In this document: piece after piece, positions 1 to 64,000 of the stretch
Layout of the letters: each line of letters begins with the position of its first letter
How positions within the stretch are numbered: the first letter of the stretch is position 1
DNA from: Algoriphagus locisalis
Lineage (GTDB): Bacteria > Bacteroidota > Bacteroidia > Cytophagales > Cyclobacteriaceae
Direction: 5' to 3'
Assembly (NCBI RefSeq): GCF_900116615.1
Contig: NZ_FPBF01000009.1
Coordinates: 124,001-188,000 of the forward strand
Length of the DNA: 64,000 nt
Position numbers and translations under genes: made by a program
The notes under the pieces: generated by a model
Told to the model about the DNA's origin: nothing
The model's database searches: none
Seen by the model: the letters and a program-made list of their open reading frames with translations, nothing else

Positions 1-501
1 CACAAACCTGACTATTACAGTTCCCTCTATGCCTATTCTTTTAGCTTGTGCCGGGTATTTCAGGTTCTTGTTAAGGTAGGCATACCAAGCATCCATACCG
101 CCCTTAAACATGGCTTGTGCCTCTACAAAGTCTTCAATCACATCTACATCCTCTTTTACGGGCGCTTCAGTTATTTCTACTTCAGGGATGTTGGTTTGCT
201 CCGTGGCGTTTAAGTCCAGTTTGAAATCAGGGATTTTTTCAATTTTGATTTCATCGGGAACCGTATTTACCTCTATCGGGACGGGAGGCGGTGGTGGTGG
301 AGGCGGAGTTTGGATGGTCACTGGGATCTCAATCTCATCCCAATCATCTTTCATTCCTTCAAATGTCTTTATGTTCTCTGTATTTTTAGCCTTCCATTCG
401 AAGGCCACCAAAACTGCTCCTAGGCTTACTGCAAGGCCTAGGTTAAACAATGTACCTGACCATTTTCTGAGGTCTAGCATTGGATTTTTTTTGTGTTCCA
501 T
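1..501 (-). CDS. TonB family energy transducer, C-terminus cut by window edge
   Basis: Energy transducer that would couple the inner-membrane proton motive force to TonB-dependent outer-membrane receptors. The 167 visible codons start at an ATG (501-499) and run off the window at base 1. Seen in order: a short basic N-terminus, one membrane anchor (about residues 15-32), a run of seven prolines (about 55-61), an acidic linker, and the start of the TonB C-terminal domain with the YLNKNLKYPAQA signature. It is a paralogue of the next upstream gene at 661-1338, sharing the same layout and near-identical C-terminal motifs, so the two look like a tandem duplication. The end of the C-terminal domain is not visible. 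Confidence 0.9.
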   Translation of the reverse strand, partial: MEHKKNPMLDLRKWSGTLFNLGLAVSLGAVLVAFEWKAKNTENIKTFEGMKDDWDEIEIPVTIQTPPPPPPPPVPIEVNTVPDEIKIEKIPDFKLDLNATEQTNIPEVEITEAPVKEDVDVIEDFVEAQAMFKGGMDAWYAYLNKNLKYPAQAKRIGIEGTVIVRFV

Positions 502-613
502 GAGTGTTTGATTAGAGGTTAGAAAAACTATTCTAATAAATTACACTACATAACTGGCTGATGCTAATCTGCTAACACTATTTAACTAAGCTAAAAGTTG
601 TTAAGAACATTCC

Positions 614-640
614 AAAAAAAAGACCCGATTTCTCGGGTCT
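614..640 (-). terminator. Rho-independent terminator of the upstream tonB gene
   Basis: A perfect 8-bp stem (AGACCCGA/TCGGGTCT) with a TTTC loop lies at 621-640. On the minus strand it is followed by a run of seven T (plus-strand A at 614-620). It sits 21 bases past the stop of the TonB gene at 661 and separates the two tonB paralogues into different transcripts. Confidence 0.9.
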
Positions 641-660
641 CTTCTTTAGATATAATTTGA

Positions 661-1338
661 TTAGCTCAATTTGAATCTAATCGGCAGTCTCATTCTAGTA
701 CGAACTGGACGACCACGTTGTTTACCTGGAGTCCACTTAGGAGCAGCACTTACTACTTTCACTGCTTCTTCGTCACAGCCTCCGCCGATTCCTCTCAAAA
801 CTTCAACGTCTTGAATAGAACCATCAGTATTTACAACGAATACCACGATTACCGTACCTTCAGTTCCCATTCTTCTTGCTTGAGTAGGGTATTTAAGGTT
901 TTTGTTTAGGTATTGATTCCATCCTGCCATTCCCCCTGGTGGTTCTGGCTGAGTTTCTACCACGTCAAAGATTTGATCTACTTTCTCCTCTACAGGAGCT
1001 TCAGCGATGACCACTTCCTTAATTACCGTAGTTTCTTTTACATCGACATCGAAGTTAACTTCGATTTTTTCTTCGATTTCTACCTCATCAGGAATCTCCT
1101 CAATGATAGGCTGCTCTACTGGCGGCGGCGGTGGTGGTGGTGGCTGCTCTGTGATTGGAATATCTAGCAATTCTTCGAAGTTATCAGTTACTTGACCTAG
1201 GTCTTTCAATGAACCATCGTCAAACGACTTCCATTCGAAGGCAGCAAGGGTAGCACCTACAGCTACTGCCAAACCCAAGTTCAGAAACATTCCTGACTTT
1301 CTGGTTAGATCAGCGCTGGGAGTTTTTTTTGCTTCCAT
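661..1338 (-). CDS. TonB family energy transducer
   Basis: A complete 225-residue TonB-type protein. It has a basic N-terminus, one transmembrane anchor (about residues 16-34), an eight-proline run near residues 67-74, a Glu/Val-rich periplasmic linker, and a C-terminal TonB domain (about 137-225) with YLNKNLKYPTQARR, the EGTVIVVFVV strand and the final RMRLPIRFKL strand. The protein should span the periplasm and contact the TonB box of outer-membrane receptors; the SusC-like protein in this window is a possible partner, which is inference. ExbB/ExbD are not visible nearby. A strong terminator follows the gene. Confidence 0.93.
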   Translation of the reverse strand: MEAKKTPSADLTRKSGMFLNLGLAVAVGATLAAFEWKSFDDGSLKDLGQVTDNFEELLDIPITEQPPPPPPPPVEQPIIEEIPDEVEIEEKIEVNFDVDVKETTVIKEVVIAEAPVEEKVDQIFDVVETQPEPPGGMAGWNQYLNKNLKYPTQARRMGTEGTVIVVFVVNTDGSIQDVEVLRGIGGGCDEEAVKVVSAAPKWTPGKQRGRPVRTRMRLPIRFKLS

Positions 1339-1406
1339 GATACGTTTGGTTTATTACGGTTAAATTTTGTTCTTTTCTGACTAACAATTGTAATAATTAA
1401 TAGGCA

Positions 1407-1775
1407 CTAATCCAAGCCAATCTTGGTAGTCGGAATCTTAAAATATGCTAATAAACCTGCTATTCCGCCTATTTCATTGACAATCATGTCTATATAATCG
1501 AAAGATCGGAAAGGGATAACTAGTTGTGAACATTCTAAAACTATTCCGGCGGCTACTCCAAAGATTAGATAGTTGATCAAGACTCTGCTTTCTAACCCGT
1601 TTACGAGTTCTCTTTTCAGGCCAACTCCACACCATAGAAAACTCAGGAGTCCAAAGCAAATGAAATGGATTAACTTGTCTTCTGCTTGAAATGATTGCTC
1701 TGGAAAGTTATCCCCCGGAGTCAACATAGCCACGGCTATGAAAAGAAGCCACACTATGGCAATTCCTAATCTCAA
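1407..1775 (-). CDS. VanZ-like membrane protein
   Basis: A 122-residue protein with four predicted membrane segments. It carries the VanZ-family pattern: an early TPGD segment, DKLIHFICFG (Asp-Lys-x-x-His), and LECSQLVIPFRSFDYIDMIVNEIGG near the end. The exact function of the family is unclear; the founding member affects teicoplanin resistance, but most chromosomal copies are not resistance genes. It begins with TTG 10 bases after the gcvH stop, so it is probably co-transcribed with gcvH. No in-frame ATG is available near the N-terminus, so the start is the least certain part. Confidence 0.8.
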   Translation of the reverse strand: MRLGIAIVWLLFIAVAMLTPGDNFPEQSFQAEDKLIHFICFGLLSFLWCGVGLKRELVNGLESRVLINYLIFGVAAGIVLECSQLVIPFRSFDYIDMIVNEIGGIAGLLAYFKIPTTKIGLD

Positions 1776-1785
1776 AACGAGCGGA

Positions 1786-2163
1786 TTATTCTCCCACTAA
1801 TTCTGCATACGCTGCTGCAGACAAAAGATCGGATGGAAGGTCTCCTGTGATCTTTACTTTGATCATCCAGCCTTGATCGTAAGGTGACTCATTGACCAAT
1901 TCTGGAGAGTTTTCCAACGCCGGATTTACTTCCAAAATCTCACCTGCCACTGGCATAAATAAATCTGAAACTGTCTTCACAGCTTCCACGGAGCCAAATA
2001 CTTCGTTTGTGTCTAAGGTCTCACCTGTAGTTTCAACTTCTACATAGACAATATCACCTAGTTCACCTGCGGCAAATTCTGTGATTCCAATGGTTGCAAC
2101 ATCACCGTCAATTTTAACCCATTCGTGGTCTTTGGTGTACTTTAGTTCTTGAGGAAAATCCAT
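1786..2163 (-). CDS. gcvH: Glycine cleavage system H protein
   Basis: Lipoyl carrier protein that shuttles the aminomethyl group between the P, T and L proteins of the glycine cleavage system in the cytoplasm. At 125 residues it has the normal family length. The lipoylation site is Lys63 in GSVEAVKTVSDLF, and the N-terminal YTKDHEWVK and the final YDQGWMIKVK are also typical. It sits between sprA and the VanZ-like gene, an arrangement I recall from other Bacteroidota. The other gcv genes are not in the window. A candidate -7 element lies 26 bases upstream of the ATG. Confidence 0.97.
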   Translation of the reverse strand: MDFPQELKYTKDHEWVKIDGDVATIGITEFAAGELGDIVYVEVETTGETLDTNEVFGSVEAVKTVSDLFMPVAGEILEVNPALENSPELVNESPYDQGWMIKVKITGDLPSDLLSAAAYAELVGE

Positions 2164-2188
2164 TTTCTTAAATAGTTAATATGGGAAT

Positions 2189-2196
2189 CAAAATTA
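2189..2196 (-). promoter_or_regulatory. Candidate -7 promoter element for gcvH
   Basis: TAATTTTG on the minus strand matches the Bacteroidota -7 consensus TAnnTTTG exactly and would place the transcript start about 20 bases before the gcvH ATG. I see no good TTTG at -33, so gcvH may have its own weak promoter or may only read through from sprA. Confidence 0.35.
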
Positions 2197-2220
2197 ATAG
2201 GAATCAGTCAAGGATAAAAT

Positions 2221-5200
2221 CTATTGACCTAAATTAAATCGAAGTTGACCTCCAAATGCGGTGGAGGTCCGCTTGTATGCTGTAGTCACCCTTGGTTCAT
2301 TAATCGTTCTGTCAAAATAAAGGGTGAGATTTAGGTTTTGATTGATCAGATAGGAGATAGTCGGTCTTATAGAAATATTCAAATTGCCGCTCGTAACGGT
2401 ACTTCCTTCTTCGATCTTCCGCTGAATCTGTGTCGTACTTACCACTTTTGAATCTAAATTGAACGTTAGGTCATTTTTTAAAACAGATTGTTTCCCCTGG
2501 AATTTAAACGGAATTTTCATGCCCGCTTTGGTATAGCCCAATGTCAATCCGAAGTCATTGCTTTTTTGTTCTGTCACTTGGGCGTTTGAGAAGTTTAGTC
2601 CTAAGCTCCTTTCCTTGTTATAATTGACAGCAATATTCAACCTGTCTTTCGTTAGCATATCTATGCCGATCAGCGGCCCGAAGCGTTCCGTCATCACAAC
2701 CTGATTTAACACATAAATAGGGATATATTGGCCTTCTTCATTTATTTGGGTTGGTCTTGGGATATTTTGCAAAGTATTGTAAAGTTCCAGCCCTTGCTGA
2801 TACTGAAGAGAATTAGAAAAATTACTGGCATCATAGGTGGAGGTGTACATATGCGTGATATTGATACTGCTAAAGACGTCACTTAGCCCTTTCAGTCTAG
2901 AAAGCCCTCGATAATCCAACCGCCAGTTTGGAAGTGGGGTTTTAGGAAAAGGATTCATGTTGAATGTCGCGGCATCTTTTCCTCTGTAAGCAGCCATGAA
3001 TGCTGGAATTAATACATCCTGACCATTGATGGAATATTCACCTCCGCCGCCTTGTGCTTCCAGTCTATTTTTAATAATGGCTCTGTTTTGCTCAAAATCA
3101 TTGAATAATGGAGAAACATTATCAAACCCATCCTTACTAAAGCTGGTGCCGAGCATGATCGTGGTAATACTGTATGCACCAAGGCGATTAGGGCTGATTG
3201 ACTCATATTCTCCAGGGTTATCCAAGGAATTTCTGAAGATTTCCTGATATTCACCCACCTCTCGTTTGGTTGCGTTAAGCGTTATTTTGAAATCCTGGAA
3301 AGGTTCAACAATACTTCCAAACTTCATGTTTACTACACTGCTTTGCCTGAAAGTTTGGGTCAACTCGCTGCTTGGAGCCATGATTCCTGCTTGCGCAAAT
3401 TCGTTTCTAAGATTTGGGTCCTGACTACCAAACAGGAATGCTAAACCTGGGTTTTCGAAGGCACGATCCATCCCCAAAAGTCCGGTATTCGGCATATAGC
3501 CTGGAAGGAAAGTACCCTCAATTTTCCCATAATTGAAGGTGACTTCTTTCACCATCATTAGCGTTTTGAGTAGGCTGTTGGTAAATGGAGTTCCTATGGT
3601 GTCTTCGGCTTGGGTTTCAGTTCTACCCGGAATGCTCGGTCGCTTAGGGGCATTCAGCGCAGCTAATTTTTTATTTTTACTATAAAGTTTGATCAGGTCA
3701 AACTTACCATTAAGAGATTGATCTCTGGTGTTTTGAATGGAATTACCCAAGGTGTCTTTTTGACCAATAGCGCCTGTTAGCCAAGTGTAGGTAGTGTTGT
3801 ATTTGTAATCAGCTCTTATCCAGTCGGTAAATGGAATTTTGTCCAACGGTAAGGTGTAATTCAGATTGATACTGTGGTTATAGTTTGTGCGTCTTCCAAA
3901 TCTCCAGGCATTGTATCTGACCGAATCAGACTTTTGCTCAGTATCCAAATCACCCTGAGGTTCATCCACCACCGCCATGACACTTCCTGTATAGTCCACT
4001 CGAAGGTTTTTGGTCAAATCCCAATTCAATGAATAAAAACGATTCATGAAAAAACTCTTTTGGAAAAGTGGGTCCACTCCGGCAGTACTGAGTTGATCAT
4101 TTCTATACTGCGAGCGCAAATGCTTCCGGTCTATGTCTAGTCGGGCTAAAATTAGGGTAGGAGATAGGTTTAAATTAAAGTCCTTAATCAGTTTAAGGTA
4201 CGGTGAATCCAAGAATCCAGCGTTTTTGAACGGCTCAAAATTAACTGCCTTAGGCTGAAAACTGTAGGTGACATTTCCACGATAGGTCTTATAGGTATAA
4301 TCCTGAATCTGGGCATTGGTCTGAGTCATTATTCCATAGGCATAGGAGAACGACAAATTGCTGAGGTCATAAAAACGGCTCTCCGAATCCGGATTCATTT
4401 TTAGTTTTCTCACATTATTAAAACTGATGTTTTTGCGGTTTACCTGATCTACAGCTATGTCACGATACGCATCTCTTTGATCCTGTGTCTCGAATTTTTG
4501 TAGCGCTACTTCAAACGGCACATCTGGGTTCAATGGATCATATTCAGGCTTTGTGGTGCTGTTTTCTATCGAGAAATACATTGGAATACTGACTCCAATT
4601 GCCTCCGGTAGAAGTTTGTGAAGATCCACATTTGTAGATATGTCATACTGTGTGGTCGCTTGTCTGGCTCGCTGTGACAATCTGGTTTCCAAGCCTCCAA
4701 ATCCAATGGAGCTGTGTCTTACAGATCCAGTCACTACTGCCAAATCAGCGATTTTAACATTCATAAGGGCGTTCGCTGCCCATCCATTCGATTTCGTTGC
4801 ACCGGTCACACGGAGTTCATTTGCCCAGATACAAATACTTCTGCTTCCTCCTCCATTTGTACCGGGATTTCTCACCCCGATCATCGACGATTGGGATTGA
4901 TTCAACTCCGGACGACCTACCACGGTGACTTTATAGCGTCCTACATCCTGTGAAAAAGGAATATTCAATGGTACTTGCTGGTTATCTCGGGCTACTTTGA
5001 CGCCTACGATATCCTGGATAGCGATGTCAATTTCATTTTCTGCAGGCCAAATCAAAGCCGGGTCCCGGGTTCCTTTTGGCGTGATGATCAATGGGACTTC
5101 TATTTCATAATAGTTATCTGTGTAATCCGTTCCAAGTCTCAGAAAGGCAGTAATTTCCCCATCCATTGCATCTTCACTGTCGGCGTGAAGGAACATTTTG

Positions 5201-8200
5201 ATCCGCTCAAACTGCACTAAATCCAAGAGTACGTTTTTGAAAACTGCCCGTGCATCTCTGGCTCCGAGATCTTCCACACATATGCGAAGCGATTGCTCGT
5301 TTAGTCTTCTTTCAACCGTAGAAGTGTTGTCGCGATCTCTGATGATTCCTGGAGGAAGGACATAGGGGCTTTCTGTAGAACTTCCCTGGCTGTTTTCTTC
5401 GATGCTGACCACATCCACCGTGACATTGGAGTTGTCAGGTTCAGGGATTTCAAACAGGCCTCTTTCGAAAAGAGATTCCTGGAATACTCGCCACTGGCTG
5501 CCTACCATTCGGAAGTTTGCCATTCTGAGTACTACAGGCTGCTCGAAATCAGTCAAATAAGTTCTGATCCAACGGATAGATTTGAAACCTGTGATGTCGC
5601 CTTCCACTCGATCTGGCTGACGAACCGGGATACGGAATAGGTACCAATCTACGGATTCCCCATTGACATTTGCGGTGGTTTTATCCACGATGTTATTTTG
5701 CCCTACGACCAAGCCTCCTGGCTGGAGATCCATCTCATAGGAATAATAGTTCTCCAGTTCATTGATCGTATTATCGGTATTGAGATCTTCGTTGTCCGGC
5801 GTGTTGGATCCTGATGGAGTGTAAGGCAGGTTTTGATTGGCTGATACTGGTGTATTGCCCTCCATACCGTTAAATTTTTTGTAGCGTTCTAGAATTTTTG
5901 TGTCATTTTGATCAAACTCTTCATCTAGGTAATACTTGAACAAATCCCCAGAGACATCTTCAAGGATTTCATTTCTGGCGACATTGCTAACGTTTAGGCG
6001 ATTTAAAAATCTAGAACCGAAAAACTCAACTTCATCTTCATTTTTCAAGCCATCCAATCCTACATCCTGATTCTCTCTGGATGTCTCTGAATTATCAAAT
6101 GCAGGCAGCAAAAATTGCTCTCTTGTAATTCTCCCCCATTCACTTTGCCCGGTTTCTGCGGGATCACCATCGGCCGGAAGTCCATTTTCAAACGCATGGC
6201 GACCATCTTTTAGAATATCTTCTGAGATATCTCCTAGGTTGATGAAAAGTTTACCACCTGTGGTATTGTTTTGATTGAATTTCCCGTCTAGCACTCTACC
6301 ATTTTCGCCCTCAATAAAAGGATCTAAAAGCCAGAATTCTATGTATTCTATGTTAGTTCGGTCAAAGTCCACTTCGGTGGTAATGGCTCTAGTGATCCCA
6401 CCATAATTTAGTTTAGGATTTGGCAGAAAACCATCGGAAGTCAGATTTGGATTATAATTGTACATTCCTCGCTCACTCGGAAAGTAAGCCATTTCAAAAA
6501 GAGGTTCGGCAGTGATTAAAACTTCATTATCCTGTTGAGGAAAAATTTCTTGGGGAAGTACTGGTCTTACATAGTGATTTCTCCTGTCTTCACGGGTAAT
6601 ATTTGGGGGTACTCCATTCCCATTGTCACGATAGAAAATATTGTCAATATTGTACCAAGCGACTCTTGCTCTACGGTATGCAGCACCTAGATTATCTTCG
6701 GTTTGATTGCTCAAGTCAAATCTATTGTCAAAAGTCTGGGGAGTGGAAGCTAGTTTCCAGTTTTGATTGGCAGCTCCCCCTAAATTGTAAGGTGTAATTG
6801 CCGCTTCAAAATCATCGATATAGGATGCGGGTTCTCCATTTACTTGGTTAGAAGTTCCTGGAATCAGGTGTGCAAATTCTCCACTGATCTGAACAAGAGA
6901 AGTCTCTTTGGTACTGGTAAATGGAAGCGCATCAGCCATTTTTGTTAGCCATCGGGATTCATCGGAGAAATTCCCGTCCAGACCCCACATGCTGTTTCTC
7001 AATGTTTCACTTCCTGTAGCTATTCTGGTGACATTTGGCCGCTCATTTAGATAAAGGAATGTGCCTCCTAAGTTAAATTTGTCACTGAATAAATAATCCA
7101 GCCTGGTCCCGAGTAGGCTTCGGGTTTGGAAGGAAACTAAGTCAGCTTTTTCAAAACTTACATTGATTTGTTTACCTGATTGAAGGATAGCGTCGTTGAT
7201 GATAACTAGTCTTCCTACATTGTAATCAATGGTAAAATCCACACCTTCTGTCAATGGAATGTTCCCTGCCTGCACTATTACGGAGCCTGGCGAAATATTA
7301 AGCCCTGGGAGCTGAATTTCACTTGCCGATCCAGCTGTCAATCGTCCTTTTATAAAGTATTTATTAAGACGGGTAACTAGCTCTGCGTCTGCTTGAGTTG
7401 TTTTATAAAGTGTATCATAGACGTATTTCTCTTTTAACACTACTTCACCTGGCTGGAAATATTTTTCGAGGTTTGACCCAAAGGGCTCCAAAACTGGAAA
7501 TACCAGCAGGCCACGATCAGTGAGGATGGTGAGCCCCTCCACAAAGTCAAAATTCCCATCTGGAGCGGGGTCATTCTGGGGATTAAGGTTATCCAATCCA
7601 GTGAGTCGAATCAATGGTTTATCTTTTACTTCTGCCCCTTCCAATAGCGAAGGATTGTCTAATCCCGTTCTATCATCTCTGTAGATTACCTGAAGCTGAA
7701 AACCGTCTCTGGTGATTTGATTGGCATTCAGGCTATAGACGTTTTTCATCATCAAATCCCAAGTTGGAACCCGGGTGTTGATTCGGGCGGGACGAAGAAG
7801 TTTCATGAAAATCAACTCATCTTCCTGCCTGTTCTGATAGTCTTCGGTTAATTCTCCGACTTTATATACCTGACCATTGTAAGTGTATTCGTAGGAGACT
7901 GCCAAAACTTCGTCGTTTTGAAGCCTTCGGAAGAGTGATAAATAACCCAATTGTGGATTGAAAAAGTACTCTGTTGACTCTAATTTTCTTGCGCCGTTTA
8001 TTTGCTCGAAATCAATTCCTTTCCGTAGTCCTAAGCTGCTTTCCATCGCTCGGGAGCCTGTGTCAAAAGGACGGAATGCAGGATTACTTGAAATATTCGA
8101 ATAAAGTTGGTTTGCTGAATTACCAGCCGGAGCCGATGGGGTTCCTGTTCCGATGGCAGGGTTGGTAGGATTGTAAATCACATGACCTTCCCCCAAATCC

Positions 8201-9351
8201 ATGAAAGCAGCAAAGTTTCGGAGCGTTTCAGTATTTCCGGCTCTGTTCATGATGTACACCTCGATTCTCGTCACGTTTACACCGGAAAGAACCTGAGGGA
8301 GGCCTCTCAGCCAGCGCTCGTAATTGTCCCTAAAGAAATGTCCAATAAAGAAATGTCTGTTATCGTCGTACTTAGACGCTTGAATATCAAATGATCTGCC
8401 CTGCCCATTAGCATCTATGGTCAAATTGTCCCGTCGTCCACGTTGTGTAGAAGCGACTGCAGTTACTCCTAATTTGCCGAACTGGAGTTGCGTTTTTACT
8501 CCAAAAAGGTTTTGTGCACCCTGAATCAAGCGGTTTTGCACAGGCATACTGACATTACCGATTTCTATAGATTGGATAATGTCTTCCTCAAAACCGTCGA
8601 ATTCAAGTTTCATCTGGTTTTGAAAGTCAAAGGAATTGTTTGAGTCAAAGTTGGCGGCTATTTTCATCTTTTCCCCCAAAGAACCATTCACAGCCATTTG
8701 GATCTGCTGGTCAAAATTGAACCCGCCATTCTGCTGCTGCCTGATCGGTAGGGTAGGGTTGTCCACTCTTCGAAAAATCGCTCCAAAATCCAGGTTGACA
8801 TAACCTGATGGAACGATGTTGATTTCACTTCCTCCAAACAGTCTGTCGAAAGATGGACTGACAGTCAAAGGAGGAATCAAGCCTCTTCCTTCTACAGCAC
8901 TTTCTCCATCTCCTCCTCGGGCACGGCTTCGCCAATATTCCTGCCTGACTTTGTATTCTTGAATCTTTGAAAATTGCTCAAAATCGTACTCTTGCTCATT
9001 CCCTACACGGACTGTATCAATCTGGTCCACTACATTGTATCGAAGTGTAGAATCGACTTTTACTTCTACATTTTGAGTAATAGGACTAGCCGATAAAAAC
9101 GGTACCTGAGACTGCAAAAAGGGATTGCGGGTAGGGAATAGGGGATTCGTCCTCAGGTTTTGCCAAAGCAAATACGAGGGGGTTAGTCTCCTTCGATTCA
9201 ATGAATCAATCCGGGACTGAACACTGTCAGGATTGGTTTGTTGAGCCTCAGAAGTGGAATAGGCAAGCAGAAGACCAAATAGGATGAATAGTTCTGGCCA
9301 ACTACTAAGAAACCTCCTCCCGAAAAAAGTCAGTACACTCAAAAAGGTCAA
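2221..9351 (-). CDS. sprA: SprA (Sov), type IX secretion outer-membrane translocon
   Basis: A giant outer-membrane protein of 2376 residues, matching the usual size of SprA/Sov, the main translocation channel of the Bacteroidota type IX secretion system needed for gliding-adhesin and enzyme export. A signal-peptide-like stretch ends near SEAQQ (about residues 33-38). The rest is rich in alternating aromatic/polar beta-strand segments, with many Asn/Asp-rich loops, and the protein ends with FGGQLRFNLGQ, as expected for a barrel strand. The first codon is TTG, 12 bases after the ruvA stop; no in-frame ATG is available before the signal peptide, so the exact start is uncertain. The ruvA-sprA-gcvH order supports the identification. 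Confidence 0.93.
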   Translation of the reverse strand: MTFLSVLTFFGRRFLSSWPELFILFGLLLAYSTSEAQQTNPDSVQSRIDSLNRRRLTPSYLLWQNLRTNPLFPTRNPFLQSQVPFLSASPITQNVEVKVDSTLRYNVVDQIDTVRVGNEQEYDFEQFSKIQEYKVRQEYWRSRARGGDGESAVEGRGLIPPLTVSPSFDRLFGGSEINIVPSGYVNLDFGAIFRRVDNPTLPIRQQQNGGFNFDQQIQMAVNGSLGEKMKIAANFDSNNSFDFQNQMKLEFDGFEEDIIQSIEIGNVSMPVQNRLIQGAQNLFGVKTQLQFGKLGVTAVASTQRGRRDNLTIDANGQGRSFDIQASKYDDNRHFFIGHFFRDNYERWLRGLPQVLSGVNVTRIEVYIMNRAGNTETLRNFAAFMDLGEGHVIYNPTNPAIGTGTPSAPAGNSANQLYSNISSNPAFRPFDTGSRAMESSLGLRKGIDFEQINGARKLESTEYFFNPQLGYLSLFRRLQNDEVLAVSYEYTYNGQVYKVGELTEDYQNRQEDELIFMKLLRPARINTRVPTWDLMMKNVYSLNANQITRDGFQLQVIYRDDRTGLDNPSLLEGAEVKDKPLIRLTGLDNLNPQNDPAPDGNFDFVEGLTILTDRGLLVFPVLEPFGSNLEKYFQPGEVVLKEKYVYDTLYKTTQADAELVTRLNKYFIKGRLTAGSASEIQLPGLNISPGSVIVQAGNIPLTEGVDFTIDYNVGRLVIINDAILQSGKQINVSFEKADLVSFQTRSLLGTRLDYLFSDKFNLGGTFLYLNERPNVTRIATGSETLRNSMWGLDGNFSDESRWLTKMADALPFTSTKETSLVQISGEFAHLIPGTSNQVNGEPASYIDDFEAAITPYNLGGAANQNWKLASTPQTFDNRFDLSNQTEDNLGAAYRRARVAWYNIDNIFYRDNGNGVPPNITREDRRNHYVRPVLPQEIFPQQDNEVLITAEPLFEMAYFPSERGMYNYNPNLTSDGFLPNPKLNYGGITRAITTEVDFDRTNIEYIEFWLLDPFIEGENGRVLDGKFNQNNTTGGKLFINLGDISEDILKDGRHAFENGLPADGDPAETGQSEWGRITREQFLLPAFDNSETSRENQDVGLDGLKNEDEVEFFGSRFLNRLNVSNVARNEILEDVSGDLFKYYLDEEFDQNDTKILERYKKFNGMEGNTPVSANQNLPYTPSGSNTPDNEDLNTDNTINELENYYSYEMDLQPGGLVVGQNNIVDKTTANVNGESVDWYLFRIPVRQPDRVEGDITGFKSIRWIRTYLTDFEQPVVLRMANFRMVGSQWRVFQESLFERGLFEIPEPDNSNVTVDVVSIEENSQGSSTESPYVLPPGIIRDRDNTSTVERRLNEQSLRICVEDLGARDARAVFKNVLLDLVQFERIKMFLHADSEDAMDGEITAFLRLGTDYTDNYYEIEVPLIITPKGTRDPALIWPAENEIDIAIQDIVGVKVARDNQQVPLNIPFSQDVGRYKVTVVGRPELNQSQSSMIGVRNPGTNGGGSRSICIWANELRVTGATKSNGWAANALMNVKIADLAVVTGSVRHSSIGFGGLETRLSQRARQATTQYDISTNVDLHKLLPEAIGVSIPMYFSIENSTTKPEYDPLNPDVPFEVALQKFETQDQRDAYRDIAVDQVNRKNISFNNVRKLKMNPDSESRFYDLSNLSFSYAYGIMTQTNAQIQDYTYKTYRGNVTYSFQPKAVNFEPFKNAGFLDSPYLKLIKDFNLNLSPTLILARLDIDRKHLRSQYRNDQLSTAGVDPLFQKSFFMNRFYSLNWDLTKNLRVDYTGSVMAVVDEPQGDLDTEQKSDSVRYNAWRFGRRTNYNHSINLNYTLPLDKIPFTDWIRADYKYNTTYTWLTGAIGQKDTLGNSIQNTRDQSLNGKFDLIKLYSKNKKLAALNAPKRPSIPGRTETQAEDTIGTPFTNSLLKTLMMVKEVTFNYGKIEGTFLPGYMPNTGLLGMDRAFENPGLAFLFGSQDPNLRNEFAQAGIMAPSSELTQTFRQSSVVNMKFGSIVEPFQDFKITLNATKREVGEYQEIFRNSLDNPGEYESISPNRLGAYSITTIMLGTSFSKDGFDNVSPLFNDFEQNRAIIKNRLEAQGGGGEYSINGQDVLIPAFMAAYRGKDAATFNMNPFPKTPLPNWRLDYRGLSRLKGLSDVFSSINITHMYTSTYDASNFSNSLQYQQGLELYNTLQNIPRPTQINEEGQYIPIYVLNQVVMTERFGPLIGIDMLTKDRLNIAVNYNKERSLGLNFSNAQVTEQKSNDFGLTLGYTKAGMKIPFKFQGKQSVLKNDLTFNLDSKVVSTTQIQRKIEEGSTVTSGNLNISIRPTISYLINQNLNLTLYFDRTINEPRVTTAYKRTSTAFGGQLRFNLGQ

Positions 9352-9363
9352 TTCAACTTAAAA

Positions 9364-9960
9364 TTATGATGTCTTTAAAGATGCTTTAATTAAATCTTCT
9401 AATGAAATTTCTCCAGTGGTTTTTTTGAGCACTGTTGCTATATTTTTCTCAGCAGCAGCTTTAGGAAAACCTAGCGTAATAAGTGCTTGTAACGCTTCTT
9501 CGCGGATTTTATTGCTGGATTTCAAAAATCCTAGTGAAGTGGTAGGAGCTTCGGATCCGCCTTTCCCTACTTTGTCTTTAAGTTCCAAAATAATACGCTG
9601 AGCAGTTTTTGCACCTATCCCTTTGACATGTTGGATAGTAGCTACATCGCCGGCTAAAATTGCCTGCTCTATCTCGGCTGAGCTTAAGGAAGAAAGAATC
9701 ATGAGACCTGTGCTCGGACCTACTCCATTGATAGAAAGCAACAGTAAAAATAGACGCTTTTCATCTTCCTTCTTGAATCCAAAAAGTGTATGTGCGTCTT
9801 CTTTGATATGAAGAAAGGTGAGAAGCTTGATCTGCTCCTCATCCTTTATTTCAGTGTATGTCTGAAGGGATATTTTTACATGATACCCTATCCCATTTAC
9901 ATCGATGATGACATAAGTTGGATCTTTGTAAACCAGTTTTCCGCTTAGATAGTCGATCAT
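9364..9960 (-). CDS. ruvA: Holliday junction branch migration protein RuvA
   Basis: DNA-binding subunit that clamps Holliday junctions and recruits the RuvB motor during recombination repair. The protein is 198 residues, normal for RuvA. Domain I begins MIDYLSGKLV. Domain II carries two helix-hairpin-helix motifs, NGVGPSTGLMILSSL and VKGIGAKTAQRIILELKDK. The C-terminal three-helix domain (about 150-198) contacts RuvB. The ATG overlaps the end of the malic enzyme gene by 4 bases, so the two are translationally coupled; sprA follows 12 bases later. Confidence 0.97.
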   Translation of the reverse strand: MIDYLSGKLVYKDPTYVIIDVNGIGYHVKISLQTYTEIKDEEQIKLLTFLHIKEDAHTLFGFKKEDEKRLFLLLLSINGVGPSTGLMILSSLSSAEIEQAILAGDVATIQHVKGIGAKTAQRIILELKDKVGKGGSEAPTTSLGFLKSSNKIREEALQALITLGFPKAAAEKNIATVLKKTTGEISLEDLIKASLKTS

Positions 9961-12227
9961 AAGCTACTGCTGGATTGAGCATCGACTACTGCAACGGCTA
10001 CCATGTTTACGATTTCCCTGATCGAACTTCCCAGCTGCAAAATATGAACTGGTTTGTTCATTCCTAGCAAAATAGGCCCGATTGCCTCTGAGTTGCCTAG
10101 TTCCGCAAGGAGTTTATAGGCAATATTACCAGAACTCAGATCCGGGAATATAAGTGTATTTGCTCTCTTGTGAATAAGTTTGGAGAATGGGTACATTTCT
10201 CGCTGAATGTCTTCATTGATTGCCACATTCGCCTGCATTTCCCCTTCGATGACCAAGTCTGGGTATTTTTTCTGCGCTATGGCTGTTGCTTTAGCCATTT
10301 TCTCTGAGATTTCTCCTTTGGCAGATCCGAAGTTGGAATAGGAGAGCAGGGCTATTCTTGGTTCCATATTGAAGAATCTTACCGCATCAGCAGTCAAACC
10401 GATAATCTCAACCAGCTCTTCAGCGGTAGGATTAAGGTTTACAGTGGCATCTGCGAAGAAATATGGGCCTTTTGGGGTGTTCATGATATACATGCCTGCC
10501 ACACGGTTTACCCCAGGCTTTACCCCAATAGTCTGGAGTGATGGCAAAATAGTTTTTGGATAATCACGGGTAAGCCCAGAAATAAATGCATCTGCCTGTC
10601 CTGTATCCACCATCATGGCACCAAAGTAATTTCGTTGGGTGACAAGTCTTGCTGCATCTCCAACGGTCATGCCTTTTCTGTGTCGCTTTTGGAAGAGCAT
10701 GTCAGCGAATTTCTTCAATTGCTCCTTTTCTTCCATAGGATCGATGATGGTGACATTATTTAGATCCAGGGAATTGTCCGCTATAAGCGACAAAATCTTT
10801 TCTTTATTACCCAGTAGGATTGGTTCGCCGATTTTTTCATCACGGATGATCTGAGCGGCTTTTAGGATTTTACGATTATCAGCTTCCGCAAAGACAACAC
10901 GTTTAGGGTCTTTTTTGGCTCTGGCGATCACCACAGACATCAGTCTTTGGTCAATTCCAATTCTTTCCTGAAGCTCAAGTTCATAAGAATCCCAGTCTTT
11001 GATAGGATATTTGGCTACTCCAGTCTCCATTGCCGCCTTTGCTACAGCAGGAGCGATGGTAGTAATCAATCGTGGATCAAGTGGTTTTGGAATTAAGTAT
11101 AGGCGTCCAAAACCAAGCTTATCCTCTCCGTAGGCTTTATTTACAATATCAGGGACTGGCTCTTTCGCCAGTTTTGCGATAGCATGAGCAGCTGCCAATT
11201 TCATTGCTTCATTGATGGCAGTAGCTCTTACGTCCAAGGCACCTCTGAAAATGTAAGGGAAGCCCAGCACGTTATTGACTTGGTTAGGATGATCCGATCG
11301 GCCTGTAGCCATGATTAGATCTGGACGTGTAGCAACAGCTAAGTCATAAGAGATTTCAGGATCGGGATTTGCCAAAGCGAAAACTATCGGATTTGGCGCC
11401 ATTAACATCAGCTGTTCTTGGGTGACAATATTACCGGCAGAAAGGCCTAGGAATACATCAGCGTCCTTCATGGCATCTGTAAGAGTAAAGAGTTCTCTGT
11501 CAGTAGCGAATTCTTTTCTGATCTCATCCAGATCAGTTCTATCTGATCTCAGGATCCCTACGATGTCACATAAAACAATATTCTCCTTTTTGATACCAAG
11601 AGAAATATAAAATCGAGTACAGGATATTGCTGCGGCTCCTGCACCGTTTACTACTAATTTTATTTTTGAAATATCCTTTTCAACGATCTCCAAAGCGTTT
11701 AATAAGGCGGCTCCAGAAATAATTGCTGTGCCATGCTGATCGTCATGCATGACGGGGATTTTCATTTCCCGCTTGAGCTCAGTTTCTATTTCAAAGCATT
11801 CTGGCGCTTTGATATCTTCCAGGTTAATCCCTCCAAAAGTAGGTTCGAGGGACTTGATTATCTGGATTAGCTTTTTTGGATCCTTTTCATTGATCTCAAT
11901 ATCAAAAACGTCTATGCCGGCAAATTTCTTAAAAAGAACTCCTTTTCCTTCCATGACCGGTTTGGAAGCTTCAGGGCCAATGTCCCCAAGTCCCAGTACG
12001 GCAGTACCGTTAGAAATCACACCTACGAGGTTGCCCTTGGCGGTGTATTTATACACATTCTCTACATCCGCTTCGATTTCCTTGCAGGGTTCTGCCACTC
12101 CAGGGGAATAGGCCAGCGCAAGATCCATTTGGCTAGAAAGCGGCTTGGTTGGATTTACTTCAATTTTGCCAGGCGAGCCTTGCGTATGATAATTTAGTGC
12201 GTCTTCCTTGCGGATTTTGATTGCCAT
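9957..12227 (-). CDS. maeB: NADP-dependent malic enzyme with C-terminal phosphotransacetylase-like domain
   Basis: Converts malate to pyruvate and CO2 with reduction of NADP in the cytoplasm, supplying NADPH and pyruvate. The 756 residues form the MaeB hybrid: malic enzyme N-terminal part (YSPGVAEPC, about 38-50), a Rossmann NAD(P)-binding part (VVNGAGAAAISC), then a phosphate acetyl/butyryltransferase-like domain from about residue 430 to the end. In studied MaeB proteins the C-terminal domain is regulatory, binding acetyl-CoA rather than acting as an enzyme. It sits 22 bases after the DUF4837 gene and overlaps ruvA by 4 bases, so metabolism, repair and secretion genes share one transcription unit. 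Confidence 0.94.
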   Translation of the reverse strand: MAIKIRKEDALNYHTQGSPGKIEVNPTKPLSSQMDLALAYSPGVAEPCKEIEADVENVYKYTAKGNLVGVISNGTAVLGLGDIGPEASKPVMEGKGVLFKKFAGIDVFDIEINEKDPKKLIQIIKSLEPTFGGINLEDIKAPECFEIETELKREMKIPVMHDDQHGTAIISGAALLNALEIVEKDISKIKLVVNGAGAAAISCTRFYISLGIKKENIVLCDIVGILRSDRTDLDEIRKEFATDRELFTLTDAMKDADVFLGLSAGNIVTQEQLMLMAPNPIVFALANPDPEISYDLAVATRPDLIMATGRSDHPNQVNNVLGFPYIFRGALDVRATAINEAMKLAAAHAIAKLAKEPVPDIVNKAYGEDKLGFGRLYLIPKPLDPRLITTIAPAVAKAAMETGVAKYPIKDWDSYELELQERIGIDQRLMSVVIARAKKDPKRVVFAEADNRKILKAAQIIRDEKIGEPILLGNKEKILSLIADNSLDLNNVTIIDPMEEKEQLKKFADMLFQKRHRKGMTVGDAARLVTQRNYFGAMMVDTGQADAFISGLTRDYPKTILPSLQTIGVKPGVNRVAGMYIMNTPKGPYFFADATVNLNPTAEELVEIIGLTADAVRFFNMEPRIALLSYSNFGSAKGEISEKMAKATAIAQKKYPDLVIEGEMQANVAINEDIQREMYPFSKLIHKRANTLIFPDLSSGNIAYKLLAELGNSEAIGPILLGMNKPVHILQLGSSIREIVNMVAVAVVDAQSSSSL

Positions 12228-12249
12228 AAAAGCTGATATAATTTGGGTT

Positions 12250-13347
12250 TTAGGCCCCCTGATCCTCCTGCCAACTCACATCAGTATTGAGGAGAATTGT
12301 CTCTATTTCACGAAGGGCATCCCGGTGTATTTCATTAGGGTAAAATACGAAGCCTTCAATGTAATAAAGTTTTCCTTTATCCTGATCAATCATGAGGTAA
12401 CCTAAGTAGGATCCACCCATACTTGTGTTGTTGGTTTTCCAGGCGCCTCTTATTTCTGTGGTAAAATTATCATTAATCACCATGTTTCGGAAAGCTGGCG
12501 GAATTTGTTTTTCAGATACCACATAGGAAGTAGGGTCTTCTGGATCTCCAAAAATATGCTGTCTGGTAATTGAGTCTCTGAGTGCTAGGATGTTTGCTGG
12601 GAAAGTTTGCTCCTCTGAGACATAATCAGTTTCATAGAAAAATAAACTGATATCAGCCCTGTTTGCACTAGGAGTGATTTGTCTAACCCAAAGAAAATCA
12701 TCTTCTGATTTGGCCACCTGATAGGATGCAGGCACATTAATTTCAATTTCAAGGTTATTTTTTGCTTCTACTGCCGCTGCCGAATTTTTTCTTGCGAGGA
12801 TTATTTTTTCCAATCTGCCTCTTTCTCTTACTTCAAATAGATTTTGGAGGCGACTTCCATTTTTCTTTAGGTTTTCAACAAGTTGCTCTTCTGTATTTCC
12901 AAATAAATACAATACTTCCTGGCCGATCGCATATTCATCTTCCATTCTCAAGGAATAGATGTCTGGATCATTCATTGCCTTTTCTTTTGATTCCTTTGAA
13001 AATTGGGCATTTATAGCTTGGCTAGCGGATCCCTTGTCATCAAAAGTTGTTACGTAAATCAGGTTCGTTGACATTTTGAGCATACGTGTCATTGCTCTAG
13101 GGTCAACCGTATTTACTTTGAATTTTGCTTCTGATCTGATCATACCTGGTATGTCAGATTCAAAGATTTCTTTGAGCTGATCTCCTACAGGCCCAGCCCA
13201 TTTTACTGAGTCTATCACTAAGATGATTTCCCCTATGGAGCCTCTGGCTTTTGGCTTGGAACTGTCCACTCCTGTTCCGTCGGATTCACAGGAAGTAAGT
13301 ACAATACCCATAACGAGGGCTATGAGAATGGATGAAAAGGTCTTCAT
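12250..13347 (-). CDS. DUF4837 family lipoprotein
   Basis: A 365-residue predicted lipoprotein. The signal peptide ends in a lipobox (VLTSC, Cys19), and the mature part starts with a Ser/Gly-rich linker. The body matches what I know as DUF4837, a Bacteroidota family of unknown function: GEIILVIDSVKW near the N-terminus and a C-terminal section with MGGSYLGYLMIDQDKGKLYYIEG. It is first in the run DUF4837-maeB-ruvA-sprA-gcvH. Its position ahead of envelope genes and its lipoprotein signal suggest an envelope role, but nothing in the sequence shows the activity. Confidence 0.82.
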   Translation of the reverse strand: MKTFSSILIALVMGIVLTSCESDGTGVDSSKPKARGSIGEIILVIDSVKWAGPVGDQLKEIFESDIPGMIRSEAKFKVNTVDPRAMTRMLKMSTNLIYVTTFDDKGSASQAINAQFSKESKEKAMNDPDIYSLRMEDEYAIGQEVLYLFGNTEEQLVENLKKNGSRLQNLFEVRERGRLEKIILARKNSAAAVEAKNNLEIEINVPASYQVAKSEDDFLWVRQITPSANRADISLFFYETDYVSEEQTFPANILALRDSITRQHIFGDPEDPTSYVVSEKQIPPAFRNMVINDNFTTEIRGAWKTNNTSMGGSYLGYLMIDQDKGKLYYIEGFVFYPNEIHRDALREIETILLNTDVSWQEDQGA

Positions 13348-13469
13348 TTTTGGTCATTTGATTCTTGGATAGGGTAAATTAATGACATCGGAACATTTAT
13401 CCTTATTTAGGATTGAATATTGCCATTACTTAAAAAAAATTAACAACTTCCGGCGAAATTCGGGTGGGA

Positions 13470-14858
13470 TTAGCCAATTATCAGTTTTTGACCGGGCTTA
13501 ATGTTATTCGAATTCAGGTTGTTCAAGCGCTTGATTTGCTCCACTGTCAATCCCTCATGTTTTCTGGATATTATCCATAAAGAATCTCCTGGCTGGACTG
13601 TATAGGTGGTTTGACCTGAGGAGTTTGTTTGCGTCGTAGCGATATTGCCGGACATACCTGAGTTGATTCTGAGTGTCTGCCCAACCCGGATCAGGTTAGA
13701 GGAAAGGTTATTCCAGGATTTGATTTGGGTGACAGTCACCCCGTGGCGTCTGGCGATGGAGCCTAGGACATCACCTGATCTTACTTTATAGGTTGTTCCA
13801 TTTTGTTTGATCTCCTGAGCTAACTCTTCAACAGACTGAACATCCATATTGGATGCCAGTAGGATAGTAGGAGCATTATTAAGTGAATCATTTAACCATG
13901 CAAGATTTTCTTTGATGTATGGAACTTTGGTTCTTGGGATTCGTAGCGCCATACTTTTATTGCTTTCAGGCAATTTTCTATTCTTAATCGCAGGATTTAA
14001 AGTTTTTAGATCCGCTACGCAAAGGTTTGTTAGCTCTGCTAGTTTGTCCAAACTCAGTGCTCTATCAAAGCGAATTTTTTCGTATTCTACCACGTAGGTA
14101 GGATCTTCCGGGTGGAAGTTATGCTCTTCTAAGTGATTTAGGATATACAACATCGCCTGTACCTGAGGTACGTAGCTGCGGGTTTCCCTTGGTAGATAAT
14201 TGTAAATTCCCCAAAAAGTTTTTTTGCCGCCAGATCTTCTAATTGCTTTTCTCACATTTCCTGGGCCACAGTTGTACGCAGCCATTGCTACTTCCCAATC
14301 CCCAAACATCCTGTAAAGTGATTTCAAATACTTTGCGGCAGCCTCTGTGGAAAGCTCCGGATCCATTCTGTCATCTACTTCACTATTGATTTTCATACCA
14401 TACATTCCACCAGTAGCCGGCATAAACTGCCAAAGACCCATCGCACCTACACGGGATCTGATTTGAGGATCTAGTCCAGATTCAATGATTGATAAGTATT
14501 TGATTTCAAGGGGCATTTCATGCTTGGCCATCATCTCATCAAACATTGGGAAAAAAAGCTCCTTGCGAGCTAAGACCATTTTAGTATAGTCTCTGTTTCT
14601 TACCGTAAAGTACTGAATGAAGGAAAAAACGCGATCATTTAGCTCAAAAGCCATCTCATGATCCATTGCTTTCACCCGGCGATCTATTTCGTCATAGGTG
14701 AAATCTGGAATGTATTCGTAATGATAATTGGGTAAAACCTCTTCATCTAGAAGGGGGGCGGCGGCGATGGATTCATCATCCTGAGAAAAGGCTTTGGACA
14801 GGGGGATCAGACATGTGATAAGCGCAAGTGTGAAGTTTCTGAACAAAGGGTTTTTCAT
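13470..14858 (-). CDS. Lytic transglycosylase with two LysM domains (MltD-like)
   Basis: Cleaves the glycan strands of peptidoglycan in the periplasm, forming 1,6-anhydromuropeptides. The 462 residues contain a signal peptide (to about residue 25), an SLT domain (about 110-230) with catalytic Glu126 in YLSIIESGLDP followed by GAMGLWQFMPATG, and two C-terminal LysM peptidoglycan-binding modules (about 355-398 and 419-461), each with a (K/Q)(S/P)GD signature. This layout is that of MltD. The ATG lies 14 bases after gatA, so the gene is probably the last of tatA-gatA-mltD. Confidence 0.93.
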   Translation of the reverse strand: MKNPLFRNFTLALITCLIPLSKAFSQDDESIAAAPLLDEEVLPNYHYEYIPDFTYDEIDRRVKAMDHEMAFELNDRVFSFIQYFTVRNRDYTKMVLARKELFFPMFDEMMAKHEMPLEIKYLSIIESGLDPQIRSRVGAMGLWQFMPATGGMYGMKINSEVDDRMDPELSTEAAAKYLKSLYRMFGDWEVAMAAYNCGPGNVRKAIRRSGGKKTFWGIYNYLPRETRSYVPQVQAMLYILNHLEEHNFHPEDPTYVVEYEKIRFDRALSLDKLAELTNLCVADLKTLNPAIKNRKLPESNKSMALRIPRTKVPYIKENLAWLNDSLNNAPTILLASNMDVQSVEELAQEIKQNGTTYKVRSGDVLGSIARRHGVTVTQIKSWNNLSSNLIRVGQTLRINSGMSGNIATTQTNSSGQTTYTVQPGDSLWIISRKHEGLTVEQIKRLNNLNSNNIKPGQKLIIG

Positions 14859-14872
14859 TGGGATAATGGGTT

Positions 14873-16300
14873 TTAGGATGTTAGTTCGGTTAAATAGTTA
14901 CTGAACGCATACAATTCGGCCTCTTTGAACGAGTTACAAATCACCTGCAATCCAATTGGCATCCCTGACTCGTCTTTTCCATTTGGTAAAGAAATAGCCG
15001 GAACTCCAGACACTGAAGCTTGTACTGTAAAGAGATCTTCGAGGTACATTGCTACCGGGTCACCACTATGCTCACCAAACTTAAACGCTGTAGATGGCGT
15101 AGTCGGCATAATAATATAGTCAAATTCATTCAAAAGATTCTCTGTATAATCTTTTATTAATCTTCTGACCTTCTGTGCTTTGGTGAAATAAGCATCATAA
15201 TAACTTGCGCTTAGTACAAATGTACCTAGCATGATTCTTCGTTTGACTTCTTCTCCAAATCCCTCACTTCGCGTCAGTTTATACATGCTTTCCAAGTTGT
15301 GGGCATTTGGAGTGCGGTATCCGTACTTCACTCCGTCAAACCGTGAAAGATTGGAGCTTGCTTCAGCAGTAGTTAGAATATAGTAAGTAGGGAGGATAAA
15401 GTCAAGTAAAGGAAAGCTAACTTCTTCTACACTATGCCCTTCAGATTTGAGTTTGTCCAAAACTGCCAAAGTGTTGGCTTTGATTTCAGGCTGTAGTGCA
15501 GGGGAATCTAGTGTCTCTTTTAGGTAGGCTACTTTGGCTTTTTTATCAAAATGCAAAAGTTGACTGTAAGGCAATACGGATTTTCTTGATGAAGTGCTAT
15601 CGTATTCATCGTGACCTGCCATGATTTGCATCACCAAAGCATTATCTTTTACAGTATGGGAAAATACACCAATACAGTCAAAGGAAGATGCGTAAGCAAT
15701 TAGTCCCCAGCGAGATACGCGGGAATAAGTTGGTTTCATTCCGATTACTCCGGTGAATGCTGCTGGTTGTCTTACTGAGCCTCCCGTATCAGTCCCCAAA
15801 GAAACTGTACATAGGTTTGCCTGCACTGCCACGGCAGAACCCCCAGAAGATCCTCCGGGAACCCGTGATTCATCCGCAGCATTTAATACGTTGCCATGGG
15901 CAGAATTCTCATTGGAACTCCCCATACCAAATTCATCACAATTGAGTCTGCCGATCACAATGGCATCCTCATCCAGCAATCGTTGGATCGCTGTGGTGGT
16001 GAATTGGGATTCGAAGCCTTGGAGGATTTTAGAGGAGGCGTTGGATTCGTGGCCTGAGTAGCAAAGTACGTCTTTGATGCCTATGACCATTCCAGCAAGT
16101 TTGCCGGCATTTCCATTCGCCAATTTTTCATTGATGAGATCAGCTTGAGTTAAAGCGGATTGCTCATAAACTTCGACGAAGGCGTTGAGATGCGCCTTCG
16201 TCTGAATGTTTGTAAGATAATATTGGACTATCGCCCGACAGTCTGTTTCCTTCTTTTCGAGCGATTTTTTTATCTCGTCGAATGAAATGAATTTTTCCAA
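14873..16300 (-). CDS. gatA: Asp-tRNA(Asn)/Glu-tRNA(Gln) amidotransferase subunit A
   Basis: Glutaminase/amidase subunit of GatCAB, which amidates misacylated Glu-tRNA(Gln) and Asp-tRNA(Asn). The 475 residues are typical in length. The amidase-signature triad is visible as Lys76 (GIKDV), cis-Ser151 (PGGSSGGS) and nucleophile Ser175 (DTGGSVRQPA); the 75 and 24 residue spacings equal those I recall for Staphylococcus GatA (Lys79, Ser154, Ser178). GatB and GatC are not in the window. The start is TTG 18 bases after the tatA stop; there is no nearby ATG that would keep the fold intact. Confidence 0.95.
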   Translation of the reverse strand: MEKFISFDEIKKSLEKKETDCRAIVQYYLTNIQTKAHLNAFVEVYEQSALTQADLINEKLANGNAGKLAGMVIGIKDVLCYSGHESNASSKILQGFESQFTTTAIQRLLDEDAIVIGRLNCDEFGMGSSNENSAHGNVLNAADESRVPGGSSGGSAVAVQANLCTVSLGTDTGGSVRQPAAFTGVIGMKPTYSRVSRWGLIAYASSFDCIGVFSHTVKDNALVMQIMAGHDEYDSTSSRKSVLPYSQLLHFDKKAKVAYLKETLDSPALQPEIKANTLAVLDKLKSEGHSVEEVSFPLLDFILPTYYILTTAEASSNLSRFDGVKYGYRTPNAHNLESMYKLTRSEGFGEEVKRRIMLGTFVLSASYYDAYFTKAQKVRRLIKDYTENLLNEFDYIIMPTTPSTAFKFGEHSGDPVAMYLEDLFTVQASVSGVPAISLPNGKDESGMPIGLQVICNSFKEAELYAFSNYLTELTS

Positions 16301-16318
16301 TTTTATTGGCTTAAGAGA

Positions 16319-16519
16319 TTACTTTTTCTTGTCGTCTTTCAGACCTTCTTCTAGGTCGTTCTGAATGTCCTTTGTAGCATCTTTAAATTCTCTGATACCA
16401 CGACCAAGGCCACGAGCCAATTCAGGAATCCTTTTAGCACCAAACAAGAGAAGGACGACTAATACGATCAGTACGATCGAGCCACCGCCCATGTTTTGAA
16501 AGAAAGCTAATGTTGTCAT
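16319..16519 (-). CDS. tatA: Sec-independent (Tat) translocase component TatA
   Basis: A 66-residue TatA/TatE subunit, which forms the transport pore for folded twin-arginine substrates. It has one membrane helix (about residues 13-28), the conserved FGAKRIPELARGLGRGIREFK hinge and amphipathic helix in two overlapping pieces (32-52), and a charged Asp/Glu/Lys-rich tail. It is first in a transcription unit with gatA. Two predicted twin-arginine enzymes elsewhere in this window (36215 and 38579) would be possible clients. TatB and TatC are not present here. Confidence 0.95.
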   Translation of the reverse strand: MTTLAFFQNMGGGSIVLIVLVVLLLFGAKRIPELARGLGRGIREFKDATKDIQNDLEEGLKDDKKK

Positions 16520-16550
16520 GATGGTGTTTGTTTAAGGGTAAATGTGGATA

Positions 16551-16581
16551 CAAAGATAGAATTGTGATCCGCTTACACAAA
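16551..16581 (-). promoter_or_regulatory. Exact Bacteroidota promoter for tatA-gatA-mltD
   Basis: On the minus strand TTTG (16581-16578) is followed after exactly 19 bases by TATCTTTG (16558-16551), matching the Bacteroidota -33/-7 consensus TTTG-N19-TAnnTTTG at every fixed position. The predicted transcript start near 16544 leaves a leader of about 25 bases before the tatA ATG. Confidence 0.85.
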
Positions 16582-16631
16582 GTTCAGCGGGAAAGCAGTC
16601 CATCTTTTTTATGAATATACGCAATTAAGTG

Positions 16632-17879
16632 CTACTTGGATGTAAGCCATGCAGAAGGATTCATCACAGTCAGACCTTTCCAAGTCTGAAAATGCACTTC
16701 CGCTTCGCCATCGGCTCCTGTAGCGACCTGACCAATTACGTCTTTTGCACTTACAGTTTGACCCGATTTTACAGAAATGGTTTTCAGCTTGCTATACATG
16801 GTATAATACTCACCATGTTTGATGATTACCGTACCCCCAAAGCCAGGCATAGTGGTGATCTTAGTGACGGTACCGTCAAATACAGCCCTTATATTTGAGT
16901 TAGGCTGTGTACGGATGTCTATCCCATCACTTTCCATGGTTATTCCTTTTAAGGTAGGGTGAGGGTAAGTCCCATAGCCTTGGGATACAAATCCGGTTTC
17001 TACCGGCCATGGTAGCCGACCTTGATTCCCTGCAAATGATTTTGATAAGGCTGCTACTTCAGGTGTCATCGGCATACTGCTACCAGAGGATTTGGTCGCG
17101 GTACTATTTTCTTTCTTTGCCGCTGCTTCTGCACGTCTGATTTCATCTTCGATTACCTGCTTGATCATCTTATTCAGCTGATCTTGTTGTTTTTTGGTAG
17201 CAGTAATCTGTTTTTTAATTTCTTTTTCCTTACTGGTAAGGGTATTGACAAGGCCCTGTTGTTCACGCTTCATTTTGTCCAGAGCTGCACGTTCTTTTTG
17301 CTCTTCAGCAAGGACTTTCTCTTTTTCCGCTTTTTTATCGTCAAGTAATGCACGCTGATCTATAAGCTCAAGACTCAACTTTTCGATTTGTGCGGCTTGC
17401 TGCTTGCGGCTATCTGTATATTGTTTCAAATACATTAGCCTGGAGTAAAGCTGGTTAAAATTGGCAGAGCTGAATACGAATGAGACGATAGAAAGACCTC
17501 GGTTCAGTTTAGATGCATTGTAGATCATTCGGCCATATTCGGCTTTCAGTTCTTTGAGCTGTACTTCCAAACTTTCTATTTTATCCTCAGTTTCTTGAAT
17601 CTCCTGATTGATCAATTTTACCTCCCTGTCCAGGGTGTTGACCAATCTGGTTTGTGTTTGAAATTGACGGGTTACGGCATTTAGCTCACCGATGGAGTTT
17701 TTCTTTGTGGCAGTCGTTTGCTTTAAGATTTTGTCAAATTCAAGCAATCTAGCCTGTACTTCTGCTTTCTGTTTCTCTAGTTCTTCACGCGTTTTTTTTG
17801 TCTGCGCAGCTAGATCACCAGTTGAAAAAACTATTAATCCAATCAGAATGCTAAATGGAACTAGAACTTTGCGAAACAT
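16632..17879 (-). CDS. EnvC-like murein hydrolase activator (degenerate M23 domain)
   Basis: Periplasmic coiled-coil protein with a LytM/M23 C-terminal domain, 415 residues from the ATG at 17879. A signal peptide ends near LAAQT; a long coiled coil rich in Lys/Glu/Gln spans about 24-255; the M23 fold covers about 300-410. The zinc site is broken: the first ligand region reads ESDGIDIR where active enzymes have HxGxD, and the usual HxH reads EVHFQ. This resembles EnvC, which activates amidases at the septum rather than cutting peptidoglycan. A TTG 9 bases further out (17888) would overlap the upstream stop by 4 bases; the ATG, which follows that stop by 5 bases, seems more likely. Confidence 0.88.
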   Translation of the reverse strand: MFRKVLVPFSILIGLIVFSTGDLAAQTKKTREELEKQKAEVQARLLEFDKILKQTTATKKNSIGELNAVTRQFQTQTRLVNTLDREVKLINQEIQETEDKIESLEVQLKELKAEYGRMIYNASKLNRGLSIVSFVFSSANFNQLYSRLMYLKQYTDSRKQQAAQIEKLSLELIDQRALLDDKKAEKEKVLAEEQKERAALDKMKREQQGLVNTLTSKEKEIKKQITATKKQQDQLNKMIKQVIEDEIRRAEAAAKKENSTATKSSGSSMPMTPEVAALSKSFAGNQGRLPWPVETGFVSQGYGTYPHPTLKGITMESDGIDIRTQPNSNIRAVFDGTVTKITTMPGFGGTVIIKHGEYYTMYSKLKTISVKSGQTVSAKDVIGQVATGADGEAEVHFQTWKGLTVMNPSAWLTSK

Positions 17880-17884
17880 GCAAT

Positions 17885-18625
17885 TCAAAATTTGAAGGGA
17901 AAGCTAAGTGGATCGGAGTAGGGGTCAACTGAGGTCCATTCCACATTGATAATGGTGTTTTGTCCCCCTTCTGGTAATTGATAAGCAAGTTTGTAGAGAA
18001 CTTCAAATGGAAAAGGCTTAGCGTCAATCTCCTGAAAAGTGGCATAACTGGCCAGAAGAGATCCACGGTCATCCAAGGAGTTGCTGACTAATTCTGATAC
18101 CTTTCTATAGTTTACGTCCACCTTAGAAAAGTACCGGACTTTGTCCCGCACTTGGGTAAGTTCAAAAGATTTTCCTACTCTTACCAATCTGTCTTTGTAA
18201 TCTACTTCGTGAGGGGGATTTGCAAAAAGCACGTTTTGGAATATGTCTAAGGATAATTTCAACCCATAGACAGCTTCAAATTCCTTAAAAGTGAGATTTA
18301 CATCTTCCTTGCCGATTCTGTCTTTAATTTGAATTTTTTCTTGCGTGATTAGGCCTCTTACAGCTTCCATTCCCATGCCTGGAGAAATGATAAACCACAA
18401 AACTGAGTCTTTTTTTGCACGAAGATTTAAACTTCCTCGGGTTATTTTGCCGGATTCCTCTTCGATTACCACTTTGGCTTTGGCACTCATGTAATTGTAG
18501 TCTGTATAAACGGGAGAAAAATCTTCCATTTTGCCATCTGCCTGATAGACTATCGTCTTTTTGGAGCAGGAGAAAAGTAGGCTTAAGCCGATAAGGAGCA
18601 CAAATCCTGCAAAAAGTCTATTCAT
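17885..18625 (-). CDS. DUF4292 family lipoprotein
   Basis: A 246-residue predicted lipoprotein with a short signal peptide ending in LLFSC (Cys20). The body fits DUF4292, a Bacteroidota family with an LolA/LolB-like beta fold: early strands such as MSAKAKVVIEEESGK, the repeated KKDSVLWFIISPGMGMEAVR stretch, and a C-terminal FPFEVLYKLAYQLPEGG. A role in handling lipids or lipoproteins at the outer membrane is possible by fold only. It overlaps the upstream TPR gene by 8 bases and leads into the EnvC-like gene, so the three form one operon. Confidence 0.82.
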   Translation of the reverse strand: MNRLFAGFVLLIGLSLLFSCSKKTIVYQADGKMEDFSPVYTDYNYMSAKAKVVIEEESGKITRGSLNLRAKKDSVLWFIISPGMGMEAVRGLITQEKIQIKDRIGKEDVNLTFKEFEAVYGLKLSLDIFQNVLFANPPHEVDYKDRLVRVGKSFELTQVRDKVRYFSKVDVNYRKVSELVSNSLDDRGSLLASYATFQEIDAKPFPFEVLYKLAYQLPEGGQNTIINVEWTSVDPYSDPLSFPFKF

Positions 18626-20345
18626 GGTATTTTCCTTCTTTTATTTTCTGTGAAAGTTTATCTGAAGCTTCAGGACTTCCTTCCGCTTTTTTCCAATAAC
18701 TCAATGCTTCATTCTTTTGGCCAAGATGGAACAAAATATCGCCATAATGCTCCAACATCACAGCACTCGGCTCTGTTTCATGTTTCAAGGCTAGATCCAT
18801 GTACTTCTTTGCACCTTCATAATCTTCCAACTGAAAAAGAACCCATGCGTGTGTATCAAGGAAAGTGCCATTATCAGGAAAACGCTTAATAACTTTATCA
18901 GACATGGACTTTGCCTTCTCAAGATTCTTCTTCTCCAACGAAAGGAAGTACGAATAATTATTTAGGACTTGCTCATCATTGGGGTTGATTTCCAGGGCTT
19001 TGTCAAAATTCCGGAAAGCTTCTTCTTTTTCACCTAAGTTATAAAGCGAATTCCCAAGCGAGCCAAAAGCCACTTGGTCCAGCTGAGGATTTTTATTTGC
19101 GTTGAGCTCGATAGCTTTATTCAGAGAAACTACGGCTTCTTCGTCCTGCTTTTGGGCGGATTTTACCACGCCGTCATAGAACCAGAATTCTGGATTTTCG
19201 GGAAATTCATCTACACCTAAAACAGTAAATTTTTCCAATTCCTCGAAATCAGCATCCTCGCCGAAAGATCCCAAAATCACTTGCTCAAGCATTTTTGGGT
19301 TTTTAGGATTAAGCAAAAGTGATTTTTTAAAATATTCGATCGCTTCATTGTTCTTCTGTTCCAATATCCTTCTCTGGCCTAATGCGGCATAGATTTCAGC
19401 ATTTTCAGGAGTGGAGCTAGCAATTAGCGACTCCAAGCTATCTAGGAGTAATTCCCTTTCGGGAGTTTTGATTTCTGTTAAAATACTGCCATACGCCTTG
19501 GACTTGACCTCCGCGTCAAGGTCTGGGCTGGCAAAGGCTGAATATAAGTAACGATTGGACTCCTCGATGTTACCCTTTTCCTTCAGCAGGGTATGTGCCG
19601 CCATTTGCAGTTCTGGCTGATTCGGGTATTTGTTGATTTCTTCAAAAACCAATGCCAATGCCTGATCTACTCTATTGTTGTTGTACAATATTTCCACCAG
19701 ATTCATGACATAGGTAGGATTTCCGGGTCTAGCTTCGACAAGTTTCTCACCTTCTTCGATTGCTTTAGCAAGGTTGTTTTTACTCAGGTAGATTCGCTGC
19801 TTTTGGATGGTGATAGGTTCCATTATACCATAAAATGCTTCCGCACGATCCAATACAATTAGCGCTTTATCCAGCTCTTTTTCATTCAGATAAATTGACG
19901 CGAGATCTAGATTGTATTGTTGATTGTTTTCTCCGTCTGCTGTCAGTTTTTCAAGAATTTCTGCTGCTTTGAGTGGTTGCTGAAGATTTGTATAAATCTC
20001 CGCTAGCATCAAGGAGTAGTATTTGTTTTCCCCGTCCAGTTCAGCAGCTTTCATGGCATAAGGCATAGCTTTTTCAGCCTGATTTGCTTTCACCAAAATC
20101 TCAGCGATTTTATAATGAATCGCAGGTTCGTCAGGAGAGAATTCCATGGCTTTTTGGAAATAGAAAAATGCTTTCTCCAGATCATCAAGCACCAGGTTTT
20201 TCTCGCCTTCGATGAAATATCGGGTGCCTTGAGATTCGCTTAATAAAGCTTTGCGCTCTTTCTTGGATAGCCTCTCCTGGGAAAAACATGACGTTAAGCC
20301 TACGGAGACAAGGAGAAATATAAGTAGTGTTCTTTTGAAATTCAC
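18618..20345 (-). CDS. TPR-repeat lipoprotein
   Basis: A protein of about 575 residues built of tandem tetratricopeptide repeats (roughly residues 35-560), for example ALEINPNDEQVLNNYSYFL. From a GTG at 20345 it begins with a clean lipoprotein signal (MNFKRTLLIFLLVSVGLTSC). A longer reading from TTG at 20396 adds 17 residues that are not signal-like, and a candidate -7 element at 20374-20381 lies inside that stretch, so I prefer the GTG. TPR arrays bind partner proteins. Operon context with a DUF4292 lipoprotein and an EnvC-like protein suggests a scaffold in outer-membrane or cell-division machinery; that is inference. Confidence 0.85.
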   Translation of the reverse strand: MNFKRTLLIFLLVSVGLTSCFSQERLSKKERKALLSESQGTRYFIEGEKNLVLDDLEKAFFYFQKAMEFSPDEPAIHYKIAEILVKANQAEKAMPYAMKAAELDGENKYYSLMLAEIYTNLQQPLKAAEILEKLTADGENNQQYNLDLASIYLNEKELDKALIVLDRAEAFYGIMEPITIQKQRIYLSKNNLAKAIEEGEKLVEARPGNPTYVMNLVEILYNNNRVDQALALVFEEINKYPNQPELQMAAHTLLKEKGNIEESNRYLYSAFASPDLDAEVKSKAYGSILTEIKTPERELLLDSLESLIASSTPENAEIYAALGQRRILEQKNNEAIEYFKKSLLLNPKNPKMLEQVILGSFGEDADFEELEKFTVLGVDEFPENPEFWFYDGVVKSAQKQDEEAVVSLNKAIELNANKNPQLDQVAFGSLGNSLYNLGEKEEAFRNFDKALEINPNDEQVLNNYSYFLSLEKKNLEKAKSMSDKVIKRFPDNGTFLDTHAWVLFQLEDYEGAKKYMDLALKHETEPSAVMLEHYGDILFHLGQKNEALSYWKKAEGSPEASDKLSQKIKEGKYHE

Positions 20346-20373
20346 GGGAAATCGGGACTGCAGCTTGAATTCA

Positions 20374-20381
20374 CAAACATA
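20374..20381 (-). promoter_or_regulatory. Candidate -7 element for the TPR/DUF4292/EnvC operon
   Basis: TATGTTTG on the minus strand fits TAnnTTTG exactly. The predicted start of transcription near 20367 gives a leader of about 22 bases to the GTG at 20345 and would exclude the upstream TTG as a start codon. No clear -33 TTTG is seen at the right distance. Confidence 0.4.
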
Positions 20382-20503
20382 ATGCCTTTTATGCAATTAG
20401 ACTTTGTTTGTAATTATAATGAGATGAGTGAAAGCTTTATAAACCTTCGAGTTTCTAACGATTATTGATCTAAAAATGATCCCGGGTTTACTAAAAATAA
20501 ACA

Positions 20504-22009
20504 CTAGTATTTTTTACTTTTTGGGAAATAGGCCATGATTTGCTCTTTCTCCAGAAAGAAAATAAGTCCTATATAAATCAAAATCAGACTGTTTCTTAAA
20601 AAGAAATCAAGAACTGGTATTCCAATATTTAAATAAAAACCCAAGTAACTTAATGAGAAGGAGAATAATAAATAAAATATCCCTTTTCCAGTCTGATAAG
20701 GAATGGGGTAATATTTTTGGCCGTAAAGGTAGCAAAGTAAGCACATCACAAAATAACAGGATATCGTGCTGAGGGCGCCGCCCAAATAGCCCCAAATGGG
20801 AACGAAAACGAATATGATGGCAATAGTAAGAATTGCTCCAACTAAGGTGATCCAAAAACTGTATTTAGTCTGATCGGTGATTTTAAACCATATCGAAAGA
20901 TTGAAATAGATGCCGAGCAGCATATAACCCATCAGAAGGGTTGGTACTATGAAAAGCCCTTCTTCATACCCTGATTGTCTTAAAAATAGAGGTCCCATCC
21001 ATTCAAGGTTTACCGAAATCGCAATCATTAATACGGTACAAAACAGGATGAAAACATGCATCACTTTGGCATAAAGCAAAGGAGAGTTTTTGTCCTGTGC
21101 TTGTTTGAAGAAAAATGGCTCTGCGGCATACTTAAAAGCCTGAATCACCAAATTCATCATAATTGCAAGCTTGAAATTGGCTCCGAAAACTCCACCTGCT
21201 TCGCGTGCCGAAAGTCCTGCATAGAAATTTGGAGGCAAGACATATTCGAAGAGGAATCTGGAAAACAACTCGTTTGTAACTCCTGCTAAACCCATAAATA
21301 AGAGTGGAATAGAATAAGTCCACATGGGTTTGATAATAGTGCCTTCCAGTTTGAATTGGAAAAAGCCTGCTTTCCACCATACAAAAGGAATAATCAATCC
21401 ATTTGCTAAGAGATTTGAAAGTAAAATATATTCTACTCCCCAATCTGATCTATAGCCAAGAAATCCTTCTGAAATGATGCCATTCGCAATTAAATAGGGG
21501 AATCCAACGATCAGCAGGAGGTTAAAGAAGATGTTCAGGAAGATGTTGAATATTTTCGTTCCTGCAAAAATCAGCGCTTTGTTTTCCAGCCTTAGTTTGG
21601 CAAAGGGAATTGCTAAAATGGCGTCAAATGAAAGGATTAAAGCAGTCCATCTGAATAAGTAAGCTTGGCCAGGATATTCCAGCCAATCGGCTAGCAATGG
21701 TGCCATCAAATATAGCCCGGTGCCTAGAAGCAGCGTGCTCGTGACAAGCAAGGACTGGGTAGAGTTATATACTTTATTGGCGTCAAGGTTTTTGCCCGTA
21801 GCGAATCGAAAAAATGTGGTCTCCATTCCGTAAGTGAAGACGATATTCATAAAGCCTATCAGCGCATAGATACTTGTGAACGAGCCCATAGCCTCTTTTG
21901 TGAGGTATTCGGTGTACACAATAATCATTAAAAAATTAATCGATCGACCGAGAATGCTGCTCAGTCCATAAACTGCGGTTTGTCCGGCTAGTTTTTTGAA
22001 ATTACTCAT
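20504..22009 (-). CDS. Wzx-like polysaccharide flippase (MATE/PST superfamily)
   Basis: A 501-residue polytopic inner-membrane protein with about 14 predicted membrane helices, beginning MSNFKKLAGQTAVYGLSSILGRSINF, written here in full only to 20 residues in practice as the FKKLAGQTAVYGLSSILGR signature of the oligosaccharide flippase family. Such proteins flip lipid-linked sugars to the periplasmic face for O-antigen, capsule or exopolysaccharide assembly. No polymerase or ligase lies beside it; the gene follows the enoyl-CoA hydratase gene by 15 bases and probably shares its promoter. The specific glycan cannot be read from the sequence. Confidence 0.85.
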   Translation of the reverse strand: MSNFKKLAGQTAVYGLSSILGRSINFLMIIVYTEYLTKEAMGSFTSIYALIGFMNIVFTYGMETTFFRFATGKNLDANKVYNSTQSLLVTSTLLLGTGLYLMAPLLADWLEYPGQAYLFRWTALILSFDAILAIPFAKLRLENKALIFAGTKIFNIFLNIFFNLLLIVGFPYLIANGIISEGFLGYRSDWGVEYILLSNLLANGLIIPFVWWKAGFFQFKLEGTIIKPMWTYSIPLLFMGLAGVTNELFSRFLFEYVLPPNFYAGLSAREAGGVFGANFKLAIMMNLVIQAFKYAAEPFFFKQAQDKNSPLLYAKVMHVFILFCTVLMIAISVNLEWMGPLFLRQSGYEEGLFIVPTLLMGYMLLGIYFNLSIWFKITDQTKYSFWITLVGAILTIAIIFVFVPIWGYLGGALSTISCYFVMCLLCYLYGQKYYPIPYQTGKGIFYLLFSFSLSYLGFYLNIGIPVLDFFLRNSLILIYIGLIFFLEKEQIMAYFPKSKKY

Positions 22010-22024
22010 TCAGTGTAAAGGAGC

Positions 22025-22810
22025 TTATTCTCCTTTGAAATGCGGCTGTCTTTTTTCCAGAAATGCGGATGTTCCTTCTTTGTAATCACCTGATTTCACA
22101 CATCTGGCAAAACTGTTTGCTTCAGTTTGGAAACCATTTTCATCAGGCACAAAAGCAGAGTTCACACAGTCTATGATCATGCCGATTGCCAGTGGAGCTT
22201 TGCTTAGGATTTTGGCAATGATTTCCTCGGCCTTTGCCAATGCTTCCTCTTTGGTAGGAAGTACATGATTTACTAATCCTAAATTTTTTGCTTCTTCAGC
22301 ACCGATCATGTCCCCGGTCATCATGAGTTCGTTTGCTTTTCCTCTGCCGATTAAAATCGTGAGACGCTGAGTGCCACCATAACCTGGGATGATTCCGAGG
22401 TTTACTTCAGGCTGACCGAATTTTGCATTTGCAGTGGCAATTCTCATATGACAAGCCATAGCCAATTCGCAACCTCCACCTAGTGTATAACCGTTTGTAA
22501 CAGCAATGACCGGCTTATGGCAATTCTCAATCATGCTGAAAATCTCTTGGCCATTTTCTGCAAATTTGCGTGCGTTGACCTCATTTAGCGAAGCAATCTC
22601 GCTGATATCGGCACCGGCTACAAAAGCCTTTTCACCGGAACCTGTGATAATCACCGCTTTGATTTCCTTGGTGTCCGATACATCTTCAAAAATCTCCTTA
22701 AGTTCCTCCAAAGTCTCAAAATTCAGAGCGTTCATTTTGTCTTCTCTATTGATGGTCAAATGGAGAACACCATTCTTCACATCAGTTAGGATATTTTTGA
22801 AATCAGCCAT
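22025..22810 (-). CDS. Enoyl-CoA hydratase/isomerase (crotonase family)
   Basis: Hydrates trans-2-enoyl-CoA to 3-hydroxyacyl-CoA, in fatty acid or butanoate metabolism. With the start at ATG 22810 the protein has 261 residues, the standard length. The oxyanion-hole segments are AFVAGADIS (63-70) and the GGGCELAMAC loop (111-120). The two catalytic glutamates are Glu115 and Glu135 (QPEVNLG), 20 apart as in rat mitochondrial hydratase (Glu144/Glu164). A longer reading from 22861 adds 17 residues, but an exact promoter at 22832-22862 overlaps that extension, which argues for the shorter form. Confidence 0.93.
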   Translation of the reverse strand: MADFKNILTDVKNGVLHLTINREDKMNALNFETLEELKEIFEDVSDTKEIKAVIITGSGEKAFVAGADISEIASLNEVNARKFAENGQEIFSMIENCHKPVIAVTNGYTLGGGCELAMACHMRIATANAKFGQPEVNLGIIPGYGGTQRLTILIGRGKANELMMTGDMIGAEEAKNLGLVNHVLPTKEEALAKAEEIIAKILSKAPLAIGMIIDCVNSAFVPDENGFQTEANSFARCVKSGDYKEGTSAFLEKRQPHFKGE

Positions 22811-22831
22811 AGTTCGTAGATGAGTATAAAA

Positions 22832-22862
22832 CAAATATACAAGCAGGGTATTCAATCCCAAA
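22832..22862 (-). promoter_or_regulatory. Exact Bacteroidota promoter for the enoyl-CoA hydratase gene
   Basis: On the minus strand TTTG (22862-22859) and TATATTTG (22839-22832) are separated by exactly 19 bases, matching TTTG-N19-TAnnTTTG at all fixed positions. It predicts a start of transcription near 22825, about 15 bases before the ATG at 22810, and so settles the choice of start codon for this gene. Confidence 0.85.
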
Positions 22863-22976
22863 CCTATACTTGGAAAATGAAGTACCTAAAGTAAATGATA
22901 ATTACCCCTTTTGTAATTAAAGCAGAGATATTGTGGATTTTGTCCTAGGTCAAAAACCTGCTTCCACATTTTTATT

Positions 22977-22984
22977 TACTTTTG
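22977..22984 (+). promoter_or_regulatory. Candidate -7 element for isocitrate dehydrogenase
   Basis: TACTTTTG fits the TAnnTTTG consensus exactly and lies 37 bases upstream of the ATG at 23022, giving a predicted leader of about 30 bases. The -33 region (about 22954-22958) has no TTTG, so only half the signal is convincing. Confidence 0.45.
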
Positions 22985-23021
22985 TTCAAAATCAAATTTT
23001 AACTAAAACCGCTATATTAAT

Positions 23022-24473
23022 ATGTCTTCCAAAAGAAAAATTACAGTTGCCTATGGTGACGGGATCGGTCCCGAAATCATGACGGCTACCTTGGCGATCC
23101 TTGAAGCCGCAGGGGCTCAACTTGAATACGATGTTATCGAAATCGGAGAGCAAGTTTACCTGAAGGGAATCAGTTCCGGAATGGAACCGAATGCTTTCGA
23201 ATCGCTGAGAGAAACCAAAATTTTCTTGAAGGCACCGATCACCACCCCTCAGGGAGGTGGTTTTAAGTCGCTGAATGTGACCACACGAACTTCATTCGGT
23301 TTGTATGCAAACGTGAGACCTTGCAAAGCTTTTTCACCATTTATCCAGACGCATTTTCCTGAAACTGATCTAGTAATCATTCGTGAGAATGAGGAGGATT
23401 TGTACGCAGGAATCGAGCACAGACAGACTCAGGAGGTTTTCCAGTCTTTGAAATTGATCTCTAAGCCAGGATCTGAGAAAATTATCCGATATGCATTTGA
23501 GTATGCTAAAAAGTATGGTCGCAAGAAAGTGACTTGTATGACTAAGGATAACATCATGAAGCTTGCTGATGGTCTTTTCCACAAGACTTTTGATGAGATC
23601 GCTAAAGAATATCCAGATATTCAAAATGATCACAAAATCATCGATATCGGTACAGCTTTGATCGCAGATAGACCAGAGACTTTCGATGTGATCGTGACCC
23701 TAAACCTTTACGGAGATATTATTTCTGACGTAGCTGCACAGGTAACAGGTTCTGTGGGACTTGGTGGTTCTGCGAATGTAGGCGAAGAAGTAGCGATGTT
23801 TGAAGCAATTCACGGATCTGCTCCAGATATCACTGGAATGGGTATTGCAAACCCATCTGGCCTGCTGAATGGCGCGATTATGATGTTGGTTCACATTGGT
23901 CAGCCTGAGATTGCAGAGAAAATCTCAAATGCCTGGATGAAGACCTTGGAGGATGGAATCCATACAGGTGATATCTATCAGGAAGGTCTTTCTACCAAGA
24001 AAGTTGGAACTGAAGAGTTTGCAAATGCTGTGATTGAGCGATTGGGTCAACTTCCTTCTTCGATGGTTCCGGCAGAATTTGATAAGGACACCACTCCAAT
24101 GAATGTGTTTGTATCTCCGGTGACGAAAGCTAAAAAAGAGCTAATCGGCGTGGATGTGTTTGTAGATTGGGATGAGCCAGGAAGAGATCCTCAGGTATTA
24201 GGAGAGAAGCTTCGTCAGGCAAATGCTGATGGACTTCAGTTGACGCTGATCACTAATAGAGGTATAAAAGTATTCCCTGATGGAATGCGTGAGTCTTTCT
24301 GCACGGATCACTGGAGATGTAGATTCCAGAATGCAGAGCAAGGAACAATTACTCATGCTCAGGTGCGTGAATTGTTGAAGCAAGTAGAAGAGCTTGGGTT
24401 TGACTTTATCAAAACTGAGAACTTATATTCCTTCGACGGAGTAAGAGGTTACTCTCTTGCACAAGGAGAATAA
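23022..24473 (+). CDS. icd: NADP-dependent isocitrate dehydrogenase (Thermus-type long form)
   Basis: TCA-cycle enzyme converting isocitrate to 2-oxoglutarate and CO2 with reduction of NADP. At 483 residues it is longer than E. coli Icd (416) and fits the long form known from Thermus, which carries an extra C-terminal domain (here about 355-483). Seen: YGDGIGPEIM at the N-terminus, the substrate region NVTTRTSFGLYANVRPC, REN (Asp/Glu loop) and NLYGDIISDVAAQVTGSVGL with metal-binding aspartates. Monocistronic: own promoter and a terminator after the stop. NAD versus NADP use was not tested by residue comparison. Confidence 0.92.
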   Translation: MSSKRKITVAYGDGIGPEIMTATLAILEAAGAQLEYDVIEIGEQVYLKGISSGMEPNAFESLRETKIFLKAPITTPQGGGFKSLNVTTRTSFGLYANVRPCKAFSPFIQTHFPETDLVIIRENEEDLYAGIEHRQTQEVFQSLKLISKPGSEKIIRYAFEYAKKYGRKKVTCMTKDNIMKLADGLFHKTFDEIAKEYPDIQNDHKIIDIGTALIADRPETFDVIVTLNLYGDIISDVAAQVTGSVGLGGSANVGEEVAMFEAIHGSAPDITGMGIANPSGLLNGAIMMLVHIGQPEIAEKISNAWMKTLEDGIHTGDIYQEGLSTKKVGTEEFANAVIERLGQLPSSMVPAEFDKDTTPMNVFVSPVTKAKKELIGVDVFVDWDEPGRDPQVLGEKLRQANADGLQLTLITNRGIKVFPDGMRESFCTDHWRCRFQNAEQGTITHAQVRELLKQVEELGFDFIKTENLYSFDGVRGYSLAQGE

Positions 24474-24511
24474 AGGAATTTGAAATTTCTAATCTCAAAT
24501 TTGAAATTATT

Positions 24512-24542
24512 AGGGAGTGGGGTGACCTGCTCCCTTATTTTT
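24512..24542 (+). terminator. Rho-independent terminator after icd
   Basis: AGGGAG (24512-24517) pairs with CTCCCT (24530-24535), with further pairing of GGT/ACC inside, followed by TATTTTTG. It lies 38 bases after the icd stop. Confidence 0.7.
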
Positions 24543-24593
24543 GTAGTGCAGTGGAAGCGGAGTTTGGTTCTCAAGACTTGGACTCAAAAAAAT

Positions 24594-24672
24594 GAAGTCT
24601 TCAGACTTCTATCGATCAAATAATAAGAAGCAGTCTGAAGACTGCATTGAAATAGACTCAAGTCGGAAGACT
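24594..24672. repeat. Cluster of short palindromes in the icd-glycosyltransferase gap
   Basis: Two 16-base near-perfect palindromes, GAAGTCT-tc-AGACTTC (24594-24609) and GCAGTCT-ga-AGACTGC (24630-24645), share the core AGTCT/AGACT. A third, looser copy AGTC-ggaa-GACT lies at 24661-24672. Just before them is a direct repeat of AATTTGAAATT (about 24478-24508). The gap of 295 bases has no gene. Such clusters resemble REP-type intergenic repeats. Confidence 0.55.
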
Positions 24673-24715
24673 CCAATCATTGACAGAACACCGCGACTTA
24701 ATGTTTTTTCTCATA

Positions 24716-24748
24716 TTTGATTTTATGGCCGGCTACTTGGTACTTTAG
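24716..24748 (+). promoter_or_regulatory. Candidate promoter for the glycosyltransferase-aminotransferase operon
   Basis: TTTG (24716-24719) and TACTTTAG (24741-24748; one mismatch to TAnnTTTG) are 21 bases apart, within the accepted spacing. The predicted start gives a leader of about 14 bases to the ATG at 24769. Confidence 0.4.
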
Positions 24749-24768
24749 ACTTAGGACATGATATACTT

Positions 24769-26058
24769 ATGAAGAAACGAGTTTTAATCATCACCTATTA
24801 TTGGCCACCAAGTGGAGGGTCCGGCGTGCAGCGTTGGCTGAAATTTGCTAAATATTTGCCTGAAGCAGGTTGGGAACCTGTGATTTTTACACCGGAGAAT
24901 CCTGATTTTGACCTGAAGGATGAATCGCTGGAAAAGGAAATCTCCAAAGATCTGGAGGTAATGAAATTCCCGATCTGGGAACCTTATCAACTTTTGGATA
25001 GAATTCGTGGGAAAAAAGAATCGCATCCAGGAAGAGTCCTGGAGCAAAAGGAGCAGAGTTTTATAGAAAAAGCAGCCATCTGGTTAAGAGCAAACCTGAT
25101 GGTTCCAGATCCCCGTGTTTTTTGGGTGAAACCTTCGGTGAAATTCCTGACAGATTTGATAGAGAAAGGTCAATTTCAAGCTATCATCACAACTGGTCCG
25201 CCTCATTCCATGCATTTGATCGGAAGAGATTTGAAACGAAAAACTGGGATATTCTGGCTTGCTGATTTCCGGGATCCTTGGTCTCAGTGGGAGTTTCTGG
25301 ACAAGCTTCCCATGCAAAACCAAGTTCGAAATAAGCATAAGAAATTAGAGAGAGAGGTCCTGAGTGAGGCAAATGTTGTGACAACAATTTCACCCACTTT
25401 CCAGCATGATTTGGAGCAATTGGCAAGTCGTAAAATCAACTTGATCACTAATGGTTTTGATGATACAGATATACCACAAGAATTTTCTGTGGGAGAGAAA
25501 AAAGCCGGGAGTTTACATCTCGTCTATACTGGAATAATAGACTCAATCAGAAACCCGATGCCTCTGCTCAAAGCCATGAAGGAGGAGTTTTCTAAGGAGA
25601 CTGGAGAAGTGAAATTTACCTTTGTGGGAAGAGTTAGTGATCAAGTTCGAGATGAAATAGGCTCAGACTCCTGGCTTTCCGCTCATGTGATTTTTGCAGG
25701 ATATGTTTCCCATCAGGAAGTTTTTGGATTTTATGAGAAAGCAGATGCTTTGGCCTTGATCCTTACTAATACTAAAAATGCAAAGGGAAATATCCCGGGA
25801 AAGCTTTTTGAATACATGGCGACTACTTTGCCAATTTTAGCATTAGGCGATCCTGAAGGGGATTCTGCAAAGATTTTAAAAGAATCTGAGGCTGGAGAGG
25901 TTTTTACGCATTCAGATCATGTCGCTATTCAAGTCAGTCTGAGGAAGTTGTTTGAGCGCAGCGGGAAAGCTGAGCCAGCAACAGGGATTGATCAGTATTC
26001 CCGAAGAAATCTAAGTTTGCAATTAGCGAAATTATTGGATGAAGATTCCGTTTCTTGA
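24769..26058 (+). CDS. Glycosyltransferase (GT4-like)
   Basis: A 429-residue cytoplasmic glycosyltransferase of the GT-B type. It opens with KKRVLIITYYWPPSGGSGVQR, typical of group-1 enzymes from Bacteroidota polysaccharide clusters. The N-terminal acceptor domain spans about 1-190 (TGPPHSMHLIGR, FRDPW), and the C-terminal nucleotide-sugar domain about 220-400 includes GYVSHQEVFGFYEKAD and the E-rich stretch IPGKLFEYMATTLPILALG that binds the donor. The end overlaps the aminotransferase gene by 20 bases, so both are surely co-expressed. The sugar and acceptor are not deducible. Confidence 0.9.
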   Translation: MKKRVLIITYYWPPSGGSGVQRWLKFAKYLPEAGWEPVIFTPENPDFDLKDESLEKEISKDLEVMKFPIWEPYQLLDRIRGKKESHPGRVLEQKEQSFIEKAAIWLRANLMVPDPRVFWVKPSVKFLTDLIEKGQFQAIITTGPPHSMHLIGRDLKRKTGIFWLADFRDPWSQWEFLDKLPMQNQVRNKHKKLEREVLSEANVVTTISPTFQHDLEQLASRKINLITNGFDDTDIPQEFSVGEKKAGSLHLVYTGIIDSIRNPMPLLKAMKEEFSKETGEVKFTFVGRVSDQVRDEIGSDSWLSAHVIFAGYVSHQEVFGFYEKADALALILTNTKNAKGNIPGKLFEYMATTLPILALGDPEGDSAKILKESEAGEVFTHSDHVAIQVSLRKLFERSGKAEPATGIDQYSRRNLSLQLAKLLDEDSVS

Positions 26059-27124
26059 TCTTAAAAGAATAGATGAGGAGCTGAAAAATGCTTTGAAATC
26101 AAAGTTTTCTGAAATGCTGGAAAAAGGTGTTTTTTCTGGAGGAGAGGAAGTGGAGCTTTTAGAATCTCACATTTCAAATTATCTCAAATCATCCTTTTCA
26201 ATTGCCTGCGCAAACGGAACCGATGCACTAGAATTGGCTTTACGAGCATTAGAAATTGGGCAGGTCGATGAAGTGATTGTTCCTGCGATGACCTGGGTTT
26301 CCACTGCCGAAGTTGTGGCCCTAGTAGGAGCAACCCCTGTTTTTTGGGATACAGATGAAGATGGTTTGCTAGCTTCTGATTGGCAAAAAGCCATTTCACC
26401 AAAGACTAAAGCTGTGATTCCTGTTCACCTGTATGGGAAGATGGTGGATATGGAAAGGTTGATGACTCAAGCTAAAATGCATAACCTTTTTGTCATTGAA
26501 GACGGAGCTCAATCGGTTGGGTCTTTTCAGGGCGGAAAAGCTGCCGGAACTTTTGGAGATGTGGGTTGCATGAGCTTTTATCCAACCAAAAATTTGGGGG
26601 CTTTAGGTGAAGCTGGAATGTGTTTAACCAATAATGAAGACTTGAACGATCGAATAAAAATGCTGCTCAATCACGGTCAGGAGGTACGCGATAAACACGT
26701 AATGGTTGGGAGAAACAGTCGGATTGATTCTATTCAAGCTGGGTTTTTAAATATTTTCCTGGAAAGATTTGATTCGTTCCAAGCTACTCGAAAGAAGTAT
26801 GCAAAAATGTATTTGGAAGGACTTTCAGATAGTAAAGGATTGCAACTCCCATCAGGTATTTTGGAAGAGAATCACAATTCCCATCTTTTTGTGGTTCAAA
26901 CTAGTCGAAGAGATGATCTGAAGGATTTTCTTCTGGAAAAAGGAATCGGAACAGCAATCCATTATCCTTATATTTTGCCGGATATGAAGCCATTTCGAAG
27001 CGAGGGCGATTTTACTAATGCCAGAAACCTGAGCCAGCGAGGACTTTCTTTGCCCTTAAATCCTTGGATTAAGGAGGAGGAAATAGAATATGTAGTTAAG
27101 GCTATTCAGGACTTTTTCCCTTAA
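26039..27124 (+). CDS. DegT/DnrJ/EryC1/StrS-type PLP aminotransferase
   Basis: A 361-residue pyridoxal-phosphate enzyme that likely transfers an amino group to a nucleotide-linked keto-sugar. Seen: MKIPFLDLKR start, ACANGTDALELALRAL (phosphate-binding), the EDGAQSVGS segment with the PLP-ring Asp155, and the Schiff-base Lys184 in SFYPTKNLGALGEAG. These are all hallmarks of the sugar aminotransferase family. It overlaps the glycosyltransferase gene by 20 bases, consistent with making and transferring an amino sugar for a surface glycan. The exact nucleotide sugar is unknown. Confidence 0.92.
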   Translation: MKIPFLDLKRIDEELKNALKSKFSEMLEKGVFSGGEEVELLESHISNYLKSSFSIACANGTDALELALRALEIGQVDEVIVPAMTWVSTAEVVALVGATPVFWDTDEDGLLASDWQKAISPKTKAVIPVHLYGKMVDMERLMTQAKMHNLFVIEDGAQSVGSFQGGKAAGTFGDVGCMSFYPTKNLGALGEAGMCLTNNEDLNDRIKMLLNHGQEVRDKHVMVGRNSRIDSIQAGFLNIFLERFDSFQATRKKYAKMYLEGLSDSKGLQLPSGILEENHNSHLFVVQTSRRDDLKDFLLEKGIGTAIHYPYILPDMKPFRSEGDFTNARNLSQRGLSLPLNPWIKEEEIEYVVKAIQDFFP

Positions 27125-27132
27125 ATTCCCCA

Positions 27133-28272
27133 ATGACTTGGACTCAAGACCCATTTTATGTCAGTGGCATGCTTTGTATGTTCGTCTTACTTTGTGTTTG
27201 GTTGGCAAGGTTCAAAGGCTTTCAGACGATAGGTACACCGATTTTGGTGATCTTGGCAACTGCTATTGCGGCAAACCTAGGTGTCATTCCTACTGCGACA
27301 AATGGTAACCCAGTTTATACCGGTGTTTTTATGTACTTGGCTCCGATGGGGATTTTTATTGCATTGCTGGAGGTCAATCTCAAAAGCCTAAAAAAAGCAG
27401 GAGGACCTATCTTACTCATGTTTGGAATAGGGGGCCTTGGGACAATTGTCGGAGTTTTAGTTGCGTGGTTTATTGTTCAGCCTGCTTCTGAAATTGGCCC
27501 ACTAGCTCATGCGGTGGCGGGAATGTACACTGGAACCTATATAGGAGGTAGTATTAATTTCAATGCTGTAGCATTGAGTTATCATGTAAACGAAAATGCT
27601 GATTTATTTGCAGCTACCACGGTGGTGGATAATTTGATAGGTACTCCATGGATTATTGCTACATTGATTTTGCCCAAGTATTTACAGCGTTTCTTTCCAA
27701 GAAAAAAACTACTGCCAGCAGCTAGTGAAGTTCAAAAAGTTAAGGCTGAAGAATCAATTAGCATTGCTGGCTTGGCAAGTATAATTGGCTTAGCGTTTTT
27801 GGCCATGGCAGCTTCAAAGTTGGTTTTCCAGTATTACCCTCAAATCCCAGAAATTCTCACACTCACCACCATTGCGTTGATTCTAGCCCAGTTTTCCTTC
27901 ATAAAAAAGCTTTCCGGCAGTCATACCATAGGTTTTTTTCTAATTCTGCTTTTTCTGGCCACAATTGGGACTCTTTGTGACTTCAGTACGCTTTCAGGAC
28001 TTGGTGATCTTGCAGGTACACTTATTCTATTTGTTTCCATACTTGTGCTGATTCACGGCCTAGTGATTTTCGGAGTTGGGGCACTTTTCAAAATCGATTG
28101 GGATGTCATTGCAGTGGCCTCTCAGGCAAATGTGGGAGGGAATACAACAGCACTTGCTTCGGCAGAGAGTTTGAACCGACCGGATTTGCTAATTCCCGGA
28201 GTTTTGGTTGGGAGCTTGGGGAATGCTCTAGGAACTTATGTCGGATTTTTTATTGCAGGAATGCTTGGGTGA
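27133..28272 (+). CDS. DUF819 family membrane protein
   Basis: A 379-residue polytopic membrane protein with about ten hydrophobic segments. It fits the DUF819 (YjcL-like) family: YTGTYIGGSINFNAVALSYH in the first half and NVGGNTTALASAESLNRPDL near the end, two inverted-topology motifs suggesting a transporter fold. The substrate is unknown. It starts 8 bases after the aminotransferase stop, so it is likely co-transcribed, though a link to amino-sugar synthesis is not evident from the sequence. Confidence 0.88.
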   Translation: MTWTQDPFYVSGMLCMFVLLCVWLARFKGFQTIGTPILVILATAIAANLGVIPTATNGNPVYTGVFMYLAPMGIFIALLEVNLKSLKKAGGPILLMFGIGGLGTIVGVLVAWFIVQPASEIGPLAHAVAGMYTGTYIGGSINFNAVALSYHVNENADLFAATTVVDNLIGTPWIIATLILPKYLQRFFPRKKLLPAASEVQKVKAEESISIAGLASIIGLAFLAMAASKLVFQYYPQIPEILTLTTIALILAQFSFIKKLSGSHTIGFFLILLFLATIGTLCDFSTLSGLGDLAGTLILFVSILVLIHGLVIFGVGALFKIDWDVIAVASQANVGGNTTALASAESLNRPDLLIPGVLVGSLGNALGTYVGFFIAGMLG

Positions 28273-28321
28273 GTGAATTGAGTAAGAGCATATTCTAAAA
28301 CTTCTGGCCAAACTCTTGTTT

Positions 28322-28353
28322 TTTGATTTATGTCAAAATATTAACTACCTTAA
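28322..28353 (+). promoter_or_regulatory. Weak candidate promoter for the sigma factor gene
   Basis: TTTG (28322-28325) is followed after 20 bases by TACCTTAA (28346-28353), which agrees with TAnnTTTG at four of six fixed positions. Predicted leader is about 25 bases before the ATG at 28385. It would be a housekeeping promoter for the regulator of the following locus. Confidence 0.35.
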
Positions 28354-28384
28354 ATCTCGATTTTACTGAAATATAATTTCGAAA

Positions 28385-28975
28385 ATGGGGGATGATGTAA
28401 ATGTTTTGATGTCAAATAGCTCAAAAGGCACGAAAGATAAGCATGCGGATGATCGGGCTTTATGGTTGACCTTGTCCAATGGCAACAGCCTGGCTTTTTC
28501 CAGTCTTTATAACAGGTACGCTAATCCACTTTTTAATTACGGAATGCATATCTGTTACAATCGCGAGCTGGTCAAAGATTGTATCCAGGAACTTTTTGCC
28601 TGGCTATGGAAGAAAAGACATGAGCTATCCCCAGTGGATTCGGTCAAATATTATCTGTTTAAGTCTTTCAGAAATATCCTGATCAAGGCGATTAATCAAA
28701 GTAAAAAATTTACAGAAGAGCCTGATGAGCAACATTTTTTGACTCAAGAGCTGTCCAAGGAAGAGGAAATAATTGCCTTGGACAAGGAGAATTATCATAA
28801 AGAAAAAGTCACTAAAGCTTTGGGTAGAATATCCAAGAGGCAGCGTGAAATAGTGATTCTCCGCTTTTTCAACGAAATGAGCTATGCTGAAATTTCTTCC
28901 CTAATGGGAATCAGTACAGCTTCAGCTCATAATTTACTTTCTAAGGCTCTCCAAGCTATGAAAGTGATAATCTGA
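28385..28975 (+). CDS. FecI-like ECF RNA polymerase sigma factor (sigma-70 family)
   Basis: A 196-residue extracytoplasmic-function sigma factor. Region 2 (about 36-100) has FSSLYNRYANPLFNYG and the DCIQELFAWLWKKR segment; region 4 (about 135-190) has KRQREIVILRFFNEMSYAEI with a helix-turn-helix ending STASAHNLLSKALQAMK. It is followed by a FecR-type anti-sigma gene and an STN-domain SusC, so it very likely switches on the downstream outer-membrane and enzyme genes when the substrate is bound. No intact region 3, as expected for ECF factors. Confidence 0.93.
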   Translation: MGDDVNVLMSNSSKGTKDKHADDRALWLTLSNGNSLAFSSLYNRYANPLFNYGMHICYNRELVKDCIQELFAWLWKKRHELSPVDSVKYYLFKSFRNILIKAINQSKKFTEEPDEQHFLTQELSKEEEIIALDKENYHKEKVTKALGRISKRQREIVILRFFNEMSYAEISSLMGISTASAHNLLSKALQAMKVII

Positions 28976-29042
28976 GATCATACTAAAAGGTCTCATTTCG
29001 TTCGATTAAAAAAAAAAATCAAAAATTATGATGAGGTTTTGA

Positions 29043-29083
29043 CAGGCTCATACTCTTATAGGTATATACCAAATAAGAGCCTG
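29043..29083 (+). promoter_or_regulatory. Stable hairpin ending on the fecR GTG start codon
   Basis: CAGGCT (29043-29048) and AGCCTG (29078-29083) form the base of a hairpin that continues with TCTTAT/ATAAGA and a self-complementary GGTATATACC (29061-29070). The left arm carries a small bulge. The last G of the stem is the first base of the GTG start codon of the FecR gene, so the fold would cover the ribosome entry site. No T tract follows, so it is not a usual terminator. Confidence 0.55.
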
Positions 29084-30093
29084 TGAATTACCATCATCCC
29101 GATTATTCTGATTTTTCCATTGAGGATTACCTTGTAGATCCATTTTTTAAGGAGTGGGTACTCTATTCTACGCCCGAGCATGATGAGTTTTGGATGCGAT
29201 GGATCAAAGCGCACCCGGAAAAGTCCGCCTTGCTAGAAGAAGCCAGAAGTTTGGTTCTGTCGTTGGAAAATTCCAAAGAAGAAATGTCTCCAGAGGAATT
29301 AAAGGATGTTTGGTCCTTAATTCAGGAAGATGTGAATATGCCTCCAAAATCTCTAGAGACCTACAGGTCAAAAAAATACCGTTGGGCCGTAGCAGCAGGG
29401 GTTTCCTCTGTTTTGGCAGTCGCGACTTTGGTGTATTTACTTTTGCTTCCAAAGGAAATTGAATTTGTGACCGGGTTTGGCGAAACCCTCGAAATCACGT
29501 TGCCAGACAGTTCTACGGTGAAATTAAATTCTAACTCCAAGCTTACTTACCTGGACAATTGGGAGGGGCAAACAGCCCGGGAGATCGAGATTGAGGGAGA
29601 GGCATTTTTTAATGTGGTACATAAAGTAGATCATCAACCCTTCAGAGTGCTAAGTTCCCAAAATGTGACGATTGAGGTGCTAGGAACCGAATTCAATGTA
29701 TATAACCGGGCTGAGGAGACAGAAGTAATTCTCAACTCAGGTATGGTTACATTGAGCTTTCCTGTAAAGGAGAAGGAAGGCAAGATCGTCATGAATCCAG
29801 GTGATCTGGTGAAATTCAAAGACAATAAATTCAAGCGGGAAAGAGTGAATACTTCCCTTCACACCTCATGGAAAGACAATGTACTAAACCTCGAACAAAC
29901 AAGTCTCGCCGAAATGGTGAAAATGGCTCGGGACAATTATGGAGTCACCATCGACGTCGAGAACAAAGAAGCACTGGAGCTTACCGCCTCCGGTTCCATG
30001 CCCTTGACTGACTCGGACTCATTTCTACGACAGATCGCTTTGATCTTCAATGTGGAACTCACTAAAGAAAATAATAAGTACCTGATTAAATAA
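29083..30093 (+). CDS. FecR-type anti-sigma factor
   Basis: Inner-membrane regulator of the adjacent sigma factor, 336 residues from a GTG start. The cytoplasmic N-terminal part (1-100) should hold the sigma factor; a single membrane helix lies at about 101-123; the periplasmic FecR domain follows (about 128-225, with TLPDSSTVKLNSNSKLTY); and the C-terminal domain (about 270-336, SLAEMVKMARDNYGVTIDV) matches DUF4974, which contacts the STN domain of a TonB-dependent receptor. The start codon sits at the foot of a hairpin, so initiation may be controlled. The next ATG (29191) would remove much of the sigma-binding part. Confidence 0.93.
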   Translation: MNYHHPDYSDFSIEDYLVDPFFKEWVLYSTPEHDEFWMRWIKAHPEKSALLEEARSLVLSLENSKEEMSPEELKDVWSLIQEDVNMPPKSLETYRSKKYRWAVAAGVSSVLAVATLVYLLLLPKEIEFVTGFGETLEITLPDSSTVKLNSNSKLTYLDNWEGQTAREIEIEGEAFFNVVHKVDHQPFRVLSSQNVTIEVLGTEFNVYNRAEETEVILNSGMVTLSFPVKEKEGKIVMNPGDLVKFKDNKFKRERVNTSLHTSWKDNVLNLEQTSLAEMVKMARDNYGVTIDVENKEALELTASGSMPLTDSDSFLRQIALIFNVELTKENNKYLIK

Positions 30094-30136
30094 CCCAAAA
30101 TGTTCTATTCCCCAAATAACCTAAAAACCTCTAAGC

Positions 30137-33100
30137 ATGAAAAAGATCTTACTATTCATGTGTCTAGCCTGCTCGATCTCATGGGATGCGCTTCCGCAAA
30201 CCATAGATTTACTAGCGTCAGGACGGACTCTTAACCCTGCTGGAAACGCCAGCAAAAATTATGATGATTTACACAAAAGCCTGAGTAAGCTGGAGAAAGA
30301 CTTTAGTGTCTCCATCGCGTATCAGGATGAGTTGGTCCGGGAAAAGAAAATCCGGACAAAGACAGAATCTTTCGAATCTGTGGAGCAAGGTCTTACCTCA
30401 CTACTGCAAGGTACAGGCCTGAAGTATGAGAAAGCAGCTGAACGCTTTTACATAATCTCTCCAAAGAAAGCGAATACCAATACTTTACTCATTCCATCTG
30501 AATCAACACAGTTGAGTAAAATCTCCGCCGGACCATCCATGGCAAGTAACGCTAGGAAGGTGGCAGAACAATCCAAATCCCAGCTAAGAAGAATCGAAGT
30601 GGGAGGCAAAGTGACAGATGAGAATGGTCAAGGATTTCCAGGTGTAAACGTATTGCTGAAGGGGACCTCTGTAGGGGCTGTTACTGATGTGCAGGGCGAT
30701 TTTGTGATCAATGTAGCTGATGAGAATTCTGTTTTGGTTTTTTCATTCGTGGGATACATGGACCAGGAAGTGAGAGTTGGAAATCAGACTGTATTCACTA
30801 TTTCCATGCAGGTGGATGAAAGCAATCTGGAAGAAGTGGTGGTGACGGCTCTAGGCATCGAAAAGACGGCAAAAAGTCTTGGTTACGCTACTTCCACTGT
30901 GAAATCAGATGAGCTCACGATCAACCGAACTCCCAATGTAATGAATGCGCTGCAGGGAAAAGTAGCAGGTGTTTCCATCTCAGCTTTAGGGACGGGTCCT
31001 GGCGGAACTTCAAAAATCAGAATCCGTGGACAATCCTCGATTTCCGGTCAAAACAATCCGCTGATTGTAGTCAATGGTGTTCCGATTGATAACACCAATT
31101 TTGGATCTAAACCTGGAAACAATGCTTCCGATAGCAGTATAGGAACCCGTGGTGGCGGAAATACTTCCGATGGTGGAGATGGACTTTCCAGTATCAATCC
31201 TGATGATGTAGAGTCGATGACCATACTTAAAGGAGCTGCTGCTGCTGCGCTTTACGGTTCCCGTGCCAAAGACGGGGTGATCATGATCACCACTAAAAGC
31301 AAGAATGACACGAGAGGAATAGGAGTGACTTATAACCTCAATTATACCAATGAAGCCCCACTCGATTTTACTGATTACCAATATGAATATGGACAGGGTG
31401 AGCAAGGTGTAAGACCTACTACACCCAATCCAACTTCGGGGCAATGGTCTTTTGGTGAGAAATTCGAGCCAGGAATGACACAGATGCTTTTTGACGGAGT
31501 GACTGTTCCCTACGTACCAGTAAAAGGAATTATAAATGATTTCTTCCGGAATGGACAGAACGTAACTAACTCGATCACCTTAGCTACTTCTACAGAAAAA
31601 GGAGGTCTTAGCCTGTCTTTCTCTGACCTGAACAGTAAAGGGATTGTGCCTAACAATACGTATAACAGGAAGACGATCAATTTGGGATTTGGCTATGATC
31701 TGACGCCTAAATTCAGCTTCAGAGGTAACTTCAATTACTCTTTCGAAAAGAATACCAATCCTCCAAATATAGGCGAGCAGGACAATACCATTCCAGTTGC
31801 GCTCTATAACATGGCCAATTCTATGCCTCTGGATGTATTGAGGGACAATCGCTACGATGCAAATGGAAACGAAGCGGTCTATTCCAGATTCAGAAACAGG
31901 ACAAATCCTTATTTCACACTTTCTGATCAATTCCAGAATATCAAGCGGGACAGGATTTTCGGAAATGTAGCCTTGAAATACAAAATCAACGACTGGCTAT
32001 TTGTCCAAGGAAGAGTAGGACAGGATTATTGGTCTAGAGATCAGGATTACAACAACTTCCCAACAGGCCAAGCCTCAAGGGCTGCTGCTCCTGCAGGATT
32101 TGTGAACGGCGTGTACACACAAGATCAGCGGAGGTTCAGAGAGATCAATACAGATTTCCTCATCAATGCGAACAAGCAATTCGGAGATCTGAGCGTAAAT
32201 GCAAATTTCGGTGGTAATCACATGCAGCGCATGTCAGAACTAAATAGTGTACAGGTGACGGATTTCGTGGTAAGAGGTCTTTACACTGTCCAAAACGGCA
32301 GAGCTAAAGATCCACTTTATGATCTGAATGAGCGTGCTGTGAATTCCCTTTATGGATCTGCAGAATTCTCTTACAAAGATAAATTGTTTCTAACTGGAAC
32401 GGTCAGAAATGATTGGTTCTCCACTTTATCAGAAGCCAATAGAAGCATCATATATCCATCCGTATCTGCAAGCTGGGTCTTTTCTGAGAATTTTAATCCA
32501 ACCGGTTGGTTGAATTTCGGTAAGCTTAGAGCAGCCTATGCGGAAGTAGGATCCGATGCAGACGTGGGAGCCTATTCCAATGTGCTTTTCTACGGAATCA
32601 ATAATAACCTTTTTGGCGGTCAACCTGTAGGAGGGCCTATCGGAACGAATCTACCCAATCCGAACCTTCGCCCGATGCGGATAGGAGAAGCAGAAATTGG
32701 ATTAGAATTGAGCATGTTTCAAGGTAGAGTAAGCCTTGATATGGCAGCTTATAGAAAGTTGACTACCGATCAGATCGTAAGTGCACAGATTTCGGACGCT
32801 TCTGGCTTCGTGAACACCTCAATCAACAGTGGTCAAAGTGAAAACAAAGGAATCGAGATGCTCCTCACTTTAGTTCCTGTCGAGAATGATAAGTTTACTT
32901 GGGAGATTACTTCCAATGCAGCTTACAACAAAACCAAAGTACTAAGCCTACTCACAGATACTCCCGGAGAGCGGATTACAGTGGGAACCCACGTGTTCAA
33001 CGGAGAATTACGGCAGATCGTGGGAATGGAAATGGGGCAAGTTGCAGGTTTTGGCTATAGACGGGATGAGCAGGGAAGAAAGATTTTCGGTGCCAATGGA

Positions 33101-33667
33101 CTTCCGCTTCGTACTCCAGACCTTGTCAATTTCGGAAGTGCATTACCCAATTGGGTAGGAGGGATTAATAACTCCTTCAATTACAAAGGTGTGATGCTTT
33201 CTTTCCTAATCGATTTCAAACTTGGAAATGTCATGCTTTCAGGTACCAATTTCAACGCCACCCGACATGGGCTTCATAAGATGACTTTGGAAGGAAGAGA
33301 GGGCGGAGTAGTAGGTGATGGAGTAAATGAAGCAGGCGAAATTAATACTGTGGTTGCGCCAGTGCAATCGTATTGGGAAGTGGTTAGATCTCAGGCATTA
33401 GTGGAGCCAGTTGTTTATGACGGAGGTTATTGGAAGTTACGGCAAATTACCTTGGGCTATGACTTTACGAAGCATTTACCAGAAAACCAGCCTTTCCAAT
33501 CAGTGAAGCTGAATTTCGTAGCCAACAATGTCTTCATGATAAAGAAATGGGTTGACAATATCGACCCCGAATCCTTCGGATATTCATCGGATAACTTGGT
33601 TGGAATGGAGTCCACAGGCCTTCCATCTACCCGAGGTTTAGGTTTCAATCTGAATGTCAAATTTTAA
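30137..33667 (+). CDS. SusC/RagA-type TonB-linked outer-membrane receptor with STN domain
   Basis: A 1176-residue TonB-dependent transporter. In order: signal peptide (1-20), STN signalling domain (about 45-110), a carboxypeptidase-regulatory-like domain (about 154-230, GGKVTDENGQGFPGVNVLLK), the plug (about 235-390, with VVVTALGIEK and the KGAAAAALYGSRAKDGVI signature), and a 22-strand-type barrel to the end (RGLGFNLNVKF). The STN domain means it both imports its ligand and signals to the FecR protein encoded just upstream. Paired with SusD, it brings a ligand into the periplasm. The linked enzymes suggest a sugar acid or related ligand rather than a plain polysaccharide, since no glycoside hydrolase is in the locus. 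Confidence 0.95.
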   Translation: MKKILLFMCLACSISWDALPQTIDLLASGRTLNPAGNASKNYDDLHKSLSKLEKDFSVSIAYQDELVREKKIRTKTESFESVEQGLTSLLQGTGLKYEKAAERFYIISPKKANTNTLLIPSESTQLSKISAGPSMASNARKVAEQSKSQLRRIEVGGKVTDENGQGFPGVNVLLKGTSVGAVTDVQGDFVINVADENSVLVFSFVGYMDQEVRVGNQTVFTISMQVDESNLEEVVVTALGIEKTAKSLGYATSTVKSDELTINRTPNVMNALQGKVAGVSISALGTGPGGTSKIRIRGQSSISGQNNPLIVVNGVPIDNTNFGSKPGNNASDSSIGTRGGGNTSDGGDGLSSINPDDVESMTILKGAAAAALYGSRAKDGVIMITTKSKNDTRGIGVTYNLNYTNEAPLDFTDYQYEYGQGEQGVRPTTPNPTSGQWSFGEKFEPGMTQMLFDGVTVPYVPVKGIINDFFRNGQNVTNSITLATSTEKGGLSLSFSDLNSKGIVPNNTYNRKTINLGFGYDLTPKFSFRGNFNYSFEKNTNPPNIGEQDNTIPVALYNMANSMPLDVLRDNRYDANGNEAVYSRFRNRTNPYFTLSDQFQNIKRDRIFGNVALKYKINDWLFVQGRVGQDYWSRDQDYNNFPTGQASRAAAPAGFVNGVYTQDQRRFREINTDFLINANKQFGDLSVNANFGGNHMQRMSELNSVQVTDFVVRGLYTVQNGRAKDPLYDLNERAVNSLYGSAEFSYKDKLFLTGTVRNDWFSTLSEANRSIIYPSVSASWVFSENFNPTGWLNFGKLRAAYAEVGSDADVGAYSNVLFYGINNNLFGGQPVGGPIGTNLPNPNLRPMRIGEAEIGLELSMFQGRVSLDMAAYRKLTTDQIVSAQISDASGFVNTSINSGQSENKGIEMLLTLVPVENDKFTWEITSNAAYNKTKVLSLLTDTPGERITVGTHVFNGELRQIVGMEMGQVAGFGYRRDEQGRKIFGANGLPLRTPDLVNFGSALPNWVGGINNSFNYKGVMLSFLIDFKLGNVMLSGTNFNATRHGLHKMTLEGREGGVVGDGVNEAGEINTVVAPVQSYWEVVRSQALVEPVVYDGGYWKLRQITLGYDFTKHLPENQPFQSVKLNFVANNVFMIKKWVDNIDPESFGYSSDNLVGMESTGLPSTRGLGFNLNVKF

Positions 33668-33678
33668 CCCATCTAGCC

Positions 33679-35196
33679 ATGAAAAAGATAAATAAATACC
33701 TACTAATCATACTTGTGGTACTGTATTCATCGGCTTGCGATAGCAATTTCGACGAACTCAATACCAATAAAGTAAGTGCTACGGCGATTGATCCGGCATT
33801 TCAGTTAAATGCCGCAATCGTTGGCTGTGCCTACCCAAATGGAAGCTTAGTCTATGATATTGGGATAGTGCAGCAAATAGTCACTCCTAACTCCGGACTG
33901 GTATCCGGTGCCAATTACAACCAGGATAACAGAACTTTGACTCAGGAGCTCTGGCAGGGATATTACAGGAATGTGATTAAAAATACCAGTGATGTAATCA
34001 TACAAGTCCAAGATGATCCTGCCCGGGCTAATTTGAAGAATATGACCAGAATCATCCAGGCTTTTGCCTTTATGGTGTTGACAGATGATTATGGAAGCAT
34101 TCCCTATTTCCAAGGAGGAAAAGGCTATTCGGAACAGATTTACCTTCCTGCCTATGACTCCCAAGAGGCTATTTACGATGATTTAATCAATGAACTAACT
34201 GAAGCTACTGCTGCTTTGGATCCATCTGGGCCATTAGAGGCTGCTGATATTCTCTATGGCGGTGACCTGGACAAATGGAAGAATTTTGGTTATTCACTTC
34301 TTTTGAGAGCTGGAATGCGGCTGAGTGAAGTAAATCCGACCAAAGCTGCACAAGTGGTGCAGACTGCCGTGCAGGGTGGGGTTATTTTGACAAATGACGA
34401 AAATGCCAGAATCAACCATGATGCAAACTACACCAACCCAATCGGTAATTTTCTAAATGCGACTGAAGCTTCCAACTTCTACCTCACAAAGCCTTTCGTA
34501 GATTACCTGCGAAGCAATAATGATCCTCGACTTTCTGCCATTGCGGTCACTTATGTAGGAGCCAAATCAGGTCCAGAACAGACCGTGGCTAATCAAACCT
34601 ATGATGCAAGTGTTCATCAAGGATTGCCGATGGGAAATGATAATGCTGGTGCCGTAAGTGCAGCTTCAGCTCTGGGACTTGCCAGTTTTTATGAATTTGC
34701 GCAAGCAGATAGAAGACGGGTGACCAAAAATACTGCTCCGAACTTTCTTGTAACTGCTTCGCAAAATTACTTGCTAATGGCAGAAGCCAGAGAAAGAGGA
34801 TGGATCAGTAGCGGGACGGTAGAAGAGTATTACAATACCGGTGTGCGTGCACATATGGAGCAACTTGGTACAGTAGATGAAGCGTCAACTATTTCTACTT
34901 CGGAAATAAACCAATATCTCCAGCAAAACCCCTTTGACCAATCCATGGCATTGGAGCAGATCAACACGCAATATTGGGTTTCCAGTTTCCTGAATGGTCC
35001 TGAAGCATTTGCCAATTTCAGGAGATCCGGCTACCCGGAATTGACTCCAAATCCTTACCCAGGCAAAGAGGTGGAATTCATTAACCGATTAACTTATCCG
35101 AACTCTGAAATTTCTGTGAATTCAGTAAACGTCCAAGCAGCTATCTCTGCTCAAGGCGCGGACAATCTCGCAACCAAAGTTTGGTGGGACAAATAA
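33679..35196 (+). CDS. SusD/RagB family nutrient-binding lipoprotein
   Basis: Outer-membrane lipoprotein of 505 residues that caps the SusC barrel and binds the ligand. The lipobox is YSSAC (Cys20). TPR-like helices (about 80-250) include AFAFMVLTDDYGSIPY, and the C-terminal half has NYLLMAEARERGWIS and the WVSSFLNGPEAFANFRRSGYP region typical of the SusD-like type that ends in LATKVWWDK. It starts 11 bases after SusC and is followed by a strong terminator, which separates SusCD from the enzymes downstream. Confidence 0.94.
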   Translation: MKKINKYLLIILVVLYSSACDSNFDELNTNKVSATAIDPAFQLNAAIVGCAYPNGSLVYDIGIVQQIVTPNSGLVSGANYNQDNRTLTQELWQGYYRNVIKNTSDVIIQVQDDPARANLKNMTRIIQAFAFMVLTDDYGSIPYFQGGKGYSEQIYLPAYDSQEAIYDDLINELTEATAALDPSGPLEAADILYGGDLDKWKNFGYSLLLRAGMRLSEVNPTKAAQVVQTAVQGGVILTNDENARINHDANYTNPIGNFLNATEASNFYLTKPFVDYLRSNNDPRLSAIAVTYVGAKSGPEQTVANQTYDASVHQGLPMGNDNAGAVSAASALGLASFYEFAQADRRRVTKNTAPNFLVTASQNYLLMAEARERGWISSGTVEEYYNTGVRAHMEQLGTVDEASTISTSEINQYLQQNPFDQSMALEQINTQYWVSSFLNGPEAFANFRRSGYPELTPNPYPGKEVEFINRLTYPNSEISVNSVNVQAAISAQGADNLATKVWWDK

Positions 35197-35200
35197 AAAT

Positions 35201-35238
35201 AGAACCGAGTCTGGAAAATTCAGGCTCGGTTCTTTTTA
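35201..35238 (+). terminator. Rho-independent terminator after susD
   Basis: AGAACCGAG (35201-35209) pairs with CTCGGTTCT (35224-35232), extended by CTG/CAG inside, then five T. This is a strong hairpin directly after the SusD stop, so enzymes starting at 35258 need read-through or their own promoter. Confidence 0.9.
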
Positions 35239-35257
35239 ATTTTAGTTATATTCCAAA

Positions 35258-36190
35258 ATGAACAAAACCTATATAACCCTATTGCTTCTATTCTTTTTTG
35301 GAATAGATTCTTTTGCACAGCAAATTTCCAAAGAGGAAATGCTATTTCTCACCCAAGAATGGAAGGGAGAAAGATTTGAAGATGGTCGCCCTAAAGTGTC
35401 TGATGACCTACTGAGGCGTATGAAAATCGTGACTCATGATGAAGCCTGGGCTGTCATGAAAAATGCAGGCTACAAGTATCAATATGCTGAAGGCTGGGAA
35501 ATGATCAACCCGGACAGCATTATGGTAGGAAGGGCACTGACGGCTACGTTTATGCCAGGCAGGCCAGATATCCATGGGGCTATAGATGCCCGCGGAAAGG
35601 CTGAAGGAAAGAAAGGTCAGAATGTTTGGCCGGTGGATTTATTGGTAAAAGGAGATGTTTACGTCGCCGACCAATTTGGGATACACGATGGTGGGCCCAC
35701 TATCGGTGATAACGTAGGCAATGCGATTTTTGCCAATTCAGGCAATGGAATAGTTTACAACGGTGCGATCAGAGACATCGCAGGGCTGAAAGAAATCGGG
35801 GGCTTTACTTCCTACTATCGCAGCTATCATCCTTCTCATCACAATCAACCAAGAGATTTGAATACCATGTTGATAGGCATCAATAAGCCTACAAAAATTG
35901 GTCAAGCTACCGTGATGGCAGGTGATGTTGTCTTAGGACGAGATGGTGCGGTGTCTTTTATTCCTGCACATCTAGTCGAGCAAGTTGTGGTGACTTCTGA
36001 AGTTGTCCGGCTGAGAGATATGTTTGGACATGAGCGAATCCGTGAGGGAAAATACACCGCTGGTGATATCGATACGAGATGGTCTGATGAAATAGAAAAA
36101 GACTTTTCTCAATGGCTTGAATCCCATATCGACGAATTGCCAATAGCACGGGAGCAAATTCAAGAAATACTCAAAAACAGAACCTGGTAA
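35258..36190 (+). CDS. Exported RraA-family aldolase-like protein (copy 1)
   Basis: A 310-residue member of the RraA/HMG-aldolase family with a clear Sec signal peptide (1-20, cut after SFA). The core (about 100-260) has Asp151, Arg172 and Asp173 in IGDNVGN and NGAIRD, giving exactly the D-X20-R-D motif of family members with metal-dependent pyruvate-aldolase activity. This argues for an enzyme rather than an RNase E regulator. N- and C-terminal extensions make it longer than cytoplasmic RraA (about 160-230). It is followed 25 bases later by an enolase-superfamily gene, and the pair recurs at 37551-40063. Substrate unknown; cleavage of a 2-keto-3-deoxy or 4-hydroxy-2-oxo acid to pyruvate is inferred. 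Confidence 0.87.
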   Translation: MNKTYITLLLLFFFGIDSFAQQISKEEMLFLTQEWKGERFEDGRPKVSDDLLRRMKIVTHDEAWAVMKNAGYKYQYAEGWEMINPDSIMVGRALTATFMPGRPDIHGAIDARGKAEGKKGQNVWPVDLLVKGDVYVADQFGIHDGGPTIGDNVGNAIFANSGNGIVYNGAIRDIAGLKEIGGFTSYYRSYHPSHHNQPRDLNTMLIGINKPTKIGQATVMAGDVVLGRDGAVSFIPAHLVEQVVVTSEVVRLRDMFGHERIREGKYTAGDIDTRWSDEIEKDFSQWLESHIDELPIAREQIQEILKNRTW

Positions 36191-36214
36191 ACTATATCAA
36201 AACCTAAAAAACCT

Positions 36215-37489
36215 ATGAAATCTAAGAATTCAAGAAGATCCTTTTTACAAAAAAGTGCAGTTGCTGGCCTGACCGGTGCCGGCTTGATGGGGACTTTTGG
36301 TGGCCTCAATGAAGCTGTAGCCAAACAGAATCCTTACTCTAATCCTTCTGATCTGAAAATCACAGATGTAAAATGTGCCTACGTAAGGGGTGCAGTCTAT
36401 GTCAAAATATACACCAACCAGGATGTGTGGGGTTGTGGAGAGGCGGTTGATGCCATCCAAGGAACCTATTACATGATCCAAAGAATGGGCAGACAGCTGA
36501 GAGGTCAAAACCCTCTCAATCCCAATCGTCTTGCCGAGCAAATCCGCAAAGGAGCATTTTTTGGAGGTGCACAATCCGGCGTATTTGTAGCGGTTTTGAC
36601 TGCTGTAGAAACGGCCCTCTGGGATATTACCGGGAAAGTCTTTAACGTCCCTGTGTATCAATTACTGGGAGGGAAATTCAGGGATAAAATCCGTGTTTAT
36701 TGCGACACAGCGCTTTATACCTCGACAAATCCTACTCCAAATGATTATGCCATGGCGGCAAGAAATGCAGTATCCAAAGGATATAACGCTGTGAAATTTG
36801 ATGTGGATGATGCCAGAGATCCAAATAAATATGACCGATTCAACTGGACCGCAAGCCCAGCTGAAATAGAGCGAATGTACAATGCTATCGCGGCAGTGAG
36901 GGAAGAGGTGGGGCCAAATATAGATATCTGTGTGGATATGCACGGACGCTATGATGCCGTCACCGGGATGAAAATGGCAAAAGCTTATGAGCCATTGAAC
37001 TTGATGTTCTTAGAAGAACCTATTCCTGCGGACAACCCCGAAATGTATAAGCACATTACCCAAGAAACTAGCACTCCTATCTGTGCGGGAGAAAATATCT
37101 ATCTCGCCTATGGATTCACAAAATTACTGTCAGATGGAGCTTTGAATATCATCATGCCTGATTTGCAAAAGGCAGGTGGACTCGGCGAGGGGCAACGTAT
37201 AGCCAATCTGGCAAACCTTTATTATGTGCCTTTTTCACCACATATGGTAGCTTCTTTTCTTGGAGCAATGGCTAGTTGCCATGTCTGTGCTTCTGTGCCC
37301 AACTTCCAGATCATGGAATGGCAAATCTACATGGACACAGATGACCTATGGAAAGACATCGTAACCTATGATGGACCAAGGACTGAAAATAGTTTTATCA
37401 CAGTTTCTGAAAAACCAGGAATTGGAGTGGAAATCAACGAGGAAGGAATGAAAAAACACGCAGTTCCTGGAATTCCATTCTTTGAATAA
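36215..37489 (+). CDS. Exported enolase-superfamily dehydratase (mandelate racemase/galactonate dehydratase-like), copy 1
   Basis: A 424-residue enolase-superfamily enzyme with a twin-arginine signal (Arg7-Arg8 in SRRSFLQKSAVAG; cleavage near AVAK). Metal ligands Asp241, Glu267 and Glu293 and the dyad Asp316-His343 are spaced 26, 26, 23 and 27 residues apart, the same as the D-galactonate dehydratase pattern I recall (183, 209, 235, 258, 285), and His243 in DMHGR matches the acid catalyst of that group. It would remove water from an aldonic or similar acid to give a 2-keto-3-deoxy acid. It sits between two RraA-like genes. Transport folded by Tat fits a metal enzyme. Confidence 0.88.
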   Translation: MKSKNSRRSFLQKSAVAGLTGAGLMGTFGGLNEAVAKQNPYSNPSDLKITDVKCAYVRGAVYVKIYTNQDVWGCGEAVDAIQGTYYMIQRMGRQLRGQNPLNPNRLAEQIRKGAFFGGAQSGVFVAVLTAVETALWDITGKVFNVPVYQLLGGKFRDKIRVYCDTALYTSTNPTPNDYAMAARNAVSKGYNAVKFDVDDARDPNKYDRFNWTASPAEIERMYNAIAAVREEVGPNIDICVDMHGRYDAVTGMKMAKAYEPLNLMFLEEPIPADNPEMYKHITQETSTPICAGENIYLAYGFTKLLSDGALNIIMPDLQKAGGLGEGQRIANLANLYYVPFSPHMVASFLGAMASCHVCASVPNFQIMEWQIYMDTDDLWKDIVTYDGPRTENSFITVSEKPGIGVEINEEGMKKHAVPGIPFFE

Positions 37490-37550
37490 TCATGACAAAG
37501 GTTTGAATTCAGCATTGTAATGCGAATCAAAAACCATAAATCCTAACTAC

Positions 37551-38525
37551 ATGAACCCAATTTCATTACCTCAAAAGAAGATCAAGACTTCTCTCTTGAT
37601 AGGTGCTCTTTCGTGCCTTTTTTTAATGCCCAAAATAGAGGCACAAGCTCAAAATGTAGGCGCTTCACCAGAATATATCAAAGCTTTAACGGCCGATTGG
37701 CAAGGTGAAAGATTTGCTGATGGAAGACCGAAGGTCTCTGATTCCATTCTGGAACGCCTAAAGAAAATCTCCATTGAAGAAGCTTGGGGCGTATTGCGCA
37801 ACAAAGGCTATCAGAATCAATACGAAGGAGAATGGCAAATCATGCTTCCGGATGAAGCGATGACAGGTCGGGTGGTCACAGCGCAATACATGCCGCTTCG
37901 ACCGGACTTGGAAAAGCAGGTGAAAGATCAAGGAGTGGAAAAGGAAGGGCGATCTCCCAAGGGAGGGACGAATTCTTGGCCTATCGATATTCTCTCCAAC
38001 GGCGATGTTTATGTAGCCGATGGTTATGGGAAAATAGTTGACGGGACACTTATTGGCGATAATCTCGGAAATGCCATCTATGCCAAATCCCAGCGTGGAG
38101 TGATTTTCAACGGCTCTGTGAGAGATCAGGAAGGCTTATCAGAAATCGAAGGATTTAATGCCTGGATGAAAGGCCAGGATCCATCTTATATTCAGCAAAT
38201 GATGTTGACTTCCATTAACTCTCCTATTAGAGTGGGACGTGCTACTGTTCTACCTGGCGATGTGGTTTTGGCCAAAAAGTACGGAGTGATTTTTATTCCG
38301 GCTTATTTGGTGGAGGAGCTGGTATTGACTTCAGAAGTAACCGGGTTAAGAGATGAATTTGGTCACCAGAGACTTCGTGAAGGTAAGTATCTCGCCGGCC
38401 AGATTGATAGCCAGTGGACCGAGGAAATCAAAAAGGACTTTTTGGATTGGCTGAATAATTATCCAGGAAAACTGCCCATGACCAAAGAGGAATTGGATAA
38501 TTACCTCAAAGAGCGGAATTATTAA
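37551..38525 (+). CDS. Exported RraA-family aldolase-like protein (copy 2)
   Basis: A 324-residue paralogue of the protein encoded at 35258, sharing the same frame of motifs (WQGERFADGRPKVSD here, WKGERFEDGRPKVSD there). A signal peptide is predicted (basic start, hydrophobic 13-27, cut near IEAQAQ). The D-X20-R-D motif is intact as Asp170, Arg191 and Asp192 (GDNLGNA, NGSVRD). Like its partner it should act outside the cytoplasm as a divalent-metal aldolase or decarboxylase on an oxo acid. The paralogue pair differs in the active-site entrance region (about 100-150), so substrates may differ. The next gene, 53 bases on, is again an enolase-superfamily protein. Confidence 0.87.
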   Translation: MNPISLPQKKIKTSLLIGALSCLFLMPKIEAQAQNVGASPEYIKALTADWQGERFADGRPKVSDSILERLKKISIEEAWGVLRNKGYQNQYEGEWQIMLPDEAMTGRVVTAQYMPLRPDLEKQVKDQGVEKEGRSPKGGTNSWPIDILSNGDVYVADGYGKIVDGTLIGDNLGNAIYAKSQRGVIFNGSVRDQEGLSEIEGFNAWMKGQDPSYIQQMMLTSINSPIRVGRATVLPGDVVLAKKYGVIFIPAYLVEELVLTSEVTGLRDEFGHQRLREGKYLAGQIDSQWTEEIKKDFLDWLNNYPGKLPMTKEELDNYLKERNY

Positions 38526-38578
38526 TTCATTTTCCCTTCAAATCGAATATACTCAATAACCCAATAACCCATTTTACC

Positions 38579-40063
38579 ATGAAAAACACCCTAAAACACC
38601 TCATTCAAAAGAATAAGGAGCGAGAGCGTGCTTACACCGCTCAGCGTCAAGCTGAAATTGATAACCCATTTACCAAAGACAATAGGAGAGATTTTTTGAA
38701 AAAAACAGCGCTTGGTGGCTTGAGTTTATCTGCCTTGATGGGACTTAGTATAGAAGACACCATGGCCGAAACGACTAAAAATGTACGTCGTGCGTCTGCA
38801 CCTTCTGATCTAAAAATCACTGATTTGCGCTATGCCCTCACCAATGTGATGAACGGTACAGCCATCATCCGTATAGATACCAATCAGGGGATCTACGGCT
38901 TGGGTGAGGTAAGGGACGGGGCAGATCCTAAGTATGCGTTGATGCTGAAAAGCAGGATACTGGGAGAAAACCCTTGCAATGTAGAGAAGCTCTTCAAAAT
39001 CATCAAACAATTTGGTGGGCAATCAAGGCAAGCTGGGGGCGTATGTGCAGTGGAAATGGCCCTGTGGGATCTATGTGGCAAAGCTTACAATGTTCCTGCT
39101 TGGCAGTTGCTTGGGGGACGATATCGCGATTCTGTGAGGCTATATGCCGATACTCCCGAGGCAGATTCTCCAGAGGAGCAACTTAAACTAATCAAATACA
39201 GAACTGAAGAACAAGGATATACTTGGCTGAAAATGGACGTTTCCATCGGTGAGATCATGGATATTCCAGGTTGTATCGTCAATCCTGAGATTTTCAAAAT
39301 GGGAAAAAGTCAGTGGCAAGGAGGCTATATGTCATATGCCAACACGGCTCATCCATTCACAGGAGTGCAGATCACGGAAAAAGGACTGGATGAACTCGCC
39401 AAAATCGTGGATCATGTACGTGGTATGGTAGGCTATGATATTCCTATTTCTACTGATCATTACGGTCACTTTGATCTCAATAACTGTATCAGACTAGGAC
39501 AGGCATTGGATAAGTACCGCCTAGCATGGTTAGAGGACATGGTGCCGTGGCAGATGTGGCAGCAGCATAAGACGATCACCGATGCTTTGAATACGCCTAC
39601 CACCACAGGAGAGGATATTTACCTTCTGGAGTATTTCAAAGACCTAATCGATAATCATGCAGTGGATATTGTTCATCCGGATTTGGCTTCATCAGGTGGG
39701 CTTTTGGAGACAAAAAAAATAGCTGATTACGCAGAAGAAAAAGGAATTGGTATGGCGATGCACCAAGCTGGAACTCCGGTTTCTTTTATGGCGAATGTGC
39801 ATTGCGCGGCTGCTACTCAAAATTTCCTGGCCTTGGAACATCACTCGGTAGATATACCTTGGTGGGAAGATCTAGTGACCATGACAGGTGGAGGCAAAAT
39901 GATAGACAAAGGTTACGCCCCTGTACCGTTAGATGCGCCAGGTTTAGGGATTGAGCTGAATGAGGAAGTGATAAAAGCACATCTTCATCCGTCGGATAGC
40001 TCTTATTTTGCACCTACCGATATGTGGAATGAAAAGCGTTCTCACGATAGAACCTATAGTTAA
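38579..40063 (+). CDS. Exported enolase-superfamily protein (mandelate racemase/muconate lactonizing type), copy 2
   Basis: A 494-residue enolase-superfamily protein with a twin-arginine signal placed late (Arg36-Arg37, NRRDFLKKTALGG). Metal ligands Asp293, Glu319 and Glu345 and dyad Asp368-His395 keep the spacing 26, 26, 23 and 27 seen in the copy at 36215. Instead of DMHGR it has DHYGH, and a large insertion lies at about 225-265, so the substrate or reaction differs. Lys218 (WLKMD) is in place of the second-strand acid/base. Longer than typical (about 400) because of the N-terminal 35 residues and the insertion. Candidate partner of the RraA-like protein just upstream. Confidence 0.85.
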   Translation: MKNTLKHLIQKNKERERAYTAQRQAEIDNPFTKDNRRDFLKKTALGGLSLSALMGLSIEDTMAETTKNVRRASAPSDLKITDLRYALTNVMNGTAIIRIDTNQGIYGLGEVRDGADPKYALMLKSRILGENPCNVEKLFKIIKQFGGQSRQAGGVCAVEMALWDLCGKAYNVPAWQLLGGRYRDSVRLYADTPEADSPEEQLKLIKYRTEEQGYTWLKMDVSIGEIMDIPGCIVNPEIFKMGKSQWQGGYMSYANTAHPFTGVQITEKGLDELAKIVDHVRGMVGYDIPISTDHYGHFDLNNCIRLGQALDKYRLAWLEDMVPWQMWQQHKTITDALNTPTTTGEDIYLLEYFKDLIDNHAVDIVHPDLASSGGLLETKKIADYAEEKGIGMAMHQAGTPVSFMANVHCAAATQNFLALEHHSVDIPWWEDLVTMTGGGKMIDKGYAPVPLDAPGLGIELNEEVIKAHLHPSDSSYFAPTDMWNEKRSHDRTYS

Positions 40064-40159
40064 GAATACCTATTTTACTTATTGTTAAAGGACCCGGAGA
40101 TTTGTATTTAACTGGTTTTCGGGTCATTTTAAAAAAGCTTTCACCAAAAACAATATATT

Positions 40160-41257
40160 TTGAATCCAAAAATCACCAAAGCTCTTTCTATTCTCAGCGG
40201 CGTTTTATTCATTGCTGCGCTTGCTGTCAGTCTCTTCGTTGATATTTCAAAAGGAGGATTCTTGTGGATCGGTTTTTTCTTTATCTGTGCGATTGCCTTT
40301 TTAGGGATTCCTAAGCTCAAGGGATATGCATACTCTATGATGATTTTTGGTTCAGTAGCTTTGGCACTATATTTCCCGCAGTATTTCCAAGAATACAATG
40401 GCTTCAAATTTAGTGTACTGATTGTTCCCTTGATTCAAATTATCATGTTTGGCATGGGCACATCTATGAGTATCAAGGATTTTCTCGGTGTAATCAAAAT
40501 GCCCAAAGGAGTGCTGATTGGTGTTCTTTGTCAATTTTCAATTATGCCATTCATCGGGTTTACACTAGCAAATTTGAGTGGGTTTCCGCCTGAAATTGCC
40601 GCTGGAATTATACTGATCGGATGCTCTCCAAGTGGTATGGCTTCCAATGTGATGGCGTTTCTAGCCAGAGCCAATTTGGCGCTGTCAATCACCGTCACTT
40701 CAGTCACCACCTTACTAGCTCCTTTCGTCACCCCATTTTTGATGGGATGGCTTGCTGGTGAATTTGTTGCGATTGATGTGCTTGACATGATGTTTAGCAT
40801 TGTCAAAATGGTCATTATCCCGATTGGAGCAGGACTACTCTTCAATTATTTCCTTCGTGGCAAAGCCAAGTGGCTGGATGATCTCATGCCTATAATTTCA
40901 ATGGCTGCCATCGCCTTGATTTTGATAGTGATAGTAGCGGCTGGTAGGGATAGCCTTCTGGATATCGGGCCACTATTAATTGTGTTGGTAATTGCTCATA
41001 ATCTATTTGGCTATTTACTAGGTTACTGGGCGAGTAGGTTATTTAGGCTCAGCGAAAAAGATTGTAGAACTATCGCGATAGAAGTGGGGATGCAAAATGG
41101 AGGTCTTGCCTCTGGTATAGCAAAGGAAATGGGAAAAATCGCAACAGTTGGTCTTGCACCCGCTGTATTTGGTCCGTTTATGAATGTGAGTGGTTCTATA
41201 CTCGCTTCCTATTGGCATAAAAAGCCTATTCCAGATGAAACAATTGATAATTCTTAG
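40160..41257 (+). CDS. Bile acid:sodium symporter (BASS) family transporter
   Basis: A 365-residue inner-membrane carrier with about ten helices (PF01758 type). The sodium-binding motifs are visible as GCSPSGMASNVMAFLA with the following STTL-like TSVTTLLAPFVTPFL stretch, and EVGMQNGGLASGIA. Family members import bile acids or, in plants (BASS2), pyruvate; others take up organic acids. It lies 96 bases after the second enolase-superfamily gene and ends the locus at a strong terminator, so it may take up the product of the exported enzymes; this is inference. The start is TTG; the next ATG (about 40336) would remove two helices. Confidence 0.85.
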   Translation: MNPKITKALSILSGVLFIAALAVSLFVDISKGGFLWIGFFFICAIAFLGIPKLKGYAYSMMIFGSVALALYFPQYFQEYNGFKFSVLIVPLIQIIMFGMGTSMSIKDFLGVIKMPKGVLIGVLCQFSIMPFIGFTLANLSGFPPEIAAGIILIGCSPSGMASNVMAFLARANLALSITVTSVTTLLAPFVTPFLMGWLAGEFVAIDVLDMMFSIVKMVIIPIGAGLLFNYFLRGKAKWLDDLMPIISMAAIALILIVIVAAGRDSLLDIGPLLIVLVIAHNLFGYLLGYWASRLFRLSEKDCRTIAIEVGMQNGGLASGIAKEMGKIATVGLAPAVFGPFMNVSGSILASYWHKKPIPDETIDNS

Positions 41258-41267
41258 CTAAAAAAAG

Positions 41268-41297
41268 AGACAGTCCCACTAATCGGACTGTCTTTTT
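41268..41297 (+). terminator. Rho-independent terminator after the BASS transporter
   Basis: A 9-bp stem AGACAGTCC/GGACTGTCT (41268-41276 and 41285-41293) with an 8-base loop is followed by TTTTC. It ends the aldolase/dehydratase locus. Plus-strand A before the stem (41260-41266) means it could also stop transcripts coming from the convergent DUF1275 gene. Confidence 0.9.
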
Positions 41298-41367
41298 CTA
41301 GTTTTCAAAACCTTTATGATAAGCTGTTTAATTTGGGTGACTTCACAACTCCTTTTAGTCTATTTTG

Positions 41368-42141
41368 TTATGGATTAGAAAGTTGAGGTGCTTGCCTTTT
41401 AATGATTTTTCTGTAGTAGGGTTGTTTTCTCTGAAGCAAACTATTCATTTTTAACCTATAGAAATCATACCCTATCACAATCACTAAAAAGATACATACG
41501 ATATAAAATACATTATAGGCTATGGTGAGATAAATATATCCTGCCGAAATGCCCCCGGCTAAGTAGGAAGTCATGATTGTCAACAGTAGCTTCCACTTAT
41601 TTCTCAAGTGTGGATTTTCTCTATTTTCTTTTTTAGTAAAAAGCGACGCAAGTATGCCCAAGTCAGTCGTTAACCCTGTTAGGTGGGTGGTTTTGACTGC
41701 TGAATTTGATATAGTCGCGGTAAGCCCGTTTTGTATGCCCATGGCAAAAAGCATCGCGCTCACCATCAGTTCAGTTTCCAGTAAGGTCTCCTTGTAGTAA
41801 AATTGAATATAAGTGCCTACCACTAACAAGCAAATGATCTCCAATACGATAGGGATAGAATGAGCTAAGTATGCCTTTTCCTTTTTGAAATTAATTACGA
41901 TCAGGTTTGAAGTGAAATTCCCTAAGAAGAACAAACCAATCCAGCCAAAAACTACCAGAGCCTGATACCAATTGCCATGAGAAATTTCCTGGGCTAGAAT
42001 AGCGTAATGACCTGTTACATTGGAGGTGAAAGCGAAGAAAATAATCACAGAGATCACGTTTACCATGCCTGCAGAAAATGCAGTCAGAGCACCGAGTTGA
42101 ATATTTTCTTTGACTGTCCGATCTCTGTATCTACTAATCAT
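41368..42141 (-). CDS. DUF1275 (YoaK) family membrane protein
   Basis: A 257-residue membrane protein with six to seven predicted helices. It fits the DUF1275/YoaK family: GALTAFSAGMVNVISVI near the start, TSNVTGHYAILAQEISHG, and MGIQNGLTATISNSAVKTTHLTGL with the conserved TGLTTDLG. The family function is unknown, though the fold suggests a small-molecule transporter. It begins 4 bases after the stop of the lipocalin-like gene, so these are co-transcribed. Confidence 0.88.
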   Translation of the reverse strand: MISRYRDRTVKENIQLGALTAFSAGMVNVISVIIFFAFTSNVTGHYAILAQEISHGNWYQALVVFGWIGLFFLGNFTSNLIVINFKKEKAYLAHSIPIVLEIICLLVVGTYIQFYYKETLLETELMVSAMLFAMGIQNGLTATISNSAVKTTHLTGLTTDLGILASLFTKKENRENPHLRNKWKLLLTIMTSYLAGGISAGYIYLTIAYNVFYIVCIFLVIVIGYDFYRLKMNSLLQRKQPYYRKIIKRQAPQLSNP

Positions 42142-42145
42142 TTTC

Positions 42146-42610
42146 CTAGGTATTGATTTTTTCGAAAGTCATTTTGACTATACCTCTCACCTGCATGTCA
42201 AAATTGAAGTGTAATATCATACGATCTGCACTGAGTTCCTGGATTTCATAATGCTCCATTAGGTCAGATCCATCGATTTGAAGAATGTTTCCTCGGCCTT
42301 TAAGCGTCCAGTGAAAGCATTTTTTGCTGTCAGATCCTTGCATTTCCACTGTTTCATCCTCTGTGAATTTCCAGGTTTCAGCCTTATGTATGATGAGGTT
42401 TTGGCTGATTTGATCTTTGATATGGTCTGTAATCATATAGTCAAAGCTGCTGTCCGCTTTACGTGTGGAATCCAGTTTTTCATATTCCCATGAAACTTCC
42501 TTCCATTCTCCCAGAATGCTGTCACTGGGAGTTTTCTGAAATGATAGCAGTGTAAAATATACTACCACCACTAGGGTAAATATCGTCAGGTAGAGGTAGG
42601 TAGATTTCAC
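42146..42610 (-). CDS. Lipocalin-like membrane-anchored protein (hypothetical)
   Basis: An unnamed protein with an N-terminal hydrophobic anchor (YLTIFTLVVVVYFTLLSF) and a body that looks like the lipocalin-like fold common in Bacteroidota (ILGEWKEVSWEYEK, then TWKFTEDETVEMQGS and VRGIVKMTFEKI). From a GTG at 42610 it has 154 residues and begins 12 bases after the previous gene stops. A longer frame from ATG 42709 overlaps that gene by 88 bases and adds a basic stretch not typical of a signal; I prefer the GTG. Function unknown. Likely co-transcribed with DUF1275. Confidence 0.6.
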   Translation of the reverse strand: MKSTYLYLTIFTLVVVVYFTLLSFQKTPSDSILGEWKEVSWEYEKLDSTRKADSSFDYMITDHIKDQISQNLIIHKAETWKFTEDETVEMQGSDSKKCFHWTLKGRGNILQIDGSDLMEHYEIQELSADRMILHFNFDMQVRGIVKMTFEKINT

Positions 42611-42621
42611 GGTTTTATAGA

Positions 42622-43137
42622 TTAATGGGCGATTTGTCCATGGGTGAAAAACAAGGATGAGATTTCGTTTTTTTGATTTTCTGAATTTTCTAGTGAAACA
42701 GTATTCCAATTAACTTCGAAGAGTTGTGTTTTACTTTTGGTGAAAAAGGGAATTAGGTTGAAACTATTCCTGTTTTTCAATTTAAGTTTATAGTTTCTTG
42801 GGATATAGGCTTCAGTGACTTTGTTGCCTTCTAAGTAATTTTCAAATGCATTTTGGTTTGTCCCACTGAAAATGTCAATCGACATTTGATCTATAATGCT
42901 TTCGTATTTCGCCAGAAGCATTTTGCAGCTGCATTTGAATTCTTCATTTTCCAAAACTTCAAGTATTTGCCCTTTGGAATAAAAAAGTAATTCAGTGATG
43001 GAAGAGGAAGTCCACTGACCATACACTAGGATTATTCTTAGCTTTTCGGTTGTATTCGAGTTATTTTCTAAGGCCGTCTTTGCAAGATTCAGGGATTCTA
43101 CTGTAAAGTCGGTCGGTATTAAGATAGTCTTGGCCAT
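42622..43137 (-). CDS. Universal stress protein-like hypothetical protein
   Basis: A 171-residue cytoplasmic protein. The start (TILIPTDFTVESLNLAK) resembles the first strand and helix of universal stress proteins, where the conserved Asp near residue 9 contacts nucleotide. The rest is divergent, and the ATP-binding G-2x-G-9x-G motif of UspA-type proteins is not visible. It leads a probable operon with the lipocalin-like and DUF1275 genes. I would call it USP-like only by its N-terminus. Confidence 0.55.
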   Translation of the reverse strand: MAKTILIPTDFTVESLNLAKTALENNSNTTEKLRIILVYGQWTSSSITELLFYSKGQILEVLENEEFKCSCKMLLAKYESIIDQMSIDIFSGTNQNAFENYLEGNKVTEAYIPRNYKLKLKNRNSFNLIPFFTKSKTQLFEVNWNTVSLENSENQKNEISSLFFTHGQIAH

Positions 43138-43249
43138 AGCTGCTGTATTTTGAATTCAACAGAGGCCAATTTATCTTCGGAGTATTAGAATGGACTAAGG
43201 ATGAGATTAAGATCTAATTAGAGTTTATAGCCCTGAAATTAGAATTAGA

Positions 43250-44626
43250 TTAGAGAACAAAGTCTCCTTTAGGTAAATGGATCTCCACAGTGGTGCCTTT
43301 GTTCAGCGTAGAACTCACCCTCAATTCCCCATCGTGGATACGGATAATATTTCGTGCCAAAGGCAGGCCGATTCCATGTCCCTCATGATTTTTGGTGTTT
43401 GAAGCTCTGAAATAGGGATCATAGATGTAGTCTATTTCATCAGAAGGAATCCCTATTCCATTGTCCTTGACGATAATAATAATGGAGCCGTCCATGACCG
43501 CCAAAGCGATGTTTACTGTCTGACCATCAGAGTATTTGCAGGCATTCAGGACTATATTGGATACTGCTAGATGGAGAAGCTGCTCATTTCCCAAGACTTT
43601 TAGCAAGAGAGGGTTTTCGGGCAACAGACTGAAATCCAGTGAGATTTTGTTTTTAGTCTGGATTTTCTCCACAGTTTCTTTGACATCCAGGATTAGCTGA
43701 TCCATCCGTACCTTTCCAAATTTTTGCCTTTTGCCATCGAAGCCCGTTTGGGCCAGCAACAAAAGCGCCTGCGTTTTTTTCTGAAGCTTTTCTGCTTCGT
43801 CTAGGATAGCATTAAGTGATTCTATGTAGTCTTCGGGTTTTCTGAGCTTTGACAGTGAGACGTCTGCTTCTCCGATTATAGAGGTTAGGGGGGTATTCAG
43901 CTCATGAGAAGCATTGCTGATAAAGTTTTTCTGGGTTTCGAAGGATGTCTCCAGCCTGTTCAGCATGTCATTGAAGGTCTGAGCTAGCTCCCGGACTGAG
44001 TCGTTGTTTTCGGGAACTTCCAGTCTCATATGAAGATTTTCAGAGCCAATTTTTTTCGTTTTCTTGATTATGTTTTGAATAGGTTCGATGATTTTCCTGG
44101 AGAACATGATAGAAAATACCACGATAAGCAAGAATGCGATGGCTAGTGATGTGAAAATAAGATTTCTGAGATAGGCGAGGTGATTAGCGATGAAATAATT
44201 CTCAGCAGATAAAATCACCAGGTGATTCTTTTGATCTGGAGTGGTATAGATTGTACCGTAGATAAAAACATTTTGCTGGCTATAAGTGCCGATCCCTTCA
44301 GTCACAACCTCATTTAGAAATGACTTGTTGTACTTATCAAGTCTTGGGTCGTTTACTACTGTTTCCTCGTTGATGTCTTCGAGAATAAGGTGTTGCTCAT
44401 TGGTAAGCGGCTCCAGATAGTCTTGTCGCAATTGCTGTACTACATTACTGTCTTTTTGTTTTTCCAGTTCGATCTTTGCTGTAGCTATAGCTCTAATTTC
44501 CAGTCTTTTATAGAAGTCGGTGAAGGCAAATATGGAAATGGAATAATAGATAAACCCGCTGAAAAGCAGAGTATAACCAATGAAGGCAGTAAGCAGGATA
44601 TAAATTATCTTGTTTTGAAGTTTCAT
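43250..44626 (-). CDS. Sensor histidine kinase
   Basis: A 458-residue membrane kinase. Two helices (about 7-30 and 155-176) flank a periplasmic sensor of about 120 residues with no recognised domain. A HAMP linker follows (about 177-230). The dimerisation region has phospho-acceptor His241 in SNASHELNTPLTS, and the ATPase domain shows N (NIVLNACKYSDG), G1 (VKDNGIGIP) and G2 (GHGIGLPLAR) boxes. Its response regulator is encoded upstream at 44939-45631, with 312 bases between them. Signal and targets unknown; heavy-metal efflux is one option as CDF transporter is nearby (46323). Confidence 0.93.
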   Translation of the reverse strand: MKLQNKIIYILLTAFIGYTLLFSGFIYYSISIFAFTDFYKRLEIRAIATAKIELEKQKDSNVVQQLRQDYLEPLTNEQHLILEDINEETVVNDPRLDKYNKSFLNEVVTEGIGTYSQQNVFIYGTIYTTPDQKNHLVILSAENYFIANHLAYLRNLIFTSLAIAFLLIVVFSIMFSRKIIEPIQNIIKKTKKIGSENLHMRLEVPENNDSVRELAQTFNDMLNRLETSFETQKNFISNASHELNTPLTSIIGEADVSLSKLRKPEDYIESLNAILDEAEKLQKKTQALLLLAQTGFDGKRQKFGKVRMDQLILDVKETVEKIQTKNKISLDFSLLPENPLLLKVLGNEQLLHLAVSNIVLNACKYSDGQTVNIALAVMDGSIIIIVKDNGIGIPSDEIDYIYDPYFRASNTKNHEGHGIGLPLARNIIRIHDGELRVSSTLNKGTTVEIHLPKGDFVL

Positions 44627-44660
44627 TGGTTGGATTTTTTCTGAAAGTTTAAGTGTCTAT

Positions 44661-44703
44661 CCCGCAGATGTTCGCAGAAAAGGTCGCAGATCGCCGCAGA
44701 TCT
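44661..44703. repeat. GC-rich dispersed repeat copy A
   Basis: The stretch starting CCCGCAGATGTTCGCAG closely matches 50306-50346 (CCCGTAGATGTCCGCAG, both followed by an AAAGGTCGCAGA core). It is also related, in reverse complement, to the ends of the pair at 50373-50599. Not coding. Confidence 0.6.
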
Positions 44704-44762
44704 TTGTAATGATTACTGTTCTTCTTTCATTTTCGTATGCAAAAATTAATTCATGAATCTGT

Positions 44763-44933
44763 CTAAGGATGTATTGATGTATTTCTCAATATGTAAATCT
44801 GCTTTTCTTCCAGTGAGGAAGCTAAAGCAAAATAGAACATGTTAAACTTTAGAATTGAGGCCGCTTCGGTCATCTGTCTTCCGACCAGATTAGCGAAGGA
44901 TCTAAGGTAACTGGCATCATTGCTGGTAATCAT
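44763..44933 (-). CDS. Possible small protein, 56 residues
   Basis: An open frame from ATG 44933 to TAG 44763, starting 5 bases after the response-regulator stop. The product would be rich in helix formers (SNDASYLRSFANLVGRQ, then TEAASILKFNMFYFALASS). No family recognised and no ribosome site stands out. It may be a remnant of a larger gene or chance; position right after the regulator is the only support. Confidence 0.25.
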   Translation of the reverse strand: MITSNDASYLRSFANLVGRQMTEAASILKFNMFYFALASSLEEKQIYILRNTSIHP

Positions 44934-44938
44934 ATTTC

Positions 44939-45631
44939 TCAATATTCTTTCAACACATAGCCCATCCCTATCACCGTTTGAATCAGCTTTTGATCACCGT
45001 ATTTGTCCATTTTTTTCCGTAGGTAATTGACGTAAACATCCACTACATTGGTGCCCATATCAAAATTAACCCCCCAAACTTCATGTAGCATATCCACTCG
45101 TGAAAGTACCTTCCGGGGATTTTTCATAAACATCAACAAGAGCCTAAACTCAGTGGAGGTCAGTGAGATTTCATGCTCATTGCGATGAACGGTCTTTTCA
45201 GTATCATTCAATACCAAATCTGCAAATCTATAGATATCACTGGAGGCTGTCTCTGGCTCTTCTGATTTTCCTCCTCTGCGCATTAGGGTTTTGATCCGAG
45301 CCAGTAGTTCTATAAATTTAAAGGGCTTGATCAGGTAGTCATCCGCCCCGGAATCCAGGCCGATGACTACATTTTCAGTGCTTCCCATGGCAGTGAGAAA
45401 TAAAATAGGAACATCTGACTTTTGAAGCCGAATCTGCTTACATACTTCTAATCCATTTATGCTCGGGAGCATGATATCCAGAATTATCAAGTCAAATTGA
45501 CTGTTCAGTGCAAGCTGAAGACCAAGGGTGCCATCCATCGCAATAGTGACTTCAAAGCCGTTTTCAGTCAGGCCTTTATTGATAAAACTACATACTCGGG
45601 TGTCATCTTCTACTAAAAGTATTTTTTTCAA
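44939..45631 (-). CDS. OmpR-family response regulator
   Basis: A 230-residue DNA-binding regulator. The receiver domain (1-115) has Asp9-Asp10, phospho-acceptor Asp52 (LIILDIMLPS), and the Thr/Lys switch residues (FLTAMGS, YLIKPFKF). The winged-helix output domain (about 130-228) has LTSTEFRLLLMFMKNPRKV and VDVYVNYLRKKMDK, typical of OmpR/PhoB. It starts with TTG and follows the NTF2-like gene by 26 bases. It pairs with the histidine kinase downstream. Confidence 0.94.
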   Translation of the reverse strand: MKKILLVEDDTRVCSFINKGLTENGFEVTIAMDGTLGLQLALNSQFDLIILDIMLPSINGLEVCKQIRLQKSDVPILFLTAMGSTENVVIGLDSGADDYLIKPFKFIELLARIKTLMRRGGKSEEPETASSDIYRFADLVLNDTEKTVHRNEHEISLTSTEFRLLLMFMKNPRKVLSRVDMLHEVWGVNFDMGTNVVDVYVNYLRKKMDKYGDQKLIQTVIGMGYVLKEY

Positions 45632-45657
45632 AAGAAAGTCGGTTAGTAAGTAAAGTC

Positions 45658-46077
45658 TTAGCTCAGTTTATATGCCTGTCTGGCGATCAGTTTCCACTGG
45701 CTCTTCTCCTTTTGCCAGACTAGGATAACTCCGATTTTTATTGAATTTGATTTACCACCGTCAAGCACATCTGCGACTAAATTGTGGCGAACTATCGCTA
45801 CATCTTTTTCTACCTGAATGGTTTGGTCTTCAAAAGAAACCGTTGCGAAATCTGATGCACCACTCACAAGAGCTTCAATAAACTGTGCCTGGTTTTCCAG
45901 TTTTCCGCTGGAATGTCCGTAGCTGAGGTGTATAGAGCTCAGTTCATTGAGGTTGGATACAGTGGGATCAATGAGTGCCAGTCGGAGTTTTTCTACCTGA
46001 GAGGCTACCTCTTTTTCAGCTTGCGCAAAGGCAAAAGTTACACAAAGAAAAAGGGCGAAGGTTAAAATGGTTTTCAT
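45658..46077 (-). CDS. Exported NTF2-like (DUF4440-type) protein
   Basis: A 139-residue small protein from ATG 46077 with a signal peptide (MKTILTFALFLCVTFAFAQ). The mature part is shaped like the SnoaL/NTF2-like fold: LRLALIDPTVSNLNELSSIH, then IVRHNLVADVLDG and VWQKEKSQWKLIARQAYKL. Many relatives bind small ligands without known catalysis. A longer frame (46119) adds 14 residues before the signal and is less likely. It precedes the response regulator by 26 bases and may be its sensing partner or just co-transcribed. Confidence 0.8.
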   Translation of the reverse strand: MKTILTFALFLCVTFAFAQAEKEVASQVEKLRLALIDPTVSNLNELSSIHLSYGHSSGKLENQAQFIEALVSGASDFATVSFEDQTIQVEKDVAIVRHNLVADVLDGGKSNSIKIGVILVWQKEKSQWKLIARQAYKLS

Positions 46078-46322
46078 AGGGTTTTGTGTTATTGAAAATC
46101 GGACTATTTGCAACCGCATAACTAAAGGATTGCAGTACAGTGTTAATGTACAAAAAATGGTGGTAGATTGGCTTTCAACACATCAATAAGTTGGTGGTAA
46201 CCTACAGAAATGTTAGTATGATAAGGCCAGCGCGTAGAGGTGCGGTAAAGGATTGATTTCCGATGAGTTTGAAATCATCTTTTTCAAAGGTGGGCTGTTA
46301 TTCAGTTCGGCTGAATTATTTG

Positions 46323-47192
46323 CTAGGAATAAGGCTCGATATGGATGAGCACATTACCCAATTCTGGGATGACTTTACAGAGTTTATCCTTCAGTTTATG
46401 CGAAATGTCATGGCCTTCTGTCACAGTTAATTCGCCAGAAACTAAGGCGTGTAAATCTACATGGTACTCCATTCCAGCTTTGCGGATAAAACATTTTTCT
46501 GTGCCTTTTACTCCTGGTACAGTTAAGGAAATTGCACGGATATGCTCTGTCAATTCATCGTAGTTATTCTCATCCATTACCTCTCCAAGCGCTGGACGGA
46601 AGATTTTATAGCAGTTGAAAAGTATAAAACCCACCGCAATGAGTGCTGCATAATCATCCGCTTCTTCGAATCCTTCTCCTCCGAAGATCGCAATCGTGAT
46701 ACCGATGAACGCTGCTACAGAAGTGATCGCATCGCTTCTATGATGCCAGGCTTCTGCTTTTAAGGAACTGCTTTTAAGTTTTTTACTCCTGCTCATGACC
46801 ACCTGAAATGATACCTCCTTCCAAATGATAATTCCTGCCAATACAATCAGGGTGAAAGGTTTTGGGGATTCATGGGGAATCAAAATATGCTGGAAAGCCT
46901 GATAGGCGATCGTGCAGGCTGAAATAATTAGAAATACGACTACCAGAAAAGTGATCAATGGCTCAGCTTTACCATGACCATAAGGATGGTTTTCGTCTGC
47001 AGGTCTGGAGGAATATTTCAAGCCAAATAGCACAAGCACAGAAGCAAACACGTCAACAACCGACTCTATGCCATCCGCTATTAGCGCGTAGGAATTGCCG
47101 AAGATCCCTGCCAGAAATTTAATTGCCGCTAATGCAACGTTACCCAGCATGCTGAAAACGACTGTTCTTACTGCAAGATTTGAGTTGCTCAT
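46323..47192 (-). CDS. Cation diffusion facilitator (zinc/iron type)
   Basis: A 289-residue inner-membrane metal/proton antiporter. Six helices span about 8-200. The metal-site motifs are on helix 2 (ALIADGIESVVDVFAS, Asp pair) and helix 5 (AWHHRSDAITS, His-x-x-x-Asp). The C-terminal cytoplasmic domain (about 205-289) has VHIEPYS at its end, usual for ZT_dimer. It exports Zn2+, Fe2+ or similar ions from the cytoplasm; exact metal uncertain. From ATG 47192; an upstream ATG (47228) adds 12 unrelated residues. Divergent from the GH5 gene. Confidence 0.92.
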   Translation of the reverse strand: MSNSNLAVRTVVFSMLGNVALAAIKFLAGIFGNSYALIADGIESVVDVFASVLVLFGLKYSSRPADENHPYGHGKAEPLITFLVVVFLIISACTIAYQAFQHILIPHESPKPFTLIVLAGIIIWKEVSFQVVMSRSKKLKSSSLKAEAWHHRSDAITSVAAFIGITIAIFGGEGFEEADDYAALIAVGFILFNCYKIFRPALGEVMDENNYDELTEHIRAISLTVPGVKGTEKCFIRKAGMEYHVDLHALVSGELTVTEGHDISHKLKDKLCKVIPELGNVLIHIEPYS

Positions 47193-47347
47193 GGTATTGA
47201 CTTGTTCATGACACGTAAAAGTAGGCAATATTCTTTTGCGCTTAGAATTGGTGGAAATAGGGTTTTCTTTAACCTAACCTATTTTTTGATAACAAATGAC
47301 CCCCTTTTACCTAACAAATTATGCCCTTCCATCAAAGTAGGAATCAA

Positions 47348-47355
47348 TACTTTTG
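47348..47355 (+). promoter_or_regulatory. Candidate -7 element for the GH5 lipoprotein gene
   Basis: TACTTTTG fits TAnnTTTG exactly and lies 20 bases before the ATG at 47376. It supports this start over an upstream in-frame ATG at 47202. No -33 TTTG is seen. Confidence 0.45.
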
Positions 47356-47375
47356 AAAATATTAAACTAGACCCT

Positions 47376-48785
47376 ATGAATAACCTTTTTAGATTGTCAG
47401 CATTCGTGCTACTTATTTCTTTGACTCTTTTCTCCTGTGGAGAAAAAGAAGAACCGTTCACTCTCCTAATTTCTTCCAATGAGCTCGAATTTGGATCTGC
47501 TGCAGAAACCTTGCAAGTTTCCGTGACGAGTAATCAATCTTGGGAGGTACAAAATGAAGCATCTTGGATTAGTGTGAATCCTAGCCAAGGAACTGGAAAT
47601 GCGCAGATCTCCATACTTGCGGTAGATAATACGACGGGGGCAGTAAGAACTACCGTTTTAAATTTAAGATCAGGCACCGTCATTCAGCCGATTAGAATTA
47701 GACAAGAGGCTAGCGAAGAACAATTCCCAGATTACCACATCCCCGCCGACAATACGGATATGAGGGAGATCTCTAGCTTGGACTTGGCGGCAGAAATGGG
47801 GATCGGTTGGAATCTGGGGAATTCTCTGGAAGCAATAGGAGGAGAAACTGCCTGGGGTAACCCAAAAACAACCAAGGCTTTTATTGATGAGGTCAAAGCT
47901 GCTGGGTTTAATTCGGTTCGTATTCCAGTGGCTTGGAGCAAATTCAGTAATCCTGAAACCTATGAAATTGACGCTGCATGGATGGCTAGGGTGCAAGAGG
48001 TGGTCGATTATGTGATCGACAATGAGATGTATGCCTTGATGAATATTCACTGGGATGAAGGCTGGATGCAGCCGACTTTTGCGCAGCAGGATTATGTGAA
48101 TGACAGACTCGAGAAAATGTGGGTTCAGATCGCGTTGAATTTCCGGGATTACGACGATCATTTACTTTTTGCCGGTACCAATGAAGTCATGGTGGACGGA
48201 GATTATGGTACACCGAAACCTGAATATTACCAGGTGCAAAATTCCTTTAACCAGACCTTTGTAGATGCTGTGCGCTCGACAGGAGGTAGAAATACGTACA
48301 GAAATCTAGTCGTGCAGACCTTCAATACCAACATAGATCATGGGGTGAATTTCTTCGAAATGCCAACGGACGAAACCGATGATCGTCTGATGGTAGAAGC
48401 GCATTTTTACGATCCTTATGAGTTTGCCTTGCGGGAGGATGAAATCATAACCCAATGGGGAGCCAATGCGACTGATCCTTCCAAAACCGCCAATTGGGGA
48501 GGGGAATCTCATGTGGATGCCCAGTTCCAAAAAATGAAGACTAAGTTTATTGATAAAGGAATTCCTGTCTTACTAGGAGAATATGGAGCTATCATGAAAA
48601 AAGCAGAGGAGAACCACAGATATTTAGTTGATTACCTAAGCTATGTGACCAAAAGCATGGTAAGCCATGGCTTGGTGCCATTCTATTGGGACAATGGCTA
48701 TGCGGGGGACTATGGTTTTGCGCTATTTGATCGAAACGATGGAAGCCAATTGCATCCAGATTTGATTGAAGCAATTACCAAGTAG
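47376..48785 (+). CDS. GH5 endoglucanase-like lipoprotein with N-terminal BACON domain
   Basis: A 469-residue surface or periplasmic lipoprotein (lipobox LFSC, Cys21) that cleaves beta-glucans. A BACON domain (about 27-112: SWEVQNEASWISVNPSQG) is followed by a family-5 catalytic domain (about 130-465). The acid/base is Glu270 in AGTNEV and the nucleophile Glu402 in LGEYGA; GIGWNLGNSLEA and the HWDEGW segment also fit cellulase subfamilies with LGEYG. A 58-residue upstream extension is not signal-like and is not used. No SusCD genes adjoin, so this looks like a solitary glucanase. It is followed by a shared terminator. Confidence 0.93.
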   Translation: MNNLFRLSAFVLLISLTLFSCGEKEEPFTLLISSNELEFGSAAETLQVSVTSNQSWEVQNEASWISVNPSQGTGNAQISILAVDNTTGAVRTTVLNLRSGTVIQPIRIRQEASEEQFPDYHIPADNTDMREISSLDLAAEMGIGWNLGNSLEAIGGETAWGNPKTTKAFIDEVKAAGFNSVRIPVAWSKFSNPETYEIDAAWMARVQEVVDYVIDNEMYALMNIHWDEGWMQPTFAQQDYVNDRLEKMWVQIALNFRDYDDHLLFAGTNEVMVDGDYGTPKPEYYQVQNSFNQTFVDAVRSTGGRNTYRNLVVQTFNTNIDHGVNFFEMPTDETDDRLMVEAHFYDPYEFALREDEIITQWGANATDPSKTANWGGESHVDAQFQKMKTKFIDKGIPVLLGEYGAIMKKAEENHRYLVDYLSYVTKSMVSHGLVPFYWDNGYAGDYGFALFDRNDGSQLHPDLIEAITK

Positions 48786-48790
48786 AATCA

Positions 48791-48823
48791 AAAAGCCTGA
48801 ATTCATCGAGAAATCAGGCTTTT
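48791..48823. terminator. Bidirectional terminator between the GH5 and Bcr/CflA genes
   Basis: AAAAGCCTGA (48791-48800) pairs with TCAGGCTTTT (48814-48823), 10 bp with a 13-base loop. T tracts exist on both strands, so it can end both convergent transcripts (GH5 plus, MFS minus). Confidence 0.85.
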
Positions 48824-48836
48824 GTTTACTTAGAAT

Positions 48837-50072
48837 TTAAGAGGCAAAAACTTCCTTGTTTCGCTCGCGGCTAATGGTTCCGGGAATAGACTGATCCATT
48901 TTCAATACCACGAAACCACCAAAAGCGCAGATTGCCATTCCGGTTATCATTGGAAACGCTGAACTCGCGTGGAATAAACTCACAATAGCTGTGACTATTC
49001 CCCCAATTGCCATTCTCATACTGCCTAGCATAGCAGATGCAGATCCAGCATTTTTGGAAAATGGAGCCATAGCAAGTGCTGTAGTATTTGGGCCATTTAA
49101 GCCATGTGCAGTTAGAAACACAAACATGAGTGCAATCAACGTAATGACATTGAACCAATTGAAATAAACCCCTGCTACTAAGATTAATCCAACTGTAACT
49201 TGATAGTGTAGGGAGAAATTAATGATCTGCTGACTGGTGAATTTGCGTAGCAAAATATGATTCAGCTGTGTGGATCCAATCATTGCAAAAGCTAGAATTG
49301 CGAAAAGCCATCCGAACTGATGTTCGCTAAAACCATATACATTCATGAATACATCTGCTGAACTGGCGATGTATGCAAAAGGCGCAGCTCCAGCTATTCC
49401 ACCTGCAAGCATGTAAACCAAGAATTGTCGGTTTTGAAGCACTTTTGTATAAGCTTTCCAAACCTGTTTTGGCTTCAGCGAAACCTCCTTATCAGGAAGC
49501 GCACCCGCTGGAAGTACCACTACCGTTGCGATCCAAATGATAGCAGTAAGTGTGGCTAGGATGATAAATACCCAATGCCAATCATACGACGCAGTAACAA
49601 AGCCACCTAAAGTCGGAGCAATCATAGGGGAAACGGCGATTACCAATACCAATAATGACATGGCTTGTGCAATTTTCTTAACCGGAAAAATATCACGCAC
49701 AATTGCTTGTGCAGATACCATTCCCGCACAGCCTCCAATTGCCTGAAGGAAACGCATGAAGATCAGATTCTCTACAGACTGGGACATCGCACAGCCAATG
49801 GATGCAAGGATGTAAATAGCAAGACCTGCGTACAATGGTTTTTTTCGCCCATATTTATCCAATAAGGGTCCGTAAAACAGCTGGCCAATAGCGATCCCGA
49901 CCAGATATGCGGTGAGGGAAAGCTGAATATTGGAAATAGGTGTATTCAGATCCTTTGCCATCTCAGGAAAACCTGGAAGGTACATGTCGATGGAGAATGG
50001 GCTGATTGTACACAAAGCACCTAGTACCAGGACAATCTTAAAGTATTCTGTTTTGCTGTATTTCTTTTCCAC
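48837..50072 (-). CDS. Bcr/CflA family multidrug efflux MFS transporter
   Basis: A 411-residue, 12-helix major-facilitator exporter from a GTG start. It matches the Bcr/CflA type: DMYLPGFPEMAKDLNTP in the first periplasmic segment, GQLFYGPLLDKYGRKKPLYAGL as the loop 2-3 signature, and RFLQAIGGCAGMVSAQAIVRD in helix 4, the motif C region. Members pump bicyclomycin, chloramphenicol or sulfathiazole; the real substrate here is unknown. It is monocistronic by position, with 532 non-coding bases upstream of it. Confidence 0.92.
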   Translation of the reverse strand: MEKKYSKTEYFKIVLVLGALCTISPFSIDMYLPGFPEMAKDLNTPISNIQLSLTAYLVGIAIGQLFYGPLLDKYGRKKPLYAGLAIYILASIGCAMSQSVENLIFMRFLQAIGGCAGMVSAQAIVRDIFPVKKIAQAMSLLVLVIAVSPMIAPTLGGFVTASYDWHWVFIILATLTAIIWIATVVVLPAGALPDKEVSLKPKQVWKAYTKVLQNRQFLVYMLAGGIAGAAPFAYIASSADVFMNVYGFSEHQFGWLFAILAFAMIGSTQLNHILLRKFTSQQIINFSLHYQVTVGLILVAGVYFNWFNVITLIALMFVFLTAHGLNGPNTTALAMAPFSKNAGSASAMLGSMRMAIGGIVTAIVSLFHASSAFPMITGMAICAFGGFVVLKMDQSIPGTISRERNKEVFAS

Positions 50073-50305
50073 CCTAAAAATAATTTAATCTTAAACTTCG
50101 GATTATCTGAGCTAAACAGGAGTGAGTGTTAATGAGTTCGTAAATATTAGCTTATTTTTTTACGAATTAATTAGCGTTGCTTAGAATGTGTTGAGGAATT
50201 AGTAATCGCTTGTTTTTCTTTTAGAAAAGTAAAAAGACAAAAGAGGATGGTTTTGGAATTGGCGAATAATACCAAAGAATAGATTTTGCGCATTTACTTT
50301 ACAAT

Positions 50306-50346
50306 TCCCGTAGATGTCCGCAGTAAAGGTCGCAGAATGATGCTGA
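50306..50346. repeat. GC-rich dispersed repeat copy B
   Basis: Starts CCCGTAGATGTCCGCAG, matching copy A at 44661 with few changes. Its reverse complement resembles 50373-50425, so 50306-50425 can fold as a long imperfect hairpin. Confidence 0.6.
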
Positions 50347-50372
50347 TTTTTTGAATTATTCTAGATGAAAAC

Positions 50373-50425
50373 CAAGACAAGATTAGCGGAAATCTGCGAT
50401 AGTTATCAGCGCTTATCCGCGGGAA
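50373..50425. repeat. GC-rich dispersed repeat copy C1 (direct pair)
   Basis: Reads CAAGACAAGATTAGCGGAAA, then TCTGCGATAGTTATCAGCG, ending TCCGCGGGAA. The same order recurs at 50543-50599 with about eight changes in 50 bases. Confidence 0.65.
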
Positions 50426-50542
50426 GATCATTGCTTCAAACTTTTCAGTAAAAATCAACGGGAATCAAAGACTACGTGTTCACTATCAGTAAAGAAAGGA
50501 AATTGAATACATAATGAATCTTGGAAGAAACTTAAATTCAAA

Positions 50543-50599
50543 TCAAGACAAGATCAGCGAAAATCCGCGATAGTTATCAGCGAAGATCTGCGGGAAATC
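50543..50599. repeat. GC-rich dispersed repeat copy C2 (direct pair)
   Basis: Second copy of the repeat at 50373, reading CAAGACAAGATCAGCGAAAA then TCCGCGATAGTTATCAGCG and TCTGCGGGAAATCA. It ends just before the helicase stop (50605), so it lies in that gene's 3' untranslated region. Confidence 0.65.
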
Positions 50600-50604
50600 A
50601 TACT

Positions 50605-51738
50605 TTAAAAATCTATCTCATCAATACTCCTCAGCTGCACATGTTTTTTCATCTTCTTTTGGATGATTTTGAAGTGATGCAGCTCTTCTTCAGCAATCAG
50701 AGATATTGCTTCCCCAGTTGCTCCTGCACGTCCGGTTCTGCCGATTCTGTGCACATAATCTTTTGGAGATCTTGGTAATTCGTAATTGATCACTAGCGGC
50801 AAAAACTTGATATCAATTCCCCTTGCAGCCAAATCTGTCGCCACGAGTACTCTGGTTTTCCCAGTTTTGAAGCGATGCAGCGCTTCAGTTCTGGCACCTT
50901 GGCTTTTGTCCCCGTGAAATGCCAGCGCATCTACACCGTTTTTATTGAGTTTGGTGACGATATTATTCGCCGCACGGATAGAAGAAGCAAAGACCAAAAT
51001 CTGAGACCAGTCACCTGAATTGATCAAATAGCGAAGGAATGGACCTTTTTGCTCCATAGGGACACGGTAGGCATATTGCTCGATAAGGTCTGGAGAAACG
51101 GTGTCCGGTTCCGCCGAAATACTTACTGGCTCGTGAAGTAGTTCTTTGGTCAATTCATCTACCGATTCTTCGCTTGTGGCCGAGAAAAGTATGTTCTGGC
51201 GCTTCTTGGGAAGTCTTTCCAGAATCTGATCTACTTCCTCCTTGAATCCCATGTTCAAGACTTTATCCGCTTCATCCACTACCAGAACTTCCACCTGATT
51301 GAGGTTGAGGGAGTTTTTTGAAAGTAAATCTAACAAGCGACCAGGAGTTGCGACTAGAATATCAGTCCCATAGATTTTCATCATCTGTGGATTGATGGAG
51401 ACTCCACCGAATACAGCCAAGGCCTTAACTTTTCTACTCAGAAATCGGGCAAAATTCTCTGTTACCTCGGCGACTTGACTTGCTAATTCACGGGTAGGCA
51501 CCAGTACTAAAATAGGAATCATTCTTCCTTTATTCTCAGCTTTTTGCTGTAGTCTTTGGAGGATTGGGAGGATATAAGAAGCTGTTTTTCCAGAACCTGT
51601 CGGAGCAATTCCAAACACGTCTTTTTGCTGAAGAATAGCAGGAATTGCCTGAACCTGGATTGGATACGGGCTATCATATTTTGCCTTTGCAATAGCTTCA
51701 AGGATTTGTTTGGAAAGTCCTAATTCTGAAAAGTTCAT
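50605..51738 (-). CDS. DEAD-box RNA helicase (RhlE-like)
   Basis: A 377-residue ATP-dependent RNA helicase of the short RhlE/CsdA-like type. Motifs in order: Q-motif (FSELGLSKQILEAI), Walker A APTGSGKT, LVPTRELA, TPGRLLD, the DEAD box (VVDEADKVLNMGF), SAT, DIAARGID-like TDLAARGIDI, and HRIGRTGRAG. It lacks the long basic tail of many relatives, so it is a core enzyme, which may unwind structured RNA in ribosome assembly or cold adaptation. Confidence 0.95.
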   Translation of the reverse strand: MNFSELGLSKQILEAIAKAKYDSPYPIQVQAIPAILQQKDVFGIAPTGSGKTASYILPILQRLQQKAENKGRMIPILVLVPTRELASQVAEVTENFARFLSRKVKALAVFGGVSINPQMMKIYGTDILVATPGRLLDLLSKNSLNLNQVEVLVVDEADKVLNMGFKEEVDQILERLPKKRQNILFSATSEESVDELTKELLHEPVSISAEPDTVSPDLIEQYAYRVPMEQKGPFLRYLINSGDWSQILVFASSIRAANNIVTKLNKNGVDALAFHGDKSQGARTEALHRFKTGKTRVLVATDLAARGIDIKFLPLVINYELPRSPKDYVHRIGRTGRAGATGEAISLIAEEELHHFKIIQKKMKKHVQLRSIDEIDF

Positions 51739-51754
51739 GTTTGCGTATTTTCGG

Positions 51755-51762
51755 CAAAGTTA
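51755..51762 (-). promoter_or_regulatory. Possible -7 element for the helicase gene
   Basis: TAACTTTG on the minus strand fits TAnnTTTG but leaves only about 10 bases of leader before the ATG at 51738, and lacks a -33 partner. Confidence 0.3.
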
Positions 51763-51776
51763 AGCTTTGGAAATGA

Positions 51777-52205
51777 CTATTGTACTTTTTCGGTGATCTT
51801 CATCCCTTTTGCGCCAGCATAGAAGACAATAATCTCAGCATCTTCATCTCCCATATTTCTCCCCAAATGTTTTTTATTCACCACTTCTACGATGGGATCT
51901 CCGGCTTTCATTGTGAGCTCATTTCCATCTTCATCGGTCACAAAAAGCTCTCCTTTCAGCAGCACACCTGCATTGATCACTGGATGAAAATGCAGTGGTA
52001 GTTCGGAATGAGCAGGGATGGTGATTTTCAAAATGGAAATCTCTGGCTTTGCTGTTGGATAATGCGGTAAAGAATCTCCATTCCAAGAAAGCCCGGATTG
52101 GATGAGCGTGACCGAAGTGGAAGCTTCTACTTCCAGTACCTCTTTTTTGAGCACATAAAATGAAAACAAGAGCAGGATAGCTAGGAGCAACGAGTTTTTT
52201 AACAT
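51777..52205 (-). CDS. Exported cupin-domain protein
   Basis: A 142-residue protein with an N-terminal hydrophobic anchor or signal (about 4-18) and a cupin fold (about 45-135). Metal-binding motif 1 is visible as HSELPLHFHPVINAGVLLKGE (HxH plus Glu) in two overlapping pieces, and motif 2 is weak (HLGRNMGDEDAE). Function unknown; cupins in this position often bind small acids or metals. It is close upstream of the helicase gene in the same direction, but the link seems positional only. Confidence 0.82.
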   Translation of the reverse strand: MLKNSLLLAILLLFSFYVLKKEVLEVEASTSVTLIQSGLSWNGDSLPHYPTAKPEISILKITIPAHSELPLHFHPVINAGVLLKGELFVTDEDGNELTMKAGDPIVEVVNKKHLGRNMGDEDAEIIVFYAGAKGMKITEKVQ

Positions 52206-52416
52206 AAGGGATAATTGTTGATTGCTATGAATATAGTGAGAATGAAAAAGACTAAGCTAAAGAATGGGAAGGAAGTGATCATCCCTCTGAAAAATCAGGT
52301 TGTGAATCAGCCGAATAGGTGTCAACTTGTTTGATTTTATGTGTTTAGGTTATACATGGTTGGTTGCATCCTTACTGTAGATGGGGGCTGGACAGCGAGG
52401 TGATCTAAAGAGATTC

Positions 52417-52450
52417 GTCTCTCGCCACGGCGCGAAGGCGCAAGGTTTTT
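52417..52450. repeat. GC-rich intergenic repeat, second family
   Basis: The stretch TCTCTCGCCACGGCGCGAAG followed by GCGCAAGGTTTTT lies in the 267-base gap between the cupin and reductase genes. It resembles a tctcgc...ggcgcaa...gttttt repeat I recall from other Bacteroidota genomes. Not coding. Confidence 0.4.
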
Positions 52451-52472
52451 AATCCTTACAATCTATTTTGTT

Positions 52473-53006
52473 CTACTTGACCCTGACGAAATGGTTTTGT
52501 ACGACTTTGTCTAAAAAACGTGTTGAATTGATGCATTCAAAGACCAACCGCTTGGGTAGATCAGCGAACAAAGGAATGCCTGAGCCCAGTAAAACAGGAA
52601 TGGTTGTAATGATCATTTCGTCGATTAGATCTTCTTTCAGGAAACTCTGAATGGTTTTTCCTCCATCGATGTATAGCTTTTGATAGCCCTTGCCATGAAC
52701 TTCTGAAAGTGCTTCTTTGATGCTTCCTTTGACTAGAAATGCTTTGTCTTTTAGTTTCTCAGGAACCTCTGTCAAGGAATTGCTCCAGACAAACACAGGC
52801 TTTTTGTAAAACCATTCGCCCTCGAAACCAGCTACAACTTCAAAGGTGTTTCTTCCCATAAGTAGCGCATCAATACTAGCAGTAAAGGCATTGAATCCAG
52901 TATCGATGTGATCGATTTCAGGAAAAGTGGAAAGCCAGTCGAGTTCATCATTTTTTCCGGCAATAAAACCGTCCAAGCTTGTGGCTATAAATACAGAGTT
53001 TTTCAT
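52473..53006 (-). CDS. Dihydrofolate reductase / RibD C-terminal domain protein
   Basis: A 177-residue cytoplasmic protein with the DHFR/RibD-C fold: start KNSVFIATSLDGFIAGK, GRNTFEVVAGF, and YIDGGKTIQSFLKEDLIDEMIIT with the Gly-Gly of the NADPH site. Relatives reduce pteridine or flavin precursors or are of unknown role; few are true folate enzymes. Stand-alone gene. Confidence 0.88.
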   Translation of the reverse strand: MKNSVFIATSLDGFIAGKNDELDWLSTFPEIDHIDTGFNAFTASIDALLMGRNTFEVVAGFEGEWFYKKPVFVWSNSLTEVPEKLKDKAFLVKGSIKEALSEVHGKGYQKLYIDGGKTIQSFLKEDLIDEMIITTIPVLLGSGIPLFADLPKRLVFECINSTRFLDKVVQNHFVRVK

Positions 53007-53060
53007 TTCTTTTGAGGTTTTTCGGGAGTTGGAGAGGGGTTGAGATTAACATCGAGTCAG

Positions 53061-53780
53061 TCACTTGAGTGACCTTTCTTTGATGATTTCAATACTTTTC
53101 AATGCATGGTTTCTAAACCATTCAATATCACAGGATTCAATGTATTTCTCAATTTCTTGTATGTATTCTTCTGGGTCTGATTCTCTAAAATTCAATACTA
53201 TCTTACTATAAGTATTGCTCCAATACTTGTGTCTCATGGACATTGATTGAATGGTGTCTATTGGGTCTTCCAATTTTTCAGGGAAGCCATATTCATCAAT
53301 TATTGACTGGATTAAGAGATTGTGTTTTTCATCCAAAAAAGACTCAGTTTCGGTGATGACATCACAATAGTCATTTAGAATATGAAGGTTAGATATTGCA
53401 TCTGAAAGATGGTGGTTTGCGAGTGCTGATTCTGCCCATTTTTCAGCTTCATTATATTTTGATAGAAGTCTAGTTCCTCTGATCAATAAATTAAGTGCAA
53501 GGAAATATTTAGTACTACAATCTTCTGGTTGCAAACTCTCTACAACAATTTCGAAATGTTTAATCGATTCCACATACTGCTCAGCTATCCAGTAGCAGAA
53601 AGCTATTTGATTGTGCTGATGAATTTTCAGAACGTCCTCATCATAAGTTCCGCGAACTTTCTCTATGTATTCATTTACTAGTTTGATTTTAGCTTCAATT
53701 TCAGAGTCCGGTATGTCCTGGTAGATTTTCAGGATAATTTCCGGAGGAAAAAAATCTTTTTGGAGTTGTTCTCTATTCAT
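53061..53780 (-). CDS. Hypothetical helical (TPR-like) protein
   Basis: A 239-residue protein with no recognised family. Helical pairs such as ENFNQIAFC-type repeats around 50-135 (NQIAFCYWIAEQYVESIKHF and GTRLLSKYNEAEKWAESALAN) resemble degenerate TPRs. No signal peptide. The gene is unusual for the 12-base G/C tract 45-56 bases ahead of its start. No partner is evident; the genes on either side differ in function. Confidence 0.6.
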   Translation of the reverse strand: MNREQLQKDFFPPEIILKIYQDIPDSEIEAKIKLVNEYIEKVRGTYDEDVLKIHQHNQIAFCYWIAEQYVESIKHFEIVVESLQPEDCSTKYFLALNLLIRGTRLLSKYNEAEKWAESALANHHLSDAISNLHILNDYCDVITETESFLDEKHNLLIQSIIDEYGFPEKLEDPIDTIQSMSMRHKYWSNTYSKIVLNFRESDPEEYIQEIEKYIESCDIEWFRNHALKSIEIIKERSLK

Positions 53781-53824
53781 TATGATTTTTTTTTACGGAT
53801 CAATTCCAACAGCAAGTTTCCAAA

Positions 53825-53836
53825 GGGGGGGGGGGG
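53825..53836. repeat. Homopolymer tract, 12 G
   Basis: A run of 12 G on the plus strand (12 C on the minus strand) lies between the DUF2207 stop (53861) and the start of the 53061-53780 gene. It is not within any reading frame that I accept. Tracts of this length slip during replication. Confidence 0.9.
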
Positions 53837-53860
53837 CTTTATTTTCAGGTAAATGCTTGT

Positions 53861-55540
53861 TTACCAGCTTCCTCCTCCGCCTCCACCAAATCCGCCTCCA
53901 GATGAACCACCTCCGCCACTTCCAGAACTGGAAGGAGAACTCACCATTGTGGATTGGGTGGATTTAATGGAGTTGTTGAAGGATTTGGAAAAGTGGTTCA
54001 TGGACATCATTCTGCCTGTGGAGGAATAATACCAGGTAGGAGGTTCCAAATTCAAAGCATCAAATTTCTTCGCCCATTTGTCAAACATCCCAAAAGCTAA
54101 GGCATAGCTCATGGTGGACTCAAAATAGGTAGGATCTTCTTTCAGGAGCATTTTCAATTTGTTCTCCTCAGCTACTTTGATGAACTGTTTGAAGCCCTTT
54201 AGTTCGGAAAGAATCATCGTCCCTTCTTTGTTTTTCTTGATCAAAAACTGGCTCATGATCAATAAGAATAGGAGAGAAACACCAGCGGCGATAGCGGCTA
54301 ATGTTCCCCAGAAATAAAGAAAAGTGGGTACTAGGATGAACATGGAAAGGATCAGTCCTACGATGGTAAAGTTTTTTATTCTACGCGATTTATTCACATA
54401 ATAGATCTGTGCAGCATCCTTTAGGCTACTGCTTGCGGTACTCATGGTCGTGTAGAATTTGTCTTTAAGACTGCTAACAAGCACCTCCGATTTTGAAGCG
54501 AAGAGTCCATTGAAAACCTGACGTTGGTAGGAGGGCACATTTGCTTCCAGATCTTTCAATTTGGTGAGTTTGGTATCGTCTTTAGCAAACCAGCCTTTTT
54601 CATCAATTTCTTCTATCGTCAAATATCCCTGAGATGCCCAGAAGGGAATTAGCGAAATCAAATCCGCAGTATCACCAGTGTCGTCTATCAGATAGCCCAC
54701 CATAGCCGGATCCATCTCTTTCGGAGGGTAGTAACTGGTAGTTGTACTAGCATGATCGTCTTTGCCATGCTTTTTCCAGATGGCATGAAATCCTAAATAA
54801 ACGAAGGTCAAAATTACAATCCATCCGTATTCTGTCCAGAAAGGCCAAAAGGGCTTTATTTCCTTGATGCTTCCCAAGGGTAATTTCAACAACACTGTGA
54901 CTGCTTCTCCACCTGAGGAAACCAGGCCATCTTTGCTTTGGCCTGAAAATACTCCATTAGCAAAATTGGTTTCGAAGTCTTGACTAGGAGTATTGTTTCC
55001 CATTTGCCCAGCATAGACAAAGTATTGATCTGAACTTAGCTCAATGCCTTCTGGCAAATGAACCTTGAAATCAATTTTATTAAATGGAGCCTCCCAATCG
55101 CTTGGCTTGATGTTCCAATAAAATTGGATCGCTTCACTTTCATGGAGGAAAGCATTCTCGACTCTGTAGTTGATTTCGTACTGTTGGGGACCTTCCAGGT
55201 AAATAGCTGCATCACCGATTTTGATGCGGAGGTTGTCCGACATTTTTTGCCCAAATGCAGATGGTGCTTCAAACTTATAGCCTGGAACTTCTATATCGCT
55301 GATTTTGATTTTGCGTTTTTCCTGCTCGTTATTCTCATTTAGAAAATCATAAGAGGTTTGAATATCTCGAAAGATTCCACGCTTTTGAATTTCAAAATTG
55401 ATGTTGTATTTCTCGACCACATCAAAGTACCCTTCCTCATGGATGGTAATGTCCACAGCATAGGAGGTGACAGTAAAATCTTGAGCAAAGACCTGTAGCT
55501 GTGCGAAAAATGCGAGAATTAGAAAGATAATTTTTTTCAT
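53861..55540 (-). CDS. DUF2207 domain membrane protein
   Basis: A 559-residue membrane protein of the DUF2207 family (function unknown). Signal peptide (1-19), extracytoplasmic beta-rich domain (about 25-225, YNINFEIQKRGIFRDIQTSY), a helix near 238-256, a cytoplasmic part with the MVGYLIDDTGDTADLISLI segment, two helices (about 390-435), and a glycine/serine-rich tail (SGGGFGGGGGGSW). Gly-rich tails are common in the family. It follows the LemA gene by 55 bases; the LemA-DUF2207 pair recurs in many bacteria and suggests one membrane complex. Confidence 0.88.
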   Translation of the reverse strand: MKKIIFLILAFFAQLQVFAQDFTVTSYAVDITIHEEGYFDVVEKYNINFEIQKRGIFRDIQTSYDFLNENNEQEKRKIKISDIEVPGYKFEAPSAFGQKMSDNLRIKIGDAAIYLEGPQQYEINYRVENAFLHESEAIQFYWNIKPSDWEAPFNKIDFKVHLPEGIELSSDQYFVYAGQMGNNTPSQDFETNFANGVFSGQSKDGLVSSGGEAVTVLLKLPLGSIKEIKPFWPFWTEYGWIVILTFVYLGFHAIWKKHGKDDHASTTTSYYPPKEMDPAMVGYLIDDTGDTADLISLIPFWASQGYLTIEEIDEKGWFAKDDTKLTKLKDLEANVPSYQRQVFNGLFASKSEVLVSSLKDKFYTTMSTASSSLKDAAQIYYVNKSRRIKNFTIVGLILSMFILVPTFLYFWGTLAAIAAGVSLLFLLIMSQFLIKKNKEGTMILSELKGFKQFIKVAEENKLKMLLKEDPTYFESTMSYALAFGMFDKWAKKFDALNLEPPTWYYSSTGRMMSMNHFSKSFNNSIKSTQSTMVSSPSSSGSGGGGSSGGGFGGGGGGSW

Positions 55541-55595
55541 GGTGTGGTTTACATTGCTGTAAATCTCAACGGATATTGGGGTGAGTTTAGAAAAA

Positions 55596-56156
55596 TCAGG
55601 AAAAACTCACTTTTACATTTTCACGACTTTCTGGCTCAGCCTCGAAATAGTCAAAATGCTGGTAATTGAACATTCCAGCAACAAGTACTGCAGGGAAGCT
55701 TTCTCCATAGGTATTATTCTCACGAACAGTTCCGTTGTAATATCGTCTAGCCCGCTCCAGATTTTCTTCGATCTCATTCAGTTTATCCTGAAGTTGCAGG
55801 AAGTTGGTATTTGCTTTCAAATCTGGATAAGCTTCGCTCAAAGCAAAGATGCTTCTCAGCGTTTTTTGAAGCTGATTTTCTGCCTGAATCTGCTTGTTGA
55901 TGTCATCAGAAGGAACCGCCATAGCTGCATTTCTAGCTTGAATTACCGCTTCCAGCGTTTCTTTTTCATGGCTTGCATAACCTTTCACAGTTTCGACCAG
56001 ATTGGGAATCAAATCATATCGCCGTTTTAGCGCAACATCTATATTGCTCCAGGCATCTTTTACCATGTTTTTGTTCTTGACAAAGCGATTATAAATGCCA
56101 ACTAGAATGACTCCTATAAACAAGACGATTCCAAGAATAATGAGCATTGTTACCAT
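55596..56156 (-). CDS. LemA family protein
   Basis: A 186-residue membrane-anchored protein. One N-terminal helix (about 4-22, out-in orientation) and a helical domain with the family signature WSNIDVALKRRYDLIPNLVE and VKGYASHEKETLEAVIQAR. Ends with FNYQHFDYFEAEPESRENV, also typical. Precise function unknown. It is the first gene in a pair with DUF2207. Confidence 0.93.
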   Translation of the reverse strand: MVTMLIILGIVLFIGVILVGIYNRFVKNKNMVKDAWSNIDVALKRRYDLIPNLVETVKGYASHEKETLEAVIQARNAAMAVPSDDINKQIQAENQLQKTLRSIFALSEAYPDLKANTNFLQLQDKLNEIEENLERARRYYNGTVRENNTYGESFPAVLVAGMFNYQHFDYFEAEPESRENVKVSFS

Positions 56157-58736
<2,580 letters not shown>

Positions 58737-58764
58737 TTAGAAGCAATAAATCAAGTAGAAGATG

Positions 58765-58797
58765 AAAAGGTGATCTTGAAACGGATCACCTTTCTTT
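58765..58797 (+). terminator. Rho-independent terminator after katG
   Basis: AAAGGTGATC (58766-58775) pairs with GATCACCTTT (58784-58793), a 10-bp stem with an 8-base loop, followed by CTTTG. It lies 29 bases after the stop and between convergent genes. Confidence 0.8.
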
Positions 58798-58887
58798 GTG
58801 TATTTTTAATTTAGACATGGAGTAACAAATAATTTTTTGAAGAAAATTTAATCTTGCCTATTCCATTCGTGGAGATTTACCAAAGGA

Positions 58888-59892
58888 CTACGTAGAGACT
58901 GGTTCTGAAAATGTGGCTTTAGTAATCCTTTCTATCACTTTTTTCGGGGATAATTCCTCTTCATAGTATTTGCGTGCATTATTTTTTAGCTCTGTCAATA
59001 GTTCAGGGTTTACAATGATGTTTTTAATCTTCTCTTGAATATCGTCTTGAGATCCGTCTGTGAAGAGTAGGTGTTTTCTATCCTGCAATGCCTTAGGCAG
59101 CTTCCGAGATAGGGGGGTAGAGATGATCGCTTTACCAAAACACAAGAATTCTCCCAATTTCCAACCATGGCAATCCAACACTGCTGGTGTGTTGAATGCA
59201 ATAGAGGATTTCTTCATATTCCCTAGATATTCTGTTATACTATAACGAGTTGTGACAGTGATTTCATCATACCCAGGAACGTCCTTTCTTGGTCTTGGAG
59301 CAAAACCACCATCAAATTCAATATCCGGATTCTCAATGCAGGCTTTAATGAAATTGGCTCTGAAATCATTTGTTTTCTTTTCTTTCTTCCAAAGAGATGA
59401 CGCAAAAAACACATAGTTGTTAACATTTTTGTTGGGATAATATTCATCTATGCTCATTCTATTTAATTGTGCTTTGTAATCTGAGAAAAACCGTCTCTTG
59501 TTTGGGATTCTAGAACTTGCCTTCAGGTAATTACTAATTGCCATATATCCTGTTTTAAAAAAAGAATAAATGTGGATGCCAAAGCTCGGGCCTATAGCTA
59601 TGATCTTTTCAGGGCTTGGATAGGCAATATCACTTTTATTGATCTTGGCATAGGTGTCTGCCCAATTCAAAGCAATAATATCTACTTCTTCCGAATCAGC
59701 AAAATCTATAATGATTTTTCTCTCAGCATCTTTGCTTTTTAAGACTAAGGCGAAGAAATGATTGTTGTGCTTAAAGTCTCGAAAATAGTTATTCGAAAAC
59801 TTAATGTTCTTTTTTCCAAAAAGCTCTTCTATACCCTTGATATAATAGGAAGAATATAAGATGTCACTTGACGGATCTATGTAAACCTTCAT
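58888..59892 (-). CDS. Glycosyltransferase-like protein
   Basis: A 334-residue protein whose C-terminal half looks like the group-1 type nucleotide-sugar domain: KKSSIAFNTPAVLDCHGWKL, EFLCFGKAIISTPLSRKLPKAL, and DIQEKIKNIIVNPELLTELKNN. The first half has no close motif. Single gene in its orientation, with convergent katG ahead and a 152-base A+T-rich gap behind. Predicted cytoplasmic; sugar specificity unknown. Confidence 0.7.
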   Translation of the reverse strand: MKVYIDPSSDILYSSYYIKGIEELFGKKNIKFSNNYFRDFKHNNHFFALVLKSKDAERKIIIDFADSEEVDIIALNWADTYAKINKSDIAYPSPEKIIAIGPSFGIHIYSFFKTGYMAISNYLKASSRIPNKRRFFSDYKAQLNRMSIDEYYPNKNVNNYVFFASSLWKKEKKTNDFRANFIKACIENPDIEFDGGFAPRPRKDVPGYDEITVTTRYSITEYLGNMKKSSIAFNTPAVLDCHGWKLGEFLCFGKAIISTPLSRKLPKALQDRKHLLFTDGSQDDIQEKIKNIIVNPELLTELKNNARKYYEEELSPKKVIERITKATFSEPVST

Positions 59893-60044
59893 TCGTAAAA
59901 GTTCATTTATTTATTCAACTAGATGGTTTTCATTAAGATGAATAGGGGTTCACTTTAATTAATTGATTGATTAGTCAATAATAGCAATAATAATGATGTT
60001 ATCATGGTTGTTTTAAAAATCTAAAAATGTGCCTTTTAATCTTT

Positions 60045-60836
60045 TTAGTTTTTCGATCTCTTGTTGAAATCCGCTTTGATGATTTTTTTTGCAGCTTTAG
60101 AAGCTACATATTTCTCCAACTCTTTCATGGAAATTACTGTAAATCCACCTTTTTTGAGAAGTTCTAAATATTCTTCGAAAAGCTCCGGAGGCGTATTCAC
60201 CCAGGGGTGTTCGATGTCAGGTACACCATGAATGGTCAAGATGACAATCTTTCCATTTTTAGCTTGCTCAAAAGCTTTCATGATCTCCACTTTGTTCTTT
60301 TCATCAGTCGCCCAACTAGGTATCAAATAGGGATGATCACTCAATGGATCATAAGCTCTGCTTCCTCCGGCTCTAGCGAATACATAATCTTTTTGCTCCA
60401 AAAATTCCAAGGCTTTTGCATTCAAGCCATATCCTGGATAGGCAAAGTTTGTAGGGGATGAAATGCCAAGAGAATCACATTTGGCTTCTATGTAACTGAG
60501 CTCAGCGTTGAATTCTGCCTGGGAAAGTTTGCTGACATTGGCGTGAGTATGTGTATGATTTGCGATTTCAAATCCCATTTGATTTAATTCCTGAATTTGA
60601 CGCCAATTCATATACAAAGCACTATCGGCATAATTGGGCTGGAACTCGCAGACAAAGAATGTAGCGCCAAATCCATACTTCTTCAATAAGGGCGCAACTA
60701 CAGAATACTGACTTGCCGGAGCATCATCAAAGGTGAGAACAACCAGTTTATCAGGAATAGGTTTTTTTAGGATTTGGGCTTGTGAAAAAAAGGTGAAAGA
60801 AAGGGTAAGGAGTAGAAGTAAGAGTGTCTTTTTCAT
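60045..60836 (-). CDS. Exported polysaccharide deacetylase (NodB-type)
   Basis: A 263-residue exported carbohydrate esterase family 4 protein. Signal peptide (1-20), NodB motif 1 LTFDDAPAS (Asp38-Asp39), motif 2 ANHTHTHANVS (His ligands), motif 3 FAYPGYGLNAKALE, motif 4 ARAGGSRAY-like, and the final VILTIHGVPD with a catalytic His. It removes N-acetyl or O-acetyl groups from chitin-like or peptidoglycan sugars. The gene follows GntP by 37 bases, so the two are likely one transcript. Confidence 0.9.
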   Translation of the reverse strand: MKKTLLLLLLTLSFTFFSQAQILKKPIPDKLVVLTFDDAPASQYSVVAPLLKKYGFGATFFVCEFQPNYADSALYMNWRQIQELNQMGFEIANHTHTHANVSKLSQAEFNAELSYIEAKCDSLGISSPTNFAYPGYGLNAKALEFLEQKDYVFARAGGSRAYDPLSDHPYLIPSWATDEKNKVEIMKAFEQAKNGKIVILTIHGVPDIEHPWVNTPPELFEEYLELLKKGGFTVISMKELEKYVASKAAKKIIKADFNKRSKN

Positions 60837-60873
60837 AAGGTTATTCCATTTCTATTCTCTGTTTGAATACACA

Positions 60874-62205
60874 TTACCTCACCACCAGCGTAATCAGATA
60901 TATCACACTGATCGCAGTGAGCGACATAATCAACGTTCCTAGACTATGCGTCTGATTACCTTGTTTAATCGATAGACCTGAAAGCTGGGTGACTGCCCAA
61001 AAGAAACTGTCATTGGCATGGGAAATTGCCATAGCTCCAGCTCCTGTAGCCAAGACTGCGAATACACGCATGCTCTCTGAGTCTAGACCAAGTGAACCGA
61101 GCAAAGGAGCTATAATCGATGCTGTGGTGATCATGGCAACTGTCGAAGAACCTTGGGCCGTTTTCAGCGCAAAAGCAATCAGGAAAGGAAGGAATATCCC
61201 CCAACTTGCCCCACTCATACTTGAGCTTACCAGGTCCCCAATTCCTGAATTCTGAAGCATTTTCCCAAAAACACCGCCTGCCCCGGTAATCAGAATCACA
61301 GGTGCAGCTATCAATATTGCTTCGCCTATCCAGCCGGAAGATGAAAGTAACTTAGCATCGAATTTCTTTGGTAAAGTAAAAGCCATAAAAGAGCCTAATA
61401 ATAAGGCTATCACCGGGCTTCCGGCGAATTGGATAAAGGTGTAAAATCCGCCTTCCCCAAATGGTTTTGTAGGGTATTTGGCAATAGATGCGGTTATGAT
61501 TAAAATCAGCGGGACGATGATAGGCAAAAAAGAAGCGAAGGCCGAGGGTCTGTTTTTAGCATCAATTTCCTCAGTTTTCACAGCCATTTTTGGTACCAAA
61601 GGAATTTTATAAGCCACTTTTTTTACGAAAATATAGCTTGGAATCAAGGCGGTCAAACTCACGATTAGGCCATAGAAAATAATCATCCCAAGATCAGCGT
61701 CATAAATACCAGCAGTCGCAATTGGTCCTGGAGTAGGAGGTACTAAGGAGTGAGAAGCAGTGGCACCGAGAGCCAATGCAATTGTAGTAGCTGCATAAGG
61801 CACCTTTCCTTTTAAAGAGAGGGATTTACTGATGGGGTTCATCATGATAAAGGTGCTATCTCCGAATACTGGTATGGATAAGATATAGCCCGAAATCATC
61901 ATGGCAAGCGTTATCGATTTTTCACCGATCCAGGAGAGGATTTTCTCAGCAATAACTATTGCTCCTCCGGTTTTTTCCAGAAAAGTGCCCATCATAACAC
62001 CAAGTAAAATGAGTAACCCTATACTTCCTAAAACCCCACCAAAACCCTCAGAAATAGATTGTAAGATTAACTCACCGGACATTCCGGATAGCAAGCCGTA
62101 GAGGATGGCTCCGCAGAAAAGCGCAAGAAATGGGTGGATGTCAAATTTGACTATGGCAAGTAGAATCAGTGCCAAGGCAAAAAGGATAATCAATAATGTA
62201 AGCAT
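60874..62205 (-). CDS. GntP family permease
   Basis: A 443-residue inner-membrane proton symporter of the gluconate permease family with about 12-14 helices. Seen: FALALILLAIVKFDIHPFLALFCGA, GVMMGTFLEKTGGA, ATASHSLVPPTPGPIATAG, and GSSTVAMITTASIIAPLL, all family signatures. Substrate is probably a sugar acid (gluconate, idonate or related). Linked to a deacetylase in one direction and divergent from a GH20 gene. A possible candidate for uptake of acids that feed the sugar-acid locus at 28-41 kb, though that is distant and inferred. Confidence 0.92.
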   Translation of the reverse strand: MLTLLIILFALALILLAIVKFDIHPFLALFCGAILYGLLSGMSGELILQSISEGFGGVLGSIGLLILLGVMMGTFLEKTGGAIVIAEKILSWIGEKSITLAMMISGYILSIPVFGDSTFIMMNPISKSLSLKGKVPYAATTIALALGATASHSLVPPTPGPIATAGIYDADLGMIIFYGLIVSLTALIPSYIFVKKVAYKIPLVPKMAVKTEEIDAKNRPSAFASFLPIIVPLILIITASIAKYPTKPFGEGGFYTFIQFAGSPVIALLLGSFMAFTLPKKFDAKLLSSSGWIGEAILIAAPVILITGAGGVFGKMLQNSGIGDLVSSSMSGASWGIFLPFLIAFALKTAQGSSTVAMITTASIIAPLLGSLGLDSESMRVFAVLATGAGAMAISHANDSFFWAVTQLSGLSIKQGNQTHSLGTLIMSLTAISVIYLITLVVR

Positions 62206-62402
62206 TCTAGGTTAGGTTGGGTTTGGTAAAAGAGCTTGAACAAAATAGTTACAAACCTTCAACCTAAAAATTAGGGAAAAAAAGGGAATATTAAAGCCCG
62301 AAGCTGGATTAGCTTTTGAATTGTTTGCTGAACGGCTTTTTGGGCTTTGATTATTTGGTATTTTAGCTATTCAAAATTCTTTTAACCCAATATCCTCTTT
62401 AC

Positions 62403-64000
62403 ATGCGATTATTTACTGTTTTCAAGCTAGTACTAGTTTTAGTAGTGCTGGCATCTTGCAACTCTACGCCTAAAAAGGCAGGAAGCTTCGAGCTATTGCC
62501 AAGTCCTTCATCCGTACAAATCTCAGGGATTTCCTCTGTTTCGCCCACAGAGATTGACGAGTTTGTCCAGCAAGCCAAAGCTGATTTTATCTCTGGTAAT
62601 TCATTGCCAGGTTCAAGCGATATTTCTCTGACCTTAGAAGTTACCTTTGATTTAGCACCTGAAGGGTATATTCTTGAGATTTCTAAAGAGCATATTGATG
62701 TTTTTGCAGCTACTGAGGAAGGGCTTTGGTACGGTTTAATAACCTTGGGTCAATTGGTGCAGGATGCCTTGGATCAGGAAGCAGCACTACCCTTGATTTC
62801 TATAAAAGACGAACCGGCGCTTAACTATCGTGCTGTGCACCTCGACGTCAAGCATCACCTGGAAAAGAAGGAGTATTACTATGAATTGATGGATGAATTG
62901 GCCGAACAGAAAATCAATGGGATTATACTGGAAATAGAAGATAAACTGGCTTTTGATAAGCAGCCTAAAGTAGGTTCTTCAGATGCTTGGTCTATAGCAG
63001 AATGGAAAGAGCTAAGTGAATATGCCATGGCGAGAAATATCCGGATTTCGCCTTTGGTGCAAGGACTGGGGCATGCATCCTTTATTCTAAAGCATGAGGA
63101 TTACAAGGATCTTCGGGATGATCCAGCAAGTGATTGGGCCTTTAATCCCCTCGATGAGCGAACGTACGAGGTACAATTTGATCTCTACACTGACGCACTT
63201 GCGGCTTTTCCCCATGCTCAATATTTGCACGTAGGGGGAGATGAAGTTCATACCACAGGAAGAGGAAGTGGAAAATCTCCACTTGAGCTGCAGTTGATCT
63301 GGCTCAATAGAGTGAGTGAATATGCAGAGAGCAAAGGCTTAACACCGATTTTTTGGGATGATATGCCTTTGAAAAATGCCGGGGTTTACGGTTCTATTTT
63401 CAATAGAAATCTATCTGCTGCCCAAGTCGATAGCATCTGGACTGCAAACGAACCCAATCTCAATACCTATGTGGATATGTTTCCAAAGAATTGTGTGTAT
63501 ATGCGCTGGAATTATAGCATGCCTGAAACGATTGGTAACAACCGAGCGATGCGGTGGTTTACCGATCATGGTTTCCAAGTGATGGGAGCCACGGCAGGTC
63601 AAACTCGCTGGAACCTGATGCCGCTGGAGGAAAGTAACACGGCCAATATTCGTGACTTTGCCTTACTCTCAATTGACAATAAAGCGGATGGCTTGCTTCT
63701 GACACTTTGGGATGATGATTCTCCACACTTTGAACTGTATGCCCGTGGGATTGCGATTTTTGCTGAATACACCTGGGCAGGTAATAAGCGCAACTCAGAT
63801 CAACTTCATGCCGCTTACAGACAACGGGCTTTCGGTTCGGAATTAGCTTCAGAGGAATATGCATTTATCAACGATCTGGAAGGGCCTGTGGAGTTTTGGA
63901 AAAATGCGTTGCTGGATAACAATGACCGAAATAGAATTAGAAGGTTGGAGAATCCCTTGCAAGATGCTGTTTTAGCTTTGCCGGAGGCAAATAATCCTGG
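62403..64000 (+). CDS. GH20 beta-N-acetylhexosaminidase lipoprotein, 3' end cut by window
   Basis: A lipoprotein glycosidase of family 20, 532 codons visible, continuing past the window end. Signal with lipobox VLASC (Cys19), a GH20b-like domain (about 25-140), then the catalytic TIM barrel from about residue 145. The catalytic pair is Asp280-Glu281 in LHVGGDEVH. It releases terminal GlcNAc or GalNAc from glycans or chitin fragments, probably at the cell surface. It is divergent from the GntP-deacetylase pair, which fits an amino-sugar theme. No stop codon is seen in the window. Confidence 0.92.
   Translation, partial: MRLFTVFKLVLVLVVLASCNSTPKKAGSFELLPSPSSVQISGISSVSPTEIDEFVQQAKADFISGNSLPGSSDISLTLEVTFDLAPEGYILEISKEHIDVFAATEEGLWYGLITLGQLVQDALDQEAALPLISIKDEPALNYRAVHLDVKHHLEKKEYYYELMDELAEQKINGIILEIEDKLAFDKQPKVGSSDAWSIAEWKELSEYAMARNIRISPLVQGLGHASFILKHEDYKDLRDDPASDWAFNPLDERTYEVQFDLYTDALAAFPHAQYLHVGGDEVHTTGRGSGKSPLELQLIWLNRVSEYAESKGLTPIFWDDMPLKNAGVYGSIFNRNLSAAQVDSIWTANEPNLNTYVDMFPKNCVYMRWNYSMPETIGNNRAMRWFTDHGFQVMGATAGQTRWNLMPLEESNTANIRDFALLSIDNKADGLLLTLWDDDSPHFELYARGIAIFAEYTWAGNKRNSDQLHAAYRQRAFGSELASEEYAFINDLEGPVEFWKNALLDNNDRNRIRRLENPLQDAVLALPEANNP

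Follow-up and report, generated by a model that had tools for sequence, protein, structure and literature searches.

Two type-matched pairs of predicted exported RraA-family and enolase-superfamily proteins in a SusCD locus of Algoriphagus locisalis, with a possible role in periplasmic sugar-acid utilisation

Nine open reading frames, all open and all on the + strand, occupied positions 28385-41257 of the window, which is the whole 64,000-nucleotide stretch of Algoriphagus locisalis DNA that was analyzed. We put at roughly one half the probability that these genes encode a regulated sugar-acid utilisation system, in which, judging from sequence comparison, a sugar acid would be dehydrated in the periplasm, the product would undergo retro-aldol cleavage by an RraA-family protein, and a BASS-family symporter would import the keto acid. 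Computation showed the genes present, their export signals and conserved catalytic motifs, as well as co-localisation, matching of the partner enzymes by type and swaps of the upstream enzyme; the substrate class, a sugar acid, is what we infer. The gene order, families and coordinates given in an earlier note on this DNA were borne out by the open reading frames and by Pfam and NCBIfam matches, and the features are as follows.

28385..28975, +, ECF sigma factor of the FecI type (Sigma70_r2, r4_2)
29083..30093, +, FecR anti-sigma regulator (FecR, 59.8 bits)
30137..33667, +, SusC/RagA TonB-linked outer-membrane transporter with N-terminal STN (TIGR04056, 640.3 bits)
33679..35196, +, SusD-like lipoprotein (SusD-like_2, PF12771, 270.2 bits)
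35201..35233, +, hairpin and T-run between the SusD and RraA1 genes, possible partial terminator
35258..36190, +, RraA1, predicted exported RraA-family protein, type R1 (PF03737; RraA fold; D151-X20-R172-D173)
36215..37489, +, Eno1, Tat-type enolase-superfamily protein, type E1, D-x-H-G-R (MR_MLE_C, Tat model, active-site residues conserved)
37551..38525, +, RraA2, predicted exported RraA-family protein, type R2 (RraA-like; type matching)
38579..40063, +, Eno2, Tat-type enolase-superfamily protein, type E2, D-x-Y-G-H (MR_MLE_N, MR_MLE_C)
40160..41257, +, BASS-family sodium symporter (SBF, 135.1 bits)
41264..41297, +, terminator-like stem-loop 3' of the BASS gene

In the proposed scheme, SusCD would take a sugar acid, or a small molecule bearing one, across the outer membrane, and SusC would use its STN domain to signal to the FecR regulator and the sigma factor, as expected for these families. 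Eno1 and Eno2 would dehydrate the sugar acid in the periplasm, each dehydratase being paired with its own exported RraA. RraA would most likely split the dehydration product into pyruvate and a short aldehyde in a divalent-metal retro-aldol reaction, and the resulting 2-keto acid would enter the cytoplasm through the BASS symporter. Retro-aldol cleavage instead of dehydration by RraA and a 2-keto acid as the BASS cargo are the least certain parts. Bacterial sugar catabolism is usually described as import first and chemistry afterwards; here dehydration and C-C cleavage seem to have shifted beyond the cytoplasmic membrane, the partner enzymes having Sec- and Tat-type export, and the symporter could transport keto acids.

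The STN match of SusC (27.7 bits) and the FecR_C match (24.2 bits) were slightly below their cut-offs of 28.4 and 24.4. The pair of SusC and SusD by which a polysaccharide utilisation locus is recognised was present. A DUF819 gene lay upstream of the nine-gene cluster, and no glycoside hydrolase or polysaccharide lyase was found beside SusCD among the nine genes and this DUF819 gene; the sugar-acid reading, if correct, points to what such SusCD loci without glycoside hydrolases may take up. The hairpin between the SusD and RraA1 genes had an equivalent in position in many relatives, not in all. Terminator-like sites showed no excess over the whole region (12 found vs 12.5 expected from shuffled sequence), and a sigma-70 promoter scan, whose model was not made for this phylum, gave 19 sites vs 26.4 expected.

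The earlier prediction from the window that the RraA proteins and the enolases are exported gained support from comparison of sequences across the family. Both RraA1 and RraA2 had a hydrophobic N-terminus, a feature of 155 of 157 RraA proteins. Eno1 matched the Tat model TIGR01409 with 20.3 bits (cut-off 16.7); Eno2 carried RRDFLKK after a 35-residue leader, and a TIGR01409 match was absent at E 0.001. The pattern RRx[FLIVM] was present within the first 75 residues of 168/168 enolases, in comparison with 43/651 other ORFs, and a TatC gene was present in the genome. The export rule used in comparing genomic stretches scored 13/243 RraA proteins as non-exported and probably gave false positives on GarR-like dehydrogenases (6/6).

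Both enolase-superfamily proteins, which were 31% identical, contained MR_MLE_N and MR_MLE_C in Pfam. D241, E267, E293, H343 and E368 were kept in 168/168 enolases, and the features of the mandelate-racemase subgroup, namely the fold, three acidic metal ligands and a His base with its Asp partner, were all found, the residue roles being those usual in this subgroup. The best structural match was 2QQ6 (Z 47.2), followed by 3RR1 and others, and ManD structures scored lower. Eno1 and Eno2 resemble the D-galactonate and D-mannonate dehydratases of the enolase superfamily in fold, metal ligands and catalytic His, but they differ by a Tat-type export signal and did not reach the cut-offs of the characterised dehydratase models, which was the case for both D-galactonate dehydratase NF010624 (246.5 and 167.3 bits vs an equivalog cut-off of 311) and D-mannonate dehydratase ManD NF043051 (174.9 and 147.4 bits vs 550). 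None of the equivalog-level dehydratase or aldolase models of NCBIfam was reached by the window proteins.

The RraA-like (PF03737) matches of the two RraA proteins, which shared 47% identity, were 54.0 and 61.3 bits, above the Pfam gathering score of 24.5, and they were the only two RraA-domain matches in the whole genome. The RraA profile retrieved the HMG/CHA aldolase 3NOJ (E 2.6e-11), and the RraA1 model was superimposed on it with Z 20.9 and rmsd 3.5 (211 aligned). The alignment showed that both contain D-X20-R-D, the metal/catalytic motif of HMG/CHA-type class II pyruvate aldolases; R172 and D173 were kept in 157/157 exported RraA proteins and D151 in 146/157, being replaced by S or A in 11. 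The likeness lies in fold and motif, whereas identity in the structural alignment was 17%, and RraA1 exceeds the aldolase in length and carries a signal peptide. The equivalog TIGR02798 ligK_PcmE for HMG/CHA aldolase gave 24.0 and 51.1 bits vs a cut-off of 304.5, and the best NCBIfam model, PRK08245 (hypothetical protein), was also below its cut-off.

The distribution of the cassette was then compared. Exported-type RraA was found in 61/148 family genomes and 18/296 phylum genomes, and at least 454 RraA relatives were confirmed in one scan. A total of 176 stretches (100, 75 and the window) was used, of which five had no RraA among the called ORFs (one in L113-L132, one in L148-L167 and three in L168-L222), leaving 171; in one of the five, L161, the longest-ORF rule seems to have picked wrong frames. 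Stretch counts are not independent because some genomes appear under two handles, close relatives weigh heavily because the 80 named loci were those with the highest scores, and the Fisher tests ignored the relatedness of stretches. The phylum sample covered 20 of 30 matches in 15 of 18 genomes; it excluded G000, G065 and G122, which belong to the family of the window itself, and a small number of second matches.

A Tat-type enolase-superfamily gene was located no more than six genes from RraA in 143/171 stretches. An unconserved order in close relatives had been set in advance as grounds for refuting the reading; the identical nine-gene order was found in 7/175 other stretches (L033, L034, L035, L036, L040, L042 and L055) and rearranged versions in many more, so the arrangement is not due to chance. 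Among 178 RraA-then-enolase neighbours, 108 were R1-E1, 70 were R2-E2 and none was mixed, and by this comparison RraA1-Eno1 and RraA2-Eno2 are two old cassette types. The interpretation of the earlier note was supported in part: predicted export, sugar-acid neighbours, type matching and recurrent BASS spoke for it, but SusCD, through which it had the acid captured, proved not to be obligatory. Only 2/20 phylum-sample stretches contained SusC and SusD; SusCD as the core of the cassette was therefore dropped, and it is an add-on to the exported RraA cassette.

Swaps of the upstream enzyme were also seen. In 15 of the 28 stretches without an enolase there was an exported DgaE-type ammonia-lyase, exported UxuA-type dehydratases recurred as well, and enolase, UxuA and DgaE were all absent nearby in 12/171 stretches. 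The 16 DgaE-type stretches contained an amidohydrolase in 15, BASS in 14, a RidA-type protein in 13 and a lactonase in 6, and the DgaE label required seven changes on the RraA tree, at least six of them forced by starred branches. Neighbours at the family level, each identified from a single representative or a few, included FGGY gluconokinase-like, IlvD, FAA-hydrolase, aldehyde dehydrogenase, GntP, PQQ dehydrogenase, SMP-30 lactonase, UxuA, KDG kinase and D-galactonate-type MFS proteins. These sugar-acid-type families and the strict RraA/enolase matching support, by comparison, part of the interpretation that had been proposed.

The symporter belonged to the BASS superfamily by its SBF (PF01758) match, 135.1 bits against a cut-off of 24.3; its gene starts with TTG, which is uncertain. 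Its closest NCBIfam relatives, the bass subfamily model TIGR00841 (238.9 bits vs 326.3) and the PanS ketopantoate transporter NF047939 (233.7 bits vs an equivalog cut-off of 400), both remained below cut-off. A BASS gene recurred within six genes of RraA in 103/171 stretches, in support of the earlier interpretation; the 68/171 stretches with none at this distance include some cut by contig ends.

A wider form of the scheme is tentative, though it deserves consideration: a complete non-phosphorylative Entner-Doudoroff-like pathway may operate in the periplasm of many Bacteroidota. It would start with PQQ-dependent aldose oxidation and opening of the lactone by SMP-30 lactonase, continue with dehydration by the matched enolase or UxuA, or with deamination of amino sugar acids by DgaE-type ammonia-lyase and RidA, and end with RraA cleavage and pyruvate import by BASS. 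The cytoplasm would then receive a central metabolite, not a sugar.

To our knowledge, FlDet is the sole characterised RraA-family enzyme of the phylum acting on a 2-keto-3-deoxy sugar acid. FlDet, from Flavobacterium sp. UMI-01, is a cytosolic KDGR dehydratase/decarboxylase of 237 residues with the native N-terminus Met-Thr-Thr, acting on 2-keto-3-deoxyglucarate and showing no activity on KDG, KDPG, DEHU and 4-hydroxy-2-oxoglutarate (PMC8563752). The window RraA proteins share its family and phylum, and since this enzyme dehydrates and decarboxylates but leaves KDG untouched, the step assigned to RraA is the weakest of the retro-aldol reading. It is conceivable, but unlikely, that RraA acts on a 2-keto-3-deoxy sugar acid by dehydration, perhaps with decarboxylation, and so forms a 2,5-dioxo acid, for example alpha-ketoglutaric semialdehyde, for import and oxidation in the cytoplasm. 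An aldehyde dehydrogenase (Aldedh), which we guess to be KGSA-type, was found near the cassette in 13/171 stretches, all 13 with E1, and on a plasmid of Falsirhodobacter a cytosolic RraA has an aldehyde dehydrogenase as its neighbour. However, 12 of these 13 stretches also contained IlvD or FAA-hydrolase (three contained both) as possible alternative partners, and none of the 13 labelled dehydrogenases looks exported. Moreover, in six cytosolic, apparent FlDet relatives with a FlDet-like N-terminus, S replaces the D of D-X20-R-D that 3NOJ shares with most exported RraA proteins, although eight exported RraA proteins also have S.

Similarly doubtful is a route in which KDG, formed by the enolase in the periplasm, enters through BASS and is then broken down in the cytoplasm by KDG kinase and KDPG aldolase, with RraA as an accessory. 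KDG kinase was near the cassette in 4/171 stretches (L081, L083, L162 and L210) and KDPG aldolase in 5/171, and the gene content of L162 (KDG kinase, KDPG aldolase, PQQ dehydrogenase, lactonase, two UxuA, two enolases, RraA and BASS) would fit import of intact KDG. However, the kinase was seldom linked and was in 0/16 DgaE stretches, and the strict RraA/enolase matching is hard to square with an accessory RraA. The constancy of RraA itself is no evidence here, because the stretches were found by RraA.

FecI-FecR-STN control is known from iron citrate uptake, and together with the fold and motif that RraA1 shares with HMG/CHA aldolase it recalls a quite different substrate, another small hydroxy-acid, aromatic-derived or metal-chelating, with RraA as an HMG/CHA-type aldolase and FecIR/SusCD in chelate uptake. 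HMG/CHA aldolase has a role in aromatic catabolism (PMC5065237), and another study places Dyadobacter RraA proteins in benzoate degradation on the basis of annotation (PMC12584681). We consider this quite improbable, since the named neighbour families indicate sugars or sugar acids, with no ring-cleavage family among them, though many neighbours are unnamed. An RNase E-type regulator in an incidental neighbourhood, suggested by the family name and by PRK08245, was rejected as scarcely credible in view of the export signals, the recurrent metabolic cassette, the kept metal-site residues and the fact that RraA1 and RraA2 are the genome's only RraA-domain matches.

The known non-phosphorylative Entner-Doudoroff and Dahms-type pathways run in the cytoplasm with aldolases of other families. 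The sugar-acid reading predicts the same logic, aldonate dehydration followed by cleavage to pyruvate and an aldehyde, but with a dehydratase and an RraA that are predicted to be exported. We know of no periplasmic dehydratase or RraA in the NanO/NanU system. This system for sialic acid uptake in Tannerella resembles the locus in having a small acidic sugar taken up by a SusCD-like pair (PMC3969230). Among the matches listed from open-licence full-text literature, no published account of the cassette was found. The sugar-acid reading, if true, would give a function to a large exported family annotated only as RraA and to its enolase-superfamily partners, and periplasmic sugar acids and keto acids would be exposed to leakage and cross-feeding. 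Since the two RraA/enolase types are strictly paired, the prediction is directly testable with four purified proteins.

Plasmid-borne exported RraA was also sought by tblastn with RraA1 and rejected, as all 79 plasmid records matched with less than 60% identity, the best 15 with 23.8-28.3% over 74-80% of the query. Four regions among these 15 were read, and next to their cytosolic RraA relatives an L-arabinonate dehydratase gene was adjoining in two and one gene off in a third.

The nine genes that the earlier note had read here, an ECF sigma factor, FecR, STN-bearing SusC, SusD, RraA1, Eno1, RraA2, Eno2 and a BASS symporter, were confirmed by ORF calls and Pfam/NCBIfam in that order, all on the plus strand at 28385-41257. 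RraA1 and RraA2 share 47% identity over 308 columns, and Eno1 and Eno2 share 31% over 453 columns. The two RraA copies are the only RraA-domain matches in the 5.42-Mb genome, which also holds six enolase C-terminal matches, four SBF matches, one TatC match, and PQQ-dehydrogenase matches at two places. A terminator-like stem directly follows the BASS gene, and the next gene 3' of the cluster is on the opposite strand. Another stem was found inside the cluster:

35201-35233: near-perfect hairpin, after the SusD stop codon and before RraA1

Of the 48 SusD-to-RraA or SusD-to-enolase junctions examined, 25 showed a fold below -8 kcal/mol with a T-run, and a comparable stem was absent in some, such as those of stretches L065, L070, L081, L083, and L103 around relatives' RraA genes. 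In Algoriphagus-like relatives the stems vary in sequence with pairing kept. The hairpin may allow higher expression of SusCD than of the enzymes.

The closest named relative of RraA1 among the matches listed was from Algoriphagus winogradskyi (99% identity). With RraA1 as the query, 61 of 148 family genomes matched at 1e-10. A 56-row RraA profile, used for the phylum and further families, matched 18 of 296 genomes in the phylum sample at 1e-20. It matched 17 of 92 genomes of G314's family and 29 of 117 of G270's. A scan of named genomes confirmed at least 454 relatives, of which the best 80 were taken on. ORF calling and BLAST clustering covered 176 stretches, first the window with 100 loci and later another 75; an exported-type RraA was present in 171. 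Within six genes of RraA in these 171 stretches, the neighbour families, named via Pfam and NCBIfam on representatives and mostly under equivalog cut-offs, were enolase (143), BASS (103), SusC (81), SusD (75), AraC regulator (32), FGGY gluconokinase-like (30), DUF4440 (22), AGE epimerase (20), DgaE-type (16), amidohydrolase (16), aldehyde dehydrogenase (13; its exact function, like that of GarR-like proteins, is our guess), FAA-hydrolase (13), UxuA, PQQ dehydrogenase, RidA and SMP-30 lactonase (12 each), IlvD (10), KDPG aldolase (5) and KDG kinase (4).

Partners of RraA by set of loci
80 named loci: enolase 75; BASS 48; SusC and SusD 44
20 family loci: enolase 19; BASS 13; SusC and SusD 13
20 phylum-sample loci: enolase 14; BASS 12; SusC and SusD 2
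55 loci of two further families: enolase 34; BASS 29; SusC and SusD 15

These counts make enolase and BASS the steady partners, whereas SusCD is common only in some lineages. The exact nine-gene order recurred in seven other stretches; others showed shuffled orders (RraA before enolase or the reverse, with BASS before, after or between), which argues against simple inheritance of a single operon. The cassette is probably a recurrent variant of sugar-acid catabolism, and no description of it was found among the matches listed in full-text literature searches. In Cyclobacterium stretches L038, L057, L058, L062, and L064, the cassette adjoins a gene resembling glucarate dehydratase and one for a GarR-like dehydrogenase, with an HpaI-type aldolase in 4/5 and malate synthase plus lactate permease in 4/5, which suggests an aldarate route with C2/C3 by-products.

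Export was called by pattern rules, not SignalP. A hydrophobic N-terminus was found in 155 of 157 full-length RraA proteins, one of the two misses being truncated at a contig end, and RRx[FLIVM] lay within the first 75 residues of 168/168 enolases versus 43/651 other ORFs. By a second, simple rule applied to a larger set, most members looked exported for RraA (230/243), enolase (233/236), DgaE-type (20/22), UxuA (10/13), amidohydrolase (20/21), RidA (14/14), lactonase (14/14), PQQ dehydrogenase (13/13) and AGE (19/22). Few did for gluconokinase-like (1/33), FAA-hydrolase (1/16) and IlvD (1/13), and none for aldehyde dehydrogenase (0/13), KDG kinase (0/4) and KDPG aldolase (0/6). The GarR-like call (6/6) is probably a false positive.

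RraA R172 and D173 were present in 157/157 proteins and D151 in 146/157. Together these residues form the D-X20-R-D pattern, which alignment shows in the HMG/CHA aldolase 3NOJ as well. Six cytosolic relatives with N-termini like that of FlDet, the RraA-family enzyme of Flavobacterium sp. UMI-01, come from the family of G278, which we take to be Flavobacteriaceae, and have S in place of that motif D; 8/157 exported proteins have S at the D151 position. The RraA1 model (pLDDT 90.2) matched 5X15 with Z 23.7 and rmsd 2.0 over 198 aligned positions, and 3NOJ with Z 20.9 and rmsd 3.5 over 211. Among the enolases, D241, E267, E293, H343, and E368 (Eno1 numbering) were found in 168/168, and D316 and K194 in 166/168. 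The Eno2 model (pLDDT 85.1) matched 2QQ6 (Z 47.2, rmsd 1.8, 369 aligned).

Every RraA and enolase was assigned to the type of whichever window copy it matched better in BLAST, by a margin of at least 15 bits. Where an enolase lay directly 3' of RraA on the same strand (n=178), 108 pairs were R1-E1, 70 were R2-E2 and none was mixed; in the reverse order (n=63) types were mixed, as at tandem-cassette junctions including the window's own. D-x-H-G-R occurred in 115/126 Eno1-type and D-x-[YFWL]-G-H in 101/109 Eno2-type proteins. Aldehyde dehydrogenase occurred exclusively with E1 (13/13) and AGE epimerase exclusively with E2 (20/20). RraA1 and RraA2 fell into separate sets on the RraA tree, each covering several genera, and therefore go back to an old duplication. 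We take the two types to serve different substrate configurations: E1 might correspond to a gluco-like one and E2 to an epimerised, manno-like one.

Fifteen of 28 enolase-less stretches carried a DgaE-family PLP ammonia-lyase, and one further stretch had both. These 16 stretches contained amidohydrolase (15), BASS (14), RidA-type (13), lactonase (6) and SusC (4), and KDG kinase in 0/16; one had an MFS transporter in place of BASS. MFS relatives in other stretches had a D-galactonate transporter as best model, with a score under cut-off. In L159, L160, L165, L170, L175, L176, L212-L219, and L221, the ammonia-lyase lies beside RraA, mostly with BASS and with amidohydrolase and RidA-type proteins likewise bearing export signals. 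They probably encode a periplasmic amino-sugar-acid route, and export of RidA would by itself deserve attention. A label for enolase-less loci with either DgaE or amidohydrolase at most four genes away required seven changes, at least six forced by starred branches, on an RraA tree of 142 of 237 rows built by a quick method with some long branches. UxuA-type dehydratases occurred in 12 stretches, 11 of which also had an enolase. Cytosolic RraA relatives on alphaproteobacterial plasmids lay directly beside L-arabinonate dehydratase in two of four regions inspected and one gene off in a third; in the fourth, aldehyde dehydrogenase adjoined RraA.

Stretch L162 combines ECF, FecR, SusC, SusD, two UxuA, RraA, two enolases and BASS with PQQ dehydrogenase, lactonase, KDG kinase and KDPG aldolase. 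This content is compatible with import of KDG by BASS and also with the full periplasmic route. FlDet demonstrates dehydration and decarboxylation by an RraA-family member from the same phylum, and it had no activity on KDG (PMC8563752). Given these two observations, we put RraA as an aldolase in the predicted periplasmic route at a probability of 0.5; that it acts like FlDet and that BASS imports KDG are both unlikely, to a similar degree. A 2-keto acid made in the envelope and imported by the symporter, the broader idea of the earlier note, would hold under all three readings; the note's interpretation as a whole is borne out in part.

An exported-type DUF4440/SnoaL-like protein is encoded on the other strand at 45658-46119, 4.4 kb downstream of the cluster; its family lies near RraA in 22/171 stretches, and it is possibly an accessory pathway enzyme. 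A DUF819 membrane protein (27133-28272) lies immediately upstream of the sigma factor. Its family also occurs in relatives' stretches L033, L034, L035, L039, and L040, and in L039 it is immediately 5' of RraA, with no sigma factor, FecR or SusCD at that place.
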